Assembly: GCA_018716065.1 (NCBI GenBank)
Contig: DVKJ01000029.1
Location: 1-39,293 of the forward strand
Source of the DNA: Candidatus Pelethosoma merdigallinarum
GTDB lineage: Bacteria > Bacillota_I > Bacilli_A > RF39 > UBA660
Direction: 5' to 3'
Length of the DNA stretch: 39,293 nt
The first letter of the stretch is position 1. Each line of letters opens with the position of its first letter. This document shows positions 1 to 39,293 of this stretch, in pieces. The position numbers and the translations under genes are program-made. The notes beneath the pieces were generated by a model. It was given only the letters and a program-made list of their open reading frames with translations, made no database searches and was not told the origin of the DNA.

Positions 1-78
1 GAAGCACTGAAAGATGAAATTAAAGACGAAAAATTGTTACGAAAGATTTTAAACATACAAAACATTGTTAATGCCTAA
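1..78 (+). CDS. C-terminal fragment of an unidentified plus-strand protein
   Basis: The window opens in an open plus-strand frame of 25 sense codons ending in TAA at 76-78. The tail is charged and helix-like, rich in K, E, D, L and I. Nothing in it identifies a family. It converges on jag. I call it coding only because the frame is open from the first base and ends cleanly before an AT-rich spacer (79-159) in which I see no gene. It could also be a chance open frame. Confidence 0.4.
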   Translation, partial: EALKDEIKDEKLLRKILNIQNIVNA

Positions 79-150
79 TACAAAGTACTTACAAATTCAC
101 AAAAGTTGCACTTGACATTTTAATTAAAAAAAGAGAAATTTTTCTGATAC

Positions 151-178
151 ATAAATAAAAAGAGGAATTAATCCTCTT
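151..178 (-). terminator. Rho-independent terminator of the rpmH-rnpA-yidC-jag unit
   Basis: The arms AAGAGGA (160-166) and TCCTCTT (172-178) enclose a five-base loop. Read on the minus strand the hairpin is followed by TTTTATTTAT. It overlaps the jag stop codon. It should work only leftward, since no T-run follows on the plus strand. Confidence 0.8.
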
Positions 179-782
179 GATACTGAATGACTACATAACG
201 TCGTGGTTCAGCTCCCTCACTTTTCGTTGTAAGATGATCATATTCATTGACTACACTATGAACTAATCTTCTTTTATAAGAATTCATAGGATCCAATTTT
301 ACATCAACATGGCTTTTTAAAACCTCACGACAGATTTTTTTAACTTCTTTTTCAAAAAAGTAATTTTGTTTTTCTTTATAATTCGATACATCGACCATCA
401 ATGATACCTTAAATCCAGTCTTTGCACTAATCGATTGACGAAGAACTTGTTGAATCGAATTCATCGTTCTTCCATCTTTTCCAATCAATAAAGAATTATG
501 ATCAGAAACTAATAAAATTTGAAGAATTCCATCTTGAAATTTTACCTCACTATGAATTTCCATTTGTAAATACTTTGATAATTCATCGATGTATTCTTTC
601 ACATATTGAATGATATCTTGTTTTGGTAACACTTCTAATTTTACTTTTTTTGCTTTAAATAGTTTGGCCTCTGTTTCACTTTCTCTAATATATAAATCAT
701 CTTCTGAAACATGAAGTTCATCCAAACATTGTCCAAGAGCATTTTCTCTTGTCTTATCTACATATTCTTTTACTTTAAGCAT
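168..782 (-). CDS. jag: Jag/KhpB/EloR-type RNA-binding protein (Jag_N-KH-R3H)
   Basis: A 204-residue protein matching the Jag (KhpB, EloR) family, the cytoplasmic single-stranded-RNA-binding partner of KhpA that is linked to cell elongation and division in Firmicutes. An N-terminal Jag_N domain occupies about residues 1-50. A type II KH domain follows, with the GxxG loop seen as LIGKDG near residue 100. The C-terminal R3H domain carries the R-x3-H signature in RRLVH. The ATG at 782 overlaps the end of yidC by 8 bases and has an AGGAG ribosome-binding site inside yidC, so the two are co-transcribed and probably coupled. The yidC-jag pairing is the usual arrangement. A terminator follows directly. 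Confidence 0.93.
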   Translation of the reverse strand: MLKVKEYVDKTRENALGQCLDELHVSEDDLYIRESETEAKLFKAKKVKLEVLPKQDIIQYVKEYIDELSKYLQMEIHSEVKFQDGILQILLVSDHNSLLIGKDGRTMNSIQQVLRQSISAKTGFKVSLMVDVSNYKEKQNYFFEKEVKKICREVLKSHVDVKLDPMNSYKRRLVHSVVNEYDHLTTKSEGAEPRRYVVIQYQED

Positions 783-1710
783 TTTTTTCTTTTCTCCTTT
801 TCACCCATAAATTTTGAAGAATGGTAAAGGTACTATTGGTTACCCAATAAATCGCAATTCCTGTAGAAAGAGATACTGAAGCGATTCCTAAGAAAACGAT
901 CATCATATTCGTCATCATTTTCATTTGAGCAGCTTGTTCTTTACTCATAGAAGCTGTACTGTTCAGTTTCATACTTAAATAACTAGCTCCAATGACTAAG
1001 ACAATCACAATTAAATAATAATATTGTCCATTACTAATTCCTGCCATAGGCGTTGTACCTAATTGTAATCCTAAGAAATGTCCTTCAAAAATTACTGGTA
1101 AACGATTTAAAGCTTCATAGAAGGCTAAGAACAATGGAATCTGTAAAAAAGAAAATAAACATCCAGACATAGGATTAATCTCATATTTTTTATAAATCAT
1201 CATCATCTCTTGTGATTTCATCATCATACTTTCTTGATCTGTACGATTTTTATATTTTTGTTCTAAGCGTGTTAATTCTGGTTGAGCTTTTTTCATATTT
1301 TCTGATTGTAACGCTGTCTTCTTTGTTAAAGAAATAGTTACTAAACGAATAAGTAAAGTTGTAATTATAATAGCGAGACCATAGTTTTTAACAATATTTC
1401 CCACTTGAACAATCAACCATGCAAGAGGACGAACAAAGATCGTATCCCAAATTCCATCATAAGTGTCATTTACAATACTTAAATTCTCACATTTTGGTAA
1501 CTCTTCTACTTTTACTTTATTTTTATTATATTGTTCAATCGTTTCTTTTTCTGTAGGTTGACAAAAGATATTTTTGGTTAATACTTGTCCCGTTGTTTCA
1601 TTCACAACCGCTTTATTATCCGAATCTTTTAACCGTTTCGTACACCCTGTAAGAGCTAAAACCGTACACAGGATGATTCCTAATTTTAAATATTTTTTTC
1701 TTTTCTTCAT
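775..1710 (-). CDS. yidC: Membrane protein insertase YidC/OxaA (SpoIIIJ type)
   Basis: This 311-residue protein of the YidC/Oxa1/Alb3 family inserts and folds proteins in the cytoplasmic membrane, alone or with SecYEG. It has a lipoprotein signal with the lipobox LTGC around residues 20-23, so the mature protein should start at a lipid-modified cysteine, as in Gram-positive YidC. Five hydrophobic segments follow the family pattern, with the cytoplasmic KK/Q-rich loop between the first two. The conserved arginine of the hydrophilic groove is visible in the first core helix (TTLLIRLVT). The ATG at 1710 overlaps the rnpA stop as ATGA, implying translational coupling. It lies third in the rpmH-rnpA-yidC-jag unit. 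Confidence 0.95.
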   Translation of the reverse strand: MKKRKKYLKLGIILCTVLALTGCTKRLKDSDNKAVVNETTGQVLTKNIFCQPTEKETIEQYNKNKVKVEELPKCENLSIVNDTYDGIWDTIFVRPLAWLIVQVGNIVKNYGLAIIITTLLIRLVTISLTKKTALQSENMKKAQPELTRLEQKYKNRTDQESMMMKSQEMMMIYKKYEINPMSGCLFSFLQIPLFLAFYEALNRLPVIFEGHFLGLQLGTTPMAGISNGQYYYLIVIVLVIGASYLSMKLNSTASMSKEQAAQMKMMTNMMIVFLGIASVSLSTGIAIYWVTNSTFTILQNLWVKRRKEKNA

Positions 1711-2048
1711 GACTTTTCTCCTTTAATTATATTGATCTTTTCTAACACTGTCCATAAATCTTCCTGCATCTCTTGAAAAGATAGATCAAGAATGCCCTTT
1801 CTAACTATTATAATACAATTAAAGCCATTTTTATAGACCTTTTTATCTAGAATGTTTTTTATTTGCCTTTTTATTTTATTACGAACCACCGCATTTCCTA
1901 TTTTTTTACCAACAGAAAATCCAAAGTGATACGTATCTTCCTGATTTTTTTCCACATATAAAATATATTCTTTATATTTATATGGCTTATAATTTCTAAT
2001 AATACGATTATAATCTTGATTTTTTTTGACAATATTTTTCTTTTTCAT
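1707..2048 (-). CDS. rnpA: Ribonuclease P protein component
   Basis: Encodes the basic protein subunit of RNase P, which assists the catalytic RNA in 5' maturation of pre-tRNA. The signature RNR motif is present as NAVVRNKIKRQIK. I place the start at the ATG at 2048 (113 residues), not at the farther upstream frame opening. An AGGTGG ribosome-binding site lies nine bases before it, and the resulting start MKKKNIVKKN fits the family. It is separated from rpmH by a hairpin with a T-run, so its expression is probably lower than that of rpmH. Its stop overlaps the yidC start by 4 bases. Confidence 0.93.
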   Translation of the reverse strand: MKKKNIVKKNQDYNRIIRNYKPYKYKEYILYVEKNQEDTYHFGFSVGKKIGNAVVRNKIKRQIKNILDKKVYKNGFNCIIIVRKGILDLSFQEMQEDLWTVLEKINIIKGEKS

Positions 2049-2077
2049 ACTGACCGACCACCTACATGTCATATAGT

Positions 2078-2116
2078 AAAAAACCACTGATTGGACTTAC
2101 GACTGACAATCAGTGG
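2078..2116 (-). terminator. Terminator or attenuator between rpmH and rnpA
   Basis: A perfect 10-bp stem, CCACTGATTG (2084-2093) with CAATCAGTGG (2107-2116), is followed on the minus strand by TTTTTT (2083-2078). It lies between the rpmH stop and the rnpA ribosome-binding site. It should end many transcripts after rpmH, giving abundant L34 mRNA and limited readthrough into rnpA-yidC-jag. Confidence 0.82.
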
Positions 2117-2123
2117 CTATCTA

Positions 2124-2246
2124 TTAATGAGCTAAAACTTTACGTCCTTTTCTTCTTCTACGTGCTAAAATATTTGTTTTTTTACGTGCGAAGAATCCAT
2201 GTTTTTTTGCTTTTTTACGATTGTTTGGTTGATAGGTTCTTTTCAT
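2124..2246 (-). CDS. rpmH: 50S ribosomal protein L34
   Basis: A 40-residue, very basic protein. It starts [20 protein letters not shown] and ends in the conserved [11 protein letters not shown] block, which identifies L34 of the large ribosomal subunit. It is slightly shorter than the usual 44 residues; the gap falls in the middle loop where most relatives have an STKNGR-like stretch. An AGGAGGTGG ribosome-binding site lies just upstream of the ATG. It is the first gene of the leftward unit that starts at the origin, and it has a consensus promoter. Confidence 0.96.
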
Positions 2247-2288
2247 GAAAATCCACCTCCTGAACTTTTTTTCCCAATTGCTTTATTA

Positions 2289-2317
2289 ATTATATAGAAA
2301 AAGATGGTATTTGTCAA
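2289..2317 (-). promoter_or_regulatory. Consensus sigma-A promoter of rpmH
   Basis: Read on the minus strand, TTGACA (2317-2312) and TATAAT (2294-2289) are separated by exactly 17 bases. Both hexamers match consensus completely. It lies about 40 bases upstream of the rpmH start and points away from the origin. Confidence 0.88.
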
Positions 2318-2319
2318 AT

Positions 2320-2683
2320 CTTTTTACATCTTTCCACAATATTTCCCAAAAAACGACAAAGTCCTACTTTTTTACACAGTTTTTTTCCTGTGGAAAATGT
2401 TTTTATTTATTTTTCAACACACTTTTCCACATAAACTAACCCTTGAAAAATAATATTTCCCAGTATTTTTCCACAAAACTGTTGAAAATTAATTCACAGT
2501 GTGTATAATAAAGAATAACTTTTTCCACTTTTTCGTGGAAAACACAGATAAACTAGATTTTTAAACTCTTTTTCTTGTGGAAAATCTTGTGCATAATTTA
2601 TTTTCCACAAATATTCGTGTTTTTCCTTTTATTTTCAATCATTTTATTGTAAAATGTTAGTAGTTATGGGAGTAGGTGATACC
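2320..2683. other. oriC: oriC, upstream DnaA-box cluster
   Basis: The gap between rpmH and dnaA (2247-2683) contains at least seven 9-mers matching TTWTNCACA: 2370-2378 (+, TTTTACACA), 2389-2397 (-), 2423-2431 (+), 2467-2475 (+), 2576-2584 (-), 2588-2596 (-, TTATGCACA) and 2601-2609 (+). A weaker CTTTCCACA lies at 2330-2338. The dominant local form is TTTTCCACA. An 8-bp inverted repeat, TTTTCCAC (2521-2528) with GTGGAAAA (2535-2542), sits in the expected transcription start zone of dnaA. DnaA boxes before dnaA are the hallmark of bacterial origins and usually also autoregulate dnaA. Confidence 0.9.
2482..2509 (+). promoter_or_regulatory. Probable dnaA promoter within the DnaA-box cluster
   Basis: TTGAAA (2482-2487) and TATAAT (2504-2509) are separated by 16 bases. 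DnaA boxes lie on both sides and a Box-like inverted repeat sits just downstream, so repression of dnaA by its own product is the natural reading. Confidence 0.65.
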
Positions 2684-4036
2684 GTGAATGTGGATATAAT
2701 TTGGCAAAAATTTTTGGAACGTATGAAAGAAAATATTTCACCGATGCTATTTGAAACATGGTTTTTAGATACAAAACTAGTTCGTCTAGAGAATTCACAA
2801 GCAACTGTAATAGTTCCTATGCACGTTCATAAAAAGCACCTAAGTGAAAATTATAATGATCTTATTGAAGAAATTTTTACAGATATTACAGGAACAAACT
2901 TTAAAATCATATATTTAACGGAAGATGAATACCAAGAACAAAAGAAAAAAGTGGAAATTCATCAAGATGTAACATCGAATCGTAAGATTGAATCCAATTT
3001 AAATCCTAAATATACTTTTGAAAATTTTATTGTTGGAGAGAGTAATAAATTTGCAAAAGCAACCGCATTAGCAGTTGCGGAAAAACCAGGTTTTATGTAT
3101 AATCCTTTATTTATCTACGGAAATAGTGGATTAGGAAAAACCCATTTGATGCACGCCATTGGAAATTATGTTCTAGAACATTCTGATAAAACCGTTCTAT
3201 ATGTTACTAGTGAAAAATTTGTATCAGATTTTATTGGTATTAATAAAAGAAGTAAAGATGGCAATAATTTTGATAATGTGGATATTTTCAAAAAGAAATA
3301 TCGTGATGTGGATATCTTAATTATCGACGATATTCAATATTTGGGAAATGCCAATCAAACACAACAAGAATTTTTCAACACCTTTAATGATTTATATGGA
3401 AATAATAAACAAATTATTATTTCTTCAGACCGTTCTCCAGATGATCTAAAATTGTTAGAAGATCGTTTAAGAACTCGTTTTAACTGGGGATTAACCATTG
3501 ATATTTTACCGCCAGACTTTAATTTACGTATGGCGATTATCGATAAAAAAATTGAAGGTCATCAAATGTATAATACTTTACCTCAAGATGTAAAAGAGTA
3601 TATTGCCAGTAATTGTACCAGTGATATTCGTAAACTAGAGGGTGCGATTACGCGAGTATTTGCTTATGCGACAATGATGAGTGGAAGTGAAATTACATTA
3701 GAATTAGCAGTAGAAGCTTTAAAAGACTATTTTGTAAAAAGTATCATTTCCAAAAACAAAATCGATCAAGTTCAACAATTAGTCGCAAATCATTATAATA
3801 TTACGGTAGAAGACTTAAAAAGTAAAAAAAGAAAAGCAAGTGTCGCTTTACCAAGACAAATTGCTATGTACATCTGTCGTACAGAACTCGGAGAGTCTTA
3901 TCCTAAAATCGGTATTGAATTTGGTGGAAAAGATCACACCACCGTGATGCACTCTGTGGATAAAATTAAGAATGAAATTAAAAACAATGGAATTTTAGAA
4001 GTGGAAATCAGTAAAATTATCCAAGAAATTAAATAA
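2684..4036 (+). CDS. dnaA: Chromosomal replication initiator protein DnaA
   Basis: DnaA binds the boxes on both sides of its gene, forms an ATP-dependent filament and opens the origin. The AAA+ domain has Walker A GNSGLGKT (about residues 146-153) and Walker B ILIIDDIQYL. The C-terminal domain IV carries the signature GGKDHTTVMHS. I choose the GTG at 2684 because AGGTGA lies at 2674-2679 and the protein then begins MNVDIIWQKF, aligning with the normal DnaA domain I. The in-frame ATG at 2654 would add ten residues with no ribosome-binding site. Length is 450 residues, normal for Firmicutes. Confidence 0.97.
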   Translation: MNVDIIWQKFLERMKENISPMLFETWFLDTKLVRLENSQATVIVPMHVHKKHLSENYNDLIEEIFTDITGTNFKIIYLTEDEYQEQKKKVEIHQDVTSNRKIESNLNPKYTFENFIVGESNKFAKATALAVAEKPGFMYNPLFIYGNSGLGKTHLMHAIGNYVLEHSDKTVLYVTSEKFVSDFIGINKRSKDGNNFDNVDIFKKKYRDVDILIIDDIQYLGNANQTQQEFFNTFNDLYGNNKQIIISSDRSPDDLKLLEDRLRTRFNWGLTIDILPPDFNLRMAIIDKKIEGHQMYNTLPQDVKEYIASNCTSDIRKLEGAITRVFAYATMMSGSEITLELAVEALKDYFVKSIISKNKIDQVQQLVANHYNITVEDLKSKKRKASVALPRQIAMYICRTELGESYPKIGIEFGGKDHTTVMHSVDKIKNEIKNNGILEVEISKIIQEIK

Positions 4037-4037
4037 A

Positions 4038-4153
4038 CCTGTGTAAAACTAAAGGTTATCCACAAATTTTACACAGGATAAAAAGTCTATTTCCCATTGA
4101 TTTTAAATGCTTTTTAGACTTTTCCACACAATCCACTGTAATAATAAAAATAA
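4038..4153. other. oriC: oriC, downstream DnaA boxes and AT-rich unwinding element
   Basis: Four DnaA boxes lie between dnaA and dnaN: 4040-4048 (-, TTTTACACA), 4056-4064 (+, TTATCCACA, perfect), 4067-4075 (+, TTTTACACA) and 4120-4128 (+, TTTTCCACA). The first and third form an 11-bp inverted repeat with the perfect box in its loop. Ten bases after the last box begins a run of triplets TAA-TAA-TAA-AAA-TAA (4139-4153), which fits the W-A-R pattern of DnaA-trios that guide strand opening in B. subtilis. A further inverted repeat, AAAAGTCTA (4081-4089) with TAGACTTTT (4115-4123), lies between the boxes. Confidence 0.8.
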
Positions 4154-4183
4154 TCTATATATAATAAGAAGGAGAGAATGCAA

Positions 4184-5305
4184 ATGAAATTAAAAATTAA
4201 GCAAAATGTATTAATGGAACATTTAAATTATGTAATTAAAGGAATCTCTAGTAAAAATTTGATTCCTATTCTTAATTGTATTAAATTTGAACTTACTGAA
4301 AATGGTTTATATTTAATGAGTACAGATAATGAAATTGCAATTAAGACCTTTATTGATCGTAAAGATATTGAAGAAGTAGAAAAATTAGGAGATATTGTGA
4401 TTTCTGGTAGATATATGTATGATATTGTACGTAAATTACCTGGGGAAATCATTCATATTGAAGAAGTAGTAGATAATAAATTATCGATATCAACCAACCA
4501 TTCTAACTTTCATTTAAATTGTAATAACGTGAATGAATTCCCTAATTTAGATTTAGAAGAACATAAACATCCTATTATTATGAAACAACGTGTGTTTAAA
4601 AACATTATTAATCAAACATCGTTTGCGACATCAAATCAAGAATCTCGACCTGTTTTAACGGGAATCAATTTTAAAATTACGGGAAATCTCTTAGAATGTA
4701 CCGCAACAGATTCTTATCGCTTAGCGAAATCAGTGATTCATATCAATTCTGAATTACCAGAAGATGTTAATATTATTATTCCTACTAAAAACTTAATTGA
4801 ATTAACCAGATTATTTAATGATGATGACGAAAATTTGGAGATGCACATTTTCAATAATAAAGTAATCTTTAAGTTTGGAACGATTATTATGATGTCAAAA
4901 CTGATCAATGGAACTTATCCAGATACTTCAAAATTAATTCCAACAGAATTTGCTTTATCAATGCGTGTTTCTTTGAATATGTTTTATGATTCCATTGACC
5001 GTGCCTCTTTATTAACGAATGAATCGGATAAAAATACCATTCGTTTAGAAAGTCATCAAGATGAAATTGTTGTATCTTCTAATATCCCAGAAATTGGTAA
5101 TGTAGAAGAAACGATGAATGTCGTAAAAAATAATGATCAGGAAATTAAAATTGCTTTTAGTTCTAAATATATGTTAGAAGCACTAAAATCATTAGATTGT
5201 GAAGAAATTGAATTATTATTTAATGGAGAAATAAGTCCCATTATTGTTAAAAATCCAGAAACTGATAATTTAATTCAATTAATTTTACCAATTCGTACTT
5301 ACTAA
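4184..5305 (+). CDS. dnaN: DNA polymerase III beta subunit (sliding clamp)
   Basis: The beta clamp forms a ring around DNA and tethers polymerase, MutS, ligase and other factors. The protein has the three repeated clamp domains, and the C-terminal end ILPIRTY matches the conserved LPxR-x-Y/V tail. I choose the ATG at 4184 (373 residues, start MKLKIKQNVL) because AAGGAG at 4169-4174 is then nine bases away. The ATG at 4178 would leave only three. It follows dnaA across the second half of the origin and ends in its own terminator. Confidence 0.96.
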   Translation: MKLKIKQNVLMEHLNYVIKGISSKNLIPILNCIKFELTENGLYLMSTDNEIAIKTFIDRKDIEEVEKLGDIVISGRYMYDIVRKLPGEIIHIEEVVDNKLSISTNHSNFHLNCNNVNEFPNLDLEEHKHPIIMKQRVFKNIINQTSFATSNQESRPVLTGINFKITGNLLECTATDSYRLAKSVIHINSELPEDVNIIIPTKNLIELTRLFNDDDENLEMHIFNNKVIFKFGTIIMMSKLINGTYPDTSKLIPTEFALSMRVSLNMFYDSIDRASLLTNESDKNTIRLESHQDEIVVSSNIPEIGNVEETMNVVKNNDQEIKIAFSSKYMLEALKSLDCEEIELLFNGEISPIIVKNPETDNLIQLILPIRTY

Positions 5306-5306
5306 A

Positions 5307-5332
5307 CTATCAAATTTGATAGTTTTTTTATA
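5307..5332 (+). terminator. Terminator of dnaN
   Basis: A compact palindrome, ACTATCAAA with TTTGATAGT (5307-5324), is followed by a run of T. It separates dnaN from the comK homologue. It overlaps the 5' part of a longer open frame, which supports the internal start chosen for that gene. Confidence 0.85.
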
Positions 5333-5438
5333 TTTTTTTTCCATTTCGACATCAATCGTCAAGAAGCGACATTTGATTGAATATAATACAAGTCAATTGA
5401 TTGGGAGAAATCTCAATGAATTAGAAAGGAAATGGGAA

Positions 5439-5894
5439 ATGTTAGAAGAATACGAAATTAATGATCAAACGTTAGCGATACTTCCTGTGGATAAAGATAC
5501 TTCTCAAGTGTTAGAGACGAAACGTCGTTTTTATGTTTCAAAAACACCAAGAATGATTATTTCTGACAGTTGTGAATACTACGGAAGTACATTGGACGGG
5601 CGTATGCATGGAGCGAAAGTATTAACTGGTATTCAGTATAAAACTCCAATTGTAGTAGAAGAAAGTTCACCGATGATCTTTTTCCCTACAGAATCTCCAC
5701 GAAAAGATCTTTGTACTTGGATTAATTTAAAACACGTAAAAGATTATTATGAAAGTGGAAAAAAGACCGTAGTTCTATTTGAAAATAACAAAAAAATCAA
5801 AGTCAAATTATCCAAAACTTCATTTCAAAATCAGGTCTATCGAGCTGCTCGTTTATCGCAACGACTAAATGATCGAAAAATTGTTAAAAAATAA
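5439..5894 (+). CDS. comK: ComK-family competence transcription factor
   Basis: The protein matches ComK, the master activator of competence genes that binds paired AT-boxes (AAAA-N5-TTTT). The alignment from memory to B. subtilis ComK is convincing along most of its length: YEINDQTLAILP, FYVSKTPRMIISDSC, YYGSTLDGR, TPIVVEESSPMIFFPT, CTWINLKHVK and SFQNQVYRAARL all have close counterparts. I start at the ATG at 5439 (151 residues), with AAGGA at 5426-5430; the longer frame would run into the dnaN terminator. The C-terminal tail of B. subtilis ComK beyond about residue 150, where MecA acts, is missing. The gene occupies the place of the S4-domain gene yaaA. A weak promoter, TATAAT at 5382-5387, may serve it. 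Confidence 0.85.
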   Translation: MLEEYEINDQTLAILPVDKDTSQVLETKRRFYVSKTPRMIISDSCEYYGSTLDGRMHGAKVLTGIQYKTPIVVEESSPMIFFPTESPRKDLCTWINLKHVKDYYESGKKTVVLFENNKKIKVKLSKTSFQNQVYRAARLSQRLNDRKIVKK

Positions 5895-5915
5895 GGCTAA
5901 ATGTCTTATTTTTTA
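5887..5915 (+). terminator. Terminator of comK
   Basis: The arms AAAAATAAG (5887-5895) and CTTATTTTT (5905-5913) are followed by more T. The stem overlaps the comK stop codon. Confidence 0.78.
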
Positions 5916-5934
5916 CTTTTTAGGGTCATTTTTG

Positions 5935-5973
5935 TGATATAATATATAATGTGTAGAGGTATACTAATATACC
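5935..5973 (+). promoter_or_regulatory. recF-gyrB-gyrA promoter with an operator-like palindrome
   Basis: An extended -10 element, TGATATAAT (5935-5943), and a second TATAAT (5945-5950) lie between comK and recF. Immediately downstream is GGTATACTAATATACC (5958-5973), an inverted repeat with 6-bp arms and a 4-base centre, placed where a repressor would cover the start site. The identity of any regulator is unknown. Confidence 0.55.
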
Positions 5974-6020
5974 CTATATTTCTGAAATAGACCTAAATAA
6001 TCGAAAATTTGGTGATGATC

Positions 6021-9058
<3,038 letters not shown>

Positions 9059-9068
9059 GAGGTAAAGT

Positions 9069-11507
9069 ATGGATCAAATTCAAGAAAGACAATTTACAGA
9101 AGAGGTAAAAAAATCATTTATTAATTATGCAATGAGCGTTATTGTTGCCCGTGCTTTACCAGATGCAAGAGATGGATTAAAGCCCGTGCAACGTCGTATT
9201 GTTCATGGAATGAATGATTTAGGAGCCACAGTCTCTTCACCATATAAAAAATGTGCTCGTATTATCGGTGAAGTTATGGGTAAGTATCACCCACATGGTG
9301 ATAGTTCAATCTATGAAGCATTAGTTCGTATGGCTCAAGACTTTTCATATCGTTATATGATCGTCGATGGTCATGGAAACTTTGGTTCTATTGACGGTGA
9401 CGGTGCCGCCGCGCAACGTTATACTGAGGCTCGTATGTCTAAAATTAGTATGGAATTAGTTCGTGATATCAATAAAAATACGGTTAATTTTATTCCTAAC
9501 TATGATGGAGAGGAAAAAGAACCTGAAGTATTACCAGCTCGTTTTCCAAACCTTTTAGTGAATGGTTCAACTGGAATCGCTGTTGGTATGGCAACGAATA
9601 TTCCGCCACACAATTTAGGAGAAACCATTGATGGAGTTATTGCTTTAATTGATAATCCAGATATTACCATCGATGAATTAATGGAAAAAATCAAAGGTCC
9701 AGATTTTCCTACAGGAGCGATTATCTTAGGAAATAGTGGAATTAAAAAAGCTTATGAGACGGGAAAAGGCATTATTACAGTTCGTTCTCGTGCTGAAATT
9801 CATGAAGTAAAACCTGGAAAATCACAAATCATAGTTACAGAAATTCCATATATGGTCAATAAAGCTCGTATGATTGAACGTATTGCCAATCTAGTAAAAG
9901 AAAAAGTACTAGATGGTATTACGGATTTACGTGATGAATCAAATCGTGAGGGAATTCGTATCGTTATTGAACTACGCCGTGATGTTAATCCTAATGTATT
10001 ATTAAATAACTTATATAAACATACTGATTTACAAACATCATATGGTATTAATTCTCTTGCTTTAGTAGATGGAGCTCCAAGAATTTTATCTTTAAAAGAA
10101 ATGCTTGAAGTTTATTTAAATCATCAACGTGAAGTCATCATTCGTCGTACGCAATTTGATTTAGATAAAGCAGAAGCTCGTGTTCATATTTTAGAAGGTT
10201 TAAAAATCGCATTGGATAATATTGATGAAATTGTTCAATTATTAAAGAAAGCGAAAAATGATCAAGAAGCTACAGAACAACTTATTTCCCGCTTTAAATT
10301 AACGGAAATTCAAGCAAAAGCTATTCTAGAAATGCGTTTACGTCGTTTAACTGGCTTAGAACGTGAAAAGATCGAATCTGAATTAAAAGAATTAGAAGAA
10401 TTAATTGCTGAATTAAAATCTATTCTAGCTAGTTCAGAAAAGGTATTAGCGATCATTAAAGAAGAATTAACAGAAATTAAAAATAAATATGGCGATGAAC
10501 GTCGCACATCAATTGATATGTCTGCAATCGATTATATTGAAGATGAATCATTAATTCCTGTAGAAAACATTGTTGTAACATTAACGAATAAAGGTTATAT
10601 TAAACGTGTAACAACGGAAACTTATCGTTCACAAAATCGTGGTGGAGTTGGTGTTAAAGGAATGAGTACCAACGAAGAAGATTTTGTAGAAAATATGATA
10701 TCTATGACCACCCATGATTATTTACTTTTCTTTACAAATAAGGGTAAAGTATACCGTATTAAAGGATATGAGGTACCATTATATGGACGTCAATCTAAAG
10801 GATTACCAATCATAAATTTACTTCCAATTGAAAAAGATGAAGTAGTAAAAGTCATGTTGAAAGTAGAAAATGAAGAACAATCTCGATTTATTGTATTTTG
10901 TACACAAAATGGAGTTGTAAAACGTACTGATATTAAAGAATTTGATAATATTCGTAAGAGTGGTAAAATTGCAATTACACTTCGTGATGGTGATGAGTTA
11001 ATAGCTGCTAAAAAAACGTCAGGAAATAGTGAAATCTTAATTGCAGCTTCAAATGGACGTATGGTTCGATTTGACGAAAGTGAAGCTCGTGTAATGGGTC
11101 GAAGCGCATCCGGCGTCAAAGGAATTGACATAGAAAACGGAATATGTGTTGGATGTGAAGTTTCAGATGAAAATCAACAAATCCTTGTTGTAACTGAAAA
11201 AGGATATGGTAAGAAAACCGATTTAAGTGAATACCGTAAAACTCATCGTGGAAGTAAAGGTGTAAAAGCTCTTAATATTACAGATAAGAATGGAAACTTA
11301 GTTGCATTCAAAACAGTTCATGGTGATGAAGATCTTATGATTATGACAAACAGCGGAGTAATTATAAGATTACCACTTGAACAAGTTTCTACAACTGGAC
11401 GTGTTGCCCAAGGAGTTCGTTTAATTCATTTAAAAGATGATCAAATGGTAAGTACCGTTACTACAATCCAAAAAGAGGTAGAAAACATTGAAAGTGAAGA
11501 AGAATAA
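9069..11507 (+). CDS. gyrA: DNA gyrase subunit A
   Basis: This is the DNA-cleaving subunit of gyrase. The catalytic tyrosine is Y118 in [11 protein letters not shown]. The quinolone-determining region reads [10 protein letters not shown], with Ser79 and Glu83 at the positions of E. coli Ser83 and Asp87, which is the usual wild-type pattern in Gram-positives. The C-terminal beta-pinwheel has six repeats. Its GyrA box, normally Q(R/K)RGG(R/K)G, reads QNRGGVG at residues 522-528, so two basic residues are missing. GyrA rather than ParC identity rests on the recF-gyrB linkage. The protein ends in an acidic tail, within a terminator stem. Confidence 0.97.
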
Positions 11508-11522
11508 TCTTCACTTTTTTTG
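11491..11522 (+). terminator. Terminator of the recF-gyrB-gyrA operon
   Basis: A perfect 10-bp stem, AAAGTGAAGA (11491-11500) with TCTTCACTTT (11508-11517), leads into a T-run. The stem contains the end of gyrA. Confidence 0.88.
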
Positions 11523-11524
11523 TA

Positions 11525-11548
11525 AAAATATTGCCCGGGCAATATTTT
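11525..11548. promoter_or_regulatory. 24-bp perfect palindrome resembling a Noc-binding site
   Basis: The 12-base arm AAAATATTGCCC is followed directly by its exact complement, with no spacer. The core ATTGCCCGGGCAAT matches 12 of 14 bases of the Noc-binding consensus ATTTCCCGGGAAAT. It lies 28 bases before the parS array. A second terminator for gyrA is less likely, as there is no loop and only TTTT follows. Confidence 0.5.
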
Positions 11549-11575
11549 AGGTAATTATATATATTTTTTTAACAA

Positions 11576-11842
11576 CGTTTCACGTGAAACATAGAAAATA
11601 AAATATGAATAGAACAATGTTTCACGTGAAACATAAGAAATAGAATATAAATAAAACAATGTTCCATGTGAAACATATGAAATAGAATATAAATAAACAA
11701 TGTTTTACGTGAAACATATGAAATAGAATATAAATAAAACAATGTTTCACGTGAAACATAGGAAATAGAACATAAATAGAACAATGTTTCACGTGAAACA
11801 TAGGAAATAAAGTATAAATAAAACAATGTTTCACGTGAAACA
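11576..11842. repeat. parS: Tandem array of seven parS sites, 42-bp period
   Basis: The parS consensus TGTTTCACGTGAAACA (Spo0J/ParB site) occurs seven times: 11576-11591 (15/16, first base C), 11618-11633 (perfect), 11660-11675 (14/16), 11701-11716 (15/16), 11743-11758, 11785-11800 and 11827-11842 (all perfect). Start-to-start distances are 42, 42, 41, 42, 42 and 42 bases. The 25-26-base AT-rich spacers are also alike (form TAGGAAATAGAATATAAATA), so the whole 42-bp unit has been duplicated. ParB loads here, spreads, and recruits SMC condensin for origin segregation. The parA and parB genes are not in the window. This 240-base stretch holds no gene; open frames across it are translations of the repeat. 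Confidence 0.95.
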
Positions 11843-11875
11843 TATAATAATCTGTTTATTAAATGCTATATTTGC

Positions 11876-11904
11876 TTGAAAAAATATTTAAAATTCGTTA
11901 TATT
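11876..11904 (+). promoter_or_regulatory. Promoter of the SRP RNA gene
   Basis: TTGAAA (11876-11881) and TATATT (11899-11904) have a 17-base spacer, and the predicted start falls on the first base of the SRP RNA stem at about 11911. Confidence 0.8.
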
Positions 11905-11910
11905 ATCTAT

Positions 11911-11990
11911 GACGCAACAATAATGATTGAACCAGGTCAGAGTTGGAAGACAGCAGCCTTAAGGTCCTCTTATTGTGTGCGTCTTTTATT
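11911..11990 (+). ncRNA. ffs: Signal recognition particle RNA, small (4.5S) form
   Basis: The conserved domain IV is visible: ACCAGGTCAGA, then GGAAGACAGCAGCC, then AAGGTCC, forming the symmetric and asymmetric loops bound by Ffh. The ends GACGCA (11911-11916) and TGCGTC (11978-11983) close the stem, extended by ACAATAA with TTATTGT, and TTTTATTTT follows as terminator. At about 75-80 bases it has domain IV only; there is no room for the Alu-like domain of the long Bacillus SRP RNA. Position between the gyrase genes and tadA/dnaX matches other Firmicutes. Confidence 0.9.
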
Positions 11991-12012
11991 TTAAAAGAAG
12001 TAAGGTGATCCT

Positions 12013-12459
12013 ATGGATGAAAAATATATGAGACTTGCTTTAGAAGAAGCTAAAAAGTCATATGAAAGTGATGATGTTCCTGTTGGTGCAGTTATGGTAT
12101 ATCATGATCAAGTAATTGCTAAAACACATAATTTGAAACACACGAATCAAATAGCGACACATCATGCAGAAATTTTAGCTATTAATTCCGCATGTAAACA
12201 ATTGAATAATTGGCATTTGGATGAATGTACTTTATATGTAACAATGGAACCTTGTTTAATGTGTGCGGGAGCTATTCTTCAGTCACGTATTAAACGCTTA
12301 GTATATGCGACAACAAATCCTAAGTTTGGGTATGTAGATAGTATTGATCATGTATTAAATCGTTCGGAAAATAATCATGAAGTTGAAGTAGTATCTGGTG
12401 TTTGTAAAACAGAAGCAGCAGAATTGCTAAAAGACTTTTTTCTAGAAAAAAGGAATTAA
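12013..12459 (+). CDS. tadA: tRNA-specific adenosine-34 deaminase
   Basis: TadA deaminates adenosine 34 of tRNA-Arg(ACG) to inosine, allowing decoding of CGU, CGC and CGA. The zinc cytidine-deaminase-fold motifs are HAEI (His and catalytic Glu) and PCLMCAGA (two Cys). The 148-residue length is standard. The ATG at 12013 has AAGGTGAT just upstream. It sits between the SRP RNA and dnaX, as in many Bacilli. The frequent CGT arginine codons in the neighbouring genes are consistent with use of this tRNA. Confidence 0.95.
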   Translation: MDEKYMRLALEEAKKSYESDDVPVGAVMVYHDQVIAKTHNLKHTNQIATHHAEILAINSACKQLNNWHLDECTLYVTMEPCLMCAGAILQSRIKRLVYATTNPKFGYVDSIDHVLNRSENNHEVEVVSGVCKTEAAELLKDFFLEKRN

Positions 12460-12482
12460 AATTCAAAGTTAATTCCTTTTTT
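12446..12482 (+). terminator. Terminator of tadA
   Basis: A perfect 14-base stem, AAAAAAGGAATTAA (12446-12459) with TTAATTCCTTTTTT (12469-12482), has a 9-base loop and includes the tadA stop codon. Confidence 0.88.
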
Positions 12483-12499
12483 AATAAGACTAAAAATGT

Positions 12500-12505
12500 T
12501 ATAAT
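12500..12505 (+). promoter_or_regulatory. Probable -10 element of the dnaX operon
   Basis: TATAAT occurs in the 65-base gap between tadA and dnaX, right after the tadA terminator. The best -35, TTTTTA at 16 bases, is weak and overlaps the terminator T-run. The implied leader is only about a dozen bases before the dnaX start. Confidence 0.5.
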
Positions 12506-12524
12506 AAATGTCAGAGGTGATAAT

Positions 12525-14267
12525 ATGTATCAAGCATTATACAGAAAATATAGACCGCAATCTTTGGACGAAGTTGCTGGTCAAAAAGTAATTACCAAGA
12601 CGATTACCAACGAAATAATGCATAATAAATTATCACATGCTTATTTATTTGCTGGACCACGTGGTACGGGAAAAACAAGTATTGCTAAAATCATTGCTAA
12701 AATTATTAATTGTGAACATCCTAACGGAATAAAGCCTTGCGAAGAATGTGTAAATTGTACACAATTTAATTTGAAGCAATCTACAGATATTATTGAAATC
12801 GACGCTGCTTCTAATAATGGAGTCGATGAAATTCGTGAATTAAAATCGAAAGTAAATCTTGTTCCTACTACTGGGAAATATAAAATTTATATTATTGATG
12901 AGGTACATATGCTTACTGTAGGAGCTTTTAATGCTTTGTTAAAAACATTAGAAGAACCACCAGCTCATATCATTTTTATTCTTGCAACAACCGATCCCCA
13001 TAAAATACCAAATACAATCTTATCTCGTTGTCAACGATTTGATTTTGAAAAAATATCTGAGAACGATATTGTAGATCGTTTAAAGCATATCGTTGAAGTG
13101 GAAAATATTCAAATTCAAGAAGATGCACTTCACGAGATCGCCCGTTTATCAGATGGTGGAATGCGCGATTCAATTAGCATGTTAGATCAAGTCATTTCTT
13201 ACGTAGATGAAGGTGTAACAATAACAGCTAAAGAAGTTCATGAAATGAATGGATCCCTTTCACAAATTCAATTGACGGAGTTTATGAATACCTTTATTCA
13301 TCACGATTTGGAAAATGTTTTTTTGTTGGTTGATCAATATAATCAATCTGGAATGAATATTATTAAACTGACGGAAGAAATTATTTTATATTTACGTAAT
13401 CTAATGTTATATAAAGAAGTTCCTCAATATTTCCAACACCATCATTTTGATCTAGATATTTACAAAAATATTGCCCAGGAAATAAATTTGACGGAAATTA
13501 TTTCGATGATTGAGGTCTTAAATCAATCTTTAAATGAAATGAAAGGAGCTAGTTCTCCTAAAATCATATTGGAAATGACTTTAATTAAGTTATTATCACA
13601 CACAAGTGTACAAAATACACAAAGTGAAATTGTTAAAAATGATATTAAAGTTGAAGAAGTTTCTGTTCCATCAAAAACAAAAACAGAAACGAAGACAGTA
13701 CAGGAAAATAAAACGGTAAAAATAGAATCAAATAAGGAAGAGAATGAAAAAAAAGATTCTGCTCCATTAGAAATTTCACCGGTTGATTTAGAAATAAAAG
13801 AAAAGATGAAACAGGTGAAACAAATTCGTATTGATAATGCTTTATCAAAATTAGATAAAAGAGTGATTTTATCGATTCGACAAATGGAAGGAGAAATCCG
13901 TTCTAAGATCTTAGATCCTGAGTTTAATCAAGTGGCTTCCATGGTGATGGATGGAGCTTTAAAAGCAGCGGGAAATGAATATTTAGTTTATGTATATCCT
14001 GATGAAAATAGTTCGGATTTATTTAATGAAAATATTCTTTTAACAGAAAAAATGTTTGAACAAATTTTCCATCATTCCTATCATTTAATTTCAACGTATC
14101 AAGATGATTGGGATGTCATAAAAAATGAATTTAATCATAAATTAAAAAAATATGAATATCAAGAAGAAACCTATTCACTCGAACAACTACTTAATGGAAA
14201 TAAAGATTCTAAAAAAGAAAAAGATCAAATGCAAGAGTTGTTTGGTGATATTGTAGAGTATCAATAA
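12525..14267 (+). CDS. dnaX: DNA polymerase III tau/gamma subunit
   Basis: This is the clamp-loader ATPase that opens the beta clamp and, as tau, tethers polymerase and helicase. The AAA+ domain has Walker A GPRGTGKT (residues 44-51), zinc ligands C63, C72, C75 and C78, Walker B IIDEVHM and the sensor/arginine-finger SRCQRFDF. Domain III ends near residue 370. A K/E-rich linker with an uninterrupted run of eight A (13747-13754) follows. The C-terminal tau domain extends to residue 580. GAGGTGAT precedes the ATG. ybaB and recR follow closely, the typical dnaX-ybaB-recR operon. The A-run may allow a shortened gamma-like product. Confidence 0.96.
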   Translation: MYQALYRKYRPQSLDEVAGQKVITKTITNEIMHNKLSHAYLFAGPRGTGKTSIAKIIAKIINCEHPNGIKPCEECVNCTQFNLKQSTDIIEIDAASNNGVDEIRELKSKVNLVPTTGKYKIYIIDEVHMLTVGAFNALLKTLEEPPAHIIFILATTDPHKIPNTILSRCQRFDFEKISENDIVDRLKHIVEVENIQIQEDALHEIARLSDGGMRDSISMLDQVISYVDEGVTITAKEVHEMNGSLSQIQLTEFMNTFIHHDLENVFLLVDQYNQSGMNIIKLTEEIILYLRNLMLYKEVPQYFQHHHFDLDIYKNIAQEINLTEIISMIEVLNQSLNEMKGASSPKIILEMTLIKLLSHTSVQNTQSEIVKNDIKVEEVSVPSKTKTETKTVQENKTVKIESNKEENEKKDSAPLEISPVDLEIKEKMKQVKQIRIDNALSKLDKRVILSIRQMEGEIRSKILDPEFNQVASMVMDGALKAAGNEYLVYVYPDENSSDLFNENILLTEKMFEQIFHHSYHLISTYQDDWDVIKNEFNHKLKKYEYQEETYSLEQLLNGNKDSKKEKDQMQELFGDIVEYQ

Positions 14268-14285
14268 TAGAAAGAGGAGATAAAT

Positions 14286-14582
14286 ATGAATATACAAGCA
14301 ATGATGAAACAAGCACAAAAATTACAAAAAGATATGATGAATGCGAAGAATGAAATTGATGAGATGACTTTTACAGGGAAATCATCTTTTGTAACAGTAG
14401 AAGTAAATGGTAAAAAAGAAATTTTGAAAGTAACGATTAATAGTGACCATTTAGATAAAGAAGATATAGAAATGGTAGAAGATATGATTATGGTTGCGAC
14501 GAATGATGCGATGAAACAAGTGGATAAAGTAACAGAAGATAAACTTGGGAAATATACACAAGGAATGCCAGGATTGTTTTAA
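14286..14582 (+). CDS. ybaB: YbaB/EbfC-family nucleoid-associated protein
   Basis: A 98-residue member of the YbaB/EbfC DNA-binding family, dimeric tweezer-shaped proteins almost always encoded between dnaX and recR. The start NIQAMMKQAQKLQKDM and the tail GMPGLF are diagnostic. AGAGGAG lies upstream of the ATG. Its precise role is not settled in any organism; nucleoid binding and a link to recombination are known for relatives. Confidence 0.93.
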   Translation: MNIQAMMKQAQKLQKDMMNAKNEIDEMTFTGKSSFVTVEVNGKKEILKVTINSDHLDKEDIEMVEDMIMVATNDAMKQVDKVTEDKLGKYTQGMPGLF

Positions 14583-14584
14583 TT

Positions 14585-15187
14585 ATGATGAATTATCCTA
14601 AAACGATTCGTTCTTTAATTGAATGTTATAAAAAATTACCAGGTATTGGTGAAAAGACTGCCGAGCGTCTCGCTCTTGCAACCATGGATATGGATGATGA
14701 AGTCATACATTCTTTTTCAGAATCTTTAATTGGTGTTAAAACAAAAATTAAACGTTGTAAGTGTTGCCATAATTTAACAGAAGATGATTTGTGTATGATT
14801 TGTACGGATCCTACACGTAGTCATGAAACCATTTGTGTAGTAGAAGAACCACGTAATGTTATTTCTTTTGAAAAAACAGGTACTTATCATGGTATGTATC
14901 ATGTTTTAGATGGACTTATTTCCCCATTGGATGGAATAAATCCAGAAGATATCCATATTGATTCATTAGTGGAACGTATCGAACAAGAACAAGTAAAAGA
15001 AGTAATACTTGCTCTTCGACCAAGTATTGAAGGAGAAACAACTTCTTTATATATTTCAAAAAAATTGGAAAATACTGGAGTTACTATTACTAAGATTGCG
15101 CATGGAATCCCAATTGGTGCGGATATGGAGTATATTGATTCCTTAACTTTAGGAATGGCTTTAGAAGATCGTAAACCTGTCTCATAA
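14585..15187 (+). CDS. recR: Recombination protein RecR
   Basis: RecR forms a ring clamp and, with RecO and RecF, mediates loading of RecA at single-strand gaps. The helix-hairpin-helix appears in LPGIGEKTAERLA. The zinc finger has the cysteines of CKCCHNLTEDDLCMIC. The Toprim domain includes VVEEPRNV and later ALRPSIEGETT. The length of 200 residues is typical. It begins 2 bases after the ybaB stop and lacks a strong ribosome-binding site, so translation is probably coupled. Two ATGs in a row (14585, 14588) make the exact start uncertain by one codon. Confidence 0.95.
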   Translation: MMNYPKTIRSLIECYKKLPGIGEKTAERLALATMDMDDEVIHSFSESLIGVKTKIKRCKCCHNLTEDDLCMICTDPTRSHETICVVEEPRNVISFEKTGTYHGMYHVLDGLISPLDGINPEDIHIDSLVERIEQEQVKEVILALRPSIEGETTSLYISKKLENTGVTITKIAHGIPIGADMEYIDSLTLGMALEDRKPVS

Positions 15188-15228
15188 TTGTTTTCCCCTT
15201 TTCATATATTGAAGAGAGGTGGACAATC

Positions 15229-15417
15229 ATGTTAAAAAAACTGTTTCATTTAATTAGAAGAGTAGTTGTTAGTGCGTTTGTATTATATGGGTATAATTTA
15301 ATCGTCGGACCTTTAAATATGATGATTCCAATTAATATTATTACGGTAGGTCTTTTAACCATCTTTGGCGTCCCTGCCTTAGTCTCACTGATTGTGATAC
15401 TAGTATTAGTTTATTAG
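15229..15417 (+). CDS. bofA: BofA-like small membrane protein
   Basis: A 62-residue membrane protein with two hydrophobic segments. The C-terminal half, PINIITVGLLTIFGVPALVSL, matches the conserved core of the pro-sigma-K processing inhibitor BofA family. In B. subtilis BofA stabilises SpoIVFA/FB in the outer forespore membrane. Its place after recR is the same as bofA in B. subtilis. AGAGAGGTGG precedes the ATG. The family call is good; a sporulation role here is inference, since SpoIVFB and sigma-K are not in the window. Confidence 0.8.
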   Translation: MLKKLFHLIRRVVVSAFVLYGYNLIVGPLNMMIPINIITVGLLTIFGVPALVSLIVILVLVY

Positions 15418-15430
15418 AAATGTGGTGTGT

Positions 15431-16396
15431 ATGATGATGTTGGATGAATTTAAACAAGAACAGCCAATTGCGTATAAAATGTTAGTGAATTCATTAAAAA
15501 AGAATCGTTGTTCTCATGCCTATTTATTTGAGACCAAACACTATCCCAAAAAAAATGAATTAGCTTTAGCGTTCGCAAAGTATCTTTTATGTCCTTCTCA
15601 TCACACATCAAAAGATGATGGAGAAAGTTGTACGGTATGTAAACGTATTGAAGATGGTAATTTTACAGAATTAAAAACGATTGAGCCAGATGGTGCGTGG
15701 ATTAAAAAAGAACAAATAGACGAGCTTCAAAAATCCTTTAGTACCAAGTCTGTAGAAAGTTCTAGAAAAGTATATATTATTCATTCTGCCGAAAAAATGA
15801 ATGCGAGTGCGGCAAACTCTATTTTGAAATTCTTAGAGGAACCAGAAGAAAATATTGTAGCTATTTTACTAACCGATAACGTTTATCAATTACTTAATAC
15901 AATTGTATCTCGTTGTCAAAGAATTCCTTTACAAGATATCAATAGTGAAGAAAATCTTTCTACGTTAGAAAAAGTAGCTTATATGATCAAAAATACAAGT
16001 GAAGAAATTCAAGAATTTATTCAGGATGAAAAAAATGAGGACAAGCTTCACGCGATTGTTCATTTTGCATTAGAGTATGAAAAGGAACATAAAAATGTAT
16101 TATTAAATAGTAAAAAATTGTGGTTTGATGTTTTCAGTGATCGTGACAAAATGAGTGATGGTTTAGAACTATTAGTCTTATTTTATAAAGATGTATTAAA
16201 TCACAAACTACATTTAAAATTAGATATTTTCCAAGAATATATCGATCAAGTAGAAACATTAACGAAACTACTTACTCCAGAAGATATTTGTAATCGTTTA
16301 GATGTAATACTGGAATATAAAAATTATTTAAAGGTAAACGCAAACATTAATCTTTTATTCGATAAATTAGTGATAGAACTAGAAAGGAGAAGATAA
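15431..16396 (+). CDS. holB: DNA polymerase III delta-prime subunit
   Basis: This is the stator subunit of the clamp loader, partner of DnaX and HolA. The AAA+ fold with SHAYLFE, NSILKFLEEP and the SRCQRIP motif (arginine finger) is evident, while the P-loop is degenerate, as usual for delta-prime. A cysteine cluster, C-x15-C-x2-C in the region after LLCPSHH, suggests a zinc finger. Three consecutive ATGs (15431, 15434, 15437) follow GGTG; I list the first, but the middle one has equally good spacing. It ends 2 bases before ricT. Confidence 0.92.
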   Translation: MMMLDEFKQEQPIAYKMLVNSLKKNRCSHAYLFETKHYPKKNELALAFAKYLLCPSHHTSKDDGESCTVCKRIEDGNFTELKTIEPDGAWIKKEQIDELQKSFSTKSVESSRKVYIIHSAEKMNASAANSILKFLEEPEENIVAILLTDNVYQLLNTIVSRCQRIPLQDINSEENLSTLEKVAYMIKNTSEEIQEFIQDEKNEDKLHAIVHFALEYEKEHKNVLLNSKKLWFDVFSDRDKMSDGLELLVLFYKDVLNHKLHLKLDIFQEYIDQVETLTKLLTPEDICNRLDVILEYKNYLKVNANINLLFDKLVIELERRR

Positions 16397-16398
16397 TA

Positions 16399-17199
16399 AT
16401 GAAAGAAGTCATTGGTGTTACGTTTGATGGAAAAAGTAAAATTTATTATTTTTCTCCCAATCAACGAAAAATCAAAAAGAACATTAATGTAATTGTTGAA
16501 ATGGAACGTGGATTACAGTTTGGACAAGTTGTATTAGAAAACTTTGAAGTATCCGAAGACAAACTTATAAGTCCTTTGAAAAATATTGTTCGTATTGCGA
16601 GTCGTGATGACTATAGAAAACACCGACGTAATATGAAAGATGCGAATTATGCTTTGAAAAAATGTCGATACTTAGTAGATGAATTAGAGATGAAGATGAA
16701 AGTACTAGATGCTAGTTTTACTTTTGATCGTAGTCAGTTAGCTTTTCGTTTTCTTGCAGATACTCGAATAGATTTTCGTGAATTAGCGAAACGTCTTGCA
16801 TCCATCTACCACACGCGTATTGAGTTACGCCAAGTCGGTGTTCGTGATAAAGCAAAAGAAATTGGTGGAATTGGTAGTTGTGGTCATGAATTATGTTGTA
16901 CTCGTTTTTTAAAGGAATTTGATTCGGTAACGATTAATATGGCTAAGGATCAAGGTATCGCCTTAAATCCAACTAAGATTAATGGTTTATGTGGACGTTT
17001 ATTGTGTTGTTTAAAATATGAAGATGAATGTTATAAGGAATGTAAGAAATTACTTCCTACTATTGGTTCTACTTACAAAACTTCGCAAGGTGAAGGAAAA
17101 GTAGTGAGTGTTGATGTTCTAACTAATATGGTTACTGTGGACGTCCCTGAGGTAGGATGGATCAAAGAAAAGGTGGAAACTCATGGAAGTCGTTCATGA
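16399..17199 (+). CDS. ricT: RicT (YaaT), PSP1-domain Y-complex protein
   Basis: A 266-residue PSP1 C-terminal-domain protein. In B. subtilis, RicT with RicA and RicF forms an Fe-S-bearing complex that stimulates RNase Y in mRNA maturation and affects competence, sporulation and biofilm. The cysteine-rich centre is clear: GSCGHELCCTRFL, then GLCGRLLCC, then CYKEC. These supply the cluster ligands. It lies directly between holB and trmN, as in B. subtilis but without yabA. Its last 17 bases overlap the next gene. Confidence 0.93.
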   Translation: MKEVIGVTFDGKSKIYYFSPNQRKIKKNINVIVEMERGLQFGQVVLENFEVSEDKLISPLKNIVRIASRDDYRKHRRNMKDANYALKKCRYLVDELEMKMKVLDASFTFDRSQLAFRFLADTRIDFRELAKRLASIYHTRIELRQVGVRDKAKEIGGIGSCGHELCCTRFLKEFDSVTINMAKDQGIALNPTKINGLCGRLLCCLKYEDECYKECKKLLPTIGSTYKTSQGEGKVVSVDVLTNMVTVDVPEVGWIKEKVETHGSRS

Positions 17200-17902
17200 T
17201 TTATTAAATTATAAAGGTTTAAAAATTGTTCAGAATCCAGATATGTTTAGCTTTTCTTTGGATTCTGTTCTTTTACCTAACTTTGTAACACTCAATAAAA
17301 ATGTAAAAAAAATATTAGATATTGGTTGTGGAAATGCTCCGGTGGCCATGATGCTTAGTACGAAAACTAATGCCCATATTACCGGAATTGAAATTCAAGA
17401 AGAAGTCTATCAAATGGCTAAAAAATCAGTGGATATGAATCATCTTGATGAACAAATCAATATTATTCATGGAGATGTGAAGGAATGGTATCGGGAAATG
17501 GAAAGTGATCAATTTGATACGATTGTTTGTAATCCTCCATTCTTTAAAGTAAACAATCATTCTAGAAGAAATGAAAGCGAGTATAAACAAATTGCTCGAC
17601 ATGAGCTCACTTTAAATGTAAATGATGTCATTCAAATTGCTCGTAAATTATTAAAGAATAATGGAAATTTAGCCATTGTTCATCGTACAGAGCGATTAAT
17701 TGATATTATTACGGAAATGCGTAAACAGAATATTGAACCGAAGAAAATTCGTTTTGTATATCCTAAAGTAGGAGAAGAATCTAATATTTTATTAATTGAA
17801 GGTAGAAAAAATGGTTCACCTGGAATTAAAATTTTACCACCGCTTTATAGTCATACCAATGACGATGAATATACGGAAGAAGTTAAAAGAATGTTTTATT
17901 AA
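17183..17902 (+). CDS. trmN: TrmN6/YabB-type tRNA (adenine-N6)-methyltransferase
   Basis: This is an S-adenosylmethionine-dependent methyltransferase of the YabB/YfiC group, which makes N6-methyladenosine at position 37 of tRNA1(Val). Motif I is DIGCGNAPVAMML. The catalytic motif IV is CNPPFF, characteristic of N6-adenine methylation. The start includes FSFSLDSVLLPNF, conserved in the family. The ATG at 17183 lies inside ricT, with AAGGTGG upstream, so translation is coupled. In B. subtilis the next gene would encode a GIY-YIG protein; it is absent here and rsmI follows. Confidence 0.88.
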   Translation: MEVVHDLLNYKGLKIVQNPDMFSFSLDSVLLPNFVTLNKNVKKILDIGCGNAPVAMMLSTKTNAHITGIEIQEEVYQMAKKSVDMNHLDEQINIIHGDVKEWYREMESDQFDTIVCNPPFFKVNNHSRRNESEYKQIARHELTLNVNDVIQIARKLLKNNGNLAIVHRTERLIDIITEMRKQNIEPKKIRFVYPKVGEESNILLIEGRKNGSPGIKILPPLYSHTNDDEYTEEVKRMFY

Positions 17903-18085
17903 TATTCTTTTTTTGTGAGGTTAGAATGAGGATCAAAGATAAAAACATCTAACCAAATTAAAATTTTAAAAACTACTTAATTCATGTTATAATAGGAAAC
18001 GGAGGAAAGAGTTTTTATAACTTGTACGTTGTTTAAATAAAATTAGATATGATTTTGTTATCTATAAAAATAAGGAGTGATTCCT
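17903..18085 (+). promoter_or_regulatory. Intergenic region with hairpin and rsmI promoter
   Basis: Perfect 7-bp arms, GGTTAGA (17919-17925) and TCTAACC (17948-17954), enclose a 22-base loop without a following T-run. A TATAAT near 17987 gives a probable promoter with a weak -35. The implied leader of about 90 bases holds TAGATA and TATCTA arms shortly before the ribosome-binding site. I see no gene in it. Confidence 0.45.
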
Positions 18086-18928
18086 ATGTCACAAAAAAGT
18101 TATAATCAAACACCTACGTTATATTTAATTCCAACACCGATTGGAAATTTGGATGATATGACGTATAGAGCCGTAAAAATATTAAATGAAGTCGATGTTA
18201 TATTTTCTGAAGATACACGAGTAACAAAAGAATTGCTTCATCATTTTAATATTCAAAAAAAGTGTATTGCTAGTCATGATCACAATGAAGCTACCAATAA
18301 AGAGAAACTTTTATCTTACTTAGAAGCGGGAAATAATGTGGGATTGGTAAGTGATCGTGGGACACCTGTCATTAGTGATCCAGGCGAAGTACTTGCTCGT
18401 ACTGCTATATCTGCAGGATATAATGTAGTGGGATTACCAGGGGCAACCGCTTTGATTCCGGCTTTAATTACTTCTGGAATTGAAACCAATCATTTCATGT
18501 TTTATGGATTTTTAGATCATAAAGAAGGAAAACGAAAAAAAGAATTAGAAGAATTAAAAGACTTTCGTTATACGTTAATTTTTTATGAAGCTCCACATCG
18601 TATTGAAAAGACTTTAAAAAATATGTTAGATATTTTTGGTAATCGTAAGGTTAGTTTAAGTCGGGAAATTAGTAAAAAATATGAAGAAATTTATCGTGGT
18701 ACTTTGACTGATATATTAAAAGAAATCCCTGGGGCAAAAGGGGAAATGGTATTAGTAGTAGAAGGAAATAAGGACGAACAAACCTTTGATCACCTAACGA
18801 TAACCGAACACGTTAATTTATATATTAAAGAAGGAAAAACATCGAAAGAAGCGATTAAATTAGTCGCCCAAGATCGTCATTTACCAAAATCAGAAGTATA
18901 TAATGCTTATCATATAGAAAGATCGTGA
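18086..18928 (+). CDS. rsmI: 16S rRNA (cytidine-1402-2'-O)-methyltransferase
   Basis: RsmI 2'-O-methylates C1402 in the ribosomal P site. The tetrapyrrole-methylase fold is shown by YLIPTPIGNLDDMTYRA at the N terminus and by SDRGTPVISDPG and FYEAPHRI, all family hallmarks. I start at the ATG at 18086 (280 residues) because AAGGAGTGA at 18073-18080 precedes it; the upstream in-frame GTG lies inside that site. It has its own promoter region upstream and is followed by pth after 4 bases. Confidence 0.95.
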   Translation: MSQKSYNQTPTLYLIPTPIGNLDDMTYRAVKILNEVDVIFSEDTRVTKELLHHFNIQKKCIASHDHNEATNKEKLLSYLEAGNNVGLVSDRGTPVISDPGEVLARTAISAGYNVVGLPGATALIPALITSGIETNHFMFYGFLDHKEGKRKKELEELKDFRYTLIFYEAPHRIEKTLKNMLDIFGNRKVSLSREISKKYEEIYRGTLTDILKEIPGAKGEMVLVVEGNKDEQTFDHLTITEHVNLYIKEGKTSKEAIKLVAQDRHLPKSEVYNAYHIERS

Positions 18929-18932
18929 TACT

Positions 18933-19490
18933 ATGAAACTAATTGTAGGATTAGGTAATCCTGGCAAAGAGTATGAAAATACAAGACATAACATGGGATT
19001 TATGGCCATAGATACGTTTGCTAAAAATCACCAAGTTACTATCAATAAATCTAAATTTGGCGGGATTTATGGAGAATTTAGATACAAAGATGAAAAAATT
19101 ATTCTCTTAAAACCTCAGAAATACATTAATTTATCTGGCGAAGTCATTCGAGATTATCTGAAGTTCTTTAAAATTCCGATGGATCAGTTATTAGTCATTA
19201 GTGATGATTTAGATTTAGAATTAGGTCGTATACGTTTACGTTACCAAGGAGGTAGTGGAGGTCATAATGGTTTAAAAAATATTGAGCTTCATTTAAAAAC
19301 AAAAAAATATAAACGTATTCGTATTGGAATATCTAATAATAAAGAAATGGATACAAAAGACTATGTTTTAGGTCGATTAAGTACAGAAACTTTAAATCAG
19401 TTACAAAATACTTTTAATACTGTATCTCATATTCTAGATGATTATTTAGATATGGATTTTAATAACGTTATGAATAAATATAATAAGTAG
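18933..19490 (+). CDS. pth: Peptidyl-tRNA hydrolase
   Basis: This enzyme releases tRNA from prematurely dropped peptidyl-tRNA. The N-terminal signature GLGNPGKEYENTRHNMGF contains the catalytic histidine in RHN. GGSGGHNGLKNI is the second family signature. The length of 185 residues is normal. The pth-mfd order is conserved in Bacilli, but the anti-sigma gene fin found between them in B. subtilis is absent; only a terminator and a ribosome-binding site fill the 47-base gap. Confidence 0.96.
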   Translation: MKLIVGLGNPGKEYENTRHNMGFMAIDTFAKNHQVTINKSKFGGIYGEFRYKDEKIILLKPQKYINLSGEVIRDYLKFFKIPMDQLLVISDDLDLELGRIRLRYQGGSGGHNGLKNIELHLKTKKYKRIRIGISNNKEMDTKDYVLGRLSTETLNQLQNTFNTVSHILDDYLDMDFNNVMNKYNK

Positions 19491-19517
19491 TGGTACTTTG
19501 CTGAGTACTACCTTTTT
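19490..19517 (+). terminator. Terminator of rsmI-pth
   Basis: The stem GTGGTACT (19490-19497) with AGTACTAC (19504-19511) includes one G-T pair, a 6-base loop and a TTTTT run after it. Confidence 0.75.
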
Positions 19518-19537
19518 CCGTTAGAGGAGGTGAAAAT

Positions 19538-22500
19538 ATGTTTGAACATTTATTTCAAGAACTGGATCATGAAGAAATATTAGGTCTTACAGATGAGGCA
19601 AAAGCACTTTATTTATATAATTATTTTCTTCATAAAAAGAAATCAATTGTTGTTGTAACATCATCATTATATGAAGCTAATAAATTGTATCAATCATTGT
19701 TTAATTATACAGATGAAGCCTATTTTTTTCCTATGGATGATTTTTTGACGAGTGAAGCTTTGGCGATTAGTCCGGATTTAAAGATTCATCGTTTAGAAAC
19801 ACTCAATGAAATCGTTTATAAAAAGAAATCGATTGTTGTTACCAACTTGATGGGATATTTAAGATATTTACCAACAAGGGAGAATTATCTAAAGCACCAA
19901 TTAACGATTAAAGCAGACATGGATATCGATATGAAACAATTCGTTACGACTTTATATGAAATGGGATATACGCGAGAAACTATTGTAAATAAAACCGGAG
20001 AAATGTCTGTACGTGGCTTTGTCATCGATTTATTTCCCTTAGATTTTGATCATCCGATTCGTATTGAATTTTGGGGAGATACGATTGATTCAATTCGTGA
20101 ATTTAATATTGATACTCAACTAACGGAAAAAGAATTATCAGAAATATCGATCGTTCCGTGTAGTGAAATGTTAGTTTCTACGGAAGAGGAAATCAAACAA
20201 AAAGACCTTCCTAAATATATGGAAGTTGCGAGTATCAATTCGTATTTAGATCATCCCGTTGTAGCTTTTTCTGGTTATCACGATTTGGAAAATAGTTATT
20301 TACTATTAAAGAATGAAATGAAAGAATATAGTGAAGATCAAGGATTAGATCCTCATACAAAATATATGTTTGATTTAGAAGAAATCCCAACCTCGTCTGT
20401 CATCTATTTAAATAACTTTGATAATCGTATTTCTTCTGTATCTTCCACTAAATCCTATCACACTTCAGAAGTTCCTGTATTAAAAGGGAATATGGATGAT
20501 ATCAAAAAACAATTAGCGCATTATTTAAAACAGTATCGTCTTGTTTTATTATGTGTAGAAACGCGTTATCACTTAAATAAAATTGAAGAAGAATTTAAAG
20601 ATTTACACCCTGTTATTACAAATGAGAATGAACTCTATGATCATAAAATCAACGTCATTTTAAAAAATATTCGTGAAGGTTTTGTCTTTGAAGACGTAAT
20701 TGTTTTAAGTGAACGTGAAATCTTTGGTAAGAAAGAGTATCAAAAACCTTTAAAAACAAACTTTAAATTTGGTACTAAAATTCGTGATATTAACAAATTA
20801 AACATCGGTGATTATGTTGTTCACAGTGTCCATGGTATTGGAAGATATTGTGGAATTAAAACATTAACCAAAAACGGATTAAAAAAAGATTATTTACAAA
20901 TTGAATATCGTGATAAGGATAAATTATATATTCCCGTAGAAAAAATTGAATTTATTAATAAATATTCCAATGGGGATGGTGTAGCTCCTAAATTAAATAA
21001 ACTAGGAAGTACGGAATGGGAGAAAACAAAATTACGTGTTAAAAAGAAAATTGAAAATATCGCAGGAGATTTATTAAAGTTGTATGCAGAAAGAGAACGT
21101 ACCCAAGGTTTTGCTTTTTCTAAAGATACCGAAGAACAAGCCATTTTTGAATCCCAATTTCCATACGAAGAAACTGCGGATCAATTAAAAGTTATTGAAG
21201 AAATTAAGTCTGATATGGAAAAACCAGTTCCTATGGATCGTTTGTTATGTGGTGATGTTGGATTCGGAAAAACAGAAGTTGCCTTTCGTGCGATGTTTAA
21301 AGCTATTATGGATGGAAAACAAGTTGCCATGTTATGTCCAACAACCATTTTATCTAGTCAACACTATGAGAATGCTTTAGAGCGTTTTAAAGAATTTCCA
21401 GTTAATATTGCTTTATTAAATCGTTTTGTTAGTTCAAAAGAGACAAAATCTATTTTATCTCGTTTAAAAGAAGGTAAAATTGATATTCTAATTGGAACAC
21501 ATCGTATTTTAAGTAACGATATTCAGTATAAAGACCTAGGATTACTAGTTGTAGATGAGGAACAACGTTTTGGTGTTAAACATAAAGAAAAAATTAAAAG
21601 TTATAAAACTAATATTGATGTATTAACACTTTCAGCCACACCTATTCCTCGTACCTTGCAAATGTCGATGTCAGGTATTCGTAATCTATCTTTGATTGAA
21701 ACCGCACCTGTGAATCGTTATCCCGTTCAAACCTATGTTTTAGCGGAAAATAAAGCAATGATCAAAGATGCGATTTATAAAGAACTATCCCGTAATGGTC
21801 AAGTCTTTATTCTTTATAATCGTGTTTCAGACATGGAAAGAAAAGCAAAAGAAATTTCTCACTTAGTACCAGATGCTCGTATCGTTACCGCACATGGGCA
21901 AATGAATCAACGTGATTTAGAAGATGTCATGGTTAAATTTATCAATCATGAATACGATGTCATGTTATGTACGACCATCATTGAAACCGGAATCGATATT
22001 CCTCGTGTTAATACTTTAATTGTCATTGATGCTGATCGTTTTGGTCTGGCTCAACTCTATCAACTTCGTGGTCGTGTCGGACGTAGTGATAAAATAGCTT
22101 ACTGTTATCTCATGTATGAACCCATCAAACAACTTACCGATATTGCGACGAAACGATTAAAAGTCATCAAAGATTTTACAGAATTAGGAAGTGGTTTTGC
22201 AATTGCTATGCGTGATTTATCTATCCGTGGAGCAGGTGATATTTTAGGTAGTGAACAAGCTGGCTTTGTCGATAGTGTCGGTATTGAATTATTCTTAAAA
22301 ATGTTAAATGAAAAAGTAGAAGAATTAAAGGGAAATACAAAAGAAAAAGAACTCAACACCACTTCACAACCATTGATTGAAGTAGAAACTAGTATTGATG
22401 ATCACTATGTAGAGGAAGAAGAATTAAAAATTGAAATTCACCAAAAAATCAATGAAATTAATTCTTATGCCGCGTTATTAAAAGTGAAGAAAGAATTAGA

Positions 22501-22828
22501 AGATCGTTTCGGACATATTAGTGAATCATTACTGATTTATATGCATGAAGAATGGTTTGAAAAACAAGCAGATGAATTAGGAATTAAAAAGGTAAAACAA
22601 TTACGTAATTTTATTGAAGTTACCTTACCAGAATCTTTAACAAATAGAATTAACGGAGATACCTTATTTATGAAAGTCAATGAATTAAGTCGTATGTTCC
22701 GTTTTAAAATGATTCGTAATGAACTAATTATTGTATTAGATACTGTGAAATTAGAAAGTCATTTTATTTATTATTTAATTGATTTAATGAAAGCGATTAA
22801 AGAATCTTTAAAAACAGATCATGATTAG
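19538..22828 (+). CDS. mfd: Transcription-repair coupling factor Mfd
   Basis: Mfd removes RNA polymerase stalled at lesions and recruits UvrA. The 1096 residues comprise an N-terminal UvrB-like module, a CarD-like RNA-polymerase-interacting domain (IGDYVVHSVHGIGRYCGI, about residues 425-490) and the translocase. The latter has Walker A GDVGFGKT, the DEEQ box in VVDEEQRFGV, the SATPIPRT motif III and QLRGRVGRS motif VI. The C-terminal TRCF domain is present. GGAGGTGAAAAT precedes the ATG. Length is slightly under the roughly 1150-1180 of B. subtilis. Its stop overlaps the end of the convergent metallopeptidase gene by 4 bases. Confidence 0.97.
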   Translation: MFEHLFQELDHEEILGLTDEAKALYLYNYFLHKKKSIVVVTSSLYEANKLYQSLFNYTDEAYFFPMDDFLTSEALAISPDLKIHRLETLNEIVYKKKSIVVTNLMGYLRYLPTRENYLKHQLTIKADMDIDMKQFVTTLYEMGYTRETIVNKTGEMSVRGFVIDLFPLDFDHPIRIEFWGDTIDSIREFNIDTQLTEKELSEISIVPCSEMLVSTEEEIKQKDLPKYMEVASINSYLDHPVVAFSGYHDLENSYLLLKNEMKEYSEDQGLDPHTKYMFDLEEIPTSSVIYLNNFDNRISSVSSTKSYHTSEVPVLKGNMDDIKKQLAHYLKQYRLVLLCVETRYHLNKIEEEFKDLHPVITNENELYDHKINVILKNIREGFVFEDVIVLSEREIFGKKEYQKPLKTNFKFGTKIRDINKLNIGDYVVHSVHGIGRYCGIKTLTKNGLKKDYLQIEYRDKDKLYIPVEKIEFINKYSNGDGVAPKLNKLGSTEWEKTKLRVKKKIENIAGDLLKLYAERERTQGFAFSKDTEEQAIFESQFPYEETADQLKVIEEIKSDMEKPVPMDRLLCGDVGFGKTEVAFRAMFKAIMDGKQVAMLCPTTILSSQHYENALERFKEFPVNIALLNRFVSSKETKSILSRLKEGKIDILIGTHRILSNDIQYKDLGLLVVDEEQRFGVKHKEKIKSYKTNIDVLTLSATPIPRTLQMSMSGIRNLSLIETAPVNRYPVQTYVLAENKAMIKDAIYKELSRNGQVFILYNRVSDMERKAKEISHLVPDARIVTAHGQMNQRDLEDVMVKFINHEYDVMLCTTIIETGIDIPRVNTLIVIDADRFGLAQLYQLRGRVGRSDKIAYCYLMYEPIKQLTDIATKRLKVIKDFTELGSGFAIAMRDLSIRGAGDILGSEQAGFVDSVGIELFLKMLNEKVEELKGNTKEKELNTTSQPLIEVETSIDDHYVEEEELKIEIHQKINEINSYAALLKVKKELEDRFGHISESLLIYMHEEWFEKQADELGIKKVKQLRNFIEVTLPESLTNRINGDTLFMKVNELSRMFRFKMIRNELIIVLDTVKLESHFIYYLIDLMKAIKESLKTDHD

Positions 22829-22837
22829 ATCTGTTTT
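22811..22837. terminator. Bidirectional terminator between mfd and the metallopeptidase gene
   Basis: Perfect 10-bp arms, AAAACAGATC (22811-22820) and GATCTGTTTT (22828-22837), with A-tract and T-tract flanks serve both convergent genes. It spans both stop codons. Confidence 0.85.
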
Positions 22838-23448
22838 TCCTTTATATTATGAATGATTTTTTGTGTTTCTTTTCTAGCAAAACTTTCATTTGAAATTAAT
22901 TTTAAAAGATATTCATGTTCGTAATTTTCTATTAAAAATTTTATAATATAGGCATAATTTTCATAATTTACGACTTCGTTATTTAAAAATGCTTCTACAG
23001 GAATACGATTATTAAATATTGGATTGGGATATTGTTCGCTTAAATAGGATGCGAGTCCTTCTGTTAAATATAGAAATGATCGAGGTTCATTTCCATGATT
23101 ACGATTATATTGTAAATGCAGATCATGAATAATTTCGTGTATGACAAGTTTTAAATAATCTTCTTTTGTTTGATTTTGATGTCCTTCTGTCAAAAGATAG
23201 TTTTGATAATCTAAAAGATGAATTTCATTTTTTCCTTGAAAACCGCAAATCCAATTTTTATACTCTTTCTTTGTTTTATTTTGATAGTTATTTTTAAACA
23301 TTAAAAGGTCATCATAAATAAATATTTCTAAAGTGTGATCTAAACATGATATATGAAAAAAAGCTAATAATTTTGGTAATTTTCTATTGATATAAGATAA
23401 AATATTATTTTTTTCTTTGGAATAGTTTATATGTATTTGTTGTTCCAT
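22825..23448 (-). CDS. Putative zinc metallopeptidase (gluzincin, MA-like)
   Basis: A 207-residue protein with the zinc motif HEIIH (His104, Glu105, His108) and a downstream Glu130 in LTEGLASYLSEQ. This spacing fits the gluzincin Peptidase_MA-like fold. No signal peptide or membrane segment is evident, so it is probably cytoplasmic. The substrate is unknown. GAGGTGG precedes the ATG. It lies 47 bases downstream of the pyrophosphatase gene on the same strand but behind that gene's terminator, so it may be expressed by readthrough or from a promoter I cannot see. Base composition is like its neighbours. Confidence 0.75.
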   Translation of the reverse strand: MEQQIHINYSKEKNNILSYINRKLPKLLAFFHISCLDHTLEIFIYDDLLMFKNNYQNKTKKEYKNWICGFQGKNEIHLLDYQNYLLTEGHQNQTKEDYLKLVIHEIIHDLHLQYNRNHGNEPRSFLYLTEGLASYLSEQYPNPIFNNRIPVEAFLNNEVVNYENYAYIIKFLIENYEHEYLLKLISNESFARKETQKIIHNIKEKQI

Positions 23449-23473
23449 TACGCCACCTCTATTTTAGTATAAC

Positions 23474-23503
23474 AAAAAAATAGGTTCGTGAAAACCTATT
23501 TAT
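23474..23503 (-). terminator. Terminator of the pyrophosphatase gene
   Basis: The arms AAATAGGTT (23478-23486) and AACCTATTT (23493-23501), read on the minus strand, are followed by a long T-run. The stem includes the stop codon. Confidence 0.85.
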
Positions 23504-25118
23504 CTAATACTTTCATAATGGCTGGAACCATTTGTTTTTTTCGTGAGATACATCCTTCAATGAATGTTCCTTCTTCTAAGTCGTTCATATGGAAAGATTT
23601 ACGCCAGATATCTTTACTTGAATGATTAAAGTAGATATAAGAACCTTGGTTAATAATATCAGTGATAAATAATCCGACCACATCATATCCCTTGTTTTCT
23701 GCTTCTTGATCTAATAATGTAATGTATTCTTCTTCTACTTGTTTAATTTGATCAATATCCAAAGTTAAAACTTGTCCAATACCAACAACAAAGTCATTCA
23801 TATGGAAGTTTTTAAAGTCGCTATATAGAACTTGTTCTTTTGTCATACCTTCTAAACTAGAGGCAGCTTTAAACATTTTCATTCCGTATTCTTCATAATC
23901 TACTTCCGCAATTTTGGAAAGAACTTTAATCGCTTCTTCATCCATTTTTGTGGAAGTAGGTGATTTTAAAATAAGGGTATCAGATAATATTCCGGATAAC
24001 ATAATTCCTGCGATTGATTTAGGAATTTCAATGTGATGTTCTTTATACATTAAATATAAAATGGTATTGGTACTACCTAAAGGCATATTTCTAAAGTTAA
24101 TTGGTGCGTTTGTACCAATAGATCCAATCTTATGATGGTCAATAATTTCCACAATATCTGCTTGATTTAATCCATCCACACTTTGTTCATATTCATTGTG
24201 ATCAACTAAGATACATTGTTTTCTTTCAACATCATCCATATCCCCAAGACGAAGAACACCTAAACATTCATCTTCATCATTAATAATAGGGTAATTACTG
24301 TATTTTACCTCACTCGCTGTTCGTTTTACATAATCTAGTGTGTCATCTTCGTGAAAAGAAACAACATCTTTATTATTTAAAATGGTACTAATATAATTAC
24401 TTAAACCGATGTGTTTAGATGATAAGAAAGTATCTGATTCTGTACGAATAAGATTGATTTTGTTCTTTTTCGCTTTCTTTAATAATTCTTCACTAATAGG
24501 TTCATTACCAGTCATAATAATACAAAGTATTTTTTGATCAATCGCATGTTCTAAGACATTATAACGATTTCCCATTAATAAAATGGTCTCATGATCGAAT
24601 TTAACATCATTTAAAATTGTTGCTTTACTATACGATGCGATTTTTATATTTCCTTTAATTTCTTCATCAAAACGCAATATTTCTTCTCCATTAATTGCCA
24701 CTAATATATTGTCATATGAAGTATTAAGCGTATTAATATTTCCACTAATTTGATCTCGTGCAATATCTTTCATCGAAACAATACCTAATAATTTTTTTGT
24801 TTTTGTATCGATGACAGGTAGAGTTGTAATTAAATTATTCATCATATAATTAAACGTATCTAAAATAGAAAAATGACGATTAATAAAATGATTCTTTAAG
24901 TAATGAACGTCTTTTACTTGTAAACGTACACTATCTAAGCGTTTAGGTTCTTTAATATTAAAGTAATCTAACGCAAATAAAGATTCTTTATTTAAAGATC
25001 CTAAGGCACGTGGCTCTGTATTTTCTCCTAATTGATTTTTTAAATAAGAAAATGCGATCGCACTGGTAATACTATCCGTATCTGGTTTTTGATGTCCAAA
25101 AATAAATGTTTTTTTCAT
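23496..25118 (-). CDS. ppaC: Manganese-dependent inorganic pyrophosphatase with CBS-DRTGG insert
   Basis: This is a family II pyrophosphatase (DHH superfamily), which hydrolyses PPi and so drives biosynthesis. The N-terminal metal site is FGHQKPDTDSITSA, followed later by DHNE and the DHHKIG motif. The DHHA2 domain ends in SRKKQ, the substrate-binding signature. At 540 residues it is far longer than the roughly 310 of a plain enzyme. The extra part, about residues 65-290, has two CBS halves around a DRTGG domain, the architecture of nucleotide-regulated CBS-PPases (AMP/ADP inhibit, ATP or Ap4A activate in known members). AAGGAGG precedes the ATG. Confidence 0.93.
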   Translation of the reverse strand: MKKTFIFGHQKPDTDSITSAIAFSYLKNQLGENTEPRALGSLNKESLFALDYFNIKEPKRLDSVRLQVKDVHYLKNHFINRHFSILDTFNYMMNNLITTLPVIDTKTKKLLGIVSMKDIARDQISGNINTLNTSYDNILVAINGEEILRFDEEIKGNIKIASYSKATILNDVKFDHETILLMGNRYNVLEHAIDQKILCIIMTGNEPISEELLKKAKKNKINLIRTESDTFLSSKHIGLSNYISTILNNKDVVSFHEDDTLDYVKRTASEVKYSNYPIINDEDECLGVLRLGDMDDVERKQCILVDHNEYEQSVDGLNQADIVEIIDHHKIGSIGTNAPINFRNMPLGSTNTILYLMYKEHHIEIPKSIAGIMLSGILSDTLILKSPTSTKMDEEAIKVLSKIAEVDYEEYGMKMFKAASSLEGMTKEQVLYSDFKNFHMNDFVVGIGQVLTLDIDQIKQVEEEYITLLDQEAENKGYDVVGLFITDIINQGSYIYFNHSSKDIWRKSFHMNDLEEGTFIEGCISRKKQMVPAIMKVLDK

Positions 25119-25142
25119 AATATAAACCTCCTTAAATGGTTT

Positions 25143-25171
25143 TACTATTCTACCACAAATTTTACCAAAAT
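25143..25171 (-). promoter_or_regulatory. Probable promoter of the pyrophosphatase gene
   Basis: On the minus strand a TTTAAT-like -35 and TAGAAT -10 lie about 17 bases apart within the divergent gap 25119-25234. Its neighbour is a stronger plus-strand promoter. Confidence 0.4.
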
Positions 25172-25180
25172 TAAAATAAC

Positions 25181-25209
25181 TTGTAAATATATTGAATTTT
25201 TTGTATAAT
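25181..25209 (+). promoter_or_regulatory. Promoter of the membrane-protein gene at 25235
   Basis: TTGTAA (25181-25186) and TATAAT (25204-25209) are separated by 17 bases, 25 bases before the coding start. Confidence 0.75.
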
Positions 25210-25234
25210 ATTTATACTTTTAGGAGTGATTTCA

Positions 25235-25971
25235 ATGAAACTAGTGATCAATTATGATCTAATAAAAGAAATTCAGAAAGCAAAAGAACCATACACTCTC
25301 GTAAAAAATATAAAATATAATTATCGTTTTTATGTAGGCTTAGGTGCGTTTCTTACAAGTATAAATTTATTATTAACAGATGAAACTTTACTTGAAGCCA
25401 TGGGAAGGATGATTACTTATGGTGGATTAGGTTGTATTTTTGGTAGTTATTTAGGACAAAAAATGTTTGGAGAAGATGGTGATATTTATGGAAAAAAGGC
25501 TTATTATAATTTAAGTCATTTAGTCCCCCAATTATCTGATTTAAATGTTCATACAACCTATGATTTATTGTTAGAATCTGAGCAATATTCCAAAACTTGT
25601 AAAATCTTTTTAAACGAAAATAAGCTTCCATCTCTATTGGAAAAGAAATATATTTTAGTACCTACTTATGATTATTTAGGGGAAATCCAAAGTACATCTA
25701 TTCTTCAAGAACATGTAGTTGGTTCTAAAATTTATGTATTGTCTTTAGGTTCTGAAGCGAAAGAATATCGTTTTGCTTATTCTGGTGTTTAGGTGGTAGT
25801 GAAGAGGATGAAAAAGATATCGCCAAAAGATTTATATCATCCTCACCTGAAACCTTTGAAGAAGAAGCCATTCAACTATTACAAGAGAAAAATAAAAATC
25901 AGGGATACTATATGGATGTAGAGTATCCACAAAATAAAGTAAAAAAGTTAATGAAATTTATAAAAAAATAA
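25235..25971 (+). pseudogene. Unidentified membrane protein, apparently split by a one-base frameshift
   Basis: The first frame runs from the ATG at 25235 (AGGAGTGAT upstream) to TAG at 25790-25792, 185 residues with two hydrophobic segments around residues 30-70. The next frame is open from before this stop to TAA at 25969-25971. It adds about 60 residues (GGSEEDEKDIAKRF... then an acidic and a lysine-rich helix) and has no good start of its own. Adding one T to the GTTT just before the stop would join the frames as V-L-G-G-S. A promoter lies before the first part and a terminator only after the second, so one gene of about 245 residues is likely. I do not recognise the family. It may be a true mutation or a sequencing error. 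Confidence 0.6.
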
Positions 25972-25977
25972 TAAGTG

Positions 25978-26003
25978 AGAAGAGAAATCTTCTTCTTTTT
26001 TTA
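25978..26003 (+). terminator. Terminator after the split membrane-protein gene
   Basis: The arms AGAAGA (25978-25983) and TCTTCT (25988-25993) enclose a GAAA tetraloop and lead into a T-rich run. Confidence 0.65.
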
Positions 26004-26080
26004 TAATTTTTTAAAAATTCAAAAACAAAGGTATAAATCATTTTAAACAGACAAAAATAGTTATAGAAAGTGAGGTTTTT

Positions 26081-26614
26081 ATGAAGGCCACAGGTGTAAT
26101 ACGAAGAATTGATGAATTAGGTCGAATTGTTATACCTAAAGAAATAAGAAAAAATTTACGAATCAAAGAAGGTGAAAGTTTAGAAATATATGTCGATAAT
26201 GAAGATAGAATTATATTAAAAAAGTATTCTTTAATGAAGAATATGGAAGAGTTTGTTGTTTTGCTTGCGGATTCCTTATATTCTTTAATTCATAAAAATA
26301 TTTTAATTACCGATGGCGATACGGTTTTAGCGTCATCTGGTCCTTTAAAAAAGGAATATGATGGAAAGGTCATTAGTGAAATGTTAGATCGCTCTTTAAA
26401 AATGCGTGAAAATGTTGTTGAAACTCATAAAAAAGAAATATCTTTTATTGAAGAAAAAAAGGAAGAATGTACTTATACGATTCAATCGATTATTGTAGGT
26501 GGGGATGCCTATGGATTAGTGATTGCTTTTTCTAATGAGGAACCTATTACGGAAACTGATGGAAAAATGATTACGATGGCAACGACTTTTTTATCGAAAT
26601 ATTTAGAGGAATAA
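26081..26614 (+). CDS. spoVT: AbrB-type transition-state regulator SpoVT
   Basis: A 177-residue protein with an N-terminal AbrB swapped-hairpin DNA-binding domain (MKATGVIRRIDELGRIVIPKEIRKN) and a C-terminal GAF-like domain. Total length and architecture fit SpoVT (178 residues in B. subtilis), not the shorter AbrB (about 95). SpoVT controls late forespore genes under sigma-G in spore-formers. The gene lies after mfd, as in B. subtilis, though with an inserted block of three genes. GTGAGG precedes the ATG. Whether this organism forms spores cannot be told from the window. Confidence 0.9.
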   Translation: MKATGVIRRIDELGRIVIPKEIRKNLRIKEGESLEIYVDNEDRIILKKYSLMKNMEEFVVLLADSLYSLIHKNILITDGDTVLASSGPLKKEYDGKVISEMLDRSLKMRENVVETHKKEISFIEEKKEECTYTIQSIIVGGDAYGLVIAFSNEEPITETDGKMITMATTFLSKYLEE

Positions 26615-26616
26615 GG

Positions 26617-26645
26617 TTGAAAGTCAAGAGGTTATGTGTTATAAT
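26617..26645 (+). promoter_or_regulatory. Promoter of the metG leader
   Basis: TTGAAA (26617-26622) and TATAAT (26640-26645) with a 17-base spacer start the T-box leader at about 26652. Confidence 0.85.
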
Positions 26646-26651
26646 ACCGAC

Positions 26652-26877
26652 ATAGAAAAGACGAAGAAGGAAAGAAAAATAATGGATTTGATAGAGACTT
26701 TGTGGGTGGTGGAAACAAAGATTGAAGTTATTTCGAATGGTTCTGGAGTCTTGTTATCGATAGGTAGGTAACAACGTCACACGCGTTAAGTGGTTAAGGT
26801 GATTTATGGTTTTCATAAATTATAAAATAAGGTGGTACCACGTAACACACGTCCTTAAGTGATGTGTGTTTTTTTCA
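26652..26877 (+). promoter_or_regulatory. T-box riboswitch controlling metG
   Basis: The T-box proper, AAGGTGGTACCACG (26829-26842), is unmistakable; its bulge pairs with the free CCA end of uncharged tRNA. A terminator follows, with CACAC and GTGTG arms (about 26845-26868) and a T-run to 26875. In Stem I an arm CTTTGT closes with ACAAAG around 26697-26719, and the Met codon ATG at 26737-26739 in TTCGAATGGTTC is the likely specifier. GTTATC and GGTAAC near 26754-26771 form a further stem. The 317-base gap before metG is thus explained: uncharged tRNA-Met should favour antitermination. Confidence 0.9.
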
Positions 26878-26931
26878 AAAATTTTTGCGTATATTAATAT
26901 AGTTATCTACCATTTGGAAGGAGATTAAAAC

Positions 26932-28503
26932 ATGGAAAAAGAAAAATTTTATATTTCAACCGCCATTGCGTATACTTCAGGAAAACCTCATATTGGAAAT
27001 ACCTATGAAATTGTCCTAGCGGATGCGATTGCTCGTTATAAACGTTTTTTAGGATACGATGTGTATTTTCAAACAGGTACGGATGAACATGGGGAAAAGA
27101 TCGAACAAAAGGCGAAAGAAGCGGGAATTGCCCCACAAGAATATGTAGATAATATGGCTTTAGAAGTAAGACGTATTTGGGATGTTATGAATACCAGTTA
27201 TAATCGCTTTATTCGTACAACGAATCCTGCACATAAAGAAATGGTTTCTAAAATATTTAAAAAATTATATGATCAAGGAGATATTTATAAAGGAAAATAT
27301 GAAGGTTTATATTGTACTCCTTGTGAATCATTCTTTACAGAAAGTCAATTAGTCGATGGGAAATGTCCAGATTGTGGACGTGAAGTCCATAAAGCCAGTG
27401 AAGAAGCTTACTTCTTTAAAATGTCTAAATATTCAAAATGGTTAGAAGAATATATTGAAAGTCATCCAGATTTTATTGAACCAGAAAGTCGTAAAAATGA
27501 AATTATGAATAATTTTATTAAACCAGGGTTACAAGACTTGTGTGTAAGTCGTACAAGTTTTACTTGGGGAGTGCCTGTAACGTTTGATGAAAAACATGTT
27601 ATTTATGTATGGATCGATGCTTTAAGTAATTATATTACTTTCTTAGGATATGATGTAGATGGAAATTCGAGTGAAGAATTCCACAAGTATTGGCCTGCCG
27701 ATATTCATCTAATTGGAAAAGATATTTTACGATTCCACACGATTTATTGGCCAATTATGTTACATGCATTAGGGTTAGAAATGCCTAAGAAAATTTTTGG
27801 TCATCCATGGGTATTATATGGTAATGATAAAATGAGTAAAAGTAAAGGAAATATCATGTATGCGGATGATTTAGTAACTCATTTTGGAGTCGATGCGATT
27901 CGTTACTATTTACTTCATGAAATCCCATTCTCTTCCGATGGAACCATTACATATGATTTAATTATTGAACGTATTAATTCTGATCTTGCCAATGTTTTAG
28001 GTAACTTAGTGAATCGTACCATTAGTATGTCTAAAAAATATTTTGATGGAATTGTACTCGCACCAACTGCGAAAGAACCAATGGATGATGAATTTATTCA
28101 ATTGGTATTAAGTGCGAAAGATCGTGTAACGGAAAAAATGGATCAATTGCGTATTTCTGAAGCTCTTGATGAAATTTTTGAAATTTTTAGAAGAAGTAAT
28201 AAATATATTGATGAGACGATGCCATGGGTTTTAGCAAAAGATGAAACTAAAAAAGAAAGACTTGCGACGGTTTTATATAACTTGTTAGAAGCGATTCGTC
28301 AAGGCGCAGTTCTTCTACAAGCTTTCTTACCTGACACATCTAAAGAAATTCTTCATCAATTAAATACAGATAATCATTTTATAGAGTCTTTAAATGAATT
28401 TAATGGTTTAGATGAGGGAATTCATTTAAATGATCCACATCCAATCTTTGAACGTATTGATAAGGCTAAAAAAATAGAAGAATTAGAAAATATGAATAAA
28501 TAA
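26932..28503 (+). CDS. metG: Methionyl-tRNA synthetase
   Basis: This class I synthetase charges tRNA-Met and initiator tRNA. The HIGH-like motif is KPHIGN and the KMSKS motif is DKMSKSKGN. The zinc knuckle C-x2-C...C-x2-C (CTPC, CPDC) lies near residues 128-150. At 523 residues it lacks the C-terminal EMAP/Arc1p-like tRNA-binding dimerisation domain seen in the roughly 660-residue B. subtilis MetS; the frame ends soon after the anticodon-binding helices. AAGGAGAT precedes the ATG. A T-box leader regulates it and a terminator follows. The spoVT-metG-tatD order matches the abrB-metS-yabD neighbourhood of B. subtilis. Confidence 0.96.
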   Translation: MEKEKFYISTAIAYTSGKPHIGNTYEIVLADAIARYKRFLGYDVYFQTGTDEHGEKIEQKAKEAGIAPQEYVDNMALEVRRIWDVMNTSYNRFIRTTNPAHKEMVSKIFKKLYDQGDIYKGKYEGLYCTPCESFFTESQLVDGKCPDCGREVHKASEEAYFFKMSKYSKWLEEYIESHPDFIEPESRKNEIMNNFIKPGLQDLCVSRTSFTWGVPVTFDEKHVIYVWIDALSNYITFLGYDVDGNSSEEFHKYWPADIHLIGKDILRFHTIYWPIMLHALGLEMPKKIFGHPWVLYGNDKMSKSKGNIMYADDLVTHFGVDAIRYYLLHEIPFSSDGTITYDLIIERINSDLANVLGNLVNRTISMSKKYFDGIVLAPTAKEPMDDEFIQLVLSAKDRVTEKMDQLRISEALDEIFEIFRRSNKYIDETMPWVLAKDETKKERLATVLYNLLEAIRQGAVLLQAFLPDTSKEILHQLNTDNHFIESLNEFNGLDEGIHLNDPHPIFERIDKAKKIEELENMNK

Positions 28504-28518
28504 GATTGTAACGATATT

Positions 28519-28548
28519 AAAAAAATAGGATTTTTATTCTATTTTTTT
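28519..28548 (+). terminator. Terminator of metG
   Basis: The arms AAAAAAATAG (28519-28528) and CTATTTTTTT (28539-28548) form a stem with a 10-base loop and a T-rich 3' arm. Confidence 0.82.
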
Positions 28549-28565
28549 GTATAGTTGTGTAAAAT

Positions 28566-28665
28566 GTCGAACATTCTCGACTGAAAAAATAATCATTTCC
28601 CGGGTTTTCATGTTATAGTGAAAGAGTAGCAGTACACAGATACATAAGTAATGTTTATAAAACAT
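28566..28665 (+). promoter_or_regulatory. Regulatory region of the small membrane-protein gene
   Basis: An extended -10, TGTTATAGT (28611-28619), gives the probable promoter. Upstream are the inverted repeat GTCGA-acattc-TCGAC (28566-28581) and ATTTCCCGGG (28595-28604), a perfect left half of the Noc-binding consensus. Downstream, AATGTT and AACATT (about 28649-28665) pair in the leader. The function of these elements is unknown. Confidence 0.4.
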
Positions 28666-28718
28666 TATAACGAAACACCATGATCGAAATCTGAAAATAG
28701 GATCAAGGAGAGATTAAA

Positions 28719-28913
28719 GTGGATAATAAAAATAGTATGTGGTCTGTAGTACTTGTTTTTGTTTTAATTGTTTTATTAGTATTAGGAAGTTTAATTCTTT
28801 CATTAAATTTATATGATGGTTTATATTTGGCTTTTATTATTATATGTATGTTTAAATTCATTTATTTGAGAAAACATAAATCATCAGATTCCATCTTAGA
28901 TAAAGAATCATAG
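28719..28913 (+). CDS. Small membrane protein, 64 residues
   Basis: It starts with GTG at 28719, preceded at good distance by AAGGAG (28705-28710). The product has a short polar N terminus, a long hydrophobic stretch (about residues 8-28), a second hydrophobic segment (about 33-49) and a charged C-terminal tail with KHKSSDS. Two membrane spans with both ends probably cytoplasmic are expected. It has its own promoter and terminator, which supports a real gene. I recognise no family. Confidence 0.7.
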   Translation: MDNKNSMWSVVLVFVLIVLLVLGSLILSLNLYDGLYLAFIIICMFKFIYLRKHKSSDSILDKES

Positions 28914-28914
28914 A

Positions 28915-28945
28915 AATTATATCTTGATTGTGATATAATTTTTTT
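28915..28945 (+). terminator. Terminator of the small membrane-protein gene
   Basis: The arms AATTATATC (28915-28923) and GATATAATT (28932-28940) are followed by TTTTT. The 3' arm also contains TATAAT and might double as a -10 for tatD. Confidence 0.78.
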
Positions 28946-28961
28946 GCTTGGAGGGATCATT

Positions 28962-29717
28962 ATGATGATAGATACTCATTGTCACTTAGATATAGAAGAT
29001 TATGAAGATGTAGAAGAAGTGATTCATCATATGGATGGTAACTATATGATTGCGTCCGGTGCATCGCCAGAAGGAAATAAACGAGTATTAGAGTTAGTAG
29101 AAAAGTATCCTAACATCTATGGGACCATTGGTCTTCATCCGGAATGTGCCTCTACTTATACGAAAGATGATCTTTTATTTGTAGAAGAGAATCTAAATCA
29201 TCCTAAAATAGTAGGAGTAGGTGAGATTGGTCTGGATTATCACTATTCAGATATCGATAAAGAAAAACAAAAAGAGTTATTTATAAAACAAATCAAACTC
29301 GCTCAAAAATATCATAAAACGATTGTCATTCATAGTCGTGATGCGGCTATGGACACGTATGATATTTTAAAAGAATATTTACATCAACATAAAGCAATCT
29401 TACATTGTTATGGATATAGTAAAGAAATGGCTCTTCGTTTTAAAGAATTTCCAATTAAATTTGGTATAGGTGGAGTCGTTACTTTTAAAAATGGAAGACG
29501 TTTACAAGAAACAGTAGAAGCTTTAGATTTAGAAGATTTAGTCTTAGAAACCGATAGTCCATATCTAACACCAGAACCTTTTAGAGGTCATAAGAATGAA
29601 CCATATAATATTTATTATGTCGCAAAAAAAATTGCCCAAATAAAACATACTACTTTGGAAAATGTATTAAAAACAACGCTTTCTACCAGTATTTCCCAAT
29701 TTGACTTGAAGTTATAA
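28962..29717 (+). CDS. tatD: TatD-family metal-dependent deoxyribonuclease
   Basis: A metal-dependent TIM-barrel hydrolase of the TatD family (YabD in B. subtilis), exonucleases implicated in DNA repair and RNA turnover. Motifs: DTHCHLD at the N terminus, GEIGLDYHY, VIHSRDA, ILHCYGY and LETDSPYLTPEPFRG. Together they supply the His, Glu and Asp metal ligands. I start at the ATG at 28962 (251 residues), with GGAGGGAT just upstream. It follows metG apart from the small inserted gene, as in Bacilli. Confidence 0.93.
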   Translation: MMIDTHCHLDIEDYEDVEEVIHHMDGNYMIASGASPEGNKRVLELVEKYPNIYGTIGLHPECASTYTKDDLLFVEENLNHPKIVGVGEIGLDYHYSDIDKEKQKELFIKQIKLAQKYHKTIVIHSRDAAMDTYDILKEYLHQHKAILHCYGYSKEMALRFKEFPIKFGIGGVVTFKNGRRLQETVEALDLEDLVLETDSPYLTPEPFRGHKNEPYNIYYVAKKIAQIKHTTLENVLKTTLSTSISQFDLKL

Positions 29718-29729
29718 CTATGTTAAAAT
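29701..29729 (+). promoter_or_regulatory. Promoter of the 3D-domain protein gene
   Basis: TTGACT (29701-29706) and TAAAAT (29724-29729) have a 17-base spacer. The -35 lies within the last codons of tatD. Confidence 0.7.
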
Positions 29730-29764
29730 GAGTACAGTTATTTGAAGTAAAGCGGGGTGCCCAT

Positions 29765-30466
29765 ATGAACATTTATTTACTTGAAATATTAAGTAAAATC
29801 GTTCGTATATTGTTTGTTTCTATGGTGTCTTTGTTTCATTCTTTTAGTGTTAGTACAACGACCTTAGATGCGAGCAATACAGTTATTAATAAGAGTTTAA
29901 ATGCGAATAATCGAATTATTCAACATACAACTCAAGTAACTTATAATTCAAAACTTCCATCTAACATTTCTAAAGTGATTACTCCCGGAGTCGATGGTGT
30001 TGTATTTGTAGATGAATTAAATAATCAAAAAGTGTTAAGAGGAATGGTACCTGAGGTAGTGGAACAAGGAACCGGTGATCAAGGAGAATATGTAGGAAAA
30101 CTCTCTGGTTATGGTCCGGATTGTGCAGGATGTAGTAAAGTAGGAAATGTTGCTTGTTATACTAGAGAAGGAAAAAAACATAGTTTAAAATATGATGGTA
30201 TTTATTATAATGATTACCAATATGGACAAGTTCGTATCTTAAGTGCGGCTCGTGAAAAATTCCCATGTGGAACGATTATTCAAATTGATAATGGTAAAGT
30301 AGAGCCTTATTATGCGGTTGTATTAGATAGTGGAGCTTCTATGGTCAATGCATGGAAAAAAGGTACCGTATGGATTGATTTAGCATACGCTAGTAGTGCG
30401 GCCGCTCGTGCAGGTAATACTTCTGGAAGTCATGTTAAATTTAGTGTACAAAGATGGGGTTGGTAA
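29765..30466 (+). CDS. Secreted or membrane-anchored 3D-domain protein (YabE-like)
   Basis: The 233-residue product has an N-terminal hydrophobic segment (about residues 5-27) that may be a signal anchor or signal peptide. A G5-like stretch (about residues 65-100, VITPGVDGVVFVDELNNQKV...) follows. The C-terminal half is a double-psi barrel of the 3D/RlpA-like type, with aspartates in AVVLDSG and WIDLAYAS. Cysteines at DCAGC, ACY and FPCG might form disulfides. The position before rsmA is that of yabE in B. subtilis, a stationary-phase resuscitation-factor-like cell-wall protein, so peptidoglycan cleavage is likely. GGGGTG precedes the ATG. Confidence 0.75.
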   Translation: MNIYLLEILSKIVRILFVSMVSLFHSFSVSTTTLDASNTVINKSLNANNRIIQHTTQVTYNSKLPSNISKVITPGVDGVVFVDELNNQKVLRGMVPEVVEQGTGDQGEYVGKLSGYGPDCAGCSKVGNVACYTREGKKHSLKYDGIYYNDYQYGQVRILSAAREKFPCGTIIQIDNGKVEPYYAVVLDSGASMVNAWKKGTVWIDLAYASSAAARAGNTSGSHVKFSVQRWGW

Positions 30467-30479
30467 GCCTCATTTTTAA

Positions 30480-30509
30480 TTGACTTTTTCTACTTAGTTA
30501 CGGTATGAT
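30480..30509 (+). promoter_or_regulatory. Promoter of rsmA
   Basis: TTGACT (30480-30485) and TATGAT (30504-30509) have an 18-base spacer, just before the AGGAGG ribosome-binding site of rsmA. Confidence 0.7.
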
Positions 30510-30531
30510 AAAAAAGAAAAGGAGGAAAATT

Positions 30532-31371
30532 ATGAACTATTCCCCAATCAAAATGAAAGAATTATTAGAAAAACATGATTTTAACTTTAAAAAGAATTTT
30601 GGTCAAAACTTTATTATCGATGAGAATGTAATTACCAATATTATTAAAAAATCAGGAGTAGATCAAGATACTTTAGTGTTAGAAATTGGTCCAGGAGCTG
30701 GATCTTTAACGTATAAATTAAGTGAATACGCGAAAAATGTTATTTGTTATGAGATTGATACGAAACTACAACCAATTTTAGAAGAAACTTTATCAGACTG
30801 TTCTAATGTAAAAGTGATCTATCAAGATTTTTTAAAAAGTAATGTGCTAGAAACGTTAAAAGAATACAATTATAAAAAGTTATATGTCGTTGCCAATCTT
30901 CCTTACTATATCACTACGCCTATTATTGTAAAATTGATTGAGGATCACATATCAGTAGAAAAAATAGTTGTAATGGTTCAAAAAGAAGTAGGAAATCGTT
31001 TTAAAGCAAATTCAGGATCAAAAGAATATGGATCTTTAACGGTATTTTTAGATTATTACTTTGATATTAAGAAAGTCATGGATGTAAGTAAGAATGTTTT
31101 TCTTCCTAAACCGAATGTCGATAGTATTGTCGTCTCTTTTACTAAAAAAGTTCAAGTATTAACTGCTCAAAATGAAGAATATTTCTTTCAATTAGTACGT
31201 GATAGTTTTAAACAAAAAAGAAAGACATTACGTAATAATTTAAAAAGTTATAATTTAGAAGTTGTAGAAAGAGTATTAAAAAAGTATGATCAGGATTTAA
31301 GTGTGCGTGCAGAAAATATTACACTAGAAGAATTTATAGAAATGAGTAATGAATTGTGCAAGGAAAAATAA
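30532..31371 (+). CDS. rsmA: 16S rRNA dimethyladenosine transferase RsmA (KsgA)
   Basis: KsgA dimethylates two adjacent adenosines (A1518, A1519) near the 3' end of 16S rRNA and acts as a late checkpoint in small-subunit assembly. The family start is KKNFGQNFIIDENV. Motif I is LEIGPGAGSLT, and motif IV is VVANLPYYITTPI. I choose the ATG at 30532 (279 residues) with GGAGG before it, since the farther upstream ATG at 30505 lies in the promoter -10. The rnmV gene, which precedes ksgA in B. subtilis, is absent. The last 16 bases overlap the next gene. Confidence 0.95.
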   Translation: MNYSPIKMKELLEKHDFNFKKNFGQNFIIDENVITNIIKKSGVDQDTLVLEIGPGAGSLTYKLSEYAKNVICYEIDTKLQPILEETLSDCSNVKVIYQDFLKSNVLETLKEYNYKKLYVVANLPYYITTPIIVKLIEDHISVEKIVVMVQKEVGNRFKANSGSKEYGSLTVFLDYYFDIKKVMDVSKNVFLPKPNVDSIVVSFTKKVQVLTAQNEEYFFQLVRDSFKQKRKTLRNNLKSYNLEVVERVLKKYDQDLSVRAENITLEEFIEMSNELCKEK

Positions 31372-31823
31372 TTTATGATGAGAATGGAAATATAAAAGAA
31401 GTATATGGATATAAATTGTTTTCTGAAGATTTAAAAGGTTACAATGATTTTCAATTTGAAATTGGTAAACAGTATCACATTTCATCCATTCAAGCGAAAT
31501 CTTCAGGTTTTCACTTTGCCCTACGCTTAGAAGATACCTTGCGTTATCAATTTAAAGAGCAAGAACCTCGTATTTGTTTGGTTCATGGCTTTGGTGAAAT
31601 TGTTTCTTTTGACGATGATTATTATGGATACGATAACCTATATGCTAGTACAGATATTGAGATTATAAAAGAAGTCTCACGAAAAGAAATTATTGCCTAT
31701 TATGAATCAATTAAGGATAATCCATATTATACAAGAGAACATCAACGATTTTGTCAATTATATCCTTTAACAGACGAAGAAAGAAGTCTATTGAAAAGAA
31801 CGAAACGCCCTCATCGTCGATAG
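31356..31823 (+). CDS. Small protein overlapping rsmA, DUF7666-like
   Basis: The 155-residue frame starts with a GTG at 31356 inside rsmA. No strong ribosome-binding site is seen, so it is likely translated by coupling. The middle part reads SSGFHFALRLEDTLRYQF, then EPRICLVHGFGEIVSFDDDYY, then STDIEIIKEVSRKEI. That pattern (a GFHFC-like motif, an EVxALGEI-like motif, then KIRIVREL-like) resembles small phage-type proteins of the DUF7666 kind. This is a judgement from memory, not a search. The C terminus is basic. Role unknown. Confidence 0.6.
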   Translation: MQGKIIYDENGNIKEVYGYKLFSEDLKGYNDFQFEIGKQYHISSIQAKSSGFHFALRLEDTLRYQFKEQEPRICLVHGFGEIVSFDDDYYGYDNLYASTDIEIIKEVSRKEIIAYYESIKDNPYYTREHQRFCQLYPLTDEERSLLKRTKRPHRR

Positions 31824-31825
31824 AC

Positions 31826-31916
31826 TTATTTTGTTTTAACAAAATAAATGTCAAAAAAAACAAAGTTATTTTGTTTAAACAAAATAACTTTACAAATGAT
31901 AGAATAAACTATATAA
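31826..31916 (+). promoter_or_regulatory. Tandem palindromes overlapping the ATPase promoter
   Basis: The promoter is TTTACA (31889-31894) and TATAAT (31912-31917) with a 17-base spacer. Over its -35 lies a perfect 30-bp palindrome (31862-31891) with the arm AAAGTTATTTTGTTT. Forty bases upstream, centre to centre, a second inverted repeat (31826-31847) shares the arm TTATTTTGTT around a TT centre. Neither is followed by a T-run, so an operator pair is a better reading than a terminator, though the upstream one may act at the end of the preceding gene. Confidence 0.6.
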
Positions 31917-31936
31917 TATGAATAGAGGTGATTTTC

Positions 31937-33136
31937 ATGTTAAAAAGAGAACTTTACTTGTCCCAAATTAGAGGTTTTTATCATTCTGATTTGGTTAAAA
32001 TTTTAGTTGGAATAAGGAGATGCGGAAAATCAGTAATTCTAAATCAGATTATAGAAGAAATTAAAGAGGAAGGCGTTGATGATAACCATATCATTAATAT
32101 AAATTTTGAATTTATAGAATTTGAAGAATTGAGAGATTATAAAAAATTAAATGTTTATATTAAAAGTAAAATAACGGATCAGAACATGTATTACATTTTT
32201 TTGGATGAAATTCAAAATGTCAATCGTTTTGAATATGTAGTTAATTCTTTACGTGCTTCTTTAAAAAATATCAGTATTTTTATAACTGGATCTAATAGTA
32301 AACTATTATCGGATGAATTATCTACTGTTTTATCAGGAAGATATGTTTTATTTCATATATATCCTTTATCTTATAAGGAGTTTATTGCTTTAACGGAAAA
32401 AGATCCTTATGATGAAGATAGTTTTTGGAATTATGCTAGGTGGGGTGGATTGCCTAACCGTTGTGAATTTTCTAATGAAACAGATATCAAAAATTATTTA
32501 TATAGTGTATTTGATTCTATCATTTTAAGGGATATTGTGAAAAGACTTAAATTGCAAGATACAACTCTTTTTGACCTTCTTTTACAGTATCTAATTGATA
32601 CAACAGGGAGAAAATTTTCTTCAGAAAATGTTATTAAATATTTGGAAAAAGAAAACCGTAAAATTTCTACTGAAACATTGTATACTTATGTTTCCGCTTT
32701 ATGTAAAGCTTTAATTTTACAAAGGGTTTATCGTTATGATGTTCATGGCAAAGCAGTTCTTAAAACATTAAATAAATATTATGTCACAGATTTAGGAATT
32801 GCTCAAATAAAACACAATAATACAAGTTTTAAAAATTTTTTGATTTTAGAAAATGTTGTGTATAATGAATTGAAAGTTCGTGGTTACGAAGTATATATTG
32901 GTAAGACAAAGAGTGGTAAAATTGATTTTGTAACCAAAAAGGATGGAAATACAAAATATATACAGGTTTCTTATGGATTAAATAGTCCTGAAGTGATCGA
33001 GAGAGAATTTGGTGTGTTTAAAACAATTTCAGATCATTATCCAAAATATGTAATTTCTTTAGATCAAGAAGATTATTCACAAAATGGTATTAAACATATA
33101 AATTTGCTTGATTTTTTAATGAGTGATGAATTTTAA
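31937..33136 (+). CDS. AAA+ ATPase with DUF4143 domain
   Basis: A 399-residue member of the COG1373 group of predicted P-loop ATPases. Walker A is GIRRCGKS (residues 25-32), Walker B is YIFLDEIQNV, and the sensor-like TGSNSKLLSDELSTVLSGR follows. The C-terminal DUF4143 region has a winged-helix part and then SGKIDFVTKKDG...YIQVSY, resembling a PD-(D/E)XK nuclease-like core. Such genes are scattered across gut Firmicutes and Bacteroidetes with patchy distribution, often in many paralogues, and their function is not established. The gene has its own promoter, operator-like palindromes and terminator and interrupts the conserved order here, which suggests acquisition. AGAGGTGAT precedes the ATG at 31937. 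Confidence 0.88.
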   Translation: MLKRELYLSQIRGFYHSDLVKILVGIRRCGKSVILNQIIEEIKEEGVDDNHIININFEFIEFEELRDYKKLNVYIKSKITDQNMYYIFLDEIQNVNRFEYVVNSLRASLKNISIFITGSNSKLLSDELSTVLSGRYVLFHIYPLSYKEFIALTEKDPYDEDSFWNYARWGGLPNRCEFSNETDIKNYLYSVFDSIILRDIVKRLKLQDTTLFDLLLQYLIDTTGRKFSSENVIKYLEKENRKISTETLYTYVSALCKALILQRVYRYDVHGKAVLKTLNKYYVTDLGIAQIKHNNTSFKNFLILENVVYNELKVRGYEVYIGKTKSGKIDFVTKKDGNTKYIQVSYGLNSPEVIEREFGVFKTISDHYPKYVISLDQEDYSQNGIKHINLLDFLMSDEF

Positions 33137-33141
33137 AATTT

Positions 33142-33167
33142 GAACAAAGAATTTTGTTCTTTTTTTT
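33142..33167 (+). terminator. Terminator of the ATPase gene
   Basis: The arms GAACAAA (33142-33148) and TTTGTTC (33153-33159) enclose a 4-base loop and precede eight T. Confidence 0.9.
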
Positions 33168-33215
33168 GACAAATTTAGAAGATTCTTTTGGATATAATGA
33201 GCGCGGTGATCATTT

Positions 33216-34520
33216 ATGTTGGAAAGTGTTAATAAGTTATTATGGGGCCTTGCTTCTTTTATGATTATAGGTTGTGGTTTTCTCTTTACCGCTTTATTTC
33301 GGGGACCACAGTTTCAATTTAAAAAGATGTTCCAAGCTCTATTTAAAAAGAATAGTGGTGAGGGAATTAGTGCGATGGGAACACTAATGATGGTTTTAGC
33401 TGGGCGTATTGGTGTAGGAAGTTTAGCCGGAGTAGCTTTAGCCATTTATTATGGAGGTCCAGGCACTATATTTTGGATGTGGATGATTACGCTCTTATGT
33501 GCGATTCATACTTTTGCAGAAACCGTATTAGGAAATCTATATAAAGAAAAAGATTTTAAAAAGGTATATAAAGGTGGACCAATGTATTATATAAAGAATG
33601 GTCTATCAAAACCCAAATTAGGTTTTATTTATGCACTTTTTATTTTAATTGCGTACGTAGGAGGATTTATTGGTATTCAAGCAAATACCATTACAAAATC
33701 ACTAAATATGATTAATCACTTCCCATCTTTTCTAGTGGGACTTATTTTAGTGATTTTAACCGCATTGATTATTTTTGGTGGTGTCGAACGTATTTCTTCT
33801 ATGACCAATAAACTGGTACCTTTTATGACTTTGTTCTTTGTCAGTGTATCTCTTTATATTTTGATTCTTTCTTGGAAACAAATTCCATCTATTCTAGGTA
33901 GTATTATGACGAATGCCTTTACCATAAAATCATTTTTAGGAGGGTTTATCCCTATGATTATGATTGGTATTCAACGAGGTATCTTTGCGATGGAAGCAGG
34001 CCTAGGAACTGGAAGTATCGCTTCTTCGATTACTAATTCTGATGATTCCATCTCTTTAGGTTATATTCAAGTCATTGGTGTTTATATTACGATGTTTTTA
34101 ATTTGTACTTCCACCGCTTTGGTTATTTTATGTTCTAATTATGTAGAAGTTAATTTTATGGATATGAATGGAATTGAATTAACCCAACATGCTTTTACGC
34201 ACTTTTTAGGATCTTTTGGAAATTATTTCATTTTTATTAGTATTTTATTGTTTTCTTTTTCGACGATTTTAACTGGATATTATTATGGTGAATCAAGCTT
34301 AAAATATATGATTCCAAAAACAACTCCTATTCACCTAACGATTTTGAAAATGATTACCTTATTGATTTTATTTATAGGTGCGATGATGTCTTCCACTATA
34401 CTCTGGAAAATCGTAGATATTATGGTAGCTATTCTAGCAATTATTAATGTTTATGCTTTATATGAATTAAAAGATGATGTAAAAAATGAGATTACCCTTA
34501 ATAAACAAAGAAAAGTATGA
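33216..34520 (+). CDS. Alanine/glycine:cation symporter family protein
   Basis: A 434-residue integral membrane protein of the AGCS (SSS-like LeuT-fold) family, which takes up alanine or glycine with sodium or protons. About eleven hydrophobic segments are seen. Family features include the start region FRGPQFQFKKMFQALF, the conserved GEGISAMGTLMMVLAGRIGVGSLAGVA block split by glycines, and GGPGTIFWMW. The central GIQRGIFAMEAGLGTGS motif is strong. GGTGATCATTT precedes the ATG. It stands between two conserved blocks, so it is probably not part of the replication-region operon. Substrate preference cannot be told by eye. Confidence 0.9.
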   Translation: MLESVNKLLWGLASFMIIGCGFLFTALFRGPQFQFKKMFQALFKKNSGEGISAMGTLMMVLAGRIGVGSLAGVALAIYYGGPGTIFWMWMITLLCAIHTFAETVLGNLYKEKDFKKVYKGGPMYYIKNGLSKPKLGFIYALFILIAYVGGFIGIQANTITKSLNMINHFPSFLVGLILVILTALIIFGGVERISSMTNKLVPFMTLFFVSVSLYILILSWKQIPSILGSIMTNAFTIKSFLGGFIPMIMIGIQRGIFAMEAGLGTGSIASSITNSDDSISLGYIQVIGVYITMFLICTSTALVILCSNYVEVNFMDMNGIELTQHAFTHFLGSFGNYFIFISILLFSFSTILTGYYYGESSLKYMIPKTTPIHLTILKMITLLILFIGAMMSSTILWKIVDIMVAILAIINVYALYELKDDVKNEITLNKQRKV

Positions 34521-34545
34521 TAAAATGGACATGAGGTAATGTATT

Positions 34546-35193
34546 ATGATTAATAAGAAATGGGATCTTGTTTTACAAGATGAAATGAAAAAAGACTATT
34601 TTAGAGAATTAGGAACTTTTGTAAAAAGTGAATATAAAACAAAAACGATATATCCTCCCTATGCGGATATTTTTAATGCTTATCGTTATACCGATTATGA
34701 CGATGTCAAAGTCGTGATTTTAGGTCAAGATCCGTATCACGGTCCTAACCAAGCTCATGGTCTTTCTTTTTCTGTTTTAATTGATAAACGACCTTCTTCT
34801 TTAAATAATATTTTCAAAGAATTGTATGATGATTTAGGAATCCGAAGAACCAACAATAATCTCAGTGATTGGGCCCGTCAAGGAGTACTCATGTTAAACT
34901 CTATTATGACAGTAGAAGCCGGACATCCTCTTGCTCATCAAGGGAAAGGATGGGAACGTTTTACAGATCGTACGATCGAACTTTTAAATGAACGTGAAAA
35001 ACCAGTTGTATTTGTTTTATGGGGAAATTATGCTCGTAGTAAAAAAAGTTTAATTACCAATCCTAGACATAAAATTATTGAATCGGTTCATCCATCAGGT
35101 CTATCTGCAAATCGTGGTTTTTTCGGAAGTAAACCATTTTCTAGAATTAATGCCTTTTTAAAAGAAAATGGAATGGAAGAAATTAAGTGGTAG
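34546..35193 (+). CDS. ung: Uracil-DNA glycosylase
   Basis: Family 1 UDG, which removes uracil from DNA as the first step of base-excision repair. The water-activating motif is GQDPYHG and the leucine-intercalation motif is HPSGLSANRGF. The length of 215 residues is standard. GAGGTAATG precedes the ATG at normal distance. It lies 2-9 bases before tilS, so the two are likely co-transcribed. Confidence 0.96.
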   Translation: MINKKWDLVLQDEMKKDYFRELGTFVKSEYKTKTIYPPYADIFNAYRYTDYDDVKVVILGQDPYHGPNQAHGLSFSVLIDKRPSSLNNIFKELYDDLGIRRTNNNLSDWARQGVLMLNSIMTVEAGHPLAHQGKGWERFTDRTIELLNEREKPVVFVLWGNYARSKKSLITNPRHKIIESVHPSGLSANRGFFGSKPFSRINAFLKENGMEEIKW

Positions 35194-35195
35194 AA

Positions 35196-36518
35196 ATGAA
35201 GAATGTTGAAACTCTTTTAAAAGAAATATCTTTAAAAGAAAAAGACACGATTGTTGTCGCCGTGAGTGGAGGACCTGATTCTATGGCTCTTCTTCATATG
35301 CTTTATCAGTTTCAAAAAAAATATCCTTTTACTTTAGTCTGTGCGCATGTAAATCATAGTAAACGAAAAGAGAGTGAAGATGAAGCTATCTTTGTAAAAA
35401 AATATTGTGAAGAACGTCATATCTTATTTGAATATTTAAAAATTGAGGATTGGGGAAACAAGAACTTTCATGATGAAGCTCATCACAGACGTTATGAATT
35501 TTTTGAAACGGTAGTTAAAAAGTATCACGCTTCATACCTTTTTACGGCTCATCATGGGGATGATTTAATGGAAACGATTTTGATGCGTCTTACTCGAGGA
35601 TCAACCATGCATGGGTATCACGCTTTTAGCCCATTGGAAAAAAGAAAGGAATATACACTGGTTCGACCTTTGTTACACCAATCAAAAGAGGATTTATTAG
35701 CGTACGTACAAAAACATCAAATCCCTTATGTGATTGATCAAACAAATATGAAAGATACTTATACGAGAAATCGTTATCGTAAAGTTGTTCTGCCTTTCTT
35801 AAAAAAAGAAAATCCAAATGTAATTGAAAAGTTCAATGAATTTAGTTCTTTATTAGAAGAATATGAATTATATGTTCAAAAACAAGTTCATGAGATTTAT
35901 GAGAATATTGTACATGATTGTTACATCAAGGTATTAGAATATCAAAACCAAACATCTCTTATTCGTAAAAAAATTCTTGAACAGTGGTTATTAGATATTT
36001 ATGGAGAAGAAGTTTCTGCATTAAATCAACGTCATATCGATGCGATAGATAATTTATTGTGTTCCACAAAGTCGAATGGAACCTTAGATCTTCCAAATCA
36101 TTATCATTTATATCGAAATTATGATCAAGCACAAATTACTCATGAAAATTTCACAAATGATCCGTATGATTATGTATTGGGAGATGAAGTATTACTACCG
36201 AATGGCAAAAAAATAGAAAAGATTTCCCATTCCAAAGAGACAGATAACTTTATTTGTTATCTATCTACAAAAGAGATCCAATTACCACTCTTTGTTCGCA
36301 GTCGAAAAAGAGGGGATCGTATGGAAGTAAAAGGATTATCTGGAACAAAAAAAATCAAAGATATTTTCATCGATGAAAAGATCCCTATTTCCCTACGAGA
36401 TACTTGGCCAATCGTTTGTGACGCTAAAGGAAAAATTGTTTGGTTGCCAGGTTTAAAAAAGTCTAAATTTGATAAAACAAAAGAGAAAAAGTATGATATA
36501 ATACTTAAGTATCATTAG
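35196..36518 (+). CDS. tilS: tRNA(Ile)-lysidine synthetase
   Basis: TilS attaches lysine to C34 of tRNA-Ile(CAU), switching its decoding from AUG to AUA and its charging from Met to Ile. The PP-loop is VVAVSGGPDSMALLHML. The NTPase domain has HVNHSKR and HHGDDLMETILMRLTRG. A C-terminal domain (RSRKRGDRMEVKGLSGTKKIKDIFID) completes the 440 residues. The start is either the ATG at 35196 or a GTG at 35187 overlapping ung; I favour ATG. The ftsH neighbour is conserved, but hpt is missing between them. Confidence 0.94.
   Translation: MKNVETLLKEISLKEKDTIVVAVSGGPDSMALLHMLYQFQKKYPFTLVCAHVNHSKRKESEDEAIFVKKYCEERHILFEYLKIEDWGNKNFHDEAHHRRYEFFETVVKKYHASYLFTAHHGDDLMETILMRLTRGSTMHGYHAFSPLEKRKEYTLVRPLLHQSKEDLLAYVQKHQIPYVIDQTNMKDTYTRNRYRKVVLPFLKKENPNVIEKFNEFSSLLEEYELYVQKQVHEIYENIVHDCYIKVLEYQNQTSLIRKKILEQWLLDIYGEEVSALNQRHIDAIDNLLCSTKSNGTLDLPNHYHLYRNYDQAQITHENFTNDPYDYVLGDEVLLPNGKKIEKISHSKETDNFICYLSTKEIQLPLFVRSRKRGDRMEVKGLSGTKKIKDIFIDEKIPISLRDTWPIVCDAKGKIVWLPGLKKSKFDKTKEKKYDIILKYH
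36494..36512 (+). promoter_or_regulatory. ftsH promoter with palindrome over the start region
   Basis: An extended -10, TGATATAAT (36494-36502), lies within the last tilS codons. The perfect 12-bp palindrome ATACTTAAGTAT (36501-36512) overlaps its end and the probable start site. No clear -35 is seen. Confidence 0.5.
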
Positions 36519-36531
36519 AAGGAGGCAAAAA

Positions 36532-38532
36532 ATGAATCGTAAGCAAATGAAAAGAAATTTCTTACCATATGTTTTTCTTGCCCTATTTATTGTAGGTGTC
36601 TTGTTCTTATTTGATAGTTTAAATCAAAAAGTAAATGTATTAACATATGATGAATTTATGGATATGGCTAGTAAAGGAGATATTACAGAAATTCAAATTG
36701 TACCAAAGAGTAGAGCGAGTGTCTATGAATTACGTGGAATCGCCGAGGGGTATAATGAGAGTGAAACATTCTTCTTACGTGTACCATTATCCAATGATGT
36801 CATGGGAGAGTTATTAGATCTTCAAAAGAAATATGATTTTAAAATGGATACTGCTCCAGATCCAGAATCTAGTACATTCTTATTATTTTTAATGAATGTA
36901 TTGCCAATGGTTATTATCATTGGAGGTGCATTCTTCTTGATTACAAGACAAATGGGATCTGCCAACAAATCAATGGATTTTGGAAAGAGTCGTGCCAAAT
37001 TAAATCCTGATAGTAATAAAGTAACATTCAAAGATGTCGCAGGATTAGATGAAGAAAAAGAGGAAGTTCAAGAATTAATTGACTTCTTAAAAGAGCCAAA
37101 GAAATTCCAACGTTTAGGAGCTCGTATTCCAAAAGGGGTCTTATTAGTAGGTCCTCCAGGAACTGGTAAAACATTACTTGCTAAAGCCGTTGCGGGAGAA
37201 GCGAACGTACCATTCTATTTTATCAGTGGATCTGATTTCGTAGAATTATTCGTTGGTGTCGGAGCCAGCCGTGTTCGTGATATGTTCAAACAAGCAAAAC
37301 ACAATGCTCCATGTTTAATCTTTATCGATGAAATTGATGCAGTTGGACGTCAACGTGGAAGTGGAATTGGTGGAGGACACGATGAACGTGAACAAACCTT
37401 AAACCAATTATTAACTGAAATGGATGGATTTGGTGCGAATGAAGGAATTATCATCATTGCCGCAACGAATCGCCCAGATGTTTTAGACCCAGCCTTATTA
37501 CGTCCAGGACGTTTTGACCGTCAGGTAACCGTAAATCTTCCAGATAAAAAAGGACGTGAAGAAATCTTAGCTGTTCATGCCCGTAATAAAATCTTTGAAG
37601 ATAACATTACCTTATCTAATATTGCTGCTCGTACCGTTGGATTTAGTGGTGCAGACTTAGAGAACTTACTAAATGAAGCCGCACTGCTTGCTGTACGTCG
37701 TAATAAAGCAGCTATCAGTATGGAAGAATTAGATGAAGCTCATGACCGTGTCATTATGGGACCTGCTAAAAAATCTCATAAATATACGGAACATGAAAAG
37801 AAAGTGGTTGCTTATCACGAAGCTGGACACGCTGTATTAGGACTTCGCTTAAGTGGAGCCAATGAAGTTCAAAAAATCACGATTATTCCACGTGGTAACG
37901 CTGGTGGATATAACTTAATGTTACCAAAAGAAGAAACTTATCTTTCAACTAAAACTGAGTTATTAGAAACCATTAGTGGTTTACTAGCTGGACGTGTCGC
38001 TGAAGAAACTGTATTTGGTGAAATCACAACCGGTGCACATAATGACTTTGAAAAAGCCACGAAAATTGCCCGTAGTATGGTAACCGAATATGGAATGAGT
38101 GATTTAGGACCTGTTCAATTTGAACATCAAGAATCAAGTGTATTCTTAGGTCGTGATTACAATAAGAGTCGTAATTTCTCAAGCCAAGTTGCTTTTGAAA
38201 TTGACCAAGAACAACGTAAAATTATTAACGAGTGCTACGAAGTAACAAAGAAAATTATTAAAGAAAATCTTGATTTATTAGACTTAATCGCCAACACGTT
38301 ATTAAAATATGAAACCATTACCAAAGAACAAATTGAATATTTAGTCGAACATGGTCATATGCCAAATGAAGAACAACCAAAAGAAGATGAAGTAAAACCA
38401 ATGACTTTATCGGATCTAAGTTTAGAAGATCTAAAAGAAATGGCAAAAGAACGTGGTATTACAAACTATGGTAAAATGAAGAAAGAAGATCTTATCAAAG
38501 CACTTGAAGACTATGAAGAAGAGGATGAATAA
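36532..38532 (+). CDS. ftsH: ATP-dependent zinc metalloprotease FtsH with SAP/Rho_N-like tail
   Basis: This is a membrane-anchored AAA+ protease for quality control of membrane and regulatory proteins. Two membrane spans (about residues 10-28 and 115-137) flank the extracytoplasmic domain. Walker A is GPPGTGKT (207-214), Walker B IFIDEID (263-269), and the second region of homology includes [20 protein letters not shown]. The M41 zinc site is HEAGH (429-433) with Asp504. Residues 623-660 form an unusual extra module: [33 protein letters not shown]. It has the helix-extension-helix pattern of SAP or Rho N-terminal domains, which bind nucleic acid. AGAAGGAGG precedes the ATG. Confidence 0.96.
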
Positions 38533-38544
38533 TCTTCTTTTTTT
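38516..38544 (+). terminator. Terminator of ftsH
   Basis: The arms AAGAAGA (38516-38522) and TCTTCTT (38533-38539) are followed by T. The stem overlaps the last codons of ftsH. Confidence 0.75.
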
Positions 38545-38564
38545 AGTATTTTTTGTCGAATCGA

Positions 38565-38680
38565 TTGTTCTAAATAAAGAAATGTACTATAATACTGTCA
38601 AATAGTGTAAAAAAACTAATCCATACCTCTCTTTTCCATAAACGTAACAAAATAAAGTGCATATCGTCACTTTATATTAA
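38565..38680 (+). ncRNA. Orphan promoter and hairpin, possible small RNA
   Basis: TTGTTC (38565-38570) and TATAAT (38588-38593), 17 bases apart, form a good promoter with no gene directly after. The stretch that follows ends in the inverted repeat ATAAAGTG (38652-38659) with CACTTTAT (38668-38674). A transcript of about 75-80 bases is possible, but no T-run follows the hairpin. Alternatively it is a second, distal promoter for the next gene. Confidence 0.35.
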
Positions 38681-38700
38681 CAAATTGCAAACGAACATAC

Positions 38701-38747
38701 GGGGGGGGGTATTCGATATTGACTTTTTGATCTTTTTCTTATATGAT
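38701..38747 (+). promoter_or_regulatory. Promoter with adjacent G9 tract before the secreted-protein gene
   Basis: TTGACT (38719-38724) and TATGAT (38742-38747) have a 17-base spacer. A run of nine G (38701-38709) begins 18 bases before the -35. In so AT-rich a genome this tract is exceptional. Homopolymeric tracts in this position can alter promoter strength through slipped-strand length changes. Confidence 0.7.
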
Positions 38748-38769
38748 TAAATAAGAGTAGGAGGATACT

Positions 38770-39293
38770 ATGCGAACGAGACAAAAACAGAGAATAATCA
38801 TTGGAACATTATGTGCGGTGATTATAGGTTTAGCTGTAGGATATGCCGTACTAAGTCAAACCTTAACTATTAACGGTACCGGAGGAATCGCATCGGATTT
38901 CAATATTTTATTTACGGATATCCAAGAAGGAACGATGAATGGAGCAACAACCGTAAATAAGCAAATCACAGATTCCACTACCGCTACTTTCACCATTGAT
39001 CTTAAAAAGCCAGGCTCAAAAGGAGAGTATTTAATTACGGTAGAGAATCGAGGAACGATTGATGCGATGGTAGAGAGTATTAGTGGGATTGATGAGGCCA
39101 ATCAAGCCGCCCCAACAGATATTACGTTTAGTATTTCAGATATCGCAGTAAATGATAAGCTACCAGCGAAAGAATCTAAAGTGTTTAAGGTAAAGGTAGA
39201 TTGGAGTAGTGCATCAACGAGCATTCCAAATACGAATAAAGACTTAACATTAAAAATTAATTTTGTGCAAGATGCAAGTAGTACACCAACTCC
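38770..39293 (+). CDS. Secreted or membrane-anchored surface protein, N-terminal part
   Basis: The gene starts at the ATG at 38770, preceded by GTAGGAGGATACT, and is still open at the window end (174 codons seen). The product has a basic start (MRTRQKQR), one hydrophobic segment (about residues 9-28, GTLCAVIIGLAVGYAVLS) and then a polar, beta-rich exterior: QTLTINGTGG, repeated T, S, D and N. The stretch after the membrane segment resembles the start of TasA/camelysin-like or similar extracellular Firmicute proteins, where YAVLSQTLTI-like sequence is common, but I cannot fix the family. The end PTP suggests a proline/threonine-rich linker. Confidence 0.75.
   Translation, partial: MRTRQKQRIIIGTLCAVIIGLAVGYAVLSQTLTINGTGGIASDFNILFTDIQEGTMNGATTVNKQITDSTTATFTIDLKKPGSKGEYLITVENRGTIDAMVESISGIDEANQAAPTDITFSISDIAVNDKLPAKESKVFKVKVDWSSASTSIPNTNKDLTLKINFVQDASSTPT

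Follow-up and report, generated by a model that had tools for sequence, protein, structure and literature searches.

The tract of nine guanines (G9) that precedes a surface-protein gene in the DNA analysed here is, judging from its many related copies, part of a putative promoter cassette that is repeated about 20 times before surface-protein genes, rather than a lone variable switch. The best explanation, which is considered somewhat probable, is that G9 is an invariant component of a module that carries a promoter and an insulating hairpin, has spread before at least 20 surface-protein paralogs, and descends from a slippery ancestor. The window, meaning the whole stretch of 39,293 nucleotides that was analysed, belongs to a genome (G000) of 1,324,942 bases in 66 contigs, which was compared with a sister species (G002), a congener (G001), and other members of the family. 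The features of the window that bear on the cassette are:

36532-38532, + strand: ftsH-like gene (by sequence), upstream and in the same direction; a terminator-like hairpin of its own is located just 3' of the stop codon
38685-38700, + strand: TTGCAAACGAACATAC, directly 5' of G9; candidate ancestral element, from comparison with G001
38701-38709, + strand: G9 tract; outer 5' arm of a hairpin in paralogous copies
38710-38740, + strand: spacer with the -35 box and a pyrimidine-rich stretch, which pairs with G9 in paralogs
38719-38747, + strand: sigma-A type promoter TTGACT-17-TATGAT, from a promoter scan
38770-39291, + strand: exported-protein gene, truncated at the contig end; encodes an N-terminal helix and a predicted beta-sandwich

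It is confirmed that the G tract is non-random and is part of a surface-protein gene's promoter region. Two overlapping G8 matches occur in the window, compared with 0.02 expected from dinucleotide shuffles, and no further run of eight or more guanines was found in the whole 39,293 nucleotides. The first-pass annotation had called a nine-G run improbable by chance, and a homopolymer of at least eight in this promoter region indeed exceeds what chance would give. The promoter it described is real as well: the -35 box TTGACT (38719-38724) and the -10 box TATGAT (38742-38747) are separated by 17 nucleotides and match the consensus at 10 of 12 positions, with G9 starting 18 nucleotides upstream. 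A promoter scan of the window by itself is not above chance (four sites, compared with 3.6 in shuffles); the promoter is nevertheless credible, because its -35 and -10 boxes are conserved across more than 20 copies of the module. Elsewhere, the window contains a bacterial small SRP RNA (Rfam RF00169) at 11906-11991 and a T-box leader (Rfam RF00230, 104.8 bits) at 26655-26859, upstream of an ORF at 26932-28503.

The ORF at 38770 begins with MRTRQKQRIIIGTLCAVIIGLAVGYAVLS, a membrane or signal helix, and continues with a predicted beta-sandwich. The structure predicted from a 27-sequence alignment (mean pLDDT 83), which can be viewed with fair confidence, comprises a single helix at the N terminus and a beta-sandwich with roughly eight strands. 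A search of PDB folds with the beta-sandwich gave no match below E = 0.001; the best, at E 0.0095, is not a firm relative. The N-terminal helix is hydrophobic and of the export type, and the earlier description of an anchored extracellular protein is reasonable; any sortase motif would lie beyond the contig end that cuts the ORF. ORFs downstream of the modules mostly begin with MRTRxKQRIIIGTLCA, and longer paralogs have a C-terminal DUF6273 domain, which was found in both full-length ORFs tested. A diversity-generating retroelement producing variable C-termini of the DUF6273 type was considered and dropped, because only a 143-residue reverse-transcriptase fragment, on contig C54, was found in G000. 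Three family members, on contigs C21, C28, and C29 (loci L034, L023, and L025), carry a frameshift early in the gene, within its first third; the frameshifts are not at a long homopolymer, and the loci represent pseudogenes, chimeras, or assembly joins. On C28 near 33.4 kb (L061), a group II intron-like 5' end of the GTGTGCC... type interrupts a family gene.

Searching G000 for G8 returned 34 overlapping matches, which correspond to 17 tracts, each exactly nine guanines long, and an exact-G9 search again gave 17. The annotation had suggested looking for other tracts of at least eight guanines or cytosines near promoters; all 17 are in one repeated promoter module before paralogous exported-protein genes. 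The module has the layout [ATACAT]-G9-hairpin-T5-10-(-10 box), and the surroundings shared by the 17 tracts are (A)TACAT or TCCAT, G9, a TAT(C/T)TG-like element, TTGA(C/T)A, a pyrimidine run ending in T5-T10, G, and TACAAT/TATAAT. The distance from G9 to the -35 box is 8-9 nucleotides in nearly all copies. A sequence-only model of the module has 23 matches in G000 and 13 in G002, where the four pure tracts are all G9. Interrupted tracts are present in four copies in G000, three of length 9 (GGGGGGAGG, GGGAGAGGG, and GGAGGGGGG) and one of length 10 (GGGAGGGGGG), and a truncated gene copy has GGAGGGGG. One orthologous site differs between G000 and G002 by a G-to-A substitution (GGGGGAGGG) with its length unchanged. 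A wider scan of genome contigs with a loose-gap pattern gave chance matches only, and a scan of viral contigs gave three chance matches.

Every copy was folded from the G tract to the -10 box. The tract forms the 5' arm of a terminator-like hairpin overlapping the -35 box in 27 of 29 copies; in most, the -35 box is enclosed by an inner stem, 3' of which are the pyrimidines that pair with the guanines, followed by the T run. When the G and T runs were fixed and only the middle was shuffled, the folding Z-score was -1.8 to -5.4 in 27 of the 29 copies, which are related and hence not independent in these counts. The inner stems vary yet remain complementary (TATTTG/CAAATA, TTATTG/CAATAA, and TATC/GATA, and in G002 GTATATGA/TCATATAC). 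In subtype A, 98.7% of cells are paired, compared with 65-73% in a slid control, and there are two double-sided compensatory pairs; in subtype B, 98.3% of cells are paired, with no double-sided change. Many of the stem pairs are G-U, which is unusual for a strong terminator. Guanine is retained beyond what pairing alone would demand, a hint that the tract is under a second constraint. No Rfam 15 covariance model matched the region at 38.5-39.3 kb or five module loci.

The copy in the window is one of the two whose hairpin is not above chance (Z = +0.7; p = 0.44 in a second folding test), and the hairpin is therefore claimed for the module and not for this copy. Its T run is only TTTTTC, compared with T5-T10 3' of the stem in paralogs. 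A different hairpin proposed previously, in which CGAA..TAC faces GTATTCG with the guanines in the loop, can be drawn but is private to the window copy. It was rejected as a general feature, since it is not conserved and paralogs have the guanines in the stem.

Each of the 26 modules examined is preceded by an ORF in the same direction, with the caveat that the ORF calls are mechanical and that the genes of G000 are mostly co-directional anyway. In seven modules, 6-16 nucleotides separate the upstream stop codon from the tract, and this interval contains no other T-run hairpin. The position of the module would fit a terminator for the upstream gene. Several upstream genes, including ftsH, already carry a terminator of their own. 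Overlap of a hairpin with a promoter is rare by chance according to a strict scan, with six hits in 40 shuffled windows; the strict scan of the window for general terminator-promoter overlap gave no hits. Hairpins overlapping promoters without G9 were observed on contig C44 of G000 and in relatives (L125 and L138). Pilin-like genes (KGFTLIELLAVIVILAI) of genome G120 (L121-L124) show this overlap without G: their -35 boxes are located within an AT-rich hairpin, after which come T7 and the -10 box.

Tracts of eight or more guanines were found in 84 of 117 genomes of the family. TTGAC followed by G8 within 12 nucleotides could be placed 527 times across 41 of 114 genomes, compared with seven times for a reversed control; the placements overlap and so exceed the number of tracts. 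Genes for exported proteins or pilins in other genera are preceded by G8-G14 tracts located between a TTGACA-like and a TATAAT-like box, and the length of the tract varies among paralogs whose flanks are identical. In genome G016, for example, TTGACAAATATGC-Gn-TATCCT with n = 9 to 14 results in spacers of 16-21 nucleotides. The congener G001 has TTGACA-N9-G9-TATAAT, with G9 inside an 18-nucleotide spacer, before the same gene family and with a homologous leader; a sibling copy has GGGAGAAGG before the same gene family. Among the 45 family genomes with at least ten G8 matches, G000 and G078 (five tracts) are the only ones in which all tracts are G9. The G8-G14 spacer tracts of the family are likely to constitute a large phase-variable promoter set, and spacer tracts of differing length in relatives probably act as on/off switches. 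The variable spacer tracts across the family, together with the layout in G001, therefore make slippage likely in relatives and probably the ancestral use of the tract.

Dozens of G8-G14 tracts each are present in G016, G025, G031, G063, G074, G076, G083, G086, G098, and other genomes (L151-L208 and L329-L348). Many of these tracts are inside the -35/-10 spacers of genes for exported proteins and pilins, and paralogs differ in the length of the tract. In G005, from a neighboring genus (L120, L164, and L329-L332), a G9 or G10 hairpin and a T run are located just before the coding region; several of these loci are preceded by a TGCAATATGCACAC-like sequence and possibly combine a promoter spacer and a leader terminator. 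Genome G025 (L156 and L333-L338) has 37 tracts of exactly G9; in several, TGCAATACAAT comes next and the upstream sequence has no clear -35 box, a layout unlike that of other genera.

The sequences show that the module consists of CAT-G9, an inner inverted repeat whose loop and 3' arm hold the -35 box, the pyrimidine stretch that pairs with G9, the T run, and the -10 box. According to the preferred explanation, the RNA hairpin of G9 with the pyrimidines, followed by a U run, would terminate transcripts that arrive from the co-directional upstream gene, in the manner of an intrinsic terminator, and every copy would thus bring its own insulation as well as its own promoter. The module may descend from the poly-G-spacer promoters that are common in the family and still present in G001 before the same genes, with the old -10 box eroded and a new promoter formed about 30 base pairs downstream. 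It is possible that TTGCAAACGAACATAC holds a remnant of the older -35 box, TTGCAA, 10 nucleotides before G9, as suggested by comparison with the G001 layout. The length of the tract would no longer be a switch in G000 and would have stayed at nine; the tract would now be frozen as a hairpin arm that probably insulates the gene from upstream transcription. The hairpin of the window copy appears to have decayed, and its G9 would therefore be a legacy of the module or be retained for some other reason.

Slippage at G9 could instead cause phase variation, if changes in length shifted upstream contacts or the hairpin and thereby switched each surface gene. This is unlikely, and slippage switching in G000 is not supported. 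The idea of a switching promoter tract, put forward in the first-pass annotation, agrees with the variable-length poly-G tracts found in promoters before surface genes across the family, and with the G9 in the spacer of G001, but several observations in G000 and G002 speak against it. All 21 pure tracts in the two species (17 of 17 in G000 and four of four in G002) are exactly nine guanines long, the orthologous pair is separated by substitution and not by length, and mutS is intact in G000. Furthermore, the tract does not set the -35/-10 spacing, because it ends nine nucleotides upstream of the -35 box, outside the spacer that it occupies in G001 and other genera. The long tracts are not attributed to a loss of mismatch repair, an explanation that was rejected since mutS is above the family cut-off in 53 of 58 genomes, including G000. 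A nine-G consensus leaves some room for slippage, because in Treponema pallidum tprL a modal G9 coexists with G7-G11 (PMC7864442) and consensus assembly can hide minority lengths. A literature search for phase variation in RF39 gave no match.

It is less likely still that G9, at about -54 to -46, binds a regulator or acts through DNA shape and thereby co-regulates the set of surface genes. Such a role would explain why guanine is retained where A or G would both permit pairing, why G9 is at a near-constant 8-9 nucleotides from the -35 box, and why the window copy keeps G9 though its hairpin decayed. However, the regulator is hypothetical, G-to-A changes are tolerated in four copies, and the hairpin accounts for most copies without a regulator. 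The use of the module and the conserved signal-peptide codons as a recombination landmark for surface-gene shuffling is very improbable: many loci share the module and leader while their downstream domains differ, and many contigs, including that of the window, end shortly 3' of the module, but G9 is unneeded for homologous recombination, the contig breaks show only shared sequence, and the flanks of one locus are orthologous in G000 and G002.

What appeared as a single odd G run is thus part of a genome-wide, putative regulatory module, which, like its family context, is of more interest than a lone tract. The family apparently has a large set of homopolymer-spaced promoters, with dozens of G8+ tracts in some genomes of 1.0-1.5 Mb, and surface phase variation could be tested in this uncultured lineage directly from metagenome reads. 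The comparison of G001 with G000 and G002 offers a within-genus case of a slippery switch apparently being frozen. As a tentative generalization, this family of uncultured bacteria with small genomes may use poly-G-spacer promoters for large surface-gene sets, from which one lineage made a self-insulating cassette with the terminator hairpin and promoter in the same 45 base pairs and the formerly slippery tract locked at nine as an arm of the hairpin.

The module resembles an intrinsic (Rho-independent) terminator in that, in most copies, a hairpin is directly followed by a T run and positioned after a co-directional gene. Unlike in such terminators, the 5' arm of the stem is all G and its pairs are largely G-U, the hairpin contains the -35 box of the next gene, and the T run is the spacer of that gene's promoter. 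The vlhA genes of Mycoplasma are a multigene surface-protein family with a conserved promoter repeat of GAA units. They share with the module the many paralogs, each with a repeat beside its promoter; however, there is no repeat-number difference between the module copies. Phase-variable poly-G promoters are known from Neisseria porA and T. pallidum tprL and tp0126 (PMC7864442). Like these, the module has a tract of about nine guanines in the promoter region of surface-protein genes, and relatives in the family also share the spacer position and variable length. By contrast, the G000 tract is located 5' of the -35 box, has the same length at all 17 loci, and contributes to a hairpin in most copies. 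Slippage of G tracts occurs in pilus genes of Bifidobacterium (PMC9187656), a Gram-positive gut commensal in which G10-G11 tracts are likewise tied to surface structures; unlike in the module, the Bifidobacterium tract is located within the gene's coding region, where it causes frameshifts (PMC9187656).
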